A DNA stretch of 51,995 nt, taken from Bacteroidota bacterium (GTDB taxonomy: Bacteria > Bacteroidota > Bacteroidia > Chitinophagales > Saprospiraceae). Positions 1 to 51,995 of the stretch are shown here, in pieces. Where the stretch lies: the NCBI GenBank assembly GCA_016124585.1, contig WGNL01000041.1:1-51995 (forward strand). The letters run 5' to 3'. The notes beneath the pieces are model-generated. The model ran no database searches and was not told where the DNA came from. It saw only the letters and a program-made list of their open reading frames with translations. How positions within the stretch are numbered: the stretch's first letter is position 1; every line of letters begins with the position of its first letter. The position numbers were made by a program, and so were the translations under genes.

Positions 1-118
1 GGCAATTTTGGTTATTTACAACTGATTTGAAATTCTTCTCAATTTTATATTCTTCTGAATTTGAACAACTACTCAAAATCAGAATTCCAATTATCGATAT
101 GTATTTCAGTTGTTTCAT
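1..118 (-). CDS. Lipoprotein, N-terminal part only (runs off the left edge)
   Basis: Reading the minus strand from the ATG at 118 gives an open frame to the window edge: MKQLKYISIIGILILSSC followed by SNSEEYKIEKNF. This is a classic lipoprotein signal peptide: basic start, hydrophobic stretch, and lipobox LSSC with Cys18 as the lipidation site. Only 39 residues are visible, so the function cannot be read. It lies downstream of the attC-like site at 132-202, in the same direction as the GNAT and unknown genes, and would be the next gene of a cassette array. The DNA is AT-rich like its neighbours. Confidence 0.6.
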   Translation of the reverse strand, partial: MKQLKYISIIGILILSSCSNSEEYKIEKNFKSVVNNQNC

Positions 119-131
119 TTTTTCTTAATAA

Positions 132-202
132 CCGCTAACGTTTAGCGCCGGCGACGTGCCCAGCTTTTGCTGGGCATGGACGCTGGCGCAGTGTTCTGCA
201 CC
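132..202 (-). other. attC-like recombination site (integron cassette hairpin)
   Basis: Read on the minus strand, this begins with GGTGCAGAAC (202-193) and ends with GTTAGCGG (139-132). Between them are the pair GCGCC/GGCGC and an inner hairpin GCCCAGC-AAAA-GCTGGGC. This is the layout of an integron attC: an inverse core ending in AAC, paired inner boxes, a variable stem-loop, and a core starting with GTT. The left part is the exact complement of GTTCTGCACC at the other end of the two-gene block (1619-1628), as expected for one cassette whose attC is split on integration. The core boxes deviate from the strict RYYYAAC/GTTRRRY consensus and no integrase is in the window, so this is a structural inference. 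Confidence 0.5.
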
Positions 203-210
203 GTTTTATT

Positions 211-789
211 CTATTCTTTTTTATATATCATTCCTATTTTCCCACCTTTACTCATCTGTGGAAGCACCTCTGAAAATTCATTCTTCTTAAGAACCTTAAT
301 TGTTGCCAAATTCTCCATTGAGTTGACTTTGGCATAAATAGGACTTAAATATTCATCATTAGCAAATTTTAGAATTGAATTAAGTGCTTCACTCATGTAT
401 CCATACCCACGAAATCGTTTCAATAACGCATAATCTACTTCCCAACCTTCTCTATCAATGTGTTTCCTGAATTCAGGACTATTTATATGCTCTCCCATTG
501 ATTGATAACTCAAATCAAAATATCCACTCTGGTAATTCATAAGCCGAATAAATCCAGCAAATTCTTTTTCGACAATTGGGACAATTGACCAAAAATAAGA
601 AATATTATTTTCCCTTTCTTTCTGCATTCGCTGAACAACATCAATCATTTCTAAATCGCTTCCCGTTATTGGCCCGCCAAATAATTCCATCGTCTCTTGG
701 TCAGAAAAAATCTCAGAATAACCAAAAATATCATTTGATTTAATGCCTCTTAGAATTAATCTGTCTGTATTTATTTTTGGTGTATTCAT
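211..789 (-). CDS. GNAT-family N-acetyltransferase (RimJ/RimL-like)
   Basis: The 192-residue protein has the usual full GNAT length. It starts with the family signature TDRLILRGIKSND, and its acetyl-CoA binding segment is around residues 125-140 (RFRGYGYMSEAL), followed by the C-terminal strand with NLATIKVLKKNEF typical of RimJ/RimL relatives. It should transfer an acetyl group from acetyl-CoA to an amine on a protein N-terminus, antibiotic or metabolite; the substrate cannot be read. Its ATG overlaps the stop codon of the upstream gene (ATGA at 786-789), so the two are translationally coupled. GNATs are common cargo of integron cassettes, which fits the attC-like site just downstream. Base composition is AT-rich compared with the core genes after 2000. 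Confidence 0.85.
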   Translation of the reverse strand: MNTPKINTDRLILRGIKSNDIFGYSEIFSDQETMELFGGPITGSDLEMIDVVQRMQKERENNISYFWSIVPIVEKEFAGFIRLMNYQSGYFDLSYQSMGEHINSPEFRKHIDREGWEVDYALLKRFRGYGYMSEALNSILKFANDEYLSPIYAKVNSMENLATIKVLKKNEFSEVLPQMSKGGKIGMIYKKE

Positions 790-1601
790 ATATTCGAGGA
801 GCGATATAAATTAGCATTTTGTAAATGCCTGTTAATTTCAGGGGTGTACTCTGACAATAGCCTTAACTTTCCTTTATTGAGGAAATCATTATAGTAAATT
901 AGAACATTGTTTTTCTTACAGTAGTCAACTGCACTTTCGTTTGAGCATAAGTCAATTGGTTTGAAAGTTTTATCAGTTTTAAAGAAGTAGCCATTTCCTT
1001 GAGGGTGTTTTTGAGCAACATCCGAGATTCCGACATCCCAACCTGGAAGTAAAATTCCAGGAACACCATATTGTTGCTTTACTTTTCTTGTGTCTAAAAT
1101 ATTTTTTGACATGTATTTTCTGCCGATTCCTTTAAATTCTAAATTCCAATTTTCGCAGTTTTTCTTTACGAGACTTTCTTCTTTGCTAATAATAGCGAAA
1201 AACATGGATTCAGGAATCTGTAATACTTCTGCCTGTTGAACATATTGTATTAGTGGCAAGAGACTTTCACCAGTAAACCTATTTATTCCCTCTTCTGAAG
1301 CTATTCCTGTTGATTTTTCAACTTCATCTTCGTCATCAACCATAGCGAACAATCTTCCGAAAACTGGCTTCAATTCATTTGGAACTAAAATTTCCCTATA
1401 AAATTTAATCGGTGGTTTTGTTGCTGAATAAATTGTTTTTGATTCAAAATCTATCTCAGGATTTTGAAAGTTTTTGGTAATAATGACTCCATTAATCTTA
1501 ACAAGAGAAACGGTATCATCTAATGTTGCGCTTTTTCCTGTGATTTCACAAGAAACCTCTTTTGCGTCTTTTGAGGTACTTCTGAATAATTTGTTGAACA
1601 T
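786..1601 (-). CDS. Unknown protein, 271 aa
   Basis: I do not recognise this family. The likely start is the ATG at 1601 (MFNKLFRSTSK), because the longer frame upstream runs through the inverted repeat and cassette boundary at 1619-1672. The protein has no signal peptide or membrane segment. It has a mixed alpha/beta look, with an acidic patch (VDDEDEVE), an aromatic/glycine-rich stretch (GVPGILLPGWDVGISDV) and three scattered Cys. It overlaps the GNAT gene by four bases (ATGA). The two form a small operon bounded by complementary 10-bp sequences, so it is probably cassette cargo. It could be an immunity or accessory protein, but nothing in the sequence shows this. Confidence 0.7.
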   Translation of the reverse strand: MFNKLFRSTSKDAKEVSCEITGKSATLDDTVSLVKINGVIITKNFQNPEIDFESKTIYSATKPPIKFYREILVPNELKPVFGRLFAMVDDEDEVEKSTGIASEEGINRFTGESLLPLIQYVQQAEVLQIPESMFFAIISKEESLVKKNCENWNLEFKGIGRKYMSKNILDTRKVKQQYGVPGILLPGWDVGISDVAQKHPQGNGYFFKTDKTFKPIDLCSNESAVDYCKKNNVLIYYNDFLNKGKLRLLSEYTPEINRHLQNANLYRSSNI

Positions 1602-1618
1602 GTTATATTTTTTTGAAT

Positions 1619-1696
1619 GGTGCAGAACTTCAGTATACACGCAATTCCATCTATACACACAATTGCGTGTATTTCCGCTTTGTGCACATCGTTATG
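1619..1696 (-). other. 5' boundary of the cassette-like block, with 12-bp inverted repeat
   Basis: On the minus strand this reads CATAACG..., then a perfect 12-bp inverted repeat (1661-1672 with 1635-1646, AATTGCGTGTAT and its complement, 14 nt apart), then GTTCTGCACC (1628-1619) just before the unknown gene. GTTCTGCACC is the exact complement of GGTGCAGAAC at 193-202. The AAC...GTT bracket with an inner hairpin resembles the attC of a preceding cassette, but the two sides are of unequal length. It could equally be a secondary insertion site. The repeat also lies in the promoter region of the gene starting at 1601 and might be regulatory. Confidence 0.35.
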
Positions 1697-1952
1697 AAAG
1701 TATATTACGCATAAAATGTTAAAGTTTTAATCTGTTCCAAGTGTAACAATTTTGAAACTTGCCACCGCCCCCCCTTCGCACCCTACCCCATCCAGCAATA
1801 TCAAAATTACCGTACGCCAAAGCACGAAGCCATTGTTTTTTATGGGTTTTCTCCGTAGTAGGTTTATGAAAATGGCCTATCCAATTGGCCGTTAAGCATG
1901 TGGGTAAACAGTACTATTAAAAAAGCAAGGCAAGATAAAAAGAGGAATTGAT

Positions 1953-1992
1953 AATTGAGCATGGAAAGGTAAAAATCTTTCCATACTCAATT
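1953..1992 (-). terminator. Hairpin after the ATP-grasp gene
   Basis: The 16-nt arms at 1953-1968 and 1977-1992 (AATTGAGCATGGAAAG against CTTTCCATACTCAATT, one G-T) are separated by 8 nt and lie 15 bp beyond the stop codon of the ATP-grasp gene. A classical T-run is not obvious, so termination is inferred. The gap 1700-1950 shows no coding potential that I can support. Confidence 0.45.
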
Positions 1993-2006
1993 CAAAGGCG
2001 ATTCTG

Positions 2007-3191
2007 TCACCCCGGCATCTCCGCATGAAAATCCGCCCCAATCCTTTTCGCATAATCCTCCAAGAGTTCCAGCACCCGCTCCCGCTTGTCGGAGACGACG
2101 ATGAAGCCGATATGATGCACCTTGTCCAGTCGCCAGACGATTTCAGGGTCGTTGAAGGCAGAAGTATCGGGGTGGCGGTGGCGGCTGAGGGAATTGATGA
2201 TGCCGCCGTAAAGCTTTTTGGTCTTCGGCAGTTTGTATGCTGTGCCATTGGCGACAGCGGATTCGAGCCTGGCCCATTCGCCCCAGAGGTTGACGCCTGT
2301 GGCAGCATCCACCATCTCGGCAATATGCGCCCCACCTACCCGGGAGGAGGTTTCGAGGAAGTAAAACTGGCCGTCCTCATTGGATTTGATGAACTCGGTA
2401 TGGGAGGCGCTGTATTTCATCCCGAAGGCTTTCATCACCTCGCCGTTGTGCTTTAGCAGGGCTTTTTCGTCGGAGCCGCCATGCTCGCAGATGACGGAGC
2501 GGAAAATGCCGCCGCCATGCGCCACATCCCAAGGCGTGCTCAGGTACTGCGCCACGCTGGTGAAGACTGCCTTGCCATCCACGGTCAGGGTGTCCACATG
2601 GTAGATGTCGCCGGGCCGGTACTGCTCGGCGAGGTGGAAATGCCTGTTTTCCCCCAATTCATGCAAGACCCGCCAAAGCTCGTCGGCGCTGTTGACCTTG
2701 CGGATGCCCTTCGCCGCTGCTTCAAAACGGGGCTTCACCATGTACGGTGGCTTCACCCGCTCGGTGAACTGGCGCACCTCCTCATCATTGAAAAGGGCTG
2801 TGAACGCTGGCACGTTGATACCCGCTTCGGCGGCTTTCATGCGCATGGCGAGCTTGTCCCGGAAGTGGCGGGCGGTGGTTTGCCCCATGCCGGGTATGCG
2901 GAAATGCTCCCGGAGTTCGGCAGCTTCCTCCACATCGAAATCGTCGAGCGCCACGATGCGGTCCACTTTGTTGGAGCGCATGAAATGGGCCAAGCCAGCG
3001 ATGAAGTGGTCCATGTTCCAAGTGCCGTGCTCCACTTCTTCCATGAAGAAGATATCGTCGATGACCTCACGGGGCCAAGGGTCGTTCTCGGTGTCTTTGG
3101 CAGTGATGAGGAAAACCCGGTTGCCTTCGGCTTTGCAGTAGCGCAGGAAATCGAGGCCCTTAAATTCGCAGGAAATGCAGAGGAATGTCAT
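2007..3191 (-). CDS. ATP-grasp domain protein (carboxylate-amine/thiol ligase type)
   Basis: The protein has 394 residues from the ATG at 3191; the longer frame adds a non-conserved leader. It starts MTFLCISCEFKGLDFLRYC, a Rossmann-like pre-ATP-grasp domain. The central part holds the nucleotide-binding sequence PPYMVKPRFEAAAKGI and the distal metal-binding motif FLETSSRVGG, matching the E-x-N/S-x-R-x-GG signature of carbamoyl-phosphate synthase-like ATP-grasp ligases. Such enzymes activate a carboxylate as acyl phosphate and join it to an amine or thiol; the substrate is unknown. The gene appears monocistronic, with hairpins on both sides. Long open frames on the opposite strand are shadows caused by codon bias. 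The fold assignment is secure, the reaction is not. Confidence 0.85.
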   Translation of the reverse strand: MTFLCISCEFKGLDFLRYCKAEGNRVFLITAKDTENDPWPREVIDDIFFMEEVEHGTWNMDHFIAGLAHFMRSNKVDRIVALDDFDVEEAAELREHFRIPGMGQTTARHFRDKLAMRMKAAEAGINVPAFTALFNDEEVRQFTERVKPPYMVKPRFEAAAKGIRKVNSADELWRVLHELGENRHFHLAEQYRPGDIYHVDTLTVDGKAVFTSVAQYLSTPWDVAHGGGIFRSVICEHGGSDEKALLKHNGEVMKAFGMKYSASHTEFIKSNEDGQFYFLETSSRVGGAHIAEMVDAATGVNLWGEWARLESAVANGTAYKLPKTKKLYGGIINSLSRHRHPDTSAFNDPEIVWRLDKVHHIGFIVVSDKRERVLELLEDYAKRIGADFHAEMPG

Positions 3192-3301
3192 GCTGGTGTA
3201 GGATTTTATGGTCAATGATCGCTGGTCAGATTTGGTACGGGCATTTCTTCGGTGGCAAAATAGGGAGAAAAGCAAATCACGCTAATTTTTTTGAAATAAA
3301 A

Positions 3302-3332
3302 ACGTCGGCATGGTACGGAACCATGCCGACGT
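3302..3332 (-). terminator. Rho-independent terminator after the coiled-coil protein gene
   Basis: There is a perfect 13-bp stem (ACGTCGGCATGGT at 3302-3314, complement at 3320-3332) with a 5-nt loop. On the minus strand it is followed by a run of T. It ends transcription of the gene at 3375-4127 before the ATP-grasp gene. Confidence 0.8.
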
Positions 3333-3374
3333 CTTCTTTTGCCATTGGCAATTTGTCAGCGGCTAACTGCCGGA

Positions 3375-4127
3375 TTACTGTTTTTTCAGTTCTGAAAGCC
3401 GCCTTTTTATCTCCTCCAGAAGCTGGGTTTGAAGGTCGATTTTCTGGGTAGTATCGGCTTGTTGCTCCTCGTTTTTCACGATATTTTCCTTTGCCGCTTC
3501 AATTTTTTTCTCGGCATCCTCAATATCCCTGTGGTAGCCGTTGTTCTGGCGCTTGAGTTTGTCCATGTCGTTTTGGAACGACTTGAGTTTCTTCTCGGCG
3601 TCTTCAAGCTCCTGCTTGGTGCCTTCCATTTTTACCTCATGGGCAAATTTCAGCAGCATTTCCTCTGCTTCTTGGTACTGCTGTCTGCGGCTGCCGTCCA
3701 AGTACTCGCCACCCATGTCGAACCAAGTGAGCAGTTCCACATAGCCGTCCATGTTGACGGCGGTACGGGAATAAATGGTCAGCGAATTTACCCCGCCAAT
3801 ACCGACGATGGAAGCCCCAGTGGTCATGTCCTCTTTGCCACCTTTGGCGCCTTTTGTCTTGCCTCCGTAGTCTTTCATGAAGTCCTTCCAAGTCTTCTCC
3901 ACGAGTTTTTCACTGGTGACTTCGAGGGTGACTATTAGGGCATTTTGAGGGCCGTTCACCATGTTCTCCTGGCTCTCGTAAACCTGGCTGATAATGTTAG
4001 GTTTGCTGTTGCTGTTGTTCTTGGCACCTTGCGGAGTAATCGGGTCCATTTCTACGACCTGGGCGAAGATGCTGTTGTCAACAAGAATTGCGAAGCAAAA
4101 GGAAAGGAAAAGGGGGAGAGTTTTCAT
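3375..4127 (-). CDS. Secreted coiled-coil protein of unknown function
   Basis: The protein has 250 residues. Residues 1-22 form a Sec signal peptide (MKTLPLFLSFCFAILVDN... ending IFAQ). The middle part (about 50-155) looks like a small alpha/beta domain with a Gly/Lys-rich loop (GGKTKGAKGGKED). Residues from about 155 to the end are a long, strongly charged coiled coil (KQELEDAEKKLKSF, IEDAEKKIEAAKENI, LLEEIKRRLSELKKQ). It is exported to the periplasm or outer surface and likely oligomerises. It is divergent from the glycosyltransferase gene across an 89-bp gap and has its own terminator. I cannot assign a family; a structural or scaffold role is only a guess. Confidence 0.75.
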   Translation of the reverse strand: MKTLPLFLSFCFAILVDNSIFAQVVEMDPITPQGAKNNSNSKPNIISQVYESQENMVNGPQNALIVTLEVTSEKLVEKTWKDFMKDYGGKTKGAKGGKEDMTTGASIVGIGGVNSLTIYSRTAVNMDGYVELLTWFDMGGEYLDGSRRQQYQEAEEMLLKFAHEVKMEGTKQELEDAEKKLKSFQNDMDKLKRQNNGYHRDIEDAEKKIEAAKENIVKNEEQQADTTQKIDLQTQLLEEIKRRLSELKKQ

Positions 4128-4201
4128 AATTCAAAATTTTGTTATGTTTTATGTGACGGGTTTTGTGCATCGGAGTCACGCTGATTTGTCAGAACAAGCG
4201 A

Positions 4202-4209
4202 TACATTTG
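4202..4209 (+). promoter_or_regulatory. Possible -7 box of the glycosyltransferase gene
   Basis: TACATTTG fits the Bacteroidota -7 consensus TAnnTTTG and sits only 7 nt before the ATG at 4217, which would make the mRNA nearly leaderless. No upstream TTTG is at the usual 19-21 nt spacing, so this is weak. Confidence 0.25.
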
Positions 4210-4216
4210 CGCTGAC

Positions 4217-5740
4217 ATGATGGACAAGCTTTGGCACAAATATCTGATTTTCGGCCTATTCTGTGTGGCCATTTACTTTCCAGTATTCCTCCACCTCGAC
4301 TGGCAACCGATGAACAATTGGGATGAATCGCTCTTTGCCATGCGGGCCGCCTATATGGCGAAGGAGGGGCATTACCTCCGTGATTACAGTTTCTGGGTGG
4401 ACGGCGGCATGCTCCATCGCAGCACCAAGCCTCCTTTTACCACTTGGCTCCAAGTGCTTTCTTTTAAGGTTTTTGGTATCAGTGAGCTATCACTTCGCTT
4501 GCCCATTGCGCTGTGCACATTGGGCTTGGTGATGCTTTTCCCATGGTTTTCGAGGAGGAATTTGGGCAGCGTAAACCTTGGCTATTGCGCTGGGTTTGTA
4601 CTGGTCACTTCGCTTGGCTTTGTGCGAGAACACGGCAGCCGCACGGGCGACCAAGATGCAGCCTTGGCATTTTACATGTTTGCTGGCGCAATGGCGTTTT
4701 ACAATTATTTGGAAGCGACTGAAAAACGGCAGCGCCTTGGCTGGCTGGCTGTTTTGACTGTATCTTCCATTGCTGCTGTGATGACGAAATATGTCTTTGG
4801 ATTATTGTTTTTCCCAGCATTCTTGCTCTACGCTATTTACAAAAAACAACTGTGGAACCTGCTCAAACGGGGCTCCACTTGGCTGGCTGCACTGGCTGTT
4901 GTGGCCTCGATTGGGGGTTGGCTGCTGTACATCGAACACCAATTGCCAGGCTTCGTTGAACGGGCACTCCACCATGAAATGACTGACCGCTATGCGGAAG
5001 CATACGCCGGGCACGACCACCCGTTTAATTACTATTTCGTGAGATATTGGGAGAAAAGCTATTTCATGCCGTGGTTGTGTTTGCTGCCTGTGCCATTGTT
5101 CCTGTTGTTTTCCAAGCAGCGTTCCAGTTTGCGGGATTTCGCCTTGCTCATGTTCCTTTGCGCTTTGGTATTGCTGCTGACCATTTCATTTTCAAAAACA
5201 AAAACTGACCATTACGACATCGTGGCATACCCGCCAATGGCCATGTTGGCAGGTATCGGCCTGTACCAATTGGGCTTGGCCATAAAGCGACTTTGGCAAG
5301 AGAGAAACCATCGGCCTGTTGCACTTACCATAGCGATTTTTACGACAATCCTATTTTTGGTACTACCCTATCAAGCTATCATTGAGCGGGTGTATCGCCC
5401 CAAGATGCGGGATAAAACCATGTCGTATGGTTATTTGCTCCGCAAAATCCAGAAAGTGCAGCCAGATTATAAGCAGTTCACAATCCTGTCACCCGTTTAT
5501 ACAGGCCAAGTCAATTATTATGCGGGGCTATTGAACCGGGATAAAGGCTATAAGATTAGGATTAGCGAATGGCCCAAATTGGTGGAGGTAGGGGATACGG
5601 TTATTGCTTGCGAGCGAAAGATGGTGGATTCATTGGTGGCGCATTACGACCTTCAAATCATTGAAAGTGAGGCCCCTTGCTTTTTGGCGATAGCCACGGG
5701 GAAGAAAGCAGAGAAAATGGAAAATGGAGAAGAAAACTGA
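4217..5740 (+). CDS. ArnT/PMT-like glycosyltransferase (GT39 clan), membrane protein
   Basis: The protein has 507 residues, with start ATG at 4217 or 4220. There are about ten to twelve hydrophobic segments. The first periplasmic loop carries the acidic motif NNWDESLFAMRAAYMA, with the catalytic-type Asp-Glu pair of GT-C enzymes, followed by TKPPFTTWLQ, which is characteristic of dolichyl/undecaprenyl-phosphate sugar:acceptor transferases related to ArnT. It should use a polyprenyl-phosphate sugar as donor and modify a lipid, glycan or protein on the periplasmic face of the inner membrane. The acceptor cannot be read from context. The C-terminal soluble part (about 425-505) is short compared with ArnT. 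Confidence 0.8.
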   Translation: MMDKLWHKYLIFGLFCVAIYFPVFLHLDWQPMNNWDESLFAMRAAYMAKEGHYLRDYSFWVDGGMLHRSTKPPFTTWLQVLSFKVFGISELSLRLPIALCTLGLVMLFPWFSRRNLGSVNLGYCAGFVLVTSLGFVREHGSRTGDQDAALAFYMFAGAMAFYNYLEATEKRQRLGWLAVLTVSSIAAVMTKYVFGLLFFPAFLLYAIYKKQLWNLLKRGSTWLAALAVVASIGGWLLYIEHQLPGFVERALHHEMTDRYAEAYAGHDHPFNYYFVRYWEKSYFMPWLCLLPVPLFLLFSKQRSSLRDFALLMFLCALVLLLTISFSKTKTDHYDIVAYPPMAMLAGIGLYQLGLAIKRLWQERNHRPVALTIAIFTTILFLVLPYQAIIERVYRPKMRDKTMSYGYLLRKIQKVQPDYKQFTILSPVYTGQVNYYAGLLNRDKGYKIRISEWPKLVEVGDTVIACERKMVDSLVAHYDLQIIESEAPCFLAIATGKKAEKMENGEEN

Positions 5741-5770
5741 TGTTGAGGTAGTTTTCAATCCTCCATTTTC
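5720..5770. repeat. Imperfect hairpin at the convergent gene ends
   Basis: GAAAATGGAG (5720-5729) is complementary to CTCCATTTTC (5761-5770), with an inner GAAAACT/AGTTTTC pair. It covers the end of the glycosyltransferase gene and the short gap to the convergent LOG gene, and may act as a bidirectional terminator. The arms use the word AAAATGGA twice, as in the other word-repeat hairpins of the window. Confidence 0.4.
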
Positions 5771-5783
5771 GATTATCCGTTGC

Positions 5784-6509
5784 TTATAGGTCAATGTTGG
5801 GCCTCACGTTTTCGCCTCCGGCGTAAAATTCCGTAATGATGGAAACGGCCTCCTCCGGCTCATCCACTACCCAAAACAGGTCAAGGTCCGTTGGGTTGAT
5901 ATTGTGTTCCCGTTCCAGCATGACCGATTTAATCCAATCGACAAGTCCGCTCCAGAAGCTTTTTCCAAATAAAATAATTGGAACCCGTTCAATCCGCTTG
6001 GTCTGCACCAGGGTCAGCACTTCGAAAATCTCATCCAAAGTACCAAAGCCTCCGGGCATGACCACGAAGCCTTGGGCATATTTTACAAACATTACCTTGC
6101 GCACGAAGAAGTAGCGGTGCTCCAGGTTTTTATCGTTGTCGATGTACGGGTTGTGGTTTTGCTCAAACGGCAGATGGATGTTCAACCCCACGCTCACTCC
6201 ACCATACAGTGAAGCGCCTTTGTTGCCCGCCTCCATGATGCCTGGCCCACCACCTGTGATGACGCCCCAGCCTGCCTCAGTGAGCAGCCTTGCTACATCG
6301 ACGGCTGCTTTATAGTACATGTTTTCGGGCTTGGTGCGAGCCGAGCCGAAGATGGAAACGCAGGGGCCAATTTTGTTCAGCCGTTCAAAGCCGTCAACAA
6401 ATTCCGAAACAACCTTGAACATCGTCCAAGAATTCTCACCTTTTAGTTCAGCCCATTCCTTCATTTGATGTTGGGCCATCATCGGCGTATTGTTGTGGAT
6501 ATCACTCAT
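5784..6509 (-). CDS. LOG-family Rossmann-fold protein (TIGR00730)
   Basis: The protein has 241 residues from the ATG at 6509 (MSDIHNNTPMMAQHQ); the longer frame would include the terminator at 6603-6641 and is unlikely. It shows both signatures of the LOG/lysine-decarboxylase-like family: GGGPGIMEAGNKGA and PGGFGTLDEIFE. Members hydrolyse nucleoside 5'-monophosphates to base and ribose 5-phosphate (cytokinin-activating or PpnN-like enzymes). It is cytoplasmic. It is transcribed in the same direction as the sigma-54 regulator upstream but separated from it by a strong terminator, so probably from its own promoter. Confidence 0.9.
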   Translation of the reverse strand: MSDIHNNTPMMAQHQMKEWAELKGENSWTMFKVVSEFVDGFERLNKIGPCVSIFGSARTKPENMYYKAAVDVARLLTEAGWGVITGGGPGIMEAGNKGASLYGGVSVGLNIHLPFEQNHNPYIDNDKNLEHRYFFVRKVMFVKYAQGFVVMPGGFGTLDEIFEVLTLVQTKRIERVPIILFGKSFWSGLVDWIKSVMLEREHNINPTDLDLFWVVDEPEEAVSIITEFYAGGENVRPNIDL

Positions 6510-6602
6510 ATCTGTAAAAATAAAAAAGTAAAAGGCAAAAGTACGAAGTACAGCGGAAGGCAGTGTCAATGCTTTTGCTTCGCAAAGAAATTGTTTTAAA
6601 TG

Positions 6603-6641
6603 AAAAAAGCCTGCCGGAATTTTCATCCAGCAGGCTTTTTT
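6603..6641 (-). terminator. Rho-independent terminator of the response regulator gene
   Basis: AAAAAAGCCTGC (6603-6614) pairs with GCAGGCTTTTTT (6630-6641) with a 15-nt loop. On the minus strand it ends in a T-run, 37 bp after the regulator's stop codon. Confidence 0.85.
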
Positions 6642-6678
6642 ATAGCAAAAACAGTAGAATGTTAATTACATTTCAATT

Positions 6679-7860
6679 TTAACTTTCTTGTCGTTTGAAC
6701 GGACCGACGTAGTTCATCACGTCCTCAGCTGTAATTTCGACGCCACTGAGGATGATGAGGCGCTCCACCACGTTGCGAAGCTCCCGGATATTGCCCGTCC
6801 AATTGACATTTTGCAGGGCAACAAGGGCTTCTTTTGTGACTTTTTTAGGCGCAATGCCATACTCATTGCATATCTGCTCAATGAAATGTTCGACGAGCTG
6901 CGGGATGTCTCCCCGGCGGTCGTTGAGTGGTGGCACTTCAATGATGATGACGGCTAGGCGATGGTACAAATCTTCCCGGAAGCGTTTCGCCTCAATTTCC
7001 TCCCGAAGGTCTTTGTTTGTTGCGGCAAGTACCCGCACATCCACCTTGATTTCCTTGTCACCACCAACTCTTGAGATTTTACTTTCCTGCAAAGCACGGA
7101 GCACTTTGGCCTGCGCATCCAAACTCATATCGCCAATCTCGTCGAGGAAAATAGTGCCGCCGTTGGCTTGTTCAAATTTGCCAAGACGCTGTTTGTGGGC
7201 TGAGGTAAATGAGCCTTTTTCATGTCCGAAAAGCTCGCTTTCAATAAGTTCTGACGGGATGGCTGCGCAGTTTACTTCTACAATAGGGCCCTTTGAGCGG
7301 TTACTTTTTTCATGTATCCACCGGGCCACCAGCTCCTTTCCGGTACCGTTTGAGCCAGTGATGAGCACCCTAGCTTCCGTAGGAGCGATTTTGTCAATCG
7401 TGTCCTGAATTTTCTTCATGCTCGCCGACTCACCGATCATCTCCTGGGTTTTGTAGTTGGAGACCCGCTGCTTCAGCACTTTTGTTTCCGTGATGAGGCT
7501 TGACTTGTCGAGCGCATTGCGGACGGTGATGAGCAGACGGTTTAGATCGGGTGGTTTGGAGATGAAGTCGAAAGCTCCTTTTTTTACTGCTTCCACCGCC
7601 GTGTCAATGTTGGCGTGGCCAGAAATCATGACCACCGGTGTGTCAGGAGCAAGGGTCTGGATGCGTTCGAGGGCTTCCATGCCGTCCATTTTCGGCATTT
7701 TGATGTCCATAAGAATAACATCGTACTGTGTTTTTTTCAGCTGTACGAGGCACTCCAGCCCATCGCAGGCTTCGTCCACCTTGAATTTTTCGAACTCTAG
7801 GATTTCTTTGAGTGTACGCCGGATGGGTACTTCATCATCAACGATTAAAACTTGTGCCAT
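6679..7860 (-). CDS. Sigma-54-type response regulator without DNA-binding domain
   Basis: The protein has 393 residues. The receiver domain (1-120) has the acidic pocket VDDE (8-10), phospho-acceptor Asp52 in LMDIKMPKMDG, and the conserved Lys in ISKPPD. The AAA+ domain (about 140-370) has Walker A GSNGTGKE, Walker B GGTIFLDEIGD and the arginine region FREDLYHRL. The sigma-54 contact loop reads GSFTSA instead of the usual GAFTGA. The protein ends shortly after the AAA+ lid (EDVMNYVGPFKRQES), so the C-terminal Fis-type helix-turn-helix is absent. There is no room for one downstream, because a stop and a terminator follow. No histidine kinase is adjacent. It probably acts from solution on an activated holoenzyme or through a partner. 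Confidence 0.92.
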   Translation of the reverse strand: MAQVLIVDDEVPIRRTLKEILEFEKFKVDEACDGLECLVQLKKTQYDVILMDIKMPKMDGMEALERIQTLAPDTPVVMISGHANIDTAVEAVKKGAFDFISKPPDLNRLLITVRNALDKSSLITETKVLKQRVSNYKTQEMIGESASMKKIQDTIDKIAPTEARVLITGSNGTGKELVARWIHEKSNRSKGPIVEVNCAAIPSELIESELFGHEKGSFTSAHKQRLGKFEQANGGTIFLDEIGDMSLDAQAKVLRALQESKISRVGGDKEIKVDVRVLAATNKDLREEIEAKRFREDLYHRLAVIIIEVPPLNDRRGDIPQLVEHFIEQICNEYGIAPKKVTKEALVALQNVNWTGNIRELRNVVERLIILSGVEITAEDVMNYVGPFKRQES

Positions 7861-7935
7861 AGTGAGACTATTCTTTAATTATCTTTGGATTACGCATTTC
7901 GATTTTTGTTCTTTCAATCAGCATTAATTCTACGC

Positions 7936-7943
7936 CAAAGGTA
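7936..7943 (-). promoter_or_regulatory. Possible -7 box upstream of the response regulator
   Basis: On the minus strand this reads TACCTTTG, matching TAnnTTTG, 76 bp upstream of the regulator ATG. No -33 element is seen at the right spacing. Apart from this and the terminator at 8142-8173, the gap 7861-8215 shows nothing recognisable. Confidence 0.3.
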
Positions 7944-8141
7944 GGCAATTGGTTGCAAATCATTTTTAATACGTTGCAAAAGCCTGCCTACAAATTAGGT
8001 AGAGCCACCATAAAAAAGATTTGACTCGGTGAAAGGGAAATTATGGAATCTTTAACTTGAAGAAGTGACGATGGGAGGATATTCCAATTTTCTTGATTTG
8101 CAAATTTAGCAATAATTGTCAATAATTAAAATACAAAAATA

Positions 8142-8173
8142 AAGCCATGCCGAACAAAACAACGGCATGGCTT
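8142..8173 (-). terminator. Terminator after the GIN-domain lipoprotein gene
   Basis: AAGCCATGCCG (8142-8152) pairs with CGGCATGGCTT (8163-8173) with a 10-nt loop. The minus strand continues into a T-rich stretch. It marks the 3' end of the envelope cluster at 8216-16121. Confidence 0.75.
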
Positions 8174-8215
8174 ACAATTAAGCTTAAAGAAGTATTTGTA
8201 TTACTAGCGAAAAAC

Positions 8216-8947
8216 TCAATTGGCGTTCACCACATCCCCCGACCCCGAAATATTCGAATTGATAACGGGGTAGCCTTTGTAGTACACATCCCCGCTGCCG
8301 CTGATGCGCACGTCAAGTACTTCCAGCACGTTTACCGAGGCGTCGCCGGAGCCACTGATGTTGATGTCAGCTTTTTCAACAGGCATATTAAAAGCTTTCA
8401 AATCCCCGCTGCCACTGATATCGAAGTCGAGTTTTTCGGCCTCGCCCTCCAGTTCCACCCTGCCGCTGCCGCTGATTTTGCCGTCCACATCCTCGGCATT
8501 CAGGCCAAGGCAAAGGCTGCCGCTGCCACTCACCCGCAACACGATGTCCTGGGTGGTGAAGAAATTTTCACCTCGGATATCACCTGAACCTGACACACTT
8601 AGGTAGGTAATGGTTGGCATTGTGATGTAAATTTCTAGGTCGTAGCTCTTCACACAGTGGTCAAACTCGATGGTCCAAGTATCTTCCTGTACGTCCAGTT
8701 CCAGCTCGTCGATGACGTTCGACTCGCCTTTTGCCACCACTTCGAAACTGTCGCCTTGTGTGATGAAGACCTTTGCGTCGCAACTCAATTTTACGCCCGT
8801 AAAATCGGGCATGTTGAGCACCCGTTCCACCTCTGGGCCTTCGCCCTTGGTGCAGTCGCCAAACCAGCCGTCGTCGTCTGGGTCGCAAGCGGGAATGGTT
8901 AAAATGATGGTGGAGAGAATTAACAGATACAAAATTGATTTTTTCAT
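8216..8947 (-). CDS. GIN-domain (DUF2807) lipoprotein, beta-helix
   Basis: The protein has 243 residues from the ATG at 8947. The signal peptide MKKSILYLLILSTIILTIPAC gives a lipidated Cys, followed by DPDDDGWFGD. From about residue 85 the sequence repeats SGSGD/SGSGR/SGSGS seven times at about 20-residue spacing (SGSGDIRGE, SGSGRVELEG, SGSGDASVN and others). This is the pattern of the head-GIN/DUF2807 parallel beta-helix found in many Bacteroidota envelope proteins, annotated as putative auto-transporter adhesins. It sits on the periplasmic or outer face of the outer membrane. It is the last gene of the cluster; an inverted repeat and 87 bp separate it from the TonB receptor. Confidence 0.88.
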   Translation of the reverse strand: MKKSILYLLILSTIILTIPACDPDDDGWFGDCTKGEGPEVERVLNMPDFTGVKLSCDAKVFITQGDSFEVVAKGESNVIDELELDVQEDTWTIEFDHCVKSYDLEIYITMPTITYLSVSGSGDIRGENFFTTQDIVLRVSGSGSLCLGLNAEDVDGKISGSGRVELEGEAEKLDFDISGSGDLKAFNMPVEKADINISGSGDASVNVLEVLDVRISGSGDVYYKGYPVINSNISGSGDVVNAN

Positions 8948-8960
8948 GGCTTTAGATTTT

Positions 8961-9028
8961 TGATTGGTCATTGAAGTCATTGGACATTAGTCATTTGCTC
9001 GAAACACAATGACCAATGACCAATGACA
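8961..9028. repeat. Word-repeat inverted repeat (GTCATTGG / CCAATGAC)
   Basis: The left arm (8961-8996) contains GGTCATTG, AGTCATTGG and TAGTCATTTG; the right arm (9006-9028) is CAATGACCAATGACCAATGAC. The arms pair in several registers because each is a short tandem array. It lies just upstream of the GIN gene start and beyond the receptor's stop codon, between two genes of the same direction. Confidence 0.65.
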
Positions 9029-9034
9029 TTTTTT

Positions 9035-11431
9035 TTAAAATTCAACCCTGTAATTGAACACTGGAAAGAATCCTGTTTGCACATAAGTTTCTATCTTCTT
9101 GGTTTCGTTGTCGTAGTAGTCGCTGTAAATGTTCTGGTGCCCGGTCACGTTCTGGATGTCGAGCAGGATGGTATGCGTCAGGCGCTGTTTATTGATTTTG
9201 TAGCTCAGGCCTACGTCAAAACGCCAGTAATCGCTGGTCTTGACGCTGAACGGCTTGTCCTCCTGTCGCACTTCTTCCCCTTTTTCGATGGAAGCGGCGA
9301 GGTCAACGGGCGTGTAGCGGTTCCCCCCGGAAAGCAGCGCCTTGCCATTGATGCCGATGATGTTCTTCTTGTTTTTACCCACCTTGAACTCCTTGCCGCC
9401 GAGTGCGTGCAGGGTGTAGCGTCCATCGAACCGAGTCGGGTACTCGATGCCGTTCACGGGCGTGTACAGCGAGCGGTAAGCCGAACCAGTCACCATGAAG
9501 TAGTAGTTTTTGGTGAAAAACTTCTCCAGCGTCAGGTCCACGCCGTAATTGCGGCCCTTGCCCTTGTTGCCGGTTTGCTCCGCAAAAATCAAGTCCCAGA
9601 TGTCCCGATAATTCAGGAAGGAATTGGTGCTGCCCGGCACGGTTTCCACAGGCACATCGAAGAGGTACTGGTAGTAGGCTTCCAGCTTCATCCGCATATC
9701 GGTGCCGAGGCGTTGGTCGTAGCCGAGGACGGCGTGCATGGCCTTCGTGAGATCGAGGTCGGCGTTGCCACGGCGCACCGTTCCGTCAAGCAGTTTACCA
9801 TCCAGCACGTAGGCGGATAGGTGTTCCCGTTTGCTGTGCAGGCCCACCGCAGCGCTGAACGATTGGCGGTCGTTGAGCCTGAAATCCATGGCGACCCGTG
9901 GCTCAATCGCCATTTTTTGATTCAATAAAAACAGCGAGTAGTGCAAGCCAGTGTTCAGCGTCCAGCGCTCATCAAAGCGGTGCTTCCATTGGCTAAATGC
10001 TTGCAGAAAGCCCCCTTCGCCGTGGTTGTCGAAGAACCGGATGACCTGGTCGCCCTTGTCTTCCGAGAAATTATCGTCGTCATCGTAAACGAACGTAAAC
10101 TTGGAGTAGCTGTAAATCGCACCCGCCCGAAGCGTGTTCCGAGCATCGAATTTCTGGTTGAAAGTCGAACTTAGGCGATAGGTGTAATTGGTGGTGTTGT
10201 AATAGGAATCCTTGTGCTTTTCGTAGTTTTTCTCAGGGTCGAGCCAATAGGAATCGCCCCCGTCTGTTTCCCGGCTGGCCACGGCCACCGTGCGCAAGTA
10301 GCTGTTTTTTGAGAGCAAAATCCGGTGCGAGAGACCCACCGTCGCAGTACTGGCCGTCTCCTTGAAACCCCATTCACCGAACTCGCCTTCCCACTTGGTG
10401 CTGTCTTTTTTGGGGAAAAATTCGGAACTGTTTTGTCCTGCCAAACCAAACAGCGCAAAGGTTCCCGCCTTCTCGGTCGGCAGGTTGAACTTGAAGGACA
10501 CATCGCTGTATTTTGGGGTCACATCACCTGCCACATTGATGCCCATTGCCGAAAGCAGCCCCAGCGTAGCGTAGCGGTAGTTGATGAGGTACGAGCCTTT
10601 GCCGCCTTGCCGGAACGGCCCTTCCAACGCACCTTCCAGTCCCAATGCGCCAAACATGATGGCGTACTCCCGCTTTTCGTTGTTGCCGTTGCGCATGTTC
10701 AGGTCGAAGACGCCGGAGAGCGCATTGCCAAACTCGGAAGGAAACGCCCCTGTATAAAAATCGGAATTGGACAAGGTGCTGCTGCTCAACATACTGATGC
10801 CACCGCCGCTACCGCCCGTTGAACTGAAATGGTTCGGGTTCGGAATTTCGACCCCTTCCAGCCGCCATTGGATGCCACTTGGCGAGTTGCCCCGCACCAC
10901 GATTTCGTTGCTCAAATCGTAGGAAGACCCAACGGACACTCCCGCAAAATTGGTCGCCATGCGGGCCGGGTCGTAGAAACTGCCAGCGTAGCGGCTCGTT
11001 TCCTCCACGCTGAAGGAGCGGGCGCTGACCGTTGCCATTTCGTTGAGGGCTTCAGCTTTGTCGTGCTTCGCAACCACCGTGGCCACTTCCAACTGCACAG
11101 CGCTTTCCACCATTTTGAGGTCAAGCACAAGTTCCTTCCCCGCCGTGACGAGCAGGTTGGGCAGCGTGAGCGGTTCGTAGCCGAGGTAATTCACTTGCAA
11201 AGAGTGTCGCCCGACAGGGATTTTTTCGATTTTGAAATGGCCGTCCGGGTCGCTGATATCGCCTACCATTGGCTCAGAATTCAAGACAATGATTTCTGCT
11301 CCAATAAGGGGCGCTGAGGTTTCTTTATCCGTGACAATCCCACGAATTGTCTGATTCGGTTCCTGTGCGAAAAGGCATACGCCTACCATTAGGAAACCGA
11401 GCATAAGCATGGTTTCAATGAATGTTTTCAT
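9035..11431 (-). CDS. TonB-dependent outer-membrane receptor with carboxypeptidase-like N-terminal domain
   Basis: The protein has 798 residues from the ATG at 11431, with signal peptide MKTFIETMLMLGFLMVG... ending in FAQ. Residues about 25-110 are a carboxypeptidase regulatory-like domain (TIRGIVTDKETSAPLIGAEI, PDGHFKIEKIPVGRH), about 120-260 the plug (EIVVRGNSPSG, GAFPSEFGNALSGVFDLNMR), and the rest a 22-strand barrel ending in Phe (VFNYRVEF). It takes up a substrate across the outer membrane with TonB energy. No SusD partner is present, which argues against a polysaccharide-utilisation locus. It has no STN domain; a separate STN protein is encoded in the same cluster with FecR, so signalling may be split between proteins. 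Confidence 0.9.
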   Translation of the reverse strand: MKTFIETMLMLGFLMVGVCLFAQEPNQTIRGIVTDKETSAPLIGAEIIVLNSEPMVGDISDPDGHFKIEKIPVGRHSLQVNYLGYEPLTLPNLLVTAGKELVLDLKMVESAVQLEVATVVAKHDKAEALNEMATVSARSFSVEETSRYAGSFYDPARMATNFAGVSVGSSYDLSNEIVVRGNSPSGIQWRLEGVEIPNPNHFSSTGGSGGGISMLSSSTLSNSDFYTGAFPSEFGNALSGVFDLNMRNGNNEKREYAIMFGALGLEGALEGPFRQGGKGSYLINYRYATLGLLSAMGINVAGDVTPKYSDVSFKFNLPTEKAGTFALFGLAGQNSSEFFPKKDSTKWEGEFGEWGFKETASTATVGLSHRILLSKNSYLRTVAVASRETDGGDSYWLDPEKNYEKHKDSYYNTTNYTYRLSSTFNQKFDARNTLRAGAIYSYSKFTFVYDDDDNFSEDKGDQVIRFFDNHGEGGFLQAFSQWKHRFDERWTLNTGLHYSLFLLNQKMAIEPRVAMDFRLNDRQSFSAAVGLHSKREHLSAYVLDGKLLDGTVRRGNADLDLTKAMHAVLGYDQRLGTDMRMKLEAYYQYLFDVPVETVPGSTNSFLNYRDIWDLIFAEQTGNKGKGRNYGVDLTLEKFFTKNYYFMVTGSAYRSLYTPVNGIEYPTRFDGRYTLHALGGKEFKVGKNKKNIIGINGKALLSGGNRYTPVDLAASIEKGEEVRQEDKPFSVKTSDYWRFDVGLSYKINKQRLTHTILLDIQNVTGHQNIYSDYYDNETKKIETYVQTGFFPVFNYRVEF

Positions 11432-11467
11432 AATAACAATCGGGTGTTTTGTTTTAATTAAAAAGAT

Positions 11468-11535
11468 ATAGAAAATGCAGCCAAAATACAGCAACGACAG
11501 CTATTTCAGCAATTTAATCTGGCCGCATTTTCTAT
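11468..11535. repeat. Inverted repeat upstream of the TonB receptor
   Basis: ATAGAAAATGC (11468-11478) pairs perfectly with GCATTTTCTAT (11525-11535), with an extra GCC/GGCC match inside. It is in the leader or promoter region of the receptor gene. The rest of the gap 11432-11665 is AT-rich and shows nothing else recognisable. Confidence 0.4.
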
Positions 11536-11665
11536 TAATTAAAGAAATAATGCCGTATAAATTACTAGCACAAAAATCAAACTATGTGCATTATATGGAT
11601 ATGGCATATTCATGTGAATTAACCATAACTAAGGTTTATTCATCACATATATGGACTAGTTTTCT

Positions 11666-12283
11666 TTAGTCGTCCCAGCGGTCATGCCTGTGACCAAACA
11701 GTCCAAAGCGGAATGTCAGCGTGGCCGTCATGGTTTGGAAGTCTTTGGTATTGAAAGATGGGTTGTCGGCCAAACCGTTCATGAAACGGTAGCCCACCGT
11801 ACCGCCTACCCGAAACCAGCGGAAAACATTGACTTCCAAACCCGCTTCAGGTGTAACGGCGAAGAAAGTGTCTTCGTAATCTGGTTCACTATCAAAATCA
11901 ATATTGACAGCGCCCCAGCCAGCTTTCACACTGCTAAAAAAGTGAACAACCTCATGTTGTGGCGTTACGAAGCCGAGCCAGAAACCACCATGCCCCATTT
12001 CTATCCGGTCAAAATCATCACTGATAATTTTCCCATAATCTACCGTACCGAGGCCATAGCCGCCAATGAAGAAATCGCCAGCAATGAGGGCAAGTCCGCC
12101 GCCCGTGGCCGTTGTGATATTGTCCTTGAAATTGCTGTATTCTACGATTGGGGAGCCAAAGAATCCTATCCGGTGTGCTCGGTTGAAAAGGGTTTGGTCG
12201 CCGCCGTTGTTGTTGTTCCAGCGTTGTGCAAATATTTGCGAAGCGAAGCAAGCCAAAATGGCTATAAAAATGGTCTTTTTCAT
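11666..12283 (-). CDS. Small outer-membrane beta-barrel-like protein (paralogue 1)
   Basis: The protein has 205 residues with a signal peptide (MKKTIFIAILACFASQIFAQ). The mature part is rich in Gly and aromatic residues in alternating beta-strand pattern: GFFGSPIVEYSNF, GLALIAGDFFIGGYGLG, GGFWLGFV, RVGGTVGYRFMNGL, and a last strand TATLTFRFGLFGH. This suggests an 8-10-strand outer-membrane barrel. It is clearly homologous to the next gene upstream (12462-13067): both share G(F/W)G(S/A)PI(V/F)EY, the (F/Y)-I/L-GGYG-(L/M)-GT segment and TPEAGLEVNVF. The pair is a tandem duplication. The function is unknown; the cluster context points to the envelope. Confidence 0.75.
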   Translation of the reverse strand: MKKTIFIAILACFASQIFAQRWNNNNGGDQTLFNRAHRIGFFGSPIVEYSNFKDNITTATGGGLALIAGDFFIGGYGLGTVDYGKIISDDFDRIEMGHGGFWLGFVTPQHEVVHFFSSVKAGWGAVNIDFDSEPDYEDTFFAVTPEAGLEVNVFRWFRVGGTVGYRFMNGLADNPSFNTKDFQTMTATLTFRFGLFGHRHDRWDD

Positions 12284-12461
12284 TTTATAAGATTTTGATT
12301 TTCAGTTTGTTTAAGCAAAGTCATTTGTCATTTTGGGGAAAAGCATGGCTAAGCGCTTATTAGCGTTGATTGTTTTTTTGCCAAAAAATCTAAAAATGGT
12401 TTTTACAAAATTGGTAGCTGTGTCAAAGTTAGCAGAAGCTGACTGCCAACTGCCAACTAAC

Positions 12462-13067
12462 TCATTTCCCCCAATCGTCATCACCGAAACCGCCGAAACG
12501 CAGCGTCAGCGTGGCTCCGAAGCTAGAGAGGTCAGTGTCCTTGAACCCGCCGACGGGGTCAAAGCCGTTCACCCAGCGGTAGCTGGCTGTGGCAGCGATG
12601 CGGAAGAAGGAGAAGACGTTTACCTCCAAACCAGCCTCTGGCGTGGTGACGAATATGCTGCTTTTTTGGCGGACAAGTTCCGTCTTGGTTAGGATGTCAG
12701 TCTCTTTGTAATTAGCCTTTCCCCAACCGAGCTTCACGGAGGCGTAAGGGTGCACCACTTTGTGCTGAATTGGTGTGAATCCAATCCAAAAGCCACCGTG
12801 CTTGAATTTGACGGATTCGTCTGTGAGTGCCAATTGATTCGTGTAGGATGCCGTGCCCATCCCGTAGCCGCCAAGGTAAAAATCGTTCAGGACAAGTGCG
12901 CCGCCGCCACCGCTCACCACGGTTACGTCTTTGTTGAGGTTGGTATATTCAAAAATAGGTGCGCCCCAACCGCCAATGCGATCCACGTCACTAAACATGG
13001 TCTGGTCTTTTTGGGCAAAAACGGCCGTTGCGGCCAGCAAAAAACAGATTACGATTGCGTTTTTCAT
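12462..13067 (-). CDS. Small outer-membrane beta-barrel-like protein (paralogue 2)
   Basis: The protein has 201 residues with signal peptide MKNAIVICFLLAATAVFAQ. It shares with the neighbouring gene the blocks GGWGAPIFEYTNL, VLNDFYLGGYGMGTASY, GGFWIGFTP, TPEAGLEVNVFSFFRIAATA and a C-terminal strand ATLTLRFGGFG. The strong conservation of the periodic Gly/aromatic strands supports a barrel. The two copies differ enough to be old duplicates. The stop codon region carries ACTGCCAACTGCCAACT, one arm of a word-repeat seen elsewhere. No partner or ligand can be read. Confidence 0.75.
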   Translation of the reverse strand: MKNAIVICFLLAATAVFAQKDQTMFSDVDRIGGWGAPIFEYTNLNKDVTVVSGGGGALVLNDFYLGGYGMGTASYTNQLALTDESVKFKHGGFWIGFTPIQHKVVHPYASVKLGWGKANYKETDILTKTELVRQKSSIFVTTPEAGLEVNVFSFFRIAATASYRWVNGFDPVGGFKDTDLSSFGATLTLRFGGFGDDDWGK

Positions 13068-13084
13068 CTGAAAAAAATTGTTGG

Positions 13085-13153
13085 GATTGTTGAATTATTG
13101 AATTGCTTTCATGACAACTGCTCGTAACCAAACAATTCAATAATTCAGCAATC
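13085..13153. repeat. Word-repeat inverted repeat (GAATTATTGAATTG)
   Basis: The 21-nt arms at 13085-13105 and 13133-13153 pair with one G-T mismatch, and the loop is 27 nt. The arm consists of near-repeats of TTGAATT. It lies between the STN gene and paralogue 2, which run in the same direction. Confidence 0.65.
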
Positions 13154-13160
13154 TGATTTT

Positions 13161-14930
13161 TCAAAACCTAAACCCGGCGTTTACCCCTACCCATGCCTTG
13201 AGATTTGTATTGCGGTTCAAATCTTCGTCGAACAGGGTGTAAGGCACTACTGGCGATCGAATTTCCCCGGTCTCCGGATTCCGGAGCTGCGAAATCATCA
13301 CGTTAGCAGTAGGACCGATGAAGAAGCCAATGCTGCTGCCAAGTTGATGGTTCCAAAGCCAGCGAAATTCACCGATACTGTTCAGGTTATTCGTCCAAGG
13401 CTCGTTTTCACTGATATGGATGGCCATCAATTCCCAGTTCAAAGTACTCCGTTGCGAGAGTGTGGTGACGGTTCCGATTCCGTAACCGAGTCCCCAGATA
13501 TACGAGCCGTCGCCCGGTGGAACCCTCGCTCCTACATGAAAGATGTTGTAAAATCGATTTGCCCCTAGTTTGAGTTGAAAATTTCCATGCAAAATTTCAC
13601 TTCCATAAATTTCAAATTTGTTATAGCCTCGTTTTACAATGTTTATGAGGCCAATTGGCACACCACTCACAGTGTCGGAAATGTTTATCAACCCGATTTG
13701 CAAGCCCTTCATGTCGCCCCTTGCCCGGTTTAGCAGGGTGCTGAATTGTCCAATTTTCACATCATGGGCACTGTTGAAAAGACCACCGACCTGTAATTTG
13801 GTGTTGCCCCGGCTCAAATTGAAAACGCCCGCAGCTTGCACCCGGGAACTGCCCCGGCTGCGGTTGAAGCCCCCGGCAGCTTGCACTTTGGAATCGCCGC
13901 CAGTTTTGTTGAAAAAACCTGCCGCTTGTAAGCCCCGTGCATCGCCACCTGCTACGTTGAAAAGTCCAGAAGTTTGCATGCCCGTCACATCACCCCGCAC
14001 CATGTTGGCGATGCCAGCCGCTTGGGCAGCCTCAGCACGATTGGCGTAGTTTACCACACCGGCAGCTTGAAAGCCCCTAGTGATGCCGCCTGCGTAATTG
14101 AAAACACCTCCAAACTGCGTGCCTGTCATGTCGTTGTTCACTTTGTTCCCGAGGCCAGCGACTTGGAAGCCATTCATATTGTTTCGAACCATGTTGATGC
14201 CGCCGCCGAATTCCATGCCGTCTACGCCGCCATTCACGCCCCAGAGCAGGTTCATGGAGATGTTGTTCGTCACGTCGTCGCTTTCCTTAGTATTGGTGCC
14301 GATGAACGGCAAGACAGAGACTTGGGCAACACGCTTTTCATGGGGAGGGCGTCTGGTCCAACTATCCGACTGGTAGCGCCATTTTTCGAAATTGAGCAAA
14401 GTCTCATCAAACGGGTGCATGTCTCCATCTCGCCTGACTGGCTGAGCATCAGGCATTTCCAAAGCAAGCACGGAGTCTTGAGTAGTGTGGGGTTTTGAGG
14501 GTGGAGCTTCCTCAGGTGTTTCTTGTTGTTTTACTAAAACTGTCTGTTGTTCAGGTTCAGGGTCAGGGACACGTTTTTTTGGTACACTTTGTTTGCTGCC
14601 TGTTGATTTGCTAACGGCTTTGGTAGGGTCGCTACGCAAAACAATGTGGTTTCCAACTTTCATGTACGCTACTTTTACGTTTTCCAGAAGTTTGTCCAAA
14701 GCTTCGGAAAGGGGCAAATCAACCACTTTGGCTGTTATTCGCTGCCGTACGTTGACTTGTTCGGTACTGTAAGAAAATGGAATTTGGTAGCGGTCGGTGA
14801 TGTCGGCGAGCGCATCTTTCAGTCGGAGATTGTTGTATTCAAAAGTCACCCGTTTTGACAGGACACCGTCCTGTGCAAGAATGTTGGTGCTAAAAAAAAA
14901 CAATATGTGGATTGCTAGGATTGGCCTCAT
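13161..14930 (-). CDS. STN-domain protein with glycine-rich surface repeats
   Basis: The protein has 589 residues with signal peptide 1-20 (ending ILAQ). Residues about 26-100 form an STN (secretin/TonB short N-terminal) domain: RVTFEYNNLRLKDALADI, then KVVDLPLSEALDKLLENV. A Pro/Glu/Lys-rich linker covers about 105-200. Residues 231-432 contain about ten tandem units of roughly 20 residues with the core (L/M/V)Q-x-(A/G/S)G-x-x-N-x-x-x-G (for example GLQAAGFFN, RVQAAGVFN, KLQVGGLFN, GLQIGLIN), resembling LA_2272-type surface repeats. The remainder is barrel-like and ends in Phe. STN domains normally receive signals for FecR, and the FecR gene lies immediately upstream (81 bp), so this is likely its outer-membrane partner. 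Confidence 0.82.
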   Translation of the reverse strand: MRPILAIHILFFFSTNILAQDGVLSKRVTFEYNNLRLKDALADITDRYQIPFSYSTEQVNVRQRITAKVVDLPLSEALDKLLENVKVAYMKVGNHIVLRSDPTKAVSKSTGSKQSVPKKRVPDPEPEQQTVLVKQQETPEEAPPSKPHTTQDSVLALEMPDAQPVRRDGDMHPFDETLLNFEKWRYQSDSWTRRPPHEKRVAQVSVLPFIGTNTKESDDVTNNISMNLLWGVNGGVDGMEFGGGINMVRNNMNGFQVAGLGNKVNNDMTGTQFGGVFNYAGGITRGFQAAGVVNYANRAEAAQAAGIANMVRGDVTGMQTSGLFNVAGGDARGLQAAGFFNKTGGDSKVQAAGGFNRSRGSSRVQAAGVFNLSRGNTKLQVGGLFNSAHDVKIGQFSTLLNRARGDMKGLQIGLINISDTVSGVPIGLINIVKRGYNKFEIYGSEILHGNFQLKLGANRFYNIFHVGARVPPGDGSYIWGLGYGIGTVTTLSQRSTLNWELMAIHISENEPWTNNLNSIGEFRWLWNHQLGSSIGFFIGPTANVMISQLRNPETGEIRSPVVPYTLFDEDLNRNTNLKAWVGVNAGFRF

Positions 14931-14937
14931 TGTTTGA

Positions 14938-14992
14938 GTTGGCAGATGGCAGTCAGGTGCTGCAAGCTTGGGTTAAAACTGCCATGTTCAAC
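14938..14992. repeat. Imperfect inverted repeat between FecR and STN genes
   Basis: GTTGGCAGATGGCAGT (14938-14953) pairs with AACTGCCATGTTCAAC (14977-14992) with three mismatches. The word TGGCAG occurs twice. It sits just upstream of the STN-protein ATG. Confidence 0.5.
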
Positions 14993-15011
14993 AGTCGAAT
15001 TTTTAATTTTT

Positions 15012-16121
15012 TCAAAAACAGCCCTTGCCTGTAAGCAAATACCGACCATTCGTTTTTGAAAACTCAAAGCCGATCGTGCTACCAATAACGGTCAGGATTT
15101 CGTCCAAATTCGGTTGCTCAAAGTTGGAGGTGTAAGGGCATTCGAGCAGGGCCGGATTTGAAACCTCAATTTCAACATCGAAATAACGCTCCAGCGAAGC
15201 GATAACTTTTGCCATTTTTTCATCGTCGTAGCGGAGTTGCTGGGTCTTCCACGCGTCCGCATTTTCTTCTTCGGCCACAGCAACTTCGACTTTTTCAATT
15301 TTTTTGTCAAAAACGCCGGTCTCGCCCGGCGTCAAGAAGACGGGCGAGGTTTTGGCTTTGTTACTCGCCAAGGCAACTTTTCCGGTTTTCACCGTCACCT
15401 CGATTTTTTCCTCCTCCGCATAGGCTCGCACGTTGAAGGAAGTGCCCAGCACGGTAGTAGTTGCATTTCCGCTCACAATCTCAAAGGGCCTTTCGACCAG
15501 CCGTTCCACTTCGAAAAACGCCTCACCCTCTAAGCTGACGTGTCGCTTTTCAAAGCGAGGGTCGTAGGCCAGTTTTGAGTTTTCGTTGAGCCAAACATGG
15601 CTGCTGTCGGGCAGCGTCACTTGTTTTTTCTCCTTCGCAAATGTTTGGATTTCAACGAGCTGTGGTTGTAGTGGCTGGCGTTTGAACCACCAGGTAGCCG
15701 CTGCTACTGCGAACAAAACTGCCGCTGCGACGCTCCACCGACGCAAGCTATTCGACAAACGCACGATTTTTTGGGCCTGAGGTCGATTGGATAATGGATT
15801 TCCTTTGGAAATAGCTGCATCAACCTTCGCCCAAGCTGCACCGAGGTCAGCCTCGAAAGGGCTGTAGGAGGCAGCTTCGGTCAGTGTCCAAGTCTCCGTC
15901 CACTCCTCAAAAAGCTTTTGGTTGTCAGCGTTTGCGTCAGTCCAGGCAAACAGTTCCTGTTCCTCGGCGGGGTTGGTTTGCCCAGCGAGGTATTTGGCTG
16001 CGAGCACGGAATATTTTTCTTGATGGTCCAAATAAAGACGTTTGTAATTTTGGTGATGCGGGTTGGGCAGAAGTACCCCTATCTGCAAGACTAGGTTTTT
16101 GAAAACTTTAATGACTTTCAA
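15012..16121 (-). CDS. FecR-family transmembrane signal transducer (anti-sigma regulator)
   Basis: The protein has 369 residues from the ATG at 16121; a TTG at 16031 (before DHQEKYSVLAAKYLAGQ) would give the more usual family start. The cytoplasmic N-terminal part (about 32-125) is followed by one membrane span (SVAAAVLFAVAAATWWF), a FecR domain (about 155-265: TLPDSSHVWLNENSKL, HVSLEGEAFFEVE, TTVLGTSFNVRAY) and a C-terminal DUF4974-type STN-like domain (about 290-365). FecR proteins pass an outer-membrane signal to a cytoplasmic ECF sigma factor. No sigma factor gene lies upstream (only 123 bp separate it from the divergent esterase) or elsewhere in the window. It is the first gene of the envelope cluster. 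Confidence 0.9.
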   Translation of the reverse strand: MKVIKVFKNLVLQIGVLLPNPHHQNYKRLYLDHQEKYSVLAAKYLAGQTNPAEEQELFAWTDANADNQKLFEEWTETWTLTEAASYSPFEADLGAAWAKVDAAISKGNPLSNRPQAQKIVRLSNSLRRWSVAAAVLFAVAAATWWFKRQPLQPQLVEIQTFAKEKKQVTLPDSSHVWLNENSKLAYDPRFEKRHVSLEGEAFFEVERLVERPFEIVSGNATTTVLGTSFNVRAYAEEEKIEVTVKTGKVALASNKAKTSPVFLTPGETGVFDKKIEKVEVAVAEEENADAWKTQQLRYDDEKMAKVIASLERYFDVEIEVSNPALLECPYTSNFEQPNLDEILTVIGSTIGFEFSKTNGRYLLTGKGCF

Positions 16122-16244
16122 AATTTGCTTTGCAAAAGTATAAACAGCTCTTTGACCAAAGTCATTTTGCCTTCGGTTTATTCGATTAATATTGCGCTGT
16201 TATTTTCCTAAATTAATCAAATCTGCCAACGCACAAGCATTGGT

Positions 16245-17024
16245 ATGCTGTTTATGAATTCAGAATTTTTACCTAAAATACAGATAATCAGCGGCTTAGT
16301 AGCACCGCCACCCGTAGGCAGGAAGCGGAGAATTGCGGTCTTGCTACCCTATAATTATCACGAAACAGACAAGCGTTACCCGGTTCTCTACCTTCAGGAT
16401 GGCCAAAACCTGCTCGAACACCGCTCACCATTTGGCAATTGGCATGTAGATCATCGGCTGGCCCTCATGGCAGAACGGGGTATCGGGGATATTATCGTTG
16501 TCGCAATTGACCACGCTGAGGAGGACCGCATCCGGGAGTTTTCACCACCTGAAGTGACAAAGTTTGGCCCAAGCCTCGGCAAGCAGTATGCCCGCTACAT
16601 GGCCAAGGAACTCAAACCATACGTTGACGCCAATTTTCGAACCTTGGCAGACCGTCAGCACACTGGAGTTGGAGGTAGCAGCATGGGAGGACTTATCAGT
16701 GTTTATAGCGGATTTATCTTTCCTGAAACCTTTGGAAAGATGATGATTTTCTCACCTTCCCTTTGGCTTTCGCCAAAAATTTATTTCCACGCCATCAATT
16801 TTTTCAACCCGTTTCAGACAAAAATTTACCTTTACGCAGGTGGCAACGAGGGGTCCAATATGGTTCCCAATGTGCAGCGCCTAAAGGCTGCTTTGCAACG
16901 CAAAGGCCTTGACGGCAGCAAAATTGAATTTGAAATTTCCATTGACCCAGAGGGAGAACACAATGAAGCCAAATGGGGCGAGGAGTTCCCAAGGGCAGTG
17001 GAATGGTTGTTTTTCAAGGATTGA
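16245..17024 (+). CDS. Putative esterase (alpha/beta hydrolase, PF00756 type)
   Basis: The protein has 259 residues; the start is ATG 16245 or 16254. It has the layout of the esterase-D/enterochelin-esterase family: an early strand with RYPVLYLQDGQNLLEHRSP, the nucleophile elbow GVGGSSMGGLIS around residues 143-154 with Ser as nucleophile, and a late His in EGEHNEAKW. No signal peptide is visible, so it is cytoplasmic. It precedes glgA by 72 bp, and the gap is largely filled by an inverted repeat. It could act on a glycan or sugar ester, but the substrate is not shown. Confidence 0.85.
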   Translation: MLFMNSEFLPKIQIISGLVAPPPVGRKRRIAVLLPYNYHETDKRYPVLYLQDGQNLLEHRSPFGNWHVDHRLALMAERGIGDIIVVAIDHAEEDRIREFSPPEVTKFGPSLGKQYARYMAKELKPYVDANFRTLADRQHTGVGGSSMGGLISVYSGFIFPETFGKMMIFSPSLWLSPKIYFHAINFFNPFQTKIYLYAGGNEGSNMVPNVQRLKAALQRKGLDGSKIEFEISIDPEGEHNEAKWGEEFPRAVEWLFFKD

Positions 17025-17092
17025 AAGATGGAATGAAAGAAGGAAAAGTACCAACACCTTCAATCCTTCTTTCCTTCAATCCTTCAATTCTT
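17016..17092. repeat. Word-repeat inverted repeat (CCTTCAAT) between esterase and glgA
   Basis: The 29-nt arms at 17016-17044 and 17064-17092 pair with four mismatches around a 19-nt loop. The right arm is made of TCCTTCTTTCCTTCAATCC-type words. The left arm overlaps the end of the esterase gene; the right arm ends 4 nt before the glgA ATG, where it could affect translation. Confidence 0.7.
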
Positions 17093-17096
17093 TGTT

Positions 17097-18527
17097 ATGA
17101 AAATTCTCCACATCAGCATGGAATGCTACCCAGCGGCCAAGTATGGCGGACTGGGAGACGTAGTCGGCGCACTCCCCATTTACCTCAACAAGGCGGGCGT
17201 CAGCACGGCCGTCATCATGCCAAAATTTTCCACCAAATGGCTTAACTCCCAACGCTACCGGGAGGTGTTCAGCGGCCATATCCGTTTGCACAACGACTAT
17301 GTTTGGTTTTCCATTGAAGAGGTACAAAACGAAAGCTTGGGTTTTCCACTTTATGTGACCAATATCCCGGGCAAGTTCGACCGGTCAGGCGTTTACGGCG
17401 ATCCGGGCGGCGGTTGGTACGGTGATGAAGTAGAACGCTACCTGTGCTTTCAGCAAGCGGTATTGAAATGGGTCGTGGACATGCAGTGGAAGCCACAAAT
17501 CCTACATTGTCATGACCACCACACGGGGCTGATACCGTTCATGGTGAAATTTTGCCCCGAGTTCCAATCCATCCGGAACATGCCAACTGTGTTTACCATC
17601 CACAATGGCGAATACAATGGCGCTTTCTCCTGGAACAACGCACACTTGCTGCCCTACTTCCAATCTGATGCCCGCTGGCTGCTCGATTGGGGCAATACCA
17701 TCTGCCCGTTGGCCTCAGCGCTCAAATGTTGTTGGCGTTTCACCACTGTTTCCCCGGGCTATTTGGAAGAGCTAAAATACAGTGCGGCGGGCCTCGAACC
17801 GCTCATCAACAGCGAAATGCCCAAAGCATGGGGCATCATCAATGGCATTGACACCAATGTTTGGGATCCTGCTACTGACAAATACATCGCCCACAAACTG
17901 GAAAAAGGGAAAGTGGCAGCGTACAAGCAATTGAACAAAAACAAACTACTCGACCGCTTCCGCATCATACCGGATATACCAATTATCACTTTTATTGGGC
18001 GGCTGGTACGGGAAAAAGGAGCCGACCTGATTCCTGATACGATTCGGCGAGTACTTGGCAGTGGCGTGCGGGCAGGCTTTGTGATACTGGGTACGGGCGA
18101 ACCAGACCTGATGCAGGTTTTTGCCAATATGAAACGGGAATTCTCCGGCTATTATGATGCTTCTTTGGAGTACAACGAAAAATTGGCGCACCAACTTTAC
18201 GCTGGTTCCGACTTCCTTATCATGCCATCCCGGGTGGAGCCTTGCGGCCTGAACCAGATGTACGCCTGCCGCTACGGCAGCATCCCCATCGTGCGCAGTG
18301 TGGGTGGCTTGAAAGATACCATCATTGACATTGGCGACCAGGGCGGCCGGGGCATCCGTTTCAACAATTTTTCAGTGGATGATGCGGCGATGGCCATTTT
18401 CCGGGCCGTGAAGGTGTACAACAACCCAGAAGTGCTTTCCAGCCTGCGGGAGCGCATCATGGGGGTGGATTTCTCATGGGAGCGCTCGGCGAAGGATTAC
18501 ATGCGGTTGTATGGGGAGTTGAGTTGA
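17097..18527 (+). CDS. glgA: Glycogen synthase, GT5 family
   Basis: The protein has 476 residues, the usual length. Its N-terminal signature MKILHISMECYPAAKYGGLG contains the KxGGLGDV ADP-glucose site (15-22). The C-terminal Rossmann domain has ITFIGRLVREKGADLI and the retaining GT-B catalytic segment PSRVEPCGLNQMYACRYGS, ending in VGGLKDTI. It transfers glucose from a nucleotide sugar to the growing alpha-1,4-glucan in the cytoplasm. No other glycogen genes are adjacent. An inverted repeat occupies the leader directly before the ATG. Confidence 0.95.
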   Translation: MKILHISMECYPAAKYGGLGDVVGALPIYLNKAGVSTAVIMPKFSTKWLNSQRYREVFSGHIRLHNDYVWFSIEEVQNESLGFPLYVTNIPGKFDRSGVYGDPGGGWYGDEVERYLCFQQAVLKWVVDMQWKPQILHCHDHHTGLIPFMVKFCPEFQSIRNMPTVFTIHNGEYNGAFSWNNAHLLPYFQSDARWLLDWGNTICPLASALKCCWRFTTVSPGYLEELKYSAAGLEPLINSEMPKAWGIINGIDTNVWDPATDKYIAHKLEKGKVAAYKQLNKNKLLDRFRIIPDIPIITFIGRLVREKGADLIPDTIRRVLGSGVRAGFVILGTGEPDLMQVFANMKREFSGYYDASLEYNEKLAHQLYAGSDFLIMPSRVEPCGLNQMYACRYGSIPIVRSVGGLKDTIIDIGDQGGRGIRFNNFSVDDAAMAIFRAVKVYNNPEVLSSLRERIMGVDFSWERSAKDYMRLYGELS

Positions 18528-18547
18528 AGGCAGCAAAAGGGTTTTGC

Positions 18548-19096
18548 CTAGTTTTCAAACCTCTCCGCCAAAAATTTATCCACTTCCTCCAGCGGCATGT
18601 TAACGGCAATGATGTTGCGGTCTGGATCCAGTAAAAATTTGGTGGGCAACTGTTTCACCCCATAGTCATTGGCAATGGGCGAGTCAAAGAACTTGAAATT
18701 GCTCACAGGGTCAATCGCCTGGTATGGCCAGTTATGGCCTAACCGTTCGATGGCATTGACCCAACGGCGTCTGTCTTTTTCCACCGCTATACTGACGATA
18801 GTAAACCCGTCGGCGTCCTTGAACTTGGACGTCCCATATTTTTCATACAAAGCAATAAGCGCAGGAGACTCACCTATGCAAGGCCCGCACCAACTGCCCC
18901 AAAAATCGAGCAGCACGTACTTGCCTTTCAAATCGGAGAGCTTGAATCCTAAATTTTTATCAGAAACAGCCACAAAGTCAGGCGCTTTTTCGCCGTCGCC
19001 GACATTGGGTTTTAGGTAAAATTGTTTCCCCACCGTAAACAAACCAGCCGCCACAACGAAGAGGATAATGTAATTGATTGGGTTCCATTTTTTCAT
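18548..19096 (-). CDS. TlpA-like thiol:disulfide oxidoreductase (membrane-anchored)
   Basis: The protein has 182 residues. One N-terminal hydrophobic segment (IILFVVAAGLFTVGKQFYL) anchors it in the inner membrane with the thioredoxin fold in the periplasm. The active site is LLDFWGSWCGPCIGESP with the CxxC pair. A cis-Pro region follows near QLPTKFLLDPD. It probably reduces or exchanges disulfides in exported proteins or cytochromes. It is convergent with glgA (20-bp gap) and apparently transcribed with nothing else. Confidence 0.9.
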   Translation of the reverse strand: MKKWNPINYIILFVVAAGLFTVGKQFYLKPNVGDGEKAPDFVAVSDKNLGFKLSDLKGKYVLLDFWGSWCGPCIGESPALIALYEKYGTSKFKDADGFTIVSIAVEKDRRRWVNAIERLGHNWPYQAIDPVSNFKFFDSPIANDYGVKQLPTKFLLDPDRNIIAVNMPLEEVDKFLAERFEN

Positions 19097-19130
19097 GGGA
19101 CAAAGATAGGGATAGCCCCTTTGGATTGTA

Positions 19131-19688
19131 TCATTTTAACCTTGATATAACGACCTCTTCGAACCACAACAAGGGCGCTTGAACTTTGTCGCCAGTGCGG
19201 GTGTCGCATTTATAAAAATCAAAATACAGGGGCAGGTTGTCGCCAACTGTTTCGAGCAGCTTGTCGAGGCGTTGGGCAGAAGCGGTCGGCTGTCCTTCCA
19301 AGTTAGCAGCACGCCAACAGTAAAAAGCCTCGTCATGAAGTTCGATAAGATCCAACAGGGCAGGGTCGTCCAGATAGCGTTCCATGAACTCCCTTGCCAG
19401 TAGCCCGTGGTGCTTCACCCGTCGGCCGAGTTGGAATTCCTGAAATTTGAAAGTATCGTGCGTGAGTGCGATGAGGCGAAGCTGCTTTCTTGTTTCTTCG
19501 TTTGATGCGTAATGCTCCACATTGTCAAGCACCTCCCGGACGTGCAGGCCGACCATGCCTTCCGGATGCCCAAACCTGGGTTTGCCCCAATGCAGGCCTT
19601 CCCTGAATATCGGGATGTCGAACAGCATGACCTCCAGTTCTGTTTCGGGTTGGAGGAGGGAATGAAAATCTAATCCGTTTTGCAGCAT
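19131..19688 (-). CDS. HD-domain-like putative phosphohydrolase
   Basis: The protein has 185 residues. Histidines and aspartates occur in the HD order: H in MVGLHVREVLDNVEH, the HD pair in LRLIALTHDTFKF, H in KHHGLLAREFMERY, and H/D in LIELHDEAFYCW. This fits an HD-superfamily metal-dependent phosphohydrolase. It has no signal peptide or membrane span. The last 45 residues (SAQRLDKLLETVGDNLPLYF) are helical. It is separated by 34 bp from the TlpA gene in the same direction. The substrate is unknown; the assignment is by motif order only. Confidence 0.6.
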   Translation of the reverse strand: MLQNGLDFHSLLQPETELEVMLFDIPIFREGLHWGKPRFGHPEGMVGLHVREVLDNVEHYASNEETRKQLRLIALTHDTFKFQEFQLGRRVKHHGLLAREFMERYLDDPALLDLIELHDEAFYCWRAANLEGQPTASAQRLDKLLETVGDNLPLYFDFYKCDTRTGDKVQAPLLWFEEVVISRLK

Positions 19689-19916
19689 GGGTCGTCGCAG
19701 TTTGCCAAGTATCTGGGCAGCAGGGGCGAAAAAACTAAACTTTGGGTGAATGTCAACATTTGATGGGGTTTAAAAAAAGTGTAGGCTAATAATTCAGGTA
19801 AAAAAAAATTAGCACCCAATACGATTGGAACCATTGATTTTTTAGGCTGTTTTTTCTGCTTGTTAATTTGTCGTTAAACCAGTTTTGTGAAATAACCGAT
19901 GGAGGGACGGGGCGTT

Positions 19917-19924
19917 TATTTTTG
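19917..19924 (+). promoter_or_regulatory. Possible -7 box of the HtrA protease gene
   Basis: TATTTTTG matches TAnnTTTG, 64 bp before the ATG. No -33 box is at the usual distance (a TTTG is at 19884-19887, 29 nt away). The 300-bp gap 19689-19988 contains nothing else that I can support. Confidence 0.3.
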
Positions 19925-19988
19925 CAATATACAACCGACCCCAATGCAGGTCAATACTTTAGAACTTCTAACCTAATTTTGTTTAACC

Positions 19989-21152
19989 ATGAAGCAAGTA
20001 CTTTCATATGTTTTTGCGGGCATGATTGGCGGTGGTATCACCTTAGGTGGTTATTTTGCTTTGCAAAGCGATCAGCCAATTATCATATCCAACAACGGCC
20101 AGTTCGCTAAGCAAGTAAGCAATGTAAATGTTGGCCCAACCCCTAATTTTCCATTTGATTTTACGGAGGCAGCCGCCACAGCTACACCAGCAGTTGTGCA
20201 TATTTCAGCCAAGGAAAGCGAAAAAAAGGCACGTGAAAACCGTAGAAACAACCAGCAATTCCCCAATTTTTTTGATGACAATTCCTTTTTTGGAAATCCA
20301 TTCTTCAATTTTAACCAACCGAAAGAGGGTACGGGGTCAGGCGTCATTTATACCAATGACGGCTATATTGTAACCAATAACCATGTGGTGGAATTTGCCG
20401 ACCAAGTAGAGGTTACTACTTACGACAACAAAACTTACAAAGCGACTATTGTCGGCACCTACCCAGAGGGCGACTTGGCGGTAATAAAAATTGATGCGAA
20501 AAACCTTCCGACCATGCGGCTTGCCAACTCTGACGAGGCTAAGATTGGCGAGTGGGTACTTGCAGTTGGCAACCCCCTTGAACTGAATTCAACTGTCACT
20601 GCTGGCATTATCAGCGCAAAAGGACGGGACATCAATATCATCAAAGGGAAGGCGCCTATTGAATCGTTCATTCAGACCGACGCAGCCGTGAACCCTGGCA
20701 ACAGTGGCGGAGCGCTTGTAGATGCTAATGGAAGACTGCTTGGCATCAATACGGCGATTGCCACACAAACGGGTTATTTCGAGGGTTATTCGTTTGCTAT
20801 CCCTGTCAATCTTGTGACGAGTATCGTAGATGACCTCATCAAAAATGGCAATTACGAACGTGGGTTCTTAGGTATTAATATTGCCGACCTAGACAATGAA
20901 ACGGCCAACGAACTGGGGCTGGATATTTCCCAAGGGGTGTTGGTAGAGAGCTTGGTGGATGGTGGCGCCGCACAATACGCTGGCGTTTTGCCCAATGATG
21001 TTATTGTGCAGGCAAATGGGAAAAAAGTGAAATCCTCTGCTGACCTGCTAGAAGCAGTGGGAGGCTCCAAGGCTGGAGAAATGGTTTCCTTGGTGCTAAA
21101 TAGGAGTGGAAAGCAAGAAAACTTAAGTGTTCGCTTAAAGGCAAATAATTAG
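19989..21152 (+). CDS. HtrA/DegP-type serine protease with one PDZ domain
   Basis: The protein has 387 residues. An N-terminal hydrophobic segment (VLSYVFAGMIGGGITLGGYF) acts as signal or anchor. The trypsin-like domain carries the catalytic triad His132 (IVTNNHVVEF), Asp162 (EGDLAVIKID) and Ser239 (VNPGNSGGALVD). One PDZ domain covers about 295-385 (GFLGINIADLDN, GVLPNDVIVQANGKKVKS), so it is nearer DegS/one-PDZ forms than two-PDZ DegP. It acts in the periplasm on misfolded envelope proteins. The gene stands alone, with a terminator-like hairpin 130 bp downstream. Confidence 0.93.
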   Translation: MKQVLSYVFAGMIGGGITLGGYFALQSDQPIIISNNGQFAKQVSNVNVGPTPNFPFDFTEAAATATPAVVHISAKESEKKARENRRNNQQFPNFFDDNSFFGNPFFNFNQPKEGTGSGVIYTNDGYIVTNNHVVEFADQVEVTTYDNKTYKATIVGTYPEGDLAVIKIDAKNLPTMRLANSDEAKIGEWVLAVGNPLELNSTVTAGIISAKGRDINIIKGKAPIESFIQTDAAVNPGNSGGALVDANGRLLGINTAIATQTGYFEGYSFAIPVNLVTSIVDDLIKNGNYERGFLGINIADLDNETANELGLDISQGVLVESLVDGGAAQYAGVLPNDVIVQANGKKVKSSADLLEAVGGSKAGEMVSLVLNRSGKQENLSVRLKANN

Positions 21153-21282
21153 CAAATACTAGCCTGCCCATTTCACTTTAAGAATTCCTTAACAAACGTT
21201 GAGGCAACATTTGGAGAAAGTGGACGGTTATTGGAAGTATAAAAAGACTTGTTTAAAGTTGGTTTTTCGTTTTGTTTTGATG

Positions 21283-21315
21283 CGTCTGTCTTGATTTTCG
21301 AGGCAGACGTTTTTT
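21283..21315 (+). terminator. Terminator-like hairpin after the HtrA gene
   Basis: CGTCTGTCT (21283-21291) pairs with AGGCAGACG (21301-21309, one G-T) around a 9-nt loop and is followed by TTTTTT. Confidence 0.7.
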
Positions 21316-21414
21316 ATGTCCCGCCTTATTTTTTTTATTCAAAAAACAAATATTTTACTGACAACTGCATTTGACATAGGTTAGTCCTTGTTTCACCAAA
21401 AAATACAAGGAACT

Positions 21415-22116
21415 ATGAGAAAATTACTGCGACCGTTCGAGGATTTCCTATGCTTGTTTTTTCCACATCTTTGTCTTGCCTGTGAGCGCAATTCACCACC
21501 TTATGGCGACCATATTTGCACAATTTGTAAGGCGACCATGCCTGAAGCTAATTTCCATCTACGAAAGGAGAATCCGTTCACTGAGAAATTTTGGGGACGA
21601 GTGAATGTCCATGCAGGCATGGCCCTGTACCTGTTTACGAAGGAAAGTCGTGTTCAAAACCTTATCCATCACTTAAAATATAAAGGCAAAACGGAGGTGG
21701 GAACCGTTTTAGGGCAGAGGATAGGCAATATGCTCCATCAGTCGCCACTGTTCGCAGGTATTGACGTGATTGTTCCTGTGCCACTACACCTGCGGAAGGA
21801 ACGCATCCGGGGATACAACCAAAGCGAAGTTTTAGGAAACGGCATTGCCGATACTTTTGGTAGGCCTCTTATTGGCAATGGAATGAAACGGACCATTCAT
21901 TCCACTTCACAAACTAAACAGTCCCGGGAGTCAAGACTGCACAATGTCGGCGAGGTTTTCGAAGTAGCCAAACCCAAATTACTGGAAGGGAAACATATAC
22001 TTTTGGTGGACGATGTACTGACTACAGGGGCTACCTTGGAAGTTTGCGCAAACAAGCTACTCGAAGTACCCGGAGTGAAGATTAGCATGGCGACAATTGC
22101 CATTGCAATTCACTGA
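21415..22116 (+). CDS. ComF-family phosphoribosyltransferase-like protein
   Basis: The protein has 233 residues from the ATG at 21415. Four cysteines form an N-terminal zinc finger (C20, C23, C35, C38: CLAC and CTIC). The C-terminal phosphoribosyltransferase fold has IVPVPLHLRKERIRGYNQS and the PRPP-binding motif HILLVDDVLTTGATLEVC. ComF proteins support DNA uptake and recombination in competent bacteria. It is cytoplasmic and is convergent with pyrH. The length is typical of the family. Confidence 0.92.
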   Translation: MRKLLRPFEDFLCLFFPHLCLACERNSPPYGDHICTICKATMPEANFHLRKENPFTEKFWGRVNVHAGMALYLFTKESRVQNLIHHLKYKGKTEVGTVLGQRIGNMLHQSPLFAGIDVIVPVPLHLRKERIRGYNQSEVLGNGIADTFGRPLIGNGMKRTIHSTSQTKQSRESRLHNVGEVFEVAKPKLLEGKHILLVDDVLTTGATLEVCANKLLEVPGVKISMATIAIAIH

Positions 22117-22170
22117 TTCAAGCGACGCTTATATGTCAGCTTAACCCTATTAAGGTTTACAACTACTATA

Positions 22171-22890
22171 TTATTCAGCTGCTTCGACTAGAGTCCCCAC
22201 TTTTTCACCAATTACAATCCGCTTTAGATTGTCCTTGTTATTGATGTCAAAAACGATGATAGGCACATTGTTTTCTTGGCAAATGGTGAACGCAGTCATG
22301 TCCATTACGCCGAGCCCCATGCTGATGGCTTGATTGAATGTGAGGTGGTCAAACTTAACCGCACTTGAGTCCTTTTCTGGGTCTGCATTGTAAATTCCAT
22401 CCACACGGGTACCCTTCAGTATCACATCTGCACCGACCTCATTGGCACGGAGGGCAGCTGCGGAATCTGTCGTGAAATAAGGATTGCCAGTGCCTCCTGA
22501 GAAAAGCACGACCCTCCCTTTTTCAAGGTGCCTAACGGCCCTGCGGCGGATGTAAGGCTCTGCAATCTGATCCATTTTTATTGCTGAAATTAGGCGGGTG
22601 AAAACCCCAGCGCTTTCAAGGGCACTTTGCAGTGCCATGCCATTAATGACAGTGGCTAACATGCCCATATAATCACCCTGCACCCGGTCAATTCCAGACT
22701 GCGCCGCCTGCAAGCCTCGAAAAATATTGCCGCCTCCAATAACTACAGCCACTTCGATGTTCATTTCCACCAATTCTTTTATTTGCTGCGCATAATAAAA
22801 AAGCATGGAAGCTTCGATGCCATATTTCTGGTTGCCCATGAGCGATTCTCCACTCAATTTCAACAAAATCCGTTTGTATTTGATTGCCAT
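22171..22890 (-). CDS. pyrH: UMP kinase
   Basis: The protein has 239 residues from the ATG at 22890 ([19 protein letters not shown]). It belongs to the amino-acid-kinase fold: phosphate-binding [19 protein letters not shown], a UMP site around [15 protein letters not shown], and the C-terminal [14 protein letters not shown]. It phosphorylates UMP to UDP with ATP and is a hexameric, GTP-regulated cytoplasmic enzyme. It follows tsf in the usual bacterial order, but a strong terminator separates them, so it probably has its own promoter. Confidence 0.97.
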
Positions 22891-22956
22891 AGTTTTCTTT
22901 GAGAATGGTAAAAATTTGACCGGGGCGAAAATAGAAGAAAGGAAATGCAAGGGCAT

Positions 22957-22990
22957 AAAAAAAGGCGAATTAATTGCTTAATTCGCCTTT
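22957..22990 (-). terminator. Rho-independent terminator after tsf
   Basis: AAAGGCGAATTA (22961-22972) pairs with TAATTCGCCTTT (22979-22990) with a 6-nt loop; on the minus strand the T-run at 22963-22957 follows. It closes the rplM-rpsI-rpsB-tsf operon before pyrH. Confidence 0.85.
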
Positions 22991-23005
22991 CATAGCTTCG
23001 GGCAA

Positions 23006-23854
23006 TTAGCCCAGTTCAACGTGTTTGAACTCAGTGACCGTCAGGTCTTTGTTCAAACTTTGAAGGTACTGCGCAACTGTTAGCTTACCGTCTTTGACGT
23101 AAGCTTGGTTGAGCAGGGTGCTTTCTTGGTAAAACTTGTTCAGCTTACCAACTGCGATTTTTTCAAGCATAGCCTCTGGCTTGCCTTCTTGGCGAGCCTG
23201 CTCTTTGCCTATTTCAATTTCTTTTTCGATCAAATCGGCAGATACGCCATCTTTGTCAAGCGCAACTGGGCGCATGGCTGCAATCTGCATGGCCACGTTC
23301 TTGCCTGGCTCGATGTACTCAGGGCCTTCGAGGTTCAGCGCTACAATAACACCAGCACGGTTACCCATGTGGATATATGGAAGCACCTGGCCTTGGCCAG
23401 CAGCAGTTTCGATTTTAGAATAGTAGTTCACCTCTACTTTTTCACCGATAACACCTACTTGCTCTGTGATCTTCTCACCAATAGTCAAACTGCCTTCGTA
23501 TGGAAGTGCAAGCAGTGCATCCGTGTCAGCAGGCAAGTGTTTGAGAGCTATTTCAGTGATACTTTTTGCGAAGTTCACAAAATCTTCGTTTTTGGCTACG
23601 AAGTCAGTTTCACAGCTCAAGCGCACTAAAACACCATTGTTGCGGTTAGCAGAAGTCATAGCTATCACGGCACCTTCTTTTGCTTCACGGTCTGCACGTT
23701 TCAGCGAAAGTTTCTGGCCTTGCTTGCGTAATACTTCTACTGCTTTATCGAAATCGCCACCCGCTTCTTCGAGGGCTTTTTTGCAATCCATCATGCCAGC
23801 ACCCGTCATGTCACGGAGCTTTTTTACATCGGCAGCTGATAATGTCGTGGTCAT
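23006..23854 (-). CDS. tsf: Translation elongation factor Ts
   Basis: The protein has 282 residues. The N-terminal UBA-like domain has LRDMTGAGMMDCKKALEEA, followed by the core contact sequence for EF-Tu (VRLSCETDFVAKNEDFVNFA, containing the TDFV motif). It exchanges GDP for GTP on EF-Tu in the cytoplasm. It is downstream of rpsB in the standard order, 132 bp apart. Confidence 0.98.
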   Translation of the reverse strand: MTTTLSAADVKKLRDMTGAGMMDCKKALEEAGGDFDKAVEVLRKQGQKLSLKRADREAKEGAVIAMTSANRNNGVLVRLSCETDFVAKNEDFVNFAKSITEIALKHLPADTDALLALPYEGSLTIGEKITEQVGVIGEKVEVNYYSKIETAAGQGQVLPYIHMGNRAGVIVALNLEGPEYIEPGKNVAMQIAAMRPVALDKDGVSADLIEKEIEIGKEQARQEGKPEAMLEKIAVGKLNKFYQESTLLNQAYVKDGKLTVAQYLQSLNKDLTVTEFKHVELG

Positions 23855-23986
23855 TTTATTTGAATATTAAATGGTTAAAATTTGATGAGCGCAATCTACG
23901 CTTAGTCAAATTAGAAGTTTCTGAAAACAGGTTAAGTCTCTGTAAAGCCCTGAAGAATAGGAGCTTTTATCCTCTCCTGTATTCGA

Positions 23987-24718
23987 TTAACCCTCCGCTT
24001 CTACTTCAGTTTTTTCTTCTTCTACCTTGGTGCTGCGATCAGCCAAGCCCTCACGGATTGCCTCTGCCAAGTAATTGGTAACGATGCTGATTGACTTCGA
24101 AGCATCGTCGTTGGCTGGGATGGCGAAGTCCACTTTGTTAGGGTCGGAGTTCGTGTCCACCATAGCAAAAGTGCGAATCCCCAAGCGTTGTGCCTCTGCC
24201 AAAGCCAGGTGCTCGTGAGAAATATCCACCATGAAAATGGCAGCTGGGAGGCGTCCCAAACTTTCAATTCCTCCGAAAACCTTGTCCAATTTGATACGCT
24301 CACGGTCGAGCGTGAGTCGCTCTTTTTTAGTCATGCTGGCAGCAGTGCCATCGGCGAGCATACGCTCAATGTTCTGCATTTTCTTCACAGAACGCTTGAT
24401 AGTAGCAAAGTTGGTCATCATGCCACCTAACCAACGGTCTGTAACGTGCGGCATTCCAACGGACTGCGCTGCATTGGCAACGATGTCGCGAGCTTGCTTT
24501 TTTGTTGCAACGAACAGGATTTTTCGGCCTGACTTTGCAATGGCACGCATGGCATTTGCTGCACGCTCCATTCCATCCAACGTACGGTTCAGGTCAATGA
24601 TGTGGATACCTTTGCGCTCCATAAAGATGTAGGGCGCCATTTTCGGGTTCCATTTTTTGCGCATGTGGCCAAAGTGAACCCCTGCATCGAGCAAATCTTG
24701 ATATGTAGGTTTTGCCAT
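23987..24718 (-). CDS. rpsB: 30S ribosomal protein S2
   Basis: The protein has 243 residues from the ATG at 24718 (MAKPTYQDLLDAGVHFGHM). It has the typical S2 features: RKKWNPKMAPYIFMERKGI, HIIDLNRTL, RWLGGMMTNFATI, and PAAIFMVDISHEHLALAEA. The C-terminus is acidic (EEEKTEVEAEG). It is in the ribosomal operon between rpsI and tsf. S2 genes are often autoregulated through the mRNA leader; I see no decisive structure here. Confidence 0.98.
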   Translation of the reverse strand: MAKPTYQDLLDAGVHFGHMRKKWNPKMAPYIFMERKGIHIIDLNRTLDGMERAANAMRAIAKSGRKILFVATKKQARDIVANAAQSVGMPHVTDRWLGGMMTNFATIKRSVKKMQNIERMLADGTAASMTKKERLTLDRERIKLDKVFGGIESLGRLPAAIFMVDISHEHLALAEAQRLGIRTFAMVDTNSDPNKVDFAIPANDDASKSISIVTNYLAEAIREGLADRSTKVEEEKTEVEAEG

Positions 24719-24798
24719 TTTTTTTGAATTGCTATTGGAAGTCAGCATTTGGCGCTTCGTTTTTCAACCAAAAGCCAAATGCTGAAAATCGAATGAAA

Positions 24799-25188
24799 TT
24801 AACGTTTGGAGAACTGGAAGCTTCTCCTTGCCTTTGGTTTACCGTATTTTTTACGTTCAACCTCACGGGCATCACGAGTGAGCAGCTTCTTGTCTTTCAA
24901 TGGTTTACGGAAGTCAGCATTGAGCTTCACCAATGCACGGCTGATACCCATGCGGGTGGCTTCTGCTTGGCCTTTGTAACCACCACCATCAACATTCACG
25001 TTGAGGTTGTAAAGGTTGCTCTCCAGATTTACGGTGATGAATGGCTCGGTAATGGAGCCTTGCACATGCACTTGAGGGAAGTATTCTTTATAGTCCTTGC
25101 CGTTCACACTGATTTTGCCTTCACCTTTGGTGAGGTAAACCCTAGCGACAGAGGCCTTTCTTCTTCCGATGGCATTTATCATTTCCAT
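24799..25188 (-). CDS. rpsI: 30S ribosomal protein S9
   Basis: The protein has 129 residues, full length. It starts MEMINAIGRRKASVARVYL and ends with the invariant basic tail ARRSFQFSKR that reaches the ribosomal P site. The GGGYKGQAEATRMGISRAL core is present. It follows rplM by 18 bp. Confidence 0.98.
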   Translation of the reverse strand: MEMINAIGRRKASVARVYLTKGEGKISVNGKDYKEYFPQVHVQGSITEPFITVNLESNLYNLNVNVDGGGYKGQAEATRMGISRALVKLNADFRKPLKDKKLLTRDAREVERKKYGKPKARRSFQFSKR

Positions 25189-25206
25189 GTTTGAAAAATT
25201 TCCTTG

Positions 25207-25650
25207 TTAGAAGTTAAATGGTTGGGGCTTCTGTGCCTGATGAGGATGTTCCTCGCCACCGTACACGAAAAGCTTTTTGATCATTGCATTCCCCAACTTA
25301 GTCTTGGGCAACATGCCACGAACGCCGATTTCAATTACGGCTTCTGGCTTCCGGTCGAGAAGATGGCCTGCGTTTTCCCTTTTGAGGCCGCCTGGATAAC
25401 CTGTGTAGCGCAGGTATTCCTTCTGATCCATTTTTTTTCCGGTGAAGCGGATTTTGTCGGCATTGACGACGATGACATTGTCGCCAGTATCGACATGCGG
25501 GGTAAAGTCGGGCCTATGCTTGCCCCTCAATACGGCCGCAATCTTGGAAAACAGGCGACCGGCAGTCTGGTTGGTTGCATCAACAACATACCAGTCACGC
25601 TTTACCTCTTCCTTTTTCGCCGACACGGTGTTGTAACTCCGAGTATTCAC
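25207..25650 (-). CDS. rplM: 50S ribosomal protein L13
   Basis: The protein has 147 residues with the L13 signatures WYVVDATNQTAGRLFSKIA, HTPHV-type DFTPHVDTGDNVIVVNADK and VRGMLPKTKLGNAMIKKLFV. It is the first gene of the rplM-rpsI-rpsB-tsf operon, with a promoter of Bacteroidota type 65 bp upstream. It binds 23S rRNA early in 50S assembly. Confidence 0.98.
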   Translation of the reverse strand: MNTRSYNTVSAKKEEVKRDWYVVDATNQTAGRLFSKIAAVLRGKHRPDFTPHVDTGDNVIVVNADKIRFTGKKMDQKEYLRYTGYPGGLKRENAGHLLDRKPEAVIEIGVRGMLPKTKLGNAMIKKLFVYGGEEHPHQAQKPQPFNF

Positions 25651-25714
25651 GATTTTATGCGTTTAAACTGTGATGAAATTTTTATCCAAAAAATGCCTTT
25701 TTCAAAGGCGGGTG

Positions 25715-25744
25715 CAAAGGTAAATTTGTTTAGCTGAATTTCAA
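25715..25744 (-). promoter_or_regulatory. Promoter of the rplM operon (TTG-N19-TACCTTTG)
   Basis: On the minus strand, TTG (25744-25742) is followed after 19 nt by TACCTTTG (25722-25715). This is the Bacteroidota -33/-7 pattern at the right spacing, with transcription expected to start about 55-60 bp before the rplM ATG. Confidence 0.55.
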
Positions 25745-25797
25745 GCCAGTTTTTTGATTTTTTTGAAAAATATTTTTCATAACTGCTTGAAATTCAG
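25734..25797. repeat. Inverted repeat over the rplM promoter region
   Basis: CTGAATTTCAAGCCAGT (25734-25750) pairs with ACTGCTTGAAATTCAG (25782-25797) with one bulged base. It spans the divergent region between rplM and the FKBP gene and includes the -33 box, so it could be an operator or a cruciform-forming element. Confidence 0.55.
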
Positions 25798-25931
25798 TTC
25801 AATTTTCGCTCGCCGTTTTTAAAACCCAGATAATCAGCACTTAAGCATGCAGTAAGAGATTGGGCATTTAATAGCAGAATATTAGATTAATGAATGTGCA
25901 ACGTAACTTTGCGACCAAAAAAAGCAAAAGC

Positions 25932-26396
25932 ATGAACAAATTTCTTTCCTTTTCAATATTCCTCTTTGGCTTAGTTAGCCTACAAAGCTGCATACCTGAC
26001 CCTGTTTCAACAGATGAGCAACGTGCTAAAGACATCAAGAAAATTGAGCAGTACTTAGAGGATAATAACCTAGTAGCCCAATCCACTGCATCGGGGCTAC
26101 ATTATATTATTGAAGAACCGGGAACAGGGGGCAACCCCAATATCAACAGCCAGGTGACTGTCAAGTACAAAGGTTATTTATTAAGTGGGGATGTTTTTGA
26201 TGAAACTGGCGACACACCCGTCACTTTTGCATTGAAAAATTTGATATTGGGCTGGCAAGAAGGTATTCCCTTGCTTCAAAAAGGTGGGAAAGGCACATTT
26301 TTCCTTACTTCAGAACTCGGCTATGGGAGAAATGGCGCAGGTAGCATACCCGGCAATTCACCACTGATTTTTGAGATTGAACTCGTCAATTTCTAG
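25932..26396 (+). CDS. FKBP-type peptidyl-prolyl isomerase lipoprotein
   Basis: The protein has 154 residues from the ATG at 25932. The lipoprotein signal peptide MNKFLSFSIFLFGLVSLQSC lipidates Cys20. The FKBP domain covers about 50-154: VTVKYKGYLLSGDVFDET, LILGWQEGIPLLQKGGKG, TSELGYGRNGAGSIPGNSPL and FEIELVNF. It catalyses prolyl cis-trans isomerisation and is anchored in the envelope. A TAACTTTG box (25904-25911) upstream fits a -7 element. It ends at a strong bidirectional hairpin. Confidence 0.93.
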   Translation: MNKFLSFSIFLFGLVSLQSCIPDPVSTDEQRAKDIKKIEQYLEDNNLVAQSTASGLHYIIEEPGTGGNPNINSQVTVKYKGYLLSGDVFDETGDTPVTFALKNLILGWQEGIPLLQKGGKGTFFLTSELGYGRNGAGSIPGNSPLIFEIELVNF

Positions 26397-26411
26397 AGTC
26401 AAAGCCTACAT

Positions 26412-26487
26412 AAAAGAGGTGCTTTTTGCAAACAAGTTGGAAACTGTCCATACAGTTCATCTGATGTTTGCAAAAAGCACCTCTTTT
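26412..26487. terminator. Bidirectional terminator with perfect 23-bp arms
   Basis: The 23-nt arms at 26412-26434 and 26465-26487 are perfectly complementary (AAAAGAGGTGCTTTTTGCAA plus ACA). The 30-nt loop itself contains AACTG/CAGTT. It lies between the convergent FKBP and LEA-like genes and has A/T tails on both sides, so it can terminate both. Confidence 0.75.
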
Positions 26488-26496
26488 GAATAAACA

Positions 26497-27084
26497 TCAA
26501 GCATCGGTTTTGTCGCTTGTCGGTTCGTCCGGCGCTTCGGGTGTATCTGAGCTCGACTTTTTTTCGCTGAAAGAATCTTTCAAATCACTGATTTTTTCAC
26601 TGGCATGCGCCCATTCTTCCTTAGCAGCATTCTTCAATTTTTCACCAGTTGTGACAGCAAACTTTCCAGCATCCTCTGAGAATTCAGTGGCTGCCTCTTT
26701 GATGTCGGCTGCAACACCAGCAAGGGATTGCTTTGCTTTCTGCAAGATTTCATTTGGGTCACCAATACGTTCGGTAAACTCCTCTTTGACATAATCCTTG
26801 GCTTCGGAGAATTTATGACCTGCCGCGTTTGCAAGTTCGCTGGCATCATCCACGAGTTCACTAGCTCCTTCTTTGACATCAGATGCTACTTCTGCCAAGG
26901 ATTCCTTTGCCTTCGCCATCAGTTCCGAAGGATCCCCTACCGTTTCCGTTAATTTCTCCTTTGCTTCTCCCATGAGTTTTGATGCATCTTCCGCCACAGA
27001 ATTAGCTACTTTGGAAGCAGTCTCAACGGTATCATCGACCGTTTTTTTTGCGGTACCAAATAGGTTCTTAAGAAAGTTTTTCAT
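26497..27084 (-). CDS. LEA-like amphipathic helical protein with internal duplication
   Basis: The protein has 195 residues, Ala/Lys/Glu-rich, with no signal peptide and almost no aromatic residues. It is predicted to be all helical, like group-3 LEA or apolipoprotein-like proteins. Two copies of a unit of about 60 residues are visible: one from KLTETVGDPSELMAKAKESL and one from EFTERIGDPNEILQKAKQSL, each followed by an (A/V)A(S/A)D(V/I)KE(G/A)A block. The C-terminus is disordered (SSSDTPEAPDEPTSDKTDA). Such proteins protect proteins or membranes in stress. The function here is inferred from composition only. Confidence 0.75.
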   Translation of the reverse strand: MKNFLKNLFGTAKKTVDDTVETASKVANSVAEDASKLMGEAKEKLTETVGDPSELMAKAKESLAEVASDVKEGASELVDDASELANAAGHKFSEAKDYVKEEFTERIGDPNEILQKAKQSLAGVAADIKEAATEFSEDAGKFAVTTGEKLKNAAKEEWAHASEKISDLKDSFSEKKSSSDTPEAPDEPTSDKTDA

Positions 27085-27153
27085 CGAGAATTATTTTAGA
27101 ATTGAATTGACGCATTTTGAACCCACAACCTAACTAAGTATAGGTCATTGTGC

Positions 27154-27594
27154 CTATTTCACTAGCTCAACGTTGGTCAGTGAGTACATTAATTTATTAA
27201 CATCAGTAGAATTGAGGTGGAGCGTCCCCTTGATGGTGATGGGGTCGGCTGTGAAGGCTACTGGGCTTTTTGACTTTACCTCCATGACAGTTTCGGGCCC
27301 TGCACCGCCGCAGAAGAAGCACATATTATAGGGGTAAGCCGAAAAGACAAATTCTTTATGGCTTTTGTAGCCCTCCACGGGAATGATATACCCTTTGATG
27401 GTAACCTCTTTACCCTCTAGTTTTTGAATTTCATTGCTAAAAACTGGCACGTCCACTTTAAAGCCAAGCATTTCGTCATACTCTTTTTTGTAGGTAACCT
27501 TGCCTAGCGTTTTCCACATGAATTCTTGGGCTGAAAGCCCAACCGAAAAAGCGATTGCGAAAATGGCGGTAAGAATGATGCTTTTTATTTTCAT
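27154..27594 (-). CDS. Small secreted protein resembling DUF3299
   Basis: The protein has 146 residues from the ATG at 27594; the longer frame overlaps the divergent LamG gene's promoter region. The signal peptide is MKIKSIILTAIFAIAFSVGL..., ending LSAQ. Mature features are KLEGKEVTIKGYIIPVEGYK, an OB-like or beta-sandwich strand pattern, and the motif YPYNMCFFCGGAGPETVMEV, with two Cys that could bind metal or form a disulfide. This matches my memory of DUF3299-type periplasmic proteins, but no biochemical role is known to me. It is periplasmic. Confidence 0.72.
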   Translation of the reverse strand: MKIKSIILTAIFAIAFSVGLSAQEFMWKTLGKVTYKKEYDEMLGFKVDVPVFSNEIQKLEGKEVTIKGYIIPVEGYKSHKEFVFSAYPYNMCFFCGGAGPETVMEVKSKSPVAFTADPITIKGTLHLNSTDVNKLMYSLTNVELVK

Positions 27595-27849
27595 AGAATC
27601 TGAAATATTGAACAGTTGCAAATTTATAAACGAGAAAGTTGTTTTTGAGTCACCAAAAATCCTTGTCAAAGAAGGATTTATTACTTGGATAGTTCGATTG
27701 TGCCTTAAAATATTGCAGAGCAACTGCCGTTTTAAAAGGAATTTGAACAAAAGACCTGCCCAGCAAATTGGGTTTAGCAAGAATTGGACAGTCAAGTTCG
27801 GATAAAACGCAGAACTTTGCCGCCATTTCAAAAAAACAGAATTATTCCG

Positions 27850-29094
27850 ATGAGAATTTTGACTTTCCTAATTACGCTTTTTGCCGTCGTGAATCTCCAA
27901 GCCCAAACTTCGCAAAGTTTGGTTTCGTATATCTCTTTCAACCAAAATGGATGCGACGTAAAGGATGAGTCTGGCGACCCTGCCATACAATTGTTTGTCA
28001 ATGGCGACGATGCTTGTGGCTGTGGTGTTGATGGCAACTGCAGGTTTTTCGATGGCACCGACGACTGGTTCTACCTTTTCGGACCTCGGGTAGAGGATAC
28101 TTTTTCCACCATTGATTTTTCCCTCAGTTTTTATTTTAAACCTACTAGCAACAGCGCAGGATATCAGGCGCTTTTTTCTAAAAAAGTGGGCTGCACGGGC
28201 GATGCGGCATTTGTCATCCGGTTTAACCCTGCCAACCGCAGCTTGAGCGTGGAACTGACCGAAAACTCCACCATTACAGCATCCATTGCGAAGACCTTAC
28301 CCTTCTCATGCTGGTACCATGTAGTCGTGGTGAGAAAGGGGCCAACCACAACGCTGTACGTGAACAAGGCCAAGTTGGGGGAGGTGAACTCTCCCGGCAC
28401 GTTGCGGGTCAATGTAAGCAACAGCGAACCTCTCACCATCGGCAGCAGCGACTGCAGCCTTGATGAAGACTTTGAGGGCTATATTGATGAAATAAGGCTT
28501 TACAGCCGAGCGCTTTCCTTTCAAGATATTGAAGACCTGTACCTTGCGCCCGACCAAATCAAAACGGGGCTGAAACCTACAGGCGTAAATGAATCGACTA
28601 TTTTTCTGGGCGAATCAGTCTCCATCCAATTAACAAATAGTTGTGCAAGCAGCTTTGACTGGGTACCTGTCACAAACGTAGTTGACCCCAACATACCAAA
28701 TCCTGTCATAACCCCCACAGAAACAACCACTTATAAACTCACAATGCTGGACAATGAGGGCTGCAAATCAGAGGACTCTATCCGCATCATTGTGGTGGAC
28801 AAAACCTCGGTTAAATGTGGCGACATTCTGCTCCCATCTGCTTTCACCCCCAACGACGACGGGCTCAACGACCGATACGGCATTAGTAATATTTTTGCCG
28901 TTGGTGAAATGATTTCCTTTGAAATTTTTGACAGATGGGGCAATATCGTCTTTTACACAGAAGACGTTCGTGACAGTTGGGATGGCTTCTACCGAGGTGA
29001 GGCTGTTAATCCAGGCGTTTTTCTCTACAAAATAAGTTACCGATGTGAGGGAAAAGAAAATGTGAATTCAGGCAGCGTTACGGTTTTGAGATAA
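27850..29094 (+). CDS. Secreted LamG-domain protein with T9SS type B sorting domain
   Basis: The protein has 414 residues from the ATG at 27850, with signal peptide MRILTFLITLFAVVNLQAQ. Residues about 25-235 form a LamG/concanavalin-like domain (DGTDDWFYLFGP, DFSLSFYFKPTSN, CSLDEDFEGYIDEIRLYSRA). About 245-320 is a PKD/Ig-like stretch. About 325-414 is the gliding-motility-associated C-terminal domain (LPSAFTPNDDGLNDRYGI, FEIFDRWGNIVF, WDGFYRGEAVNPGVFLYKI). It is exported by the type IX system and exposed or released at the cell surface, probably binding glycans. Its gene ends 8 bp before a 58-bp palindrome. Confidence 0.93.
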   Translation: MRILTFLITLFAVVNLQAQTSQSLVSYISFNQNGCDVKDESGDPAIQLFVNGDDACGCGVDGNCRFFDGTDDWFYLFGPRVEDTFSTIDFSLSFYFKPTSNSAGYQALFSKKVGCTGDAAFVIRFNPANRSLSVELTENSTITASIAKTLPFSCWYHVVVVRKGPTTTLYVNKAKLGEVNSPGTLRVNVSNSEPLTIGSSDCSLDEDFEGYIDEIRLYSRALSFQDIEDLYLAPDQIKTGLKPTGVNESTIFLGESVSIQLTNSCASSFDWVPVTNVVDPNIPNPVITPTETTTYKLTMLDNEGCKSEDSIRIIVVDKTSVKCGDILLPSAFTPNDDGLNDRYGISNIFAVGEMISFEIFDRWGNIVFYTEDVRDSWDGFYRGEAVNPGVFLYKISYRCEGKENVNSGSVTVLR

Positions 29095-29102
29095 ATCACA
29101 CC

Positions 29103-29160
29103 ACCCGTAACGAAATAAGCCGAGCAGGTACGTACCTGCTCGGCTTATTTCGTTACGGGT
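29103..29160. terminator. Perfect 58-bp palindrome, bidirectional terminator or cruciform
   Basis: Positions 29103-29131 (ACCCGTAACGAAATAAGCCG then AGCAGGTAC) are exactly complementary to 29132-29160, with no spacer. It fills the 71-bp gap between two convergent genes, so a terminator for both is likely. The centre GTAC has no loop, so the RNA hairpin would open a few bases at the tip. Confidence 0.75.
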
Positions 29161-29165
29161 CATGG

Positions 29166-30017
29166 TCATTTTTCGTACGGACATTTCAAATCGCCAAAAT
29201 AGTAGTAGATGCCAATACCAAGATAAACATAAGTATCATTGTTCTTACTGTTTCCACGCTGGCGGCCCGGCTCACCGATAGGCGCTTCAATATTGTTTCT
29301 GGTAAAAAAGTCAGGGTCTTTTTGGTAGAGCTCCAAGGAGCGGTCAATAAATGGAACAGCTTCAGCGCCCCTTAATTCCTCCACATCTCCAGCATCGGGA
29401 TAGGTTCGGCTCACATCATCTAGGTAGTCACTGAAAAGCCGGCGGGCACTCATGTCAATATTGATGCTCCATTCATAATTGAGGTCAATTTTGAAGCCAG
29501 CCCCATAGACCCAACCGCCAGCTACCGTGAAATACTCCTCCCCTTTGAACTGCCCTTCCGTACCAAGTGGACGCAGGGCTGTCCATTTACCGTCCATCTC
29601 AGCCTTTGGGTTGAAATAAGTAACGCCAAGCCCGGCGAACAGGTAGGGTGTCCAATTATTCTCTTTACTTCCATGAATGTAGGGTAGGAAATTGAACTCC
29701 AACTGCGCCCCAAGGTCTGCCACGACAGAGCGGAAACTGAGGTTCCGAGCTTTTTCAAAGAGGTTGGGCGATTCAGAGTCATAGGCTTCTACCCTACCGA
29801 TATTCGCCCCAACTTTGCCGCAAAGTCGCTCATTGAAATTGAAGCGGAGGCCGATGCCAGCAGCGGGGCCAATATGGTTCAGACGAAGATTGGTGTTTAA
29901 ATCGCCGAAATAGTTGACGCCAGCCAGCCAAATACCAGCTTCGGCACCCCGTTGGGCTTGTGCAAAATTCAGGGTCAACATTGCGAAGCAAAAAATGCAG
30001 ATAAATTTCTTAGTCAC
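29166..30017 (-). CDS. PorG-like outer-membrane protein (DUF6089)
   Basis: The protein has 283 residues with signal peptide MTKKFICIFCFAMLTLNFAQ... . The mature N-terminus AEAGIWLAGVNYFGDLNTNL and GIGLRFNFNERL, then LEFNFLPYIHG and PYLFAGLGVTYFNP, match the DUF6089 barrel family that includes PorG, an outer-membrane component of the type IX secretion system. The C-terminal strand is YVYLGIGIYYYFG. An eight-strand barrel is expected. It lies opposite a T9SS cargo gene, consistent with such a role but not proof; DUF6089 also includes unrelated barrels. Confidence 0.8.
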   Translation of the reverse strand: MTKKFICIFCFAMLTLNFAQAQRGAEAGIWLAGVNYFGDLNTNLRLNHIGPAAGIGLRFNFNERLCGKVGANIGRVEAYDSESPNLFEKARNLSFRSVVADLGAQLEFNFLPYIHGSKENNWTPYLFAGLGVTYFNPKAEMDGKWTALRPLGTEGQFKGEEYFTVAGGWVYGAGFKIDLNYEWSINIDMSARRLFSDYLDDVSRTYPDAGDVEELRGAEAVPFIDRSLELYQKDPDFFTRNNIEAPIGEPGRQRGNSKNNDTYVYLGIGIYYYFGDLKCPYEK

Positions 30018-30063
30018 TGGATAATGTTTTTGGATATGTAGGCTTCCTTTTGTTTTGAGGGCG

Positions 30064-30095
30064 CAAAGTTAGCATTTGAAAATGAGGAAAGTCAA
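30064..30095 (-). promoter_or_regulatory. Promoter of the PorG-like gene (TTG-N21-TAACTTTG)
   Basis: On the minus strand, TTG (30095-30093) is followed after 21 nt by TAACTTTG (30071-30064). This fits the Bacteroidota consensus and lies about 47 bp before the ATG. Confidence 0.5.
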
Positions 30096-30197
30096 TCGGT
30101 AAAATGAATTGAAACGCTGTTTTTTAAAAACTTTTCCCTTAACGGCTTTATGTTAGGAACTGTTGTTTGGGAGGAAATGAATAACCAATTCCATTCC

Positions 30198-31217
30198 TTA
30201 ATCTTCTTCCGTTTTGTAAACAGACAATGCCTGCCCCAGCCGATTCGCAATCTTTTCCCGCAACCGCCTTGGCGACAGTACCTCCACCAATTCGCCCATG
30301 CCGATGATTTCCCGCTCCAATTCGTAGTTCCAGATGACTTTGATGTTGATTAAAACGAATCCCTCTTCTTCCTTCAAAATAGTTTGGCTGGGGTGCAGCG
30401 GCTTCGTCGTAAGATACGGCAACTGCTCTCGTCGCAGTCGTAGCACGATATTGCTGGCCCGCTGCTTCATCGTTTTTGAGACGCCAATCACATCATCAAA
30501 ATAGGTGAAAACATCCACCGAAGCAGGGCGATATGCATTTGCAGTATCTTCCCGAAGCGAATTAATACGGTCGAGCGCCAGTAAAATGGGCGTGTTGCTT
30601 TTTTTAAAACTGCCCAGCACAAACCAACGGTTGTTGTACTGTTTCAGCAAGTGCGGATGAAAATGCTCTTCCTTGGCCTCCCTAGCTTTGAACGACTGGT
30701 ACTCAATAAGCAGTACTGTTTTTTTCAAAATGGCTGCATGAATCAGCTCGATGTACTCCAAGCCTTTCAATTGTTCATTTTTGTCCAAATCAATATAAGA
30801 ACGCCCCTCGTTGCCCTGCTTCAAAATCTTGTCTTCCAACCGGGCAACCATCGTTGAGAGGTCTTGAAAATAGCCGAGCCCCTTGAGCTGCCGCATCAGG
30901 CCGACCACCTCCTTGAGCTTGCTCACGTCGTATTCCGAAATGGGCGTGTTCGAAATGCTGTAATTCCGGTCTTCGTAGATGTAGAATTTCCGCTCCACGA
31001 CCACGATGGGTGCATTGAAACCGAAGCGCTCGCTCCGCATGTGCTGGATGTCGAGTTGCACCGTGCGCTTCCCGACGCCCGATTTTATCCCCTCGAATTC
31101 GTACACCGCCTCGGAGACGGCAGCCACCAAATCGTCCAAAGTCCATTTGCGGTAGTGGTTCTGAAGGCAGCGGTCAATGGCTTTGTAGCGGATAAGCGCC
31201 AATTTATTTACAGGCAT
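30198..31217 (-). CDS. WYL-domain transcriptional regulator
   Basis: The protein has 339 residues from the ATG at 31217 (MPVNKLALIRYKAIDRCL). The N-terminal winged-helix region (about 1-75) contains DDLVAAVSEAVYEFEG and GVGKRTVQLDIQHMRSERFG. The WYL domain (about 150-230) has LLIEYQSFKAREAKEEHFHP and LLKQYNNRWFVLGSF, and a WCX-like C-terminal part follows. WYL domains bind nucleic acids or nucleotides and often control defence and repair loci. A perfect palindrome lies 114 bp upstream, between this gene and the divergent tRNA-like RNA/Band-7 unit, so it most likely regulates both. Confidence 0.9.
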   Translation of the reverse strand: MPVNKLALIRYKAIDRCLQNHYRKWTLDDLVAAVSEAVYEFEGIKSGVGKRTVQLDIQHMRSERFGFNAPIVVVERKFYIYEDRNYSISNTPISEYDVSKLKEVVGLMRQLKGLGYFQDLSTMVARLEDKILKQGNEGRSYIDLDKNEQLKGLEYIELIHAAILKKTVLLIEYQSFKAREAKEEHFHPHLLKQYNNRWFVLGSFKKSNTPILLALDRINSLREDTANAYRPASVDVFTYFDDVIGVSKTMKQRASNIVLRLRREQLPYLTTKPLHPSQTILKEEEGFVLINIKVIWNYELEREIIGMGELVEVLSPRRLREKIANRLGQALSVYKTEED

Positions 31218-31330
31218 GGAACTATTTTTTTTAAAAAAATGGTTATTGGTTTCGCTTCGCAAAACCTTGATTTTCAACACTTTCCAAGTAAAGGACAAAA
31301 ATCCTAAAAAAAATTTTCAAAAATAAATTT

Positions 31331-31355
31331 TACTGCGCAAATCGGTTGCGCAGTA
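31331..31355. promoter_or_regulatory. Operator-like palindrome TACTGCGCAA-N5-TTGCGCAGTA
   Basis: A perfect 10-bp inverted repeat with a 5-bp spacer (ATCGG) lies in the divergent region of the WYL regulator and the tRNA-like RNA/Band-7 unit. Its size and symmetry suit a dimeric winged-helix regulator. A possible -7 element (GAGCTTTG, one mismatch to TAnnTTTG) follows at 31362-31369 on the plus strand, so the site would cover the rightward promoter. Confidence 0.6.
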
Positions 31356-31654
31356 GGAGTGGAGCTTTGTCCCATCATTCACCGAAAGCGGTAAATGTTC
31401 AAAAAATTGACATCACGAAAACGTGAATATACCCTGACAACACTGGGCAGATCTGACAGCAAGTATGCGTTTCAGGTTCCCCTTTCAGCGTCAGGGGCAA
31501 TGAAATTGTGCTTTTGCACGGAAGAGGGTAAAAGTAGTTTGCCAAAGCACCTGATGAGGGTTTCTGCATGGCCCCGTAGTGCCAACCCGGTTTGGACTTG
31601 GTATGCTGGCTTAACAAATTGCTTTTTCCACCAGGCCGCTCAAAACGGCGTCAC

Positions 31655-31725
31655 GCCATGTGTCGTGGGTTCGACTCCCACCGCCTCCCAAAGGGGGTGT
31701 AATTCAGTGGTAGAATAATGGCTTC
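31655..31725 (+). ncRNA. tRNA-like unit 1, circularly permuted, tRNA-Gly-like body
   Basis: All arms of a tRNA can be paired, but the 3' half comes first. In order: anticodon-stem 3' strand GCCAT (31655-31659), variable loop GTGTC, T-arm GTGGG-TTCGACT-CCCAC (31665-31681), acceptor 3' strand CGCCTCC (31682-31688), spacer CAAA, acceptor 5' strand GGGGGTG (31693-31699), TA, D-arm ATTC-AGTGGTA-GAAT (31702-31716), A, anticodon-stem 5' strand ATGGC (31718-31722), TTC. ATGGC pairs with GCCAT, and the acceptor pairs with five Watson-Crick and two G-T pairs. The body resembles bacterial tRNA-Gly. The acceptor is capped by a 4-nt loop and the chain is open in the anticodon loop, so it mimics a nicked tRNA rather than a chargeable one. 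Confidence 0.6.
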
Positions 31726-31727
31726 TG

Positions 31728-31802
31728 GAAGCGCAGGTTCGAATCCTGCTCCCGACTCGTCGGGATAGCTCAGTTGGTTAGAGCAATGGATTGTGGTTCC
31801 AT
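31728..31802 (+). ncRNA. tRNA-like unit 2, circularly permuted, tRNA-His(GTG)-like
   Basis: The order is T-arm GCAGG-TTCGAAT-CCTGC (31733-31749), acceptor 3' strand TCCCGAC (31750-31756), spacer TC, acceptor 5' strand GTCGGGA (31759-31765), TA, D-arm GCTC-AGTTGGTTA-GAGC (31768-31784), A, anticodon arm ATGGA-TTGTGGT-TCCAT (31786-31802). Every stem is perfect (5, 7, 4, 5 bp). The anticodon is GTG with T before and G after. The opening falls in the variable loop. The acceptor is closed by two bases, so no CCA end can form, and the G-1:C73 identity pair of tRNA-His is missing. An ordinary His tRNA gene is therefore excluded. A remnant of fused tandem tRNA genes is the main alternative. Confidence 0.62.
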
Positions 31803-31844
31803 TCCTTTTTTGAAAAAAGCACGGCAAGAGCATCACCCAAGCCC

Positions 31845-31868
31845 CTCCCAGCGCTCCGGCGCAGGGAG
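31845..31868 (+). other. Stable GC-rich hairpin in the leader of the Band-7 gene
   Basis: CTCCC-A-GCGC (31845-31854) pairs with GCGC-A-GGGAG (31859-31868) around TCCG, with one A-A mismatch. A second 6-bp hairpin CGACGA-TGG-TCGTCG follows at 31955-31969. The stretch 31803-32199 has no convincing coding frame and looks like structured RNA. Confidence 0.45.
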
Positions 31869-32045
31869 AACAGGCAATTCGGCAGCAGCTCGAAACACCG
31901 GGATACCGCAGGTCAACTCCCGAAGACTTCCCCTCCAACGACGGTGGGCAAAAACGACGATGGTCGTCGGCGCCTGCCAGTCCAAGGACAGGGAACTCTC
32001 CGGTTGGCGGCCTGCTCAACGGTGATTCCGCAAAAGCTGGATGGG

Positions 32046-32084
32046 GATGCTTGCGCCCGCTTTAAAAAAGCATCGGTCTTTTGT
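32046..32084 (+). terminator. Possible terminator or attenuator before the Band-7 gene
   Basis: GATGCTT (32046-32052) pairs with AAGCATC (32068-32074), followed by GGTCTTTTG. It could end the tRNA-like RNA transcript, leaving Band-7 to read-through or its own promoter. Confidence 0.35.
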
Positions 32085-32199
32085 CACTGGTCATTTTGAC
32101 ACAAGACAATCATTTGATATTCAATAGTTTAACTAAATAGATTGGAGCCTGCTTCGAATTACGAATCACAAGTTGCCAATCAATAATCAACACCAAATC

Positions 32200-33300
32200 A
32201 TGAAACTCGTAACGATTTATCCGTACCAAGTCGGTTTAAAATTCAAGGATGGCAACTATTGCCAAACGCTGACCGAAGGAAAGCATTGGCTGTGGCCAAG
32301 TGAATCCGTCAAGGTCTATGACCTGACGAAGGACTTCGTGCCACCTTGCGAATTGAACATCCTGACCGCTGACCTAGCTTTCCAGCGATTAGTGGACATC
32401 GTGGAGATTCGGGACAACGAAATTGCCCTGCAATACCTCAACGGCAATTTCCGTAAGGTGTTGACGCCCGGTCGGTACGCATTCTGGAAGAGCGTCATGG
32501 CTTACGAGCACCGCATCATCAACCTCGATGATTACGAGATTGCTGCGGATATCGACCGGAAAATACTGCAACGGAGCGACGTCAGCGCGTACATGCGAGT
32601 GTTCGTGGTGGAATTTTACGAAGAGGGTTTGCTCTACCTGAGCGGCAAGTTGGTAAAACAACTCGGCCCAGGCGTGTACTACTACTGGAAAAACGAGCAA
32701 CCGATTGCCGTGTTGAAGACCGACCTGCGGCATCAGTTGATGGAAATCAGCGGACAGGAAATCCTGACAAAGGACAAGGCCGCTATCCGGATCAATTTCT
32801 ACGCCCAGTACAAGATCGTTGATTTGCAAAAGGCTGTTGTGGAGACAAAGGAACTTGTGAAACAACTGTACATCGTCATCCAGTTGGCCATTCGGGAGTA
32901 CGTCGGTACCATGACTCTCGACGAACTACTGGCGAATAAGGAAAGTGTTGCACCGTTCATCCTGAAAGATGTTGCTGAAAAAGCCGTTGGAATGGGCGCC
33001 ACAGTTTCTGACTGCGGTATCCGGGACATCATCTTACCAGGCGATGTGAAGGACATCATGAACCAAGTGTTGGTGGCTGAAAAAAAGGCCCAAGCCAATA
33101 TCATCACCCGTCGGGAAGAAACGGCTTCCACCCGGAGCTTGCTCAACACGGCGAAGCTGATGGAGGAGAACGAGATGCTCTTCAAGCTGAAAGAGATGGA
33201 ATACGTGGAGAAAATCGCCGAGAAAATCAATAGCATCTCTGTCTCTGGGGGTGGTCAGTTGGTGGAGCAGTTGAGGCAGATTTTTACCGTTCAGAAGTGA
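32200..33300 (+). CDS. Band-7/SPFH-domain (slipin-like) protein with three N-terminal repeats
   Basis: The protein has 366 residues from the ATG at 32200. The SPFH domain covers about 165-300 (ILTKDKAAIRINFYAQYKI, LYIVIQLAIREYVGTMTLDE), and a charged helical tail (about 290-345, VAEKKAQANIITRREETAS) supports oligomerisation. No N-terminal membrane segment is present, unlike classical slipins. Instead residues 8-31, 72-96 and 139-163 are three copies of a short beta module with the pattern (V/I/L)xLxYxxGxxxxxLxPGxYxxW (VGLKFKDGNYCQTLTEGKHW, IALQYLNGNFRKVLTPGRYA, LLYLSGKLVKQLGPGVYYYW). Band-7 proteins paired with a tRNA-like RNA have been proposed as scaffolds in RNA repair. The gene lies downstream of the permuted tRNA-like units and the WYL palindrome. 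Confidence 0.88.
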   Translation: MKLVTIYPYQVGLKFKDGNYCQTLTEGKHWLWPSESVKVYDLTKDFVPPCELNILTADLAFQRLVDIVEIRDNEIALQYLNGNFRKVLTPGRYAFWKSVMAYEHRIINLDDYEIAADIDRKILQRSDVSAYMRVFVVEFYEEGLLYLSGKLVKQLGPGVYYYWKNEQPIAVLKTDLRHQLMEISGQEILTKDKAAIRINFYAQYKIVDLQKAVVETKELVKQLYIVIQLAIREYVGTMTLDELLANKESVAPFILKDVAEKAVGMGATVSDCGIRDIILPGDVKDIMNQVLVAEKKAQANIITRREETASTRSLLNTAKLMEENEMLFKLKEMEYVEKIAEKINSISVSGGGQLVEQLRQIFTVQK

Positions 33301-33317
33301 TTTTTCACCCCAAAATA

Positions 33318-33345
33318 AAAGCGCTGGCCGAGAGGCTGGCGCTTT
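33318..33345. terminator. Terminator between Band-7 and macro-domain genes
   Basis: AAAGCGC-TG-GCC pairs with GGC-TG-GCGCTTT (stem of 7 plus 3 bp with two mismatches), followed by TCTTTTT. It serves the Band-7 gene and possibly the convergent macro-domain gene. Confidence 0.6.
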
Positions 33346-33350
33346 CTTTT

Positions 33351-33866
33351 TCACCCAGCCTCAAAAGTGATTGCCTCAAAATTCGCATCGTCAAAACAGA
33401 CGAACTTCACTTTTTCCACGCTTTCGTTTTCCTTCAAAAATGCTTTCACGGCAGCCACTGCTACTTCGGCTGCTTGCGCAATGGGATACCCGTAAACACC
33501 CGTGCTGATGCAAGGAAAGGCAATGGTTTTACAGTTATTTTTCACGGCCAATTCCAAGGAATTCTGATAGCAGTTGGCCAGCTTTTCCGCTTCCTTTTTC
33601 TGCCCACCGTTCCACACTGGCCCTACGGTGTGGATGACAAATTTTGCCGGTAAATTCCCTGCCGTGGTGATGACCGCTTCACCTGTTTTGCAGCCGCCTT
33701 GCTTCGCAACGATTTTCCGACATTCCTCCAAAATGGCAGGCCCGCCCGCCCGATGAATGGCGCCATCCACCCCGCCGCCGCCCATGAGGGAGGAGTTGGC
33801 AGCGTTCACGATGGCGTCCACTTCGATTTTGGTGATATCGCCTTTTAAAACCTCTAATTTTTTCAT
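33351..33866 (-). CDS. Macro-domain ADP-ribose (O-acetyl-ADP-ribose) hydrolase, MacroD type
   Basis: The protein has 171 residues, a single macro domain. Motifs: [20 protein letters not shown] (adenosine pocket Asp and Asn), [15 protein letters not shown] (the MacroD-type catalytic loop), [16 protein letters not shown], and [12 protein letters not shown]. Enzymes of this class remove ADP-ribose from proteins or nucleic-acid ends and deacetylate O-acetyl-ADP-ribose. It is cytoplasmic. It is convergent with the Band-7 gene across 50 bp; a shared role in RNA-end repair is conceivable but not shown. Confidence 0.93.
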
Positions 33867-33948
33867 GACGGTAAAATGAAAATTTATGATTCAGCAGATA
33901 CTGACTGCCCCATGCACACTGTCGAATCCCAAAGGGACAAGCTGCCAA

Positions 33949-36171
33949 CTATTTCAACAATTCCCGTAGCCGCTCAAAACTCGGCCGCACCTCCTCCGAT
34001 TGGATGGCCCGCACCAAGTCCGCCCGCTCCCGGTTGGTGATGTAAAAACTGATGGGCGAATCCTTCAGCTCCTCGCTGGGATGGTAGGTTAGGCGCACGA
34101 TTTCGAGCATATCGGGGCCAAGCAGGTCGTCCAGAAAGCCTAGGCTGTTGTCGTGTTCGTAGTCTTGAAGGCTCATCACCTTGAAGGCGATTTCGAGGGG
34201 ATTGAGCAGGGTTTCGAGGATGCCCCGGTTCTCGTTCGACTTGATTTCCTGTTGCCTGTCGAAGGAACGCACCACGACCACCACGGCACCGCTTGTGTTT
34301 TCCCGAATCCAATCCTTGAAAACGTGCATGAAACGGGTGGCCGATTTCAAGCCAAAATTATCCCGAAATCCTGCGTCGAGCACCTCAATGCGTGGCTCGC
34401 TGGGTAGGTTCACGTTGGGCAGCACATAAGGGTAGGTGGCGTTCATGCGCAGCGCCGTGGTGAAGCGGAGGCTGTCGGCGTTTTGCGAAGCGAACAAAGC
34501 TCGGAAATCGGCGGCGTCCACCCGCACGGAGCCGGGCAGTTTCACACCCGCAGGTTCCACCATCATGTAGCGGACGGGCTGCGACGAAATGACCATCCGG
34601 CGGCCGTCGTTGACGATGCTCGGCGTGACGAACATCATCGGGATGAGCGCCTCCCGCTCCGGTTGGGCATATTCGGCGATGGTTTTGTTCAGGCGGTCGT
34701 GGGTGTTTTCGTTGAAGGCTTTTTCAAAAATATAGCCCCGGTCCTTCTTGTAGCGCTGGCCGCCCTGCTCGAAACTGGCCCAAGGCAGGAACACATCGTT
34801 GGTGACGATGGTGAATGAAATTGGGTTGAGCAGGTCTTTGGAAATATCGGCCACATACTCCCGGTTGTACAGGTCAATCGGCTCACCCTGCTGTTTGCGA
34901 AGCGCCAATTCCCGAAAATACGAGGTGCCCATCATGCCGCCCGATGCACCGGACATCAGCACAGTATGTTGCATGAACTGACCGTTGGTCAGGCTGTCAG
35001 CATGTTGTAGCACTTCCATCGCCCAAGTGGCCGCTTTTAGGCCACCGCCGCTCACGCAGAAAAAAACCATTTTGGGCTTCTCGCCATTAGTACCGCTGGC
35101 TTTTTGCTTCCATTTATTGAGGATTTCTATGGTAGCCGCCATGTCTGTATCCACAGCAGGTTGGGTACAGAAGTTCTGCAAGCTGTCAAGCTGGTAAGGG
35201 CTAGGCTGAACTTCGTAATTGAGCCCGTAGGCTTTGTTACGATGATGGAAAAAATCGAAACGGGTGATGAAATTAATGAGAATGAGGATAACCACGAACC
35301 CCGTGATGCGCCACGAACCCAGCCAAAATGAAATGGCTCCGCCCACAGCAATTACTGTGCTGGCTAACAAGAAAATGCTAGCCGCCGTTGGGATTCGGAA
35401 AAATGGCCGATCCATCAGCGCCCCCAGCAGCACGATGACGATGAGCGTGAAAAGCTGCACCAGCAGGGCGTTGAGGTGGTTCTGTTTGAAGATTTTTGCT
35501 AAAAAAGCGGGGTCGTAATGCGCCACACTACGCACGGGTCGGGGCCGCATGCCGTCCGAGAGAAAAGTGTCCACCCGCCATTGGTTGCGGTGCAGGCGGA
35601 TGTCCCGCACCACTTGGCTGTTTTCGGCCTTTATTTTTTTCTTTTTTCCCTTCGGTGAAAAACTAGTGATGTCCTTGTTCGTGAACTGGAAATAAACCGC
35701 CACGAGAAACACCAGCGTTGCGAAGCCAGTGAGAAATCCGACGCTGTTCCAGAGCACCGTGCCCAGCGGCAACAGCTCGTGGAAGACCCCGAAGCGAATT
35801 TGACAAATCAAAAAAAGCACAGCAAACGCCACTGGAACGACGAGGTTGTTCAGCACAAATTTGGCGAACGGCTTGCCCAAGGAAGCCAGAAACGAAAACC
35901 GGTAGGCATCCAGCAAGTAGGTGGTCAGATTCCAACTAATGACCAGTCCGCCAAAGCCAGCACCCACGTAAAAAAAACTCAAAAAGCCCACCTCGCCCAT
36001 GTATTCTGGCGAAAGAAAGAGGTAGCGCAGACCGAAGCCACCACCGAATTTGCCCGTCACCATCAGCGCCAGTAGTATCCACACCCCGATGAGCAACAGG
36101 TTCCCCCGCAGGTGCAGCACCAGCAACTGAAAGGGAAATGAGTAGACAATGTCGGTTATTTTCTTCCGCAT
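33949..36171 (-). CDS. Patatin-like phospholipase with N-terminal membrane domain
   Basis: The protein has 740 residues from the ATG at 36171 (MRKKITDIVYSF). The frame could start at 36255, but the extra 28 residues (with PNIPITQYPNAPMPP) come from an iterated word CAATxCCC typical of the intergenic repeats here. About seven membrane spans lie in 15-330. The patatin domain (about 370-740) has the oxyanion glycine motif VSGGGLKAA, the nucleophile elbow MSGASGGMMG (G-x-S-x-G) and the catalytic Asp in VLDAGFRDNFG. It should cleave acyl esters of membrane lipids on the cytoplasmic side. The large membrane fusion is unusual for patatins. Confidence 0.82.
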   Translation of the reverse strand: MRKKITDIVYSFPFQLLVLHLRGNLLLIGVWILLALMVTGKFGGGFGLRYLFLSPEYMGEVGFLSFFYVGAGFGGLVISWNLTTYLLDAYRFSFLASLGKPFAKFVLNNLVVPVAFAVLFLICQIRFGVFHELLPLGTVLWNSVGFLTGFATLVFLVAVYFQFTNKDITSFSPKGKKKKIKAENSQVVRDIRLHRNQWRVDTFLSDGMRPRPVRSVAHYDPAFLAKIFKQNHLNALLVQLFTLIVIVLLGALMDRPFFRIPTAASIFLLASTVIAVGGAISFWLGSWRITGFVVILILINFITRFDFFHHRNKAYGLNYEVQPSPYQLDSLQNFCTQPAVDTDMAATIEILNKWKQKASGTNGEKPKMVFFCVSGGGLKAATWAMEVLQHADSLTNGQFMQHTVLMSGASGGMMGTSYFRELALRKQQGEPIDLYNREYVADISKDLLNPISFTIVTNDVFLPWASFEQGGQRYKKDRGYIFEKAFNENTHDRLNKTIAEYAQPEREALIPMMFVTPSIVNDGRRMVISSQPVRYMMVEPAGVKLPGSVRVDAADFRALFASQNADSLRFTTALRMNATYPYVLPNVNLPSEPRIEVLDAGFRDNFGLKSATRFMHVFKDWIRENTSGAVVVVVRSFDRQQEIKSNENRGILETLLNPLEIAFKVMSLQDYEHDNSLGFLDDLLGPDMLEIVRLTYHPSEELKDSPISFYITNRERADLVRAIQSEEVRPSFERLRELLK

Positions 36172-36326
36172 GGACGGGGGCATTGGGGCATTGGGGTATT
36201 GAGTGATTGGGATATTGGGTGCAACGGCTTGATTTTCAGCCATTTTACCCATCAAAAAAACTGGGTTGCAAAGTACAACGTAAAAAGTACAAAGGCAAAA
36301 ATGCCCACCTGCTTACCTTTGCGTCT

Positions 36327-36388
36327 TCAGTTGGCAGTTGGCAGTCAGTTTGCTGCTAACTTGGTCTTGACTGCCAACTGCCAACTGA
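36327..36388. repeat. Perfect 21-bp word-repeat inverted repeat upstream of pth
   Basis: TCAGTTGGCAGTTGGCAGTC plus A (36327-36347) is exactly complementary to 36368-36388, with a 20-nt loop. Each arm is a tandem of TTGGCAG. The right arm ends 18 nt before the pth ATG. Related words occur at about 12441-12460 and 14938-14953. Confidence 0.75.
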
Positions 36389-36406
36389 CGAACTGCAAAC
36401 TAAAAA

Positions 36407-36970
36407 ATGAAATACCTCATCGCCGGCCTCGGAAACATGGGCGCCGACTACGACAATACCCGCCACAACGTCGGTTTCGAAGTGGTGGACATGCTCGCCA
36501 AGGAATTTGAAGTCAAATTCAAAAATGACACCTTGGGCGACTTGGCCGAATTCAAGCACAAAGGCCGCACCTTCATCCTGCTGAAGCCGAGCACCTACAT
36601 GAACCTGAGTGGCAAAGCCGTTCGCTACTGGCTCCAAAAGCACAATATTCCAAAGGAAAACCTGCTCGTAGTGCTGGATGATTTGAACCTTCCCTTCGGT
36701 AAAATGCGGCTGCGGGGCAATGGCTCCGATGGTGGCCACAACGGCTTGAAGAACATTGACCAGATGACGGGCGGTAACAACTACGCCCGCCTGCGCATCG
36801 GTATCGGCGATGAATTTCACAAGGGCCAGCAGGTGAACTACGTACTCGGCGAGTGGGACAAAAAAGAACAGGAAGCCTTGCCCGACCTCCTTCGGAAAGC
36901 GGCAGACGGTGTGAAGGCATTTGGCACCATCGGCTTGTCGCTGACGATGAATCAAGTGAATGGTGGGTAA
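36407..36970 (+). CDS. pth: Peptidyl-tRNA hydrolase
   Basis: The protein has 187 residues, full length. The sequence MKYLIAGLGNMGADYDNTRH carries the GLGNxGxxYxxTRHN signature with the catalytic His20, followed by LLKPSTYMNLSG, LVVLDDLNLPFGKMRLR (conserved Asp) and GSDGGHNGLKNI. It releases peptides from prematurely dropped peptidyl-tRNA. It is preceded by a strong inverted repeat and followed, 92 bp later, by the 5'-nucleotidase gene in the same direction. Confidence 0.97.
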   Translation: MKYLIAGLGNMGADYDNTRHNVGFEVVDMLAKEFEVKFKNDTLGDLAEFKHKGRTFILLKPSTYMNLSGKAVRYWLQKHNIPKENLLVVLDDLNLPFGKMRLRGNGSDGGHNGLKNIDQMTGGNNYARLRIGIGDEFHKGQQVNYVLGEWDKKEQEALPDLLRKAADGVKAFGTIGLSLTMNQVNGG

Positions 36971-37062
36971 TTTGTAGTCGCCCAATTTATTGGGCAGACC
37001 CTGTATCAATAATTAAAATAAAAGGCCAACTCAATGAATCGAGCAGCCACAAAACATAAAAA

Positions 37063-37650
37063 ATGACACCACTGGAAGAATTCATGCGGAAAAACCCCGT
37101 CCATAAAAAGCGCATTGCCCTCGACATGGACGAGGTCATCGCAGATGTTTACCCCAAATTCCTTGACCTTTACGAAAAGGACTTTGGCGAGCGGCCACCG
37201 AGGGAAGTTTGGTGGGGCAAAAAGATTTACCAACTGCCCAATGCCGAGCATATCCGGGGGTACCTGCATGAGGAAGGCTTCTTCGCTGACCTGCCCGTGA
37301 TGGAAGGTAGTCAGGAAGTGGTGAAATGGCTGACTGAGCATTACGACGTGTTCGCAGTGACGGCGGCCACCGAATTCCGCAATTCCCTACGTGACAAACT
37401 CGACTGGCTTGACCGGCATTTCCCGTTCATCGGCTGGCAGCGGCTCGTGCTTTGCGGCGACAAGCGCATCGTTCAGGCCGATTACATGATTGACGACCAC
37501 GCTTGGAATCTGGAGCATTTCAAAGGGAAGGGACTGCTCTTCACCGCCTCGCACAATGTGGATGAGCAGGGCTATACGAGGGTAGAGAACTGGGGGGAAG
37601 TCAAAGCGTATTTTGAAAAAGAACTTGCCAACGGCAGTCAAGCAGCATGA
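37063..37650 (+). CDS. 5'(3')-deoxyribonucleotidase-like HAD phosphatase (NT5C family)
   Basis: The protein has 195 residues. HAD motif I is IALDMDEVIADVYPKF (Asp21 nucleophile, Asp23). Motif II/III region: VFAVTAATEFRNSL, LVLCGDKRIVQADYMIDDHAWNLEHF with the acidic DD pair. The sequence and length fit NT5C-type pyrimidine deoxyribonucleotidases, which dephosphorylate dNMPs. It is cytoplasmic. Its stop overlaps the ATG of the GtrA gene (ATGA, 37647-37650), so the two are coupled. Confidence 0.9.
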   Translation: MTPLEEFMRKNPVHKKRIALDMDEVIADVYPKFLDLYEKDFGERPPREVWWGKKIYQLPNAEHIRGYLHEEGFFADLPVMEGSQEVVKWLTEHYDVFAVTAATEFRNSLRDKLDWLDRHFPFIGWQRLVLCGDKRIVQADYMIDDHAWNLEHFKGKGLLFTASHNVDEQGYTRVENWGEVKAYFEKELANGSQAA

Positions 37651-38042
37651 GCATTTTTCAAAAAGAAAAAGCAGTCTCCCAAGCGAAATTCCTAACCTCC
37701 TCCGTCATCGCCACGGGGGTGGACTATGCCCTGTATCTCCTCCTCAATTGGCGCTGGTTCGATGCCGTTATGGCGCATACCATCTCGTACCCTATCGCCG
37801 TAGTGGTCAATTTCTATCTGCAAAAACGCTACATCTTCGACCTGAAGCGCAAGGCCCACCACGCTTTCGTCATTTCCATGGGCTTCTCCGTCCTTGGTTG
37901 GGGGCTGGGTGTAGGTATGATGTGGTTGTTGGTAAAACTACCTGTGCTGTGCGACTGGCCCATCCTCGCCAAAATCATCGTGACGGGCGTGCTCTTTTTC
38001 TTCAATTTCTATACAAAAAGATATGCGTTTGAGGGGAGGTGA
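37647..38042 (+). CDS. GtrA-family small membrane protein
   Basis: The protein has 131 residues with four hydrophobic segments: FLTSSVIATGVDYALYLLLN, AHTISYPIAVVVNFYLQKRY, AFVISMGFSVLGWGLGVGM and KIIVTGVLFFFNFYTKRYAF. The NFYLQKRYIF motif is the GtrA signature. GtrA proteins are thought to move polyprenyl-phosphate-linked glucose across the inner membrane for surface-glycan modification. It is translationally coupled to the upstream nucleotidase gene. A complex inverted-repeat block follows. Confidence 0.9.
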   Translation: MSIFQKEKAVSQAKFLTSSVIATGVDYALYLLLNWRWFDAVMAHTISYPIAVVVNFYLQKRYIFDLKRKAHHAFVISMGFSVLGWGLGVGMMWLLVKLPVLCDWPILAKIIVTGVLFFFNFYTKRYAFEGR

Positions 38043-38060
38043 GAGTGGTTGAATTGCTTT

Positions 38061-38287
38061 ATTGTTGTATTGTTGTGAACTTCAAAAACAATATGATAAC
38101 TCAAGTTGCGGATAACATAGAAAAGCGAGGGTTGATAAGGTTGATAAGCAGTTTATAAGGGTTTATAACGGTTTATAACGGTTGATTTTTGCGGATTAGC
38201 AGGTAATCATCAACCGTTATAAACTTTATCAACCATTATCAACCAACATCCGCAACTTGGATTATGATAATAAAACAATACAACAAT
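38061..38287. repeat. Nested multi-arm inverted-repeat block
   Basis: At least four nested pairs are visible: ATTGTTGTATTGTT (38061-38074) with 38274-38287; CAAGTTGCGGAT (38102-38113) with 38248-38259; GTTGATAAGGTTGATAA (38131-38147) with 38227-38244 (one extra base); and GTTTATAACGGTTGAT (38171-38186) with 38209-38224. The 22-nt centre is 38187-38208. Arms are tandem words (GTTGATAAG, GTTTATAACG). It fills the gap between GtrA and cupin genes and its last arm covers the first two bases of the cupin ATG. Confidence 0.8.
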
Positions 38288-38630
38288 GAAGATTTCCCTC
38301 ACCGACATCCCCGTTTTTGAAATCTCCCGTGGCTTTACCGCCAAAATGTTCCACACCGAAGGCCTGACCCTCGCCTACGTGGACATTGAGGAGGGCGCTG
38401 AACTGCCCGAACATTCCCATTTCCACGAACAGGTAGCCAATATGCTTGAAGGTGAGTTCGAGTTTGTATTGGGTGGTGAAAAAATGGTGCTCCGCTCCGG
38501 TGAGTGCCTCGTCATCCCATCCAATGTGCCGCACAGCGGGCGGGCAATTACGGCATGCAGGATATTGGATGTTTTCACGCCCGTGCGGGAGGATTTCCGG
38601 AAGGGGGAAGTGGCGTATGCTGTCAAGTGA
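38286..38630 (+). CDS. Small cupin-domain protein
   Basis: The protein has 114 residues, a single cupin barrel. Motif 1 is ELPEHSHFHEQVANMLEGEF, with metal-ligand His and Glu; motif 2 is CLVIPSNVPHSG with the last His. It may be a metal-binding isomerase, dioxygenase or sensor; the substrate is unknown. It is cytoplasmic. The ATG is partly covered by the nested hairpin block upstream, so initiation may depend on RNA structure. Confidence 0.88.
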   Translation: MKISLTDIPVFEISRGFTAKMFHTEGLTLAYVDIEEGAELPEHSHFHEQVANMLEGEFEFVLGGEKMVLRSGECLVIPSNVPHSGRAITACRILDVFTPVREDFRKGEVAYAVK

Positions 38631-38704
38631 GTTGACAAATGGTAAGTTTTGCTACTATCAAAATCCCTAAATCCTTGCATATTCGCAGCTTCAAACCTCC
38701 TTGC

Positions 38705-40843
38705 ATGTACACAACTGAAGAACAACGCCGCCTTTTCGACTTGTCGAAAAAACTCCTCGCCGAGCCTGAATCCACGGATGCTGCAGGTATTAAGAACCTG
38801 CGGGATGTCATTCTCTACCATGAGTGGCGTTACTATGCCCAGAACAACCCCGTCGTCAGCGACTACGAGTACGACATGCTGTACAAGCGGCTGCAAGCCA
38901 TCGAGGCGGCGCACCCCGAACTCATCACGCCGGAATCCCCGACCCAACGGGTGGGCAGCGATCTGACGGAGGATTTTGCGCTGGTCGAGCACCTCACGCC
39001 CATGCTTTCCCTCGACAACAGCTACGATGCGGCTGACCTCGCAGGCTTTGACGAGCGTATCAAGAATTACCTCGGCCTGTCCGCAGACCTCGAAATCGAA
39101 TACTGCGTGGAACCGAAATTCGATGGCGGTACGATTGCCCTGGTTTATGAAAACGACCAACTCGTGCGGGCCGCCACCCGTGGCAATGGTGCCCTCGGCG
39201 ACGACATCACCCCGAACATCCGCACCTTGCGCTCTGTGCCGCTGCGGGCGGAGTTTTCCAAATTCGGCATTGTCAAAGCAGAACTACGGGGCGAGGCCAT
39301 CATCCGAAAGGATATTTTCGTGAAAATGAACGAGCAGCGGGCCGCCGATGAACTGACGCTTTTCGCCAACCCTCGCAACGCTGCCACGGGCGGACTGCGT
39401 ACCAAAGACCCTTCGGAGACGGCCAGCCGCCGCATCGAGGCGTTTATTTACCAGGTTGGCTTTGCCGTGGATGCCAGCGGCAACAACGTTTTGCCTACCT
39501 TCAAAACCCACGACAGCCTGATTGAACTGCTCGGCAATTTGGGTTTCAAAATTCCGCAGCACGCCCCCACTAGCGGGGGACTTGGCGAGCGAAAGGTCTG
39601 CCCAGACATCGCTGATGTGGCCATTTTCTGCAATGATTGGCAGAACAAGCGGGAGCAGTATGCCTACGAAATCGACGGCATGGTGGTGAAGGCCAACAGC
39701 CTCGAACTCCAGCAAAGGGCGGGCAGCACGGCGCACCACCCACGTTGGGCGATTGCCTACAAGTTCAAGGCAAAACAAGCGACGACGAAGCTGCTCAACG
39801 TGGAATTTCAGGTGGGAAAGGTGGGCAGTATCACGCCTGTTGCGAAGCTGGAACCTGTGGCGCTGGCGGGCGTCACAGTGTCTTCCGTTAGTTTGCACAA
39901 CGAGGATTTTATCCGAAACAAAGACCTGCGCCTTGGCGACACGGTGCTTGTGGAGCGGGCGGGCGATGTGATTCCCTACATCGTGAAGCCGATGGAGGAA
40001 CTGCGGGACGGCTCAGAGCGGGAGATTGTTTTCCCGACGCTTTGTCCCGTCTGCAAGAGCGAACTAGTAAGGGCCGAAGACGAGGCTGCCTGGCGCTGTG
40101 AGAATCCCGATTGCGAAGCGCAACTCATCCAGCGCATGATTCACCACGTCTCCAAAAATGCGATGGACATTGACGGTTTTGGTGAAAGTCAGATTGAGCG
40201 CTTCTATCGCCTCGGCTGGCTGCACAATATCGCCGACATCTACCGCCTTGATTATGAGGCCATTGCGCAGTTGGAGGGTTTTGGTGAAAAATCGGCGACC
40301 AACCTGAAAAAGGCTATCGAGAAGGCGAAACAAAACCCCATCTACCGTTTGCTGCACAGCTTGAGCATCCACCATTTGGGCATCAAGGCGGGTAAAATCT
40401 TGGCGGCTGAAATCCAGAATATCTGGGAGTTAAAGGACTGGAACGAGGAGCGTTTCCGCCAAATCAAGGACATCGGGCCTGTACTGACGCACAATGTGAT
40501 CCGCTTTTTTCAGAATGAAAAAAATGTGGAACTGCTGCGGCAAATGGAGTTGCTGGGCGTGAATTTCAACCAAACCGAAGCTGACCGCAAGAAGCAGGTG
40601 AGCGCCGATGCCCCCTTGGCTGGAAAGACGATATTATTTACTGGAACGCTTACGAAAATGGGGCGAAAAGAAGCCGCCGCCAAGGCCGAGGATGCGGGTG
40701 CTAAGAATATCAGTGCCGTGAGTGGCAACCTCAATTACCTCGTAGTGGGTGAAGATGCTGGCAGCAAATTGAAAAAAGCGACAGCCCTCGGCACGGTGAC
40801 AATTTTAACAGAGGATGAGTTTTTGGCGTTGGTAGGAAGTTAG
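38705..40843 (+). CDS. ligA: NAD-dependent DNA ligase
   Basis: The protein has 712 residues from the ATG at 38705 (MYTTEEQRRLFDLSKKLLAE), slightly longer than the common 670. Domain Ia has YYAQNNPVVSDYEYDMLYKR. The adenylation motif is EPKFDGGTIALVYEN with Lys138 (KFDG instead of the usual KxDG with Ile). The Zn finger is CPVCKSEL ... CENPDCEAQ. HhH repeats include LEGFGEKSATNLKKAIE and DIGPVL, and a C-terminal BRCT covers about 635-712 (LAGKTILFTGTLTKMGR). It seals nicks in replication and repair. Its TAG stop overlaps the convergent BatA stop codon by two bases. Confidence 0.97.
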   Translation: MYTTEEQRRLFDLSKKLLAEPESTDAAGIKNLRDVILYHEWRYYAQNNPVVSDYEYDMLYKRLQAIEAAHPELITPESPTQRVGSDLTEDFALVEHLTPMLSLDNSYDAADLAGFDERIKNYLGLSADLEIEYCVEPKFDGGTIALVYENDQLVRAATRGNGALGDDITPNIRTLRSVPLRAEFSKFGIVKAELRGEAIIRKDIFVKMNEQRAADELTLFANPRNAATGGLRTKDPSETASRRIEAFIYQVGFAVDASGNNVLPTFKTHDSLIELLGNLGFKIPQHAPTSGGLGERKVCPDIADVAIFCNDWQNKREQYAYEIDGMVVKANSLELQQRAGSTAHHPRWAIAYKFKAKQATTKLLNVEFQVGKVGSITPVAKLEPVALAGVTVSSVSLHNEDFIRNKDLRLGDTVLVERAGDVIPYIVKPMEELRDGSEREIVFPTLCPVCKSELVRAEDEAAWRCENPDCEAQLIQRMIHHVSKNAMDIDGFGESQIERFYRLGWLHNIADIYRLDYEAIAQLEGFGEKSATNLKKAIEKAKQNPIYRLLHSLSIHHLGIKAGKILAAEIQNIWELKDWNEERFRQIKDIGPVLTHNVIRFFQNEKNVELLRQMELLGVNFNQTEADRKKQVSADAPLAGKTILFTGTLTKMGRKEAAAKAEDAGAKNISAVSGNLNYLVVGEDAGSKLKKATALGTVTILTEDEFLALVGS

Positions 40844-41868
40844 GTGAACATATCCTTCCCTTCCATTTTCCCCTTCCGCCAAGTGACGAACCAGTCGGCT
40901 ACTAACAACGCTAGGGCAAGGAAAACAAAATACTGAAAATAACTGTAGAAAGAGGAGAATCCCAACACCTCCAAATCTTTTTTCTCCATCTTATCAATTC
41001 GGGCTTGCAGTGCTTCCGCCACGGCATCGTCGCCACTCATGACGTTGAAATACATACCTCCGCCTTTTTCAGCGAGGTCACGTAGGATTTTTTCATTAAG
41101 CCGGGAGGTCACGGTTTGGTTGTTTTCATCCCGTTTGTATTCCACTCCGCCATTCGATTTGATGGGAATCGGAGCGCCTTCAGCGGTGCCCACGCCGATA
41201 GTAAACTGTATGACGCCTTCCTCCCTTGCCTTTTCGGCTTCCTCCACTGCCTCCCCACCAGTGTCCTCCCCATCAGTAATGAGCACGAGCGCTTTATGGG
41301 TTTCATTTCCACTGCCTTGCAGTGCCCTGCGGGCAATGCTGATAGCCTCCCCAATTGCTGAGCCTTGAGATGCGGCAAGGTCGGGGCTTGCAATGCGCAG
41401 GAACATCTGTGTAGCGGCATAATCGGTGGTTACGGGCATTTGGAGGTAGGCACTCCCCGCAAAATATACGATTCCGATGCGGTTGCCTTTGAGTTTCTCG
41501 ACCAAGCCCTCGGCAAATTTCTTCGCTCTTTCCAATCGGTTCGGAGGGATGTCCTGGGTGTACATGCTGTTCGAAATATCGAGGGCTATGAGTACGTCCA
41601 CGCTTTTCCGCTTGACTTTTTCCCGTTTGTTTCCCCATTGCGGGTTTGCAGCGCCAAGTATAAGAAACACCAGCGCCGTGAGCACAAGGCCGAATTTTAG
41701 TCGGTGTTTCCAGCGACTGGCTTCCGGCATGAGCAGGGGTGCGAGGTGGCTTTCGGCAAAGCGGTCAATCGCCTGTTTGCGCCAGCGCCAAAAAAACCAG
41801 AATGCCAAAACCAGCAGCGGCAGCATAGCAAATGCGTAGAGATATGATGGATGCTCGAATCGAAACAA
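40840..41868 (-). CDS. batA: BatA-like VWA-domain membrane protein
   Basis: The likely start is a TTG at 41868 giving (M)FRFEHPSYLYAFAMLPLL, the normal BatA N-terminus; the upstream ATG at 41937 would run through an inverted repeat. It has 342 residues: two N-terminal spans, a VWA domain from about residue 70 with the MIDAS motif ALDISNSMYTQD and the later ITDGEDTGG, and a C-terminal span (YFQYFVFLALALLVADWFV). BatA is part of the Bacteroidota bat (aerotolerance) set. Here it stands without MoxR, DUF58 or BatB neighbours; the gene upstream is an unrelated epimerase. It overlaps the end of ligA by 4 bases, convergent. Confidence 0.87.
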   Translation of the reverse strand: MFRFEHPSYLYAFAMLPLLVLAFWFFWRWRKQAIDRFAESHLAPLLMPEASRWKHRLKFGLVLTALVFLILGAANPQWGNKREKVKRKSVDVLIALDISNSMYTQDIPPNRLERAKKFAEGLVEKLKGNRIGIVYFAGSAYLQMPVTTDYAATQMFLRIASPDLAASQGSAIGEAISIARRALQGSGNETHKALVLITDGEDTGGEAVEEAEKAREEGVIQFTIGVGTAEGAPIPIKSNGGVEYKRDENNQTVTSRLNEKILRDLAEKGGGMYFNVMSGDDAVAEALQARIDKMEKKDLEVLGFSSFYSYFQYFVFLALALLVADWFVTWRKGKMEGKDMFT

Positions 41869-41883
41869 TTGTTTACAACGGTA

Positions 41884-41952
41884 AATGGTGAATGATAAAT
41901 GGTGAATATTTGTCATAGTGAATTTATCATTCACCATTTATCATTCACCATT
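41884..41952. repeat. Perfect 24-bp word-repeat inverted repeat upstream of batA
   Basis: AATGGTGAATGATAAATGGT plus GAAT (41884-41907) is exactly complementary to 41929-41952, with a 21-nt loop. Each arm is a tandem of AATGGTGAATGATA. It fills the gap between the epimerase stop and the batA TTG start, two genes in the same direction. Confidence 0.78.
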
Positions 41953-41964
41953 AGCTTACAAAGG

Positions 41965-42879
41965 TCAGATTTTTCTTCGTAACAAGTCTTTCAAGGCGGG
42001 CAACAAATCTGGAAACTGAAATTTAAACCCGATAGCTTCTATTTTTTTGGAGGAAACACGGGTGCTGTCAAAAACGACGTCGGCCATTTCGCCCATGGCG
42101 GCCCGCAGCACCAATTCTGGGGCGGGCAACATGATGGCAGGTTTGCCTACAGCTTTTTTTAGCTCCGCAATCAAGTCCTTGTTGCGGGCAGGGTGTGGGG
42201 CAACACCGTTATAAATCCCGCTAAGTTGCTCATTTTCAATAGCTTCGATAAAAATCCGACAGATGTCATCCAAGTGAATCCAAGACATCCACTGCTGGCC
42301 GTCGCCGAAGTAGGTGGCATTGAAAAACTTGAACGGAATCAACATTTTTTCCAAAGCACCTCCCTGCGTCGAGAGCACTACGCCGATACGGATGGCGACC
42401 GTTCTCAGTCCGGTTGCCGCAATTTTTTCCACCGCCTGCTCCCAAGCTGACACCGATTCCGCCAAAAAACTGTCCTTGCCAGCAGGGTCTTCCTCCGTCA
42501 TCAAATCGTCGCCACGGCTTCCGTAAAAACCGACGGCAGAGGCCGAGATGAATGCCTTGAGCGGCGTAGGTCTGCACTCGATTGCCTCTTTCAAAAGCAA
42601 GGTGCTGTCCACTCGACTGGAGATGATGAGGCGCTTGCGTTCGTCGGTCCAGCGTTCGTCGGCGATGCCAGCCCCAGCTAGGTTAATGACGTAATCAGCT
42701 TGGTCAACGGCCTCCTGCTCAATGGTCTTCTTACCCAAATCCCAAGCGTAAGCGGGGAACTTGGCATTCAGGTTACGCTTGCGGCTAAGGTGTAAAACCG
42801 TGTGGCCAGCCGATTGGAGCATTTGGCTGAGATGCATTCCGACGAGGCCAGAGCCTCCGGCGATGAGGATTGTGGGCAT
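41965..42879 (-). CDS. TIGR01777-family NAD(P)-dependent epimerase (YfcH-like)
   Basis: The protein has 304 residues. The Rossmann nucleotide site is ILIAGGSGLVGMHLSQML at the N-terminus, followed by YVINLAGAGIADERW, FISASAVGFYGSRG (SDR-type active-site region) and the DUF1731 C-terminal segment LRAAMGEMADVVFDSTRV. Length and order match the YfcH/SulA-like family. The physiological substrate is not known for this family. It is followed by batA in the same direction, with an inverted repeat between. Confidence 0.92.
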   Translation of the reverse strand: MPTILIAGGSGLVGMHLSQMLQSAGHTVLHLSRKRNLNAKFPAYAWDLGKKTIEQEAVDQADYVINLAGAGIADERWTDERKRLIISSRVDSTLLLKEAIECRPTPLKAFISASAVGFYGSRGDDLMTEEDPAGKDSFLAESVSAWEQAVEKIAATGLRTVAIRIGVVLSTQGGALEKMLIPFKFFNATYFGDGQQWMSWIHLDDICRIFIEAIENEQLSGIYNGVAPHPARNKDLIAELKKAVGKPAIMLPAPELVLRAAMGEMADVVFDSTRVSSKKIEAIGFKFQFPDLLPALKDLLRRKI

Positions 42880-42894
42880 GGTGGTGGTTCATGG

Positions 42895-42950
42895 TTTGTG
42901 ATTGGTGGCTAGTGCTGGCCAATCACCAGTAACCAGTAACCAATCACAAA
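42895..42950. repeat. Word-repeat inverted repeat (TGATTGGT / ACCAATCA)
   Basis: TTTGTGATTGGT (42895-42906) is complementary to ACCAATCACAAA (42939-42950). Inner words AATCACCAGTAACCAGTAACC repeat, and GATTGG also pairs with CCAATC at 42919-42924. It lies between the divergent epimerase and binding-protein genes, just upstream of a possible -7 box TAACTTCG (42960-42967). Confidence 0.6.
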
Positions 42951-43019
42951 AAATTCTACTAACTTCGGGCGTTCAAAGCCGGAACAGCCCAAACGGCTTC
43001 CGGTTCAAAAAATCTCAAA

Positions 43020-44783
43020 ATGAAAAAAACGAAAATCACCCTCACCTTGGCTTTTTGGGCCATCTTCCTAGTTTTATTTTGCGGCTCTTGTGGCGAAGAA
43101 GCTACAAGCAACAACTGGAAACACAATGATAACACCGCCCGGGTACGGCTGTCAACTGATATCACTACACTGAATCCCTTCATTGCCCGCTCAAAATATG
43201 AGCGCCTTGCCATCGAGCTGATTTACCAATGCCCCATGAATTTTGATTTCAAGACTCTTGCACTCGTCCCACAGCTTATCAAGGCTACACCAGTGGTCAA
43301 GGATATTACCGAAGGTGAATTCACAGGTGGGCAGTCTTTCACTTATGAAATATTTCCGGAAGCTGTTTGGGATGATGGGCAGCCCGTGATTGGCAATGAT
43401 TTTCTTTTTACGGCAAAAGCACTTTTTAATCCCAAAACGGGCGCTCAGCGGTTTGTCAGTTACATAGAGTCGGTGCGGGATGTACAGGTAGATGCCTCCA
43501 ACCCAAAGCTTTTCACGGTTTTTACGGACAAGAAATACTTCCTCAACACCGAGACAATTTCTAACATAAACATATTGCCGGAGCACATCTATGATGCTGA
43601 TGGGCTGATGAAAAAATTTGCCCTGAAAGACCTTACCGACCCAGCGAAAGCAGCCGCTTTGGCTGCTGACCCAGCACTACAGCAGTTTGGAGATGCCTTC
43701 AATTCACCTAAGTTTTCGAGGGAGATAGCCGCTGGTTCTGGCCCTTACAAACTGGCTGAGTGGGTGGATGGCCAACGGGTAGTTTTAGTGAAAAAACAAA
43801 ACTGGTGGGGTGAAAAACTGGCTGGGCAATACCCACTACTTCAAGCTTTTCCAGATACGGTTACCTTCATACCCATCCCAGACGCAGCAGCTGCTATTGC
43901 CGCCGTCAAAGATGAAAGCGTTGATGTAGCGTTTGAGCTTGATTCTAAAATGTTCAATGAGCTTCGCCAATTGGATTTCGTGAAAAAAGTCTATAACTTT
44001 TTCACACCACCTACCTATGTTTATTACTACACGGCCATGCAGAACCGCAACCCAAAATTGGCAGACAAACGGGTGCGCCGTGCCTTGGCGGAAACCATTG
44101 ATATGGACATGGTGATAAAAGACTTTTATGAAGGCTTGGCAGAACGGGCTGTCGGCCCTTTTGCCAACGACAAGCCCTATATCGACAAAACGTTAAAGCC
44201 CATTGCCATGAACCTCGATGATGCCCGAAAGCTACTAGCAGAGGCCGGCTGGACAGACAGCAACGGTAATGGCACAGTGGACAAAACCATTGATGGGGCG
44301 CTTGTGGAAATGAAGTTGCAGTACCTCTATTCTTCCAGCAATTTTGCTGAAAACTATGCCCTCCTGCTCAAGAACAATGCTCAAAAAATCGGCATCGAGA
44401 TAGAGTTAGCAGTTGTAGATCCGAAAGTTTTAAGTGAAAAGCGGAAGAACGGCGATTACGAATTGGCAGCGGGCGGGGCAGGCTACCAGCCAATTCCTGA
44501 CGACCCCAAGCAGTTTTGGCACACTGATGGCGCAGTTCCAGGTGGCAGCAATTACGCACGCTTCGGCGATGCAAAATCCGATGCCATCATTGACGGAATA
44601 CAAAACTCACCCGACGAAGCTACCCGAACAAAGCTTTACAAAGAGTTCCAACAAGTTATTTATGACGAGCAACCCTTCATATTCTTGTTCAGCCCGCAAG
44701 AACGCATCGCCATACATCAACGCTTTGAACCGGAAGTCAGCAGGCTTGGCATATCCTTGCAGCATTTAAAATTGAAGAAGTGA
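43020..44783 (+). CDS. Peptide/nickel-type ABC transporter substrate-binding lipoprotein (SBP family 5)
   Basis: The protein has 587 residues. The lipoprotein signal peptide MKKTKITLTLAFWAIFLVLF then CGSC lipidates Cys24. Family 5 binding-protein features include RLSTDITTLNPFIA, YEIFPEAVWDDGQPVIGNDF, GSGPYKLAEWVDGQRVVLVK, DKRVRRALAETIDMDMVI and the C-terminal FQQVIYDEQPFIFLFSP. It binds oligopeptides or similar ligands for uptake. The next gene is a DppB-type permease, 76 bp downstream with an inverted repeat between, in operon-like layout. Confidence 0.93.
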   Translation: MKKTKITLTLAFWAIFLVLFCGSCGEEATSNNWKHNDNTARVRLSTDITTLNPFIARSKYERLAIELIYQCPMNFDFKTLALVPQLIKATPVVKDITEGEFTGGQSFTYEIFPEAVWDDGQPVIGNDFLFTAKALFNPKTGAQRFVSYIESVRDVQVDASNPKLFTVFTDKKYFLNTETISNINILPEHIYDADGLMKKFALKDLTDPAKAAALAADPALQQFGDAFNSPKFSREIAAGSGPYKLAEWVDGQRVVLVKKQNWWGEKLAGQYPLLQAFPDTVTFIPIPDAAAAIAAVKDESVDVAFELDSKMFNELRQLDFVKKVYNFFTPPTYVYYYTAMQNRNPKLADKRVRRALAETIDMDMVIKDFYEGLAERAVGPFANDKPYIDKTLKPIAMNLDDARKLLAEAGWTDSNGNGTVDKTIDGALVEMKLQYLYSSSNFAENYALLLKNNAQKIGIEIELAVVDPKVLSEKRKNGDYELAAGGAGYQPIPDDPKQFWHTDGAVPGGSNYARFGDAKSDAIIDGIQNSPDEATRTKLYKEFQQVIYDEQPFIFLFSPQERIAIHQRFEPEVSRLGISLQHLKLKK

Positions 44784-44785
44784 GT

Positions 44786-44858
44786 GTTGGATTGCTGTAT
44801 TGTTGAATTGTTATTTGGCATAAAACAATACAGCAATCCAACAACCCAGCAATCCAAC
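44786..44858. repeat. Word-repeat inverted repeat inside the ABC transporter operon
   Basis: GTTGGATTGCTGTATTGTT (44786-44804) is perfectly complementary to 44824-44842, with a 19-nt loop. A second partial copy of the right arm (CAGCAATCCAAC, 44847-44858) ends directly at the permease ATG (44860). The word is CAGCAATCCAAC. Confidence 0.75.
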
Positions 44859-44859
44859 C

Positions 44860-46281
44860 ATGTTCCAATACCTCCTCAAACGTATCCTGTTGTTCTTACC
44901 AACGTTGCTGTTGGTGAGTCTGTTATCGTTTGGGCTGAGTAGGTTGTCGCCCGGCGATCCTGTAGCTGATTATCTTGAGGATGATGTTTTTGGAAAAATA
45001 TCTACGCCTAACGACCTGAGAACCGCCGAGAGAAGCTATGCCCAGGCAGCTGCCGCCTTGCATCTAGATAAACCCGCCTTCTATTTTTCCTTGAATTCCC
45101 AAGCCTACCCCGATACGCTTTATCGGATATTCATTGGCTTCAGACGGGAAACCCTGGAAAAGCTAGCTGGGCAATACGGCAACTGGCCCATGGTGCAGTC
45201 GTGGTACAACGGCATCCGCTCCTTCGACCTTAAAATCCTAAGCCTCCCCGACAGCCTGCGGGCTGCGGCGACCCCTATCAAGCAGCCATTGAAGGAGCTG
45301 TACACGAGCTACAAGGAGGGTGCTGTCACGGCAAGATTGAATGAAATGGAGCGTTCCTTCGGTAAAAACCCAGTCCTGGATTCTGCGCTTGGCACTGATT
45401 TTTTTACCCTAAAAAAAAACTATGAAAGCCTGAAAGCCGAGGCCAAACCTAGCATGCTCCGGACATCAAGTTTCCACTGGTACGGCTTTGATAACCAGTA
45501 CCATACGTGGCTAATGAATTTTCTTAGGGGTGATTTTGGCACCTCACTCCACAAGCGACAAACAGTGACAAAGCAGGTGAAACCAGCCCTTTTTTGGACC
45601 TTGGTGGTAAATATAGCAGCCATCTTTTTGGCCTTCATGATTGCTGTGCCGCTGGGCATCTGGTCGGCTGTGAAAAGGGGGAAAAAATTTGACAAAATCA
45701 CTTCCGCTGCCTTGTTCATGCTGTACTCATTGCCCGCATTTTGGGTAGCTACGATGCTGCTCGTTTTTTTCACCAACCCACAATACGGCATGGACATCTT
45801 TCCGGGTAAATTTCCGGATGACATTCCTGTGGCTGCACCATGGTGGCGAAAGATATGGCTGGCCGCACCGCACCTGATACTACCCATTTTTTGCCTAACC
45901 TATCCTGTAGTTGCTTATATTGCACGACAAGCAAGGGGCGGAATGGCCAATGTACTGGGACAGGATTTTATCCGAACAGCAAGGGCGAAGGGCCTTTCTG
46001 AAAGGAGCGTTATTTGGAAACACGGCTTCCGCAATGCCCTTTTCCCGCTTATCACGTTAGTAGCTTCGGTGTTGCCTACTGCAATAGCAGGGTCAGTAGC
46101 GGTAGAAGTTATTTTCAATATTCCCGGTATGGGCTGGTTGACCTTCAACGCCATTGCACAGAAGGACTGGCCGATTGTTTTCACCGTGCTGATGCTTGGC
46201 TCAGTGTTGACCGTAGCAGGGATGTTACTGGCGGATATATTGTATGCCCTTGTTGACCCTCGGGTCAAATTTGATAACTAA
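44860..46281 (+). CDS. ABC transporter permease, DppB type, with large periplasmic insertion
   Basis: The protein has 473 residues, about 130 longer than DppB/OppB. TM1 is RILLFLPTLLLVSLLSFGLS, followed by the usual LSPGDPVADYL. Residues about 80-205 are extra and predicted helical and periplasmic. Residue 206 on returns to the normal family (YGFDNQYHTWLMNFLRGDFG, five further spans), with the EAA loop around DFIRTARAKGLSERSVIWKHG that contacts the ATPase. No DppC permease or ATPase gene follows in this window, so the remaining subunits must be encoded elsewhere. Confidence 0.9.
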   Translation: MFQYLLKRILLFLPTLLLVSLLSFGLSRLSPGDPVADYLEDDVFGKISTPNDLRTAERSYAQAAAALHLDKPAFYFSLNSQAYPDTLYRIFIGFRRETLEKLAGQYGNWPMVQSWYNGIRSFDLKILSLPDSLRAAATPIKQPLKELYTSYKEGAVTARLNEMERSFGKNPVLDSALGTDFFTLKKNYESLKAEAKPSMLRTSSFHWYGFDNQYHTWLMNFLRGDFGTSLHKRQTVTKQVKPALFWTLVVNIAAIFLAFMIAVPLGIWSAVKRGKKFDKITSAALFMLYSLPAFWVATMLLVFFTNPQYGMDIFPGKFPDDIPVAAPWWRKIWLAAPHLILPIFCLTYPVVAYIARQARGGMANVLGQDFIRTARAKGLSERSVIWKHGFRNALFPLITLVASVLPTAIAGSVAVEVIFNIPGMGWLTFNAIAQKDWPIVFTVLMLGSVLTVAGMLLADILYALVDPRVKFDN

Positions 46282-46292
46282 ATTTTAAAATC

Positions 46293-46781
46293 ATGAGAAT
46301 TTATTTAATGGCCATGATATTGGTTATAATGAGTTGCAACAATACTCATAACCCAATGGACAATACAGCTAATGCTCCAAGTGACAGCCTCGATATGACC
46401 GCATCAATAACAGATACAAAATCAGCTGAACCTGGAAGTGTGATATTTGAAACAAATAAACTATTAAATCAAATAAACACAACTAATAATTGCCATTTTG
46501 AATATGCAGAAAGCAAGGCTCCGAACAAGGACATTGCTGGAGAGGCAAATATTATGCAGGCTGAAATTGATGAATTGGAAGCTCAAAAATTAATAAGTTT
46601 ATTTTACAAAAAATGCCATGATAACGAGCTTGAAAAATTTAATACCGATCAATCCTTTTGGACAAAAGGGAAGTATAATTTAAAGGCATATTTCAATGTT
46701 TTTAACCCTCAATCAAGTTATTTTACATGTCTAATAAAAGATGATGGCAAATATGCCTATTACACTTTGGGCAACCCATAA
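46293..46781 (+). CDS. Small lipoprotein of unknown function
   Basis: The protein has 162 residues with lipobox MAMILVIMSCNN (Cys15 lipidated), then a Ser/Thr/Asp-rich linker and a domain of about 100 residues with FEYAESKAPNKDIAGEAN, LISLFYKKCHDNELEK and SSYFTCLIKDDGKYAYYTLG. I recognise no family. It is clearly more AT-rich than the permease before and xerD after it, which suggests a recent insertion between them. It starts 11 bp after the permease stop. Confidence 0.7.
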   Translation: MRIYLMAMILVIMSCNNTHNPMDNTANAPSDSLDMTASITDTKSAEPGSVIFETNKLLNQINTTNNCHFEYAESKAPNKDIAGEANIMQAEIDELEAQKLISLFYKKCHDNELEKFNTDQSFWTKGKYNLKAYFNVFNPQSSYFTCLIKDDGKYAYYTLGNP

Positions 46782-46804
46782 TTTAGGCATTTTAAACCTC
46801 ACTC

Positions 46805-47764
46805 ATGTGGCAATCATACCTTAAAGGCTTCCATGCATATTTACTTTTGGAGCGTTCCATGTCCGGCAATACCATTGAGGCATATATGCGTGATATTGGA
46901 AAACTTGTCCAATATCTGGAACTACAACAAATTGCTGCCTCACAAACATTACCCGAAGGACAACAAAAACCGCCACTGCCCCCCCCTGGCGACTTGAAAC
47001 TGACTGATTTCCAGGCCATGCTCAAATGGCTCAACGAGCTTGGCCTGGAGTTGCGCTCCCAAGCCCGCTTGATTTCTGGCATCAAGGCATTCTACCGCTA
47101 CCTGTTGATAGAAGACATCCTCCAAACCGACCCCACTGAGATGCTCGAAACCCCAAAACTCAATCGCAAAATCCCAGAGGTGCTGAACTACGATGAAATC
47201 CAGCGGATGCTCGCCGAAATTGACCACAGCGACCCACTTGGTTTGCGCAACCGGGCCATGCTCGAAACGCTTTACGCTTGTGGACTGCGGGTGACGGAAC
47301 TCATCAACTTGCGTATTTCAAACTTGCATTTCGATGTGGGCTTCCTCAAGGTTTTGGGCAAAAACGACAAAGAACGCCTCGTGCCCATCGGCGAGGAGGC
47401 CGTGAAGCACATCGGCTTTTATGTGGAAGGTGTTCGGCGCCATTTGAAAATAAAAAAAGACAGCGAAAATGTACTCTTCCTCAACCGGCGGGGCAGCAAG
47501 CTGACCCGCATCATGGTCTTCCTGATTATCAAGGATTTGGCAAAAAAAGCAGGCATTGAGAAGAACATCAGCCCGCATACGTTCAGGCACAGCTTTGCCA
47601 CGCACCTCATCGAAGGTGGCGCCGACCTCAAAGCCGTGCAGGATATGCTGGGCCATGAGAGCATCACTACCACTGAAATCTACACCCACCTTGACACCGA
47701 CTACCTGAAGGAGACAGTACTGAATTTCCACCCAAGAAACGTGGAGATGCGGGGGGTGAAATAG
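46805..47764 (+). CDS. xerD: Tyrosine recombinase XerD
   Basis: The protein has 319 residues. The core-binding domain is 1-115 and contains a short Pro-rich insertion (EGQQKPPLPPPG). The catalytic residues are all present: Arg162 (ACGLRVTELINLR), Lys186 (LGKNDKERLVP), His258-x-x-Arg261 (SPHTFRHSFATHL), His284 (MLGHESITTTEIYTHL) and Tyr293. With XerC it resolves chromosome dimers at dif. Length and motifs fit XerC/D rather than an integron integrase, as the IntI-specific patch is absent. It is therefore not a partner for the attC-like site at the left edge. Confidence 0.93.
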   Translation: MWQSYLKGFHAYLLLERSMSGNTIEAYMRDIGKLVQYLELQQIAASQTLPEGQQKPPLPPPGDLKLTDFQAMLKWLNELGLELRSQARLISGIKAFYRYLLIEDILQTDPTEMLETPKLNRKIPEVLNYDEIQRMLAEIDHSDPLGLRNRAMLETLYACGLRVTELINLRISNLHFDVGFLKVLGKNDKERLVPIGEEAVKHIGFYVEGVRRHLKIKKDSENVLFLNRRGSKLTRIMVFLIIKDLAKKAGIEKNISPHTFRHSFATHLIEGGADLKAVQDMLGHESITTTEIYTHLDTDYLKETVLNFHPRNVEMRGVK

Positions 47765-47932
47765 TTGGCAGTTTGACGTGGATGTTAGACAATCAATATC
47801 TTAAATAGGGCTAATTATGTTATTTGCTCCCTTCGAACAGCCAACTGATTTTGTTAAACTTCGGCAAATACTTCATCTTTGCCGCGCATCTTCGAGTTTT
47901 ACATGCTTCAAAATTGGTAAAAGGGTCGCTGA

Positions 47933-49744
47933 ATGCCAAAATTGCCAAACACTGGCTTCTTTGTTTTTGAACTGCCGAACTGGGCTCATTGCCCACTCTC
48001 GAACTGTTATGCTATATTGTTGTTGCTAGCCCTTTCGGCCCTTATTGGCTGTGCCAACCCCATTGCCCCACAAGGTGGCCCAAAAGACCTCGACCCTCCG
48101 AAACTCGATAGCCTCCATTCTACCCGAAACTTTCAGACCCACTTCAAAAAACAGGACATCGTCTTGGCCTTTGATGAATGGGTAGAACTAAAAGGCGTCT
48201 TCACGCAAGTGGTCATTTCGCCGCCTTTGGCCAAGCGCCCTGAAATCGTGAGAAAGAAAAAAACCGTCCAACTCCATTTTGCTGACGATGAGGTACTGCG
48301 GGACAGCGCCACCTACGTTATCAACTTCGGCCAGGCCATCCGAGACCTAACGGAAGGAAATGTTGCACCCATCGTCTTTGTTTTTTCCACTGGCGATTAC
48401 ATTGACTCGCTCTCCGTGGAAGGCCAAATCAACGATGCCTGGACAGGCAAACCCGTCGAGAAAACGCTGTTCATGCTGTATGAAAACCTCGCTGATTCAG
48501 TGGTGCGCAAGGATCGCCCATTTTATTTCGCAATGACGGATAAGGATGGCAAATTCAAAGTAAACAATGTGAAGTCTGGCACATTCAAGGCCGTAGCGCT
48601 GAACGACCTCAACCTCAACTACCGCTTCGACAGCGATGCTGAGCAGATTGGTTTTCTTGATAGCAACTTGGTTTTAAGTGGGAAAATAATGCCCGACACG
48701 ACAGCTCAAGAGCTGGAAACTCTGCCACAAGACAGTCTTCAAAACGACTCACTAGATGTAAATTTAGATAGTCTGACCACAGACACCTTGCAGCGAAAAA
48801 TGCCCCTCCCCCCATCTGCACCAAAGGTGAACTTGCGGCTTTTTGCAGAGGAGCAGGCTTTGTTTTTGCGAAGCAAGGAAGTCAATAAATATGGGCAAGT
48901 GAAGCTCATATTCAACAAACCGCCAACCGATGCGAAGGTCAGTTTCGACAGTGTAGGACAGGTGGTGGTTTTTGAAACAGACAAGGACACACTACGGCTT
49001 TGGTACAATCAACCCGTGCAGGACATCAGTTGGCGGGTGTTCGTGCAACGTGACACTAGCATGGACACAGTGTTGGTGAAAACAGGCCTTCGGGCTGGAT
49101 TTCTTACTACCGCAAAACTAACGACTGCCATGAAACAGACTGGGCAGCCCGTGAAATTAAAGCCAGGGGAATCCTTCAAACTGGCGTTCAATTACCCGTT
49201 GGCCAACATCGACGCAGCTAATATCCGTCTGTTGGAGGATACATCGAAAACCGTAGTCCAACCCAAGCTCAATGTTGATTCGCTAGTAATGCGGAATTTG
49301 GTGGTGAATTTCCCTTGGAAGGAGGGCGTAGGGTATGAACTACAAGTGCTGCCGGGCGGGGTGACGGATATCTACGGACTGAGCAATCTGGACAGTATTG
49401 ACCAAAAAATAACCGCTGGCCAAGCGAAAGATTTCGGGACTTTGACACTGAAAGTCTTGCAACTTGATTCTTCAAAAGCTTACGTCATTCGGCTGCTTGA
49501 AAAACCTGAGTCGCCACCCGTGAAAGTTTGGACACTGTCGAATTCGACGAGCTTTCAGGCAAAACTGGAAATGTTGGCGCCTTCCACTTACACCGTAGAA
49601 CTCATCGAAGACCTCGACCACAATGGCCGCTGGACGACCGGCAGCTATGACCTCCACCGCCAACCTGAGCGGGTAGTTCGAAAAACATTGGAAGAGCTTC
49701 GGGCTAATTGGGAACTGGAAGCGGAGGTGAGTGGCGAGTGGTAA
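47933..49744 (+). CDS. Lipoprotein with N-terminal Ig-like (SbsA-type) domain
   Basis: The protein has 603 residues by the ATG at 47933. The N-terminus is odd (about 25 residues before the hydrophobic stretch YAILLLLALSALIGC), and the true start may lie later. The lipobox is LIGC, followed by ANPIAPQGGPKDLDPPKL, the usual opening of Bacteroidota Ig-like BIg_5 lipoproteins. An Ig-like domain (about 50-150: DIVLAFDEWVELKGVF, ATYVINFGQAIRDLTEGN), a carboxypeptidase-like domain and two further beta domains follow. It sits on the envelope; the function is unknown. DNA just before the signal peptide again uses a repeated word (GAACTG). Confidence 0.82.
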   Translation: MPKLPNTGFFVFELPNWAHCPLSNCYAILLLLALSALIGCANPIAPQGGPKDLDPPKLDSLHSTRNFQTHFKKQDIVLAFDEWVELKGVFTQVVISPPLAKRPEIVRKKKTVQLHFADDEVLRDSATYVINFGQAIRDLTEGNVAPIVFVFSTGDYIDSLSVEGQINDAWTGKPVEKTLFMLYENLADSVVRKDRPFYFAMTDKDGKFKVNNVKSGTFKAVALNDLNLNYRFDSDAEQIGFLDSNLVLSGKIMPDTTAQELETLPQDSLQNDSLDVNLDSLTTDTLQRKMPLPPSAPKVNLRLFAEEQALFLRSKEVNKYGQVKLIFNKPPTDAKVSFDSVGQVVVFETDKDTLRLWYNQPVQDISWRVFVQRDTSMDTVLVKTGLRAGFLTTAKLTTAMKQTGQPVKLKPGESFKLAFNYPLANIDAANIRLLEDTSKTVVQPKLNVDSLVMRNLVVNFPWKEGVGYELQVLPGGVTDIYGLSNLDSIDQKITAGQAKDFGTLTLKVLQLDSSKAYVIRLLEKPESPPVKVWTLSNSTSFQAKLEMLAPSTYTVELIEDLDHNGRWTTGSYDLHRQPERVVRKTLEELRANWELEAEVSGEW

Positions 49745-49755
49745 TCAGTACTAAA

Positions 49756-49856
49756 GGAGGGGTATTTAGTAGAAAAGTTAAGATAATCAGCGGGGAAGAT
49801 TCCATGCTTAATAAGTTAGTGGGTGTAAGTGATGTGAAGGGAGGGGTATTTAGTAG
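49756..49856 (+). repeat. 17-bp direct repeat in the 890-bp non-coding stretch 49745-50634
   Basis: GGAGGGGTATTTAGTAG occurs at 49756-49772 and again, exactly, at 49840-49856. The whole gap 49745-50634 has no coding frame I can support; two short frames (50012-50233 plus, 50208-50453 minus) lack recognisable features. No transposase, tRNA or CRISPR repeat is visible. It marks the change from core genes to the AT-rich accessory end. Confidence 0.6.
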
Positions 49857-50634
49857 GATAGGTCATCTAATCGGCTAATAGATAAGGGTAATGAGTAGGA
49901 TTGCTTGAGTAATTGATGGGGAAGGGAGGGTATTAGACGAGGATGGGAAGGCAATATCCAACAGCGTAACACGGCCCATCGGACATATAAATAGGCTTTC
50001 CAGCAGGCCTTATGGCTAATTTTTTTAGATTTTTTTGCAAAAAAGTAGGTTCAAGAAAAAAATATTCAAAAAAGCTGTTACTTAGCGTCATAGTATTCGC
50101 TACGGTCAAAGAAAAATTTCGAACGCTCTCGAAAAATTCAATTTATATACTACAGGGAAACAAATACGAAAACTACTGGAAATGCCAGAGCTATTCTGCA
50201 TTTTTGCCTAAGAAGCTAAGCCATATTTACTGAATGCCGAACAACTCCATTTCCAGTTTGCGCCGTCCATAAAAGTATTGGACGGAAAGGGTTTGTATTG
50301 GAAATAGGGCTTTCTATTTCTTGCAAGGAGCGAATAGTGCTGGGAAGAACCATGCTGAGCGTCTTTTTGTATAGTACGTGGCATTAACATGTGCAGTAAC
50401 TTCTCAAAACTAGCTGCCATGCAACATCGCCATGAATAGGTCTTGATTTCCAAGACCCGCGTTTGGACAGCGAGTGCACAGATAAAGAAAAATAAGCCTG
50501 GCTGTACTATACCATCGCTAGAACACCGTACTTCAATGAGCTTCGACCTTGCGCTTCATTATGAGTTTTAGGTTAAATTAGCAATAGCCTGTTACTTGAT
50601 TCTAAATAAATAACAATTTTACAATAATATATTA

Positions 50635-51822
50635 ATGAAAGCAAAATATATTGCAATTATTACAACATTGATAACGGCGATAACATCTGTAGTTCTCTTC
50701 TGCTTACAAAAGAAAGACAATCATGGTAATGATTGTACTGAAGCGTTAAATTTACAGACAGCCAAATATTCTGACACTTTCATAAATAAAGGTGTCAATT
50801 ACATAAATTTTATACACAACGGCAGTTTTGGAAATCCGAAATTCAAGACAGAAGATGTTACTTTCTCATTTTCACCAGAAAAAGAATCATATTTTGATGC
50901 TAGGTATGATGGTGTACAAATTGCCATGAGGAAGATTTTATTAAGCTATAATTTAAAAATCAATGTAGATGGATTTATAACCTTACAGGATCGTGCACAT
51001 TCTTTCTCGAAGAGCATGGTAGTTGATACATTATTTGACAATATGTTTTGCGCAATGTATGATTCAATCATTGGGTATGATTGTTCTGAACAGAAATTCC
51101 TTTGTAAAACTCGAATAGGCTATAATGCCGAAGCTTTCATTTTACCAAAAGATTTGCTGAGTCTTATCAATGAAGAAATCGAAAAAATCCCAGCTATCGA
51201 AAAATTCAAAAATGCTCCTTTAAATTTTAACTTAAATTTTACTGAAATCACTAATACTTTAATGTTGAATGGAGATTTTAAGACAAAATATTGTAATATT
51301 GTTCAATCAAACTGGGAGAAATATCGCATATTTTATCCTGAATTAGGAGGAAGTGATTGTGAGTTATTGTTTGAATCCGGGGATTATAATATAAATCCCA
51401 TTGGCGTTGTTATTATTAGTGCAATTGCCGAAAAATATTATAATTTCATTAGACTGCGACCAGAAAAATCTTATCAAATAGTTTGTTCAGGATTTAGTGA
51501 TGGTCAAACTGTACAAAGTGGAGGGATAGATTATGGTGGCAATGCTTTTTGGAGCATAAATGGTGACACTTTAAGTTACGTAAATGATGAAATTGGCAAA
51601 CCAATAGGAAGCCGAACTGAGCCATATTACAAAGGGAACTATCAATTAGCTTATATAAGGGCTTTTAATGGGATTGAACAGCTACACAATTCTATTTTAT
51701 TGTTTTCACGTAAATCTCAACCAATAAAATTAAGTTTTTCTTATGTTGGTTTGAAGCCGAAAAATGATGGAATAAATATTAAAGGAGACAGGAAGATAGA
51801 ATTTATTCTTCACGAAATATAA
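50635..51822 (+). CDS. Unknown AT-rich membrane-anchored or secreted protein
   Basis: The protein has 395 residues. One N-terminal hydrophobic segment (YIAIITTLITAITSVVLFCL) acts as signal anchor, followed by a large domain facing the periplasm or outside, rich in Asn, Ile, Tyr and Phe. Recognisable pieces are only compositional: YFDARYDGVQIAMRKILL, GYDCSEQKFLCKTRIGY, VCSGFSDGQTVQSGG, NSILLFSRKSQPIKLSFSYV. I do not recognise a family. Codon and base use are much more AT-rich than in the genes before 49744, suggesting horizontal acquisition. It is followed after 8 bp by another open frame, so the two may form an operon. Confidence 0.72.
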   Translation: MKAKYIAIITTLITAITSVVLFCLQKKDNHGNDCTEALNLQTAKYSDTFINKGVNYINFIHNGSFGNPKFKTEDVTFSFSPEKESYFDARYDGVQIAMRKILLSYNLKINVDGFITLQDRAHSFSKSMVVDTLFDNMFCAMYDSIIGYDCSEQKFLCKTRIGYNAEAFILPKDLLSLINEEIEKIPAIEKFKNAPLNFNLNFTEITNTLMLNGDFKTKYCNIVQSNWEKYRIFYPELGGSDCELLFESGDYNINPIGVVIISAIAEKYYNFIRLRPEKSYQIVCSGFSDGQTVQSGGIDYGGNAFWSINGDTLSYVNDEIGKPIGSRTEPYYKGNYQLAYIRAFNGIEQLHNSILLFSRKSQPIKLSFSYVGLKPKNDGINIKGDRKIEFILHEI

Positions 51823-51830
51823 CAGAATTT

Positions 51831-51995
51831 ATGAAAAACGCTAGTGATAAAGAGTTCAAGTCGGGCTACCAGCTGGGGTTGGCGAAAAATGATAAAAAGT
51901 TGCAAGAAACATTAGATGTTTACAACAAACAGCTGCTGGAATTGGCAAGTGCAAGGGATAAGGCTGTTGAACACAGCCAAGAGACTATCTCCACA
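51831..51995 (+). CDS. Partial gene, N-terminal 55 residues (runs off the right edge)
   Basis: The ATG at 51831 opens a frame to the window end: MKNASDKEFKSGYQLGLAKN, then a heptad-like helical stretch (LQETLDVYNKQLLELASARD, KAVEHSQETIST). It looks like a cytoplasmic protein starting with a helical or coiled-coil region. It begins 8 bp after the upstream stop codon, so it is probably co-transcribed. No function can be given. Confidence 0.5.
   Translation, partial: MKNASDKEFKSGYQLGLAKNDKKLQETLDVYNKQLLELASARDKAVEHSQETIST

What the first reader, a model, noticed from the sequence alone, without database searches (positions are those of the whole stretch)
31217..33300. Circularly permuted tRNA-like RNA pair between a WYL regulator and a Band-7 protein
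Seen in sequence: two adjacent units, each with complete T-arm, acceptor, D-arm and anticodon-stem pairings, but in the order 3' half then 5' half. Acceptor strands are joined by CAAA (unit 1) and TC (unit 2); the chain is open in the anticodon loop (unit 1) and the variable loop (unit 2). The His-like unit has perfect stems of 5, 7, 4 and 5 bp. Such molecules cannot be aminoacylated; unit 1 imitates a tRNA cut in its anticodon loop. Established knowledge: Burroughs and Aravind (2016) reported SPFH/Band-7 modules with a tRNA-like RNA among RNA-repair systems. Inference: the RNA is a decoy, sensor or ligation substrate for anticodon-nuclease damage, scaffolded by the Band-7 protein and controlled by the WYL protein. 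I do not recall the permuted order or tandem pair being described.
Basis: partly seen in the sequence, partly recalled or inferred. Interest (0 to 1): 0.92.

Follow-up and report, generated by a model that had tools for sequence, protein, structure and literature searches.

The report
Permuted tRNA-mimic RNA beside Band-7 gene
A bacterial gene for a membrane-scaffold-like protein is usually preceded by an RNA built from two tRNA look-alikes whose halves are swapped, so that they cannot carry an amino acid in the normal way but still show a normal anticodon loop, probably as a decoy or scaffold in a tRNA-damage response.

Summary
Two adjacent tRNA-like units in 3'-half/5'-half order lie at 31655-31722 and 31733-31802, upstream of a Band-7 gene (32200-33300). 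The pair is conserved with strong covariation: a model built from 28 loci finds it in 63 of 81 Band-7 loci, those 28 included. Among 60 relatives, 9 of 10 genomes with the gene carry the full pair, the tenth has weaker hits upstream, and none of the other 50 scores that high. RtcB (33 of 81) and RlaP (10 of 81) are neighbours in relatives, so it belongs to RNA-repair islands; that association is in print (Burroughs and Aravind 2016, seen only through citing passages). Unit 1 has the arm order of the Y RNA YrlA, so permutation itself is not new. 42 of 81 loci have upstream tRNA genes, divergent where compared, many with altered residue 37. A palindrome with one exact copy in the genome lies between the WYL gene and the RNA. 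Best reading: decoy/scaffold RNA in a tRNA-damage response. Function is inferred.

The parts
30198..31217 (-). WYL-WCX transcription regulator, divergent from the RNA
   Evidence: Pfam WYL 40.5 bits and WCX 45.1 bits; homologue divergent upstream in 32 of 81 loci by ORF clustering
31333..31353 (.). Palindrome CTGCGCA-N7-TGCGCAG, predicted operator of the WYL protein
   Evidence: TGCGCA-N7-TGCGCA upstream of the RNA in 25 of 81 loci, 18 of them with the WYL gene; only exact match in the 6.63 Mb genome; binding not tested
31550..31609 (+). 5' domain of the RNA, conserved core (CCTGATGAGGGTTTCTGCATGGC...GGTATGCTGG)
   Evidence: conserved and partly covarying in an alignment of 77 loci (weak consensus energy, -8.3)
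31655..31722 (+). Unit 1: permuted tRNA-like module, YrlA-type (closing anticodon stem, T arm, acceptor hairpin, D arm), no anticodon loop
   Evidence: R1 match 126.8 bits over 31655-31802 (the window is in the training set); covariation in every helix; YrlA sub-threshold hit
31682..31699 (+). Unit 1 sealed acceptor: 7-pair stem with linker CAAA
   Evidence: covariation
31733..31802 (+). Unit 2: permuted tRNA-like module open at the variable loop (T arm, acceptor hairpin with TC linker, D arm, anticodon arm)
31786..31802 (+). Unit 2 anticodon arm; loop TTGTGGT at 31791-31797 is identical to the loop of this genome's own tRNA-His(GTG)
31803..32199 (+). Region between unit 2 and the Band-7 start (397 nt); conserved patches, no convincing consensus fold
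32200..33300 (+). Band-7/SPFH protein, 366 aa: three N-terminal beta repeats, SPFH domain, C-terminal helix
   Evidence: Pfam Band_7 122.1 bits; repeats by profile comparison; AlphaFold2 model mean pLDDT 76.6 and Foldseek

Best explanation
The locus is a stress-response unit against tRNA damage. Shown by sequence: a structured RNA carries two tRNA-like modules that keep the tRNA elbow (T loop UUCRANU, D-loop GG) but have the acceptor end sealed into a hairpin, so as drawn no amino acid can be attached. The second module keeps a native anticodon loop. The RNA is encoded just upstream of a Band-7 protein with repeats in a vault-like order. Inferred: the WYL protein senses damage and releases the operator; the RNA is made with the Band-7 protein and forms an RNP cage; module 1 docks elbow-binding factors as YrlA does; module 2 shows anticodon nucleases a normal but useless anticodon loop, holding or diverting them while RtcB/RlaP mend cut tRNAs. 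In loci that have them, the upstream tRNAs with altered anticodon loops help to keep translation going.
For: Co-occurrence with the Band-7 gene among 60 relatives: 9 of 10 gene-bearing genomes have the pair at 98 bits or more, the tenth two weaker hits upstream, 0 of 50 others above 66 bits. Repair neighbours: RtcB 33, RlaP 10, RF-1-type 8 of 81 loci, union 43; in Citrobacter the gene order is RtcR (divergent), RNA region, Band-7, RlaP. Unit-2 loop: Y32 71 of 71, U33 69 of 71, purine 37 71 of 71, residues 34-36 in 18 triplets; residues 34-37 as housekeeping in 59 of 62, G36 followed by G37 in 17 of 18. Of 12 loci with a single T-arm motif near the gene, 7 still have an anticodon-arm hairpin. 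Upstream tRNA genes on the same strand in 42 of 81 loci: residues 34-37 as housekeeping in only 105 of 218, G37 after G36 in 10 of 76; 45-71% identical to a housekeeping tRNA with the same anticodon in the 12 of 16 that had one in my set (two genomes). Precedent passages: YrlA tRNA-like domain suggested as competitive inhibitor of the nuclease (Hughes 2020); Anabaena TrcR represses a tRNA array, rtcB and a slipin gene.
Against: No transcript, binding or phenotype data. The window has no RtcB nearby (RtcB lies on another contig) and no upstream tRNA genes. The anticodon triplet changes about as fast as the unpaired spacer (0.30 against 0.27 at 85% identity or more), which shows lack of constraint, not an arms race. 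Five of the 12 single-T-arm loci have no anticodon-arm hairpin, so bait cannot be the whole function. Many upstream tRNAs keep the native residue 37 (Tyr 24 of 24, Lys 14 of 14), and where unit 2 and an upstream tRNA of one locus share the anticodon, 7 of 11 pairs have identical loops. 4 of 13 further Band-7 loci fetched by protein have no full-pair hit at E 1e-19. The E. coli and Citrobacter versions keep, by eye, only a T arm and an acceptor hairpin. No terminator was recognised on the + strand, so a cis-acting leader is not excluded. Loci are related, so counts are not independent events.
Confidence: 0.42

Rival explanations
1. Scaffold without decoy function: the RNA is a Y-RNA-like tether. 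The tRNA-like modules dock tRNA-binding enzymes (RtcB, RlaP, modification enzymes or an exonuclease) onto a Band-7 cage, as YrlA tethers PNPase to Rsr; anticodon loops are kept only for shape or for modification enzymes.
For: Unit 1 has the YrlA order of arms (sub-threshold YrlA hit over unit 1 in five of seven further loci). D-loop GG 77 of 77 and 76 of 77, T loops conserved. PMC8394870 passages: YrlA tethers Rsr to PNPase and is a substrate of DusA and TruB. Five of 12 single-T-arm loci have no anticodon-arm hairpin. Coupling of residues 36 and 37 would suit modification enzymes.
Against: Does not by itself explain why anticodon-arm hairpins remain in 7 of 12 single-T-arm loci, or why the triplet varies freely within a native frame.
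Confidence: 0.3
2. Cis-acting leader: the RNA is the 5' untranslated region of the Band-7 mRNA, and the mimics sense tRNA or a tRNA-binding protein to set Band-7 expression.
For: In cis and same strand, the pair ending about 276-885 nt before the start in the 63 loci measured; no terminator pattern on the + strand between RNA and gene in the window.
Against: The known relative YrlA works as part of an RNP (PMC8394870 passages); native anticodon loop unexplained unless the sensor is itself a tRNA enzyme. Alternative terminator/antiterminator folds were not searched for.
Confidence: 0.15
3. Permuted pre-tRNA: as in permuted tRNA genes of red algae (recalled), the transcript is circularised by RtcB and cut at the linker to give a working tRNA.
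For: RtcB neighbours; native anticodon loop in unit 2; a few Flavobacteria have unit-2 linkers of about 9 nt containing ACCA.
Against: Linkers are mostly only a few nt (whose counts include the 7th pair), too short for CCA plus a leader; CCA occurs in 4 of 77 (unit 1) and 3 of 77 (unit 2); unit 1 has no U33-like residue (T in 34 of 77) after its stem.
Confidence: 0.05
4. Assembly collapse or chance arrangement of ordinary tandem tRNA genes.
For: Adjacent ordinary tRNA genes give R1 scores up to 74 bits, so the model alone can be fooled.
Against: Ordinary-order pairing is at chance; 63 of 81 loci score 81 bits or more upstream of the gene; covariation in all helices.
Confidence: 0.01

Closest known systems
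YrlA-type Y RNA (Rfam RF02553)
   Same: Same order of arms as unit 1: closing stem, T arm, acceptor hairpin, D arm; in an RNA-repair operon in Salmonella (passages)
   Different: Below the gathering score (37.5 and 35.8 against 69); two modules in tandem; second module opened at the variable loop with a full anticodon arm; partner gene is Band-7
SPFH/Band-7 RNA-repair systems with a tRNA-like RNA (Burroughs and Aravind 2016)
   Same: Band-7 gene, tRNA-like RNA, RtcB and RlaP neighbours; very probably the same systems
   Different: The paper was not held, so whether it shows permutation, the pair, the anticodon loop or the upstream tRNAs is unknown to me
Major vault protein / vault
   Same: Repeats, SPFH-like domain, helix in the same order (MVP order recalled); Foldseek matches to MVP run over 418-471 alignment columns, gaps included (top 50 of 274 shown); PMC13404743 passages speak of bacterial MVP homologues sharing operons with ncRNAs and RtcB
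   Different: Three repeats only; no MVP sequence hit at E up to 10; stomatin is the best match in both searches
Anabaena TrcR regulon
   Same: tRNA array, rtcB and a slipin gene under one repressor (passages)
   Different: Genes scattered; 'WYL' does not occur in that paper's text; a tRNA-like RNA there was not examined by me
Phage tRNAs with anticodon-loop changes (PMC10264068)
   Same: tRNAs differing from host tRNAs in the anticodon loop (passages)
   Different: Here they lie in bacterial loci beside a repair module
Permuted tmRNA (RF04321)
   Same: Permuted tRNA-like idea
   Different: 22 bits against 47; no tag reading frame sought

Membership tests
YrlA Y RNA (RF02553) | permuted tRNA-like domain, arms in YrlA order | tested here: met
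   alignments; unit 1 covers model positions 23-85
YrlA Y RNA (RF02553) | Rfam gathering score 69 bits | tested here: not met
   37.5 and 35.8 bits; best 44.3 in seven more loci
YrlA Y RNA (RF02553) | basal stem binding Rsr/Ro, rsr gene nearby | tested here: inconclusive
   no TROVE among the 15 window and neighbour proteins scanned, one per cluster; the basal stem was not modelled
tRNA | ordinary order, ARAGORN or gathering score | tested here: not met
tRNA | free acceptor end for aminoacylation | tested here: not met
   acceptor strands joined by a linker in the gene, mostly short; processing not tested
Permuted tRNA gene (red-algal type, recalled) | processable spacer between acceptor strands, anticodon loop formed on ligation | tested here: not met
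Band-7 RNA-repair system | Band-7/SPFH protein | tested here: met
Band-7 RNA-repair system | linked tRNA-like RNA | tested here: met
Band-7 RNA-repair system | linked RNA ligase or nucleotidyltransferase | tested here: inconclusive
   RtcB or RlaP in many relatives but not in the window; own RtcB is elsewhere
Vault (MVP) | MVP sequence homology | tested here: not met
   no MVP chain at E up to 10
Vault (MVP) | repeat-SPFH-helix fold order | tested here: inconclusive
   Foldseek MVP hits with TM 0.33-0.42 by query length; nearly all of residues 304-366 of the model have pLDDT under 50

The most novel reading that the evidence does not exclude
A bait-and-spare immunity unit. The cell makes an un-chargeable, permuted tRNA mimic that presents the native anticodon loop of a tRNA under attack, mounted on a vault-like Band-7 cage. 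From the same island it makes spare tRNAs, many with residue 37 swapped so that a nuclease may no longer cut them. Bait copies the housekeeping loop (59 of 62 at residues 34-37), spares often avoid it (105 of 218; G37 after G36 in 17 of 18 against 10 of 76).
Probability: 0.25. Interest if true: 0.9.

Novelty: new variant of a known kind. Interest (0 to 1): 0.72.

Why it matters
It turns an obscure Band-7/ncRNA association into something with a defined anatomy and testable parts: an un-chargeable tRNA mimic, a native anticodon loop, upstream tRNAs with altered loops, an operator and a cage-like protein. It bears on what vault-like proteins and Y RNAs are for. A reduced version of the locus is in 1621 of 5426 complete E. 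coli genomes (80% of the query or more), so the question can be taken to a tractable host.

Tried and rejected
Assembly collapse and chance: rejected. Ordinary-order pairing between the two units: at chance. Permuted pre-tRNA: disfavoured. Macro-domain and 768-aa genes beside the Band-7 gene as parts: rejected, 0 and 1 of 80 loci. Phage origin: no hit at E 1e-20 in 50,697 phage records. Promoter/terminator scan: nothing convincing. Consensus fold of the 3' region: none convincing. Accelerated change of the anticodon triplet: not found beyond spacer rate. R1 without a high threshold is not specific: adjacent ordinary tRNA genes score up to 74 bits, and all 60 relatives give some hit at E 0.001. 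Nine paper searches, of which I saw listings, showed no description of the tandem pair, of its anticodon loops or of the upstream tRNAs beside it; the 2016 paper and the YrlA papers are not held, so I make no claim that these are absent from print.
Full report
WHAT IS THERE. The two permuted units are in the sequence as described (coordinates in parts). The window lies on contig C18 of a 6.63 Mb genome, and no other full copy was found in it. ARAGORN and Rfam at gathering score see nothing in the window. With lax thresholds on 31200-32250 Rfam sees YrlA twice and tRNA twice, all below gathering.

CONSERVATION. The Band-7 protein was used to fetch the best 80 of 234 related loci, 51-82% identical. 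A T-arm motif lies within 2.5 kb upstream in all 80, tRNA genes included. Units were then located by T arm and D arm only, blind to acceptor and anticodon-stem pairing: at least one unit in 74 of 81 loci (window included) and a spaced pair in 50 of 81. In those 50 the permuted acceptor strands pair at 6.26 of 7 (unit 1) and 6.14 of 7 (unit 2), against 4.05 and 3.41 after dealing strands between loci; ordinary-order pairing is at chance. The anticodon stem of unit 1, with a variable region of 4 or 5 nt, is 5 of 5 in 45 of 50. On 28 aligned pairs, 35 of 41 base pairs show double changes, and RNAalifold predicts the permuted arms by itself apart from unit 1's closing stem. A covariance model from these 28 scores 81 bits or more in 63 of 81 loci, that is in 35 of the 53 not used to build it; adjacent ordinary tRNA genes reach 74 bits, so weaker scores mean little. 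Of 13 further Band-7 loci fetched by protein from other genomes 9 pass at E 1e-19 and 4 do not (L096, L098, L099, L107). Pair counts on the 77 hits lean towards the model, because hits were chosen and aligned by it.

DISTRIBUTION. Among 60 relatives the Band-7 gene (E 1e-30) occurs in 10 and the pair scores 98 bits or more in 9 of these. Four of the nine (G000, G005, G010, G011) have scores and lengths equal to the training members window, L018, L005 and L004 and are probably the same genomes. The tenth (G056) has hits of 57 and 53 bits ending about 1350 and 420 nt upstream of its gene. None of the 50 others scores above 66 bits (strict filters, at most 52 candidates scored per genome). In a sample of 296 Bacteroidota genomes 14, the own one included, have the gene. 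Presence is patchy even within the genus (4 of 14), as for accessory or defence loci.

NEIGHBOURS. ORF clustering of the 81 loci gives WYL in 32 (all divergent, upstream; 33 of 80 by tblastn), RtcB in 33 (all same strand, 30 of them downstream), RlaP in 10, an RF-1-domain protein in 8, an RNase_T exonuclease in 12 and a TPR protein in 21 (names from one representative each, flanks of 4-5 kb at most). The window has only WYL and Band-7; its RtcB is on another contig. A palindrome TGCGCA-N7-TGCGCA lies upstream of the RNA in 25 of 81 loci; its longer form has one exact match in this genome. With up to two mismatches 29 sites appear against 3 for a reversed control, so looser sites of this shape are not rare.

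WHAT THE RNA KEEPS AND WHAT IT LOSES. Kept in both units: T loop and the D-loop GG (77 of 77 and 76 of 77), that is, the tRNA elbow. Lost in both: a free acceptor end; linkers are mostly a few nucleotides, longer (about 20) in some Flavobacteria. Unit 1 has no anticodon loop. Unit 2 keeps one with the classical signature: 7 nt in 71 of 77, Y32 in 71 of 71, U33 in 69 of 71, purine 37 in 71 of 71, with 34-36 free. Residues 34-37 match a housekeeping tRNA in 59 of the 62 whose anticodon exists in the set from three genomes (113 predictions, 92 distinct), and G36 is followed by G37 in 17 of 18, as in that set (22 of 23). The window's loop is that of its own tRNA-His. Close relatives often differ in the triplet, but at the rate of the spacer, so this is freedom and not proof of an arms race. 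Of the 18 loci without a full-pair hit, 12 have a single T-arm motif within 720 nt of the gene: 7 of these keep an anticodon-arm hairpin (L023, L024, L025, L028, L033, L036, L079) and 5 do not (L006, L009, L019, L049, L081). Of the other six, L035, L044 and L055 have the hairpin beside two T arms, L029 has none, and L021 and L080 are confounded by tRNA genes. The total of 169 hairpins printed there includes T arms and is not used.

UPSTREAM tRNAs. In 42 of 81 loci ARAGORN finds one to sixteen tRNA genes upstream within the 4 kb held, and none there on the other strand (three predictions look like the RNA itself misread). Ten of the 42 have only one. None is called Ala, Gly or Thr. In two genomes compared, 12 of 16 have a housekeeping tRNA with the same anticodon in my set and are 45-71% identical to it. 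Residue 37 is swapped in some isoacceptors: Asp U37 19 of 19, Pro A37 15 of 15, His A37 17 of 18, Phe G37 15 of 16, where housekeeping tRNAs have A, G, G and A. In others it is not: Tyr A37 24 of 24, Lys A37 14 of 14. Overall 105 of 218 match housekeeping residues 34-37, against 59 of 62 for unit 2. The loci are related, so the Fisher values printed there overstate the evidence; on distinct loops the figures are 28 of 50 and 19 of 22. Eleven times unit 2 and an upstream tRNA of the same locus share the anticodon: in 4 the loops differ (His, Glu, Phe twice) and in 7 they are identical (Met, Lys). The window itself has no such genes.

BEYOND BACTEROIDOTA. Nine plasmid-database records hold relatives of 34-41% identity, seven over 80% of the query or more: E. 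coli, Citrobacter, Subdoligranulum, Photobacterium, Burkholderia (five looked at). Read by eye: E. coli and Citrobacter have a sigma-54-like sequence (motif recalled) and a T arm directly followed by an acceptor hairpin; Subdoligranulum has two T arms and one such hairpin; Photobacterium has two tRNA-like units in ordinary order (Rfam tRNA 54 and 46 bits). In Citrobacter the flanking genes are RtcR and RlaP. The E. coli locus matches in 1624 of 5426 complete genomes, 1621 of them over 80% or more. An origin of the permuted pair from tandem tRNAs whose outer halves were lost is a guess from the Photobacterium case, untested.

THE PROTEIN. Three N-terminal repeats resemble each other by profile, followed by SPFH and a helix. 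Stomatin is the best match by sequence and fold; vault protein matches by fold over 418-471 columns, gaps included, but not by sequence. The C-terminal sixty residues of the model are of low confidence.

MECHANISM. Shown: anatomy, conservation, linkage. Inferred: expression on tRNA damage, RNP formation, docking by the elbow, bait by the unit-2 loop, rescue by upstream tRNAs. Hughes 2020 (passages) raises competitive inhibition of the nuclease for YrlA, and the Anabaena work (passages) shows a tRNA array, rtcB and a slipin gene under one repressor that is relieved by translational stress. A pure scaffold and a cis-acting leader remain open.

KNOWN OR NEW. The link of bacterial MVP homologues, operon ncRNAs and RtcB is in print, as passages in PMC13404743 state by citing Burroughs and Aravind 2016; the wording of that paper's abstract, with SPFH/Band-7 and a tRNA-like molecule, I only recall. 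The permuted order is that of YrlA. What I did not find described is the tandem pair with different break points, the native anticodon loop and the altered tRNAs beside it; since the main paper was out of reach this is not a claim of absence. I file it as a new variant of a known kind.

Noticed in passing
L026, L030, L032, L042, L053, L059, L062 and others, up to 4 kb upstream of the Band-7 start: Same-strand arrays of tRNA genes, some isoacceptors with swapped residue 37, none called Ala, Gly or Thr.
   Followed up: partly
L109 and L202 (E. coli): Reduced version of the locus (T arm plus acceptor hairpin, Band-7, RlaP) near yjbD and lysC; matched in 1624 of 5426 complete E. coli genomes; in strain WAT a zeta-toxin family gene lies beside it.
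   Followed up: partly
L112:3626-3763: Photobacterium relative has two tRNA-like units in ordinary, not permuted, order before the Band-7 gene.
   Followed up: no
window:31333-31353: Palindrome of a kind shared by 25 of 81 loci, likely WYL operator.
   Followed up: partly
L023, L024, L025, L033: Chitinophaga loci keep unit 1 but have one or two bare anticodon-arm hairpins instead of unit 2, and the WYL-containing ORF cluster has a second member downstream of Band-7.
   Followed up: no
L035, L044, L055: Flavobacterium loci seem to carry the two units in the other order: the unit with its own anticodon arm first, the one closed by an anticodon stem second (by eye).
   Followed up: no
L004:715-1845: The closest full-length Band-7 relative (81% identity) has an in-frame stop in this assembly; not mended or read through.
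   Followed up: no
window:33949-36255: 768-aa ORF without a Pfam match, with patatin-like SGGG and GASGG stretches by eye.
   Followed up: no
L005, about 130 to 20 nt before the Band-7 start: Run of tandem copies of a TTGAGAAA-like unit.
   Followed up: no
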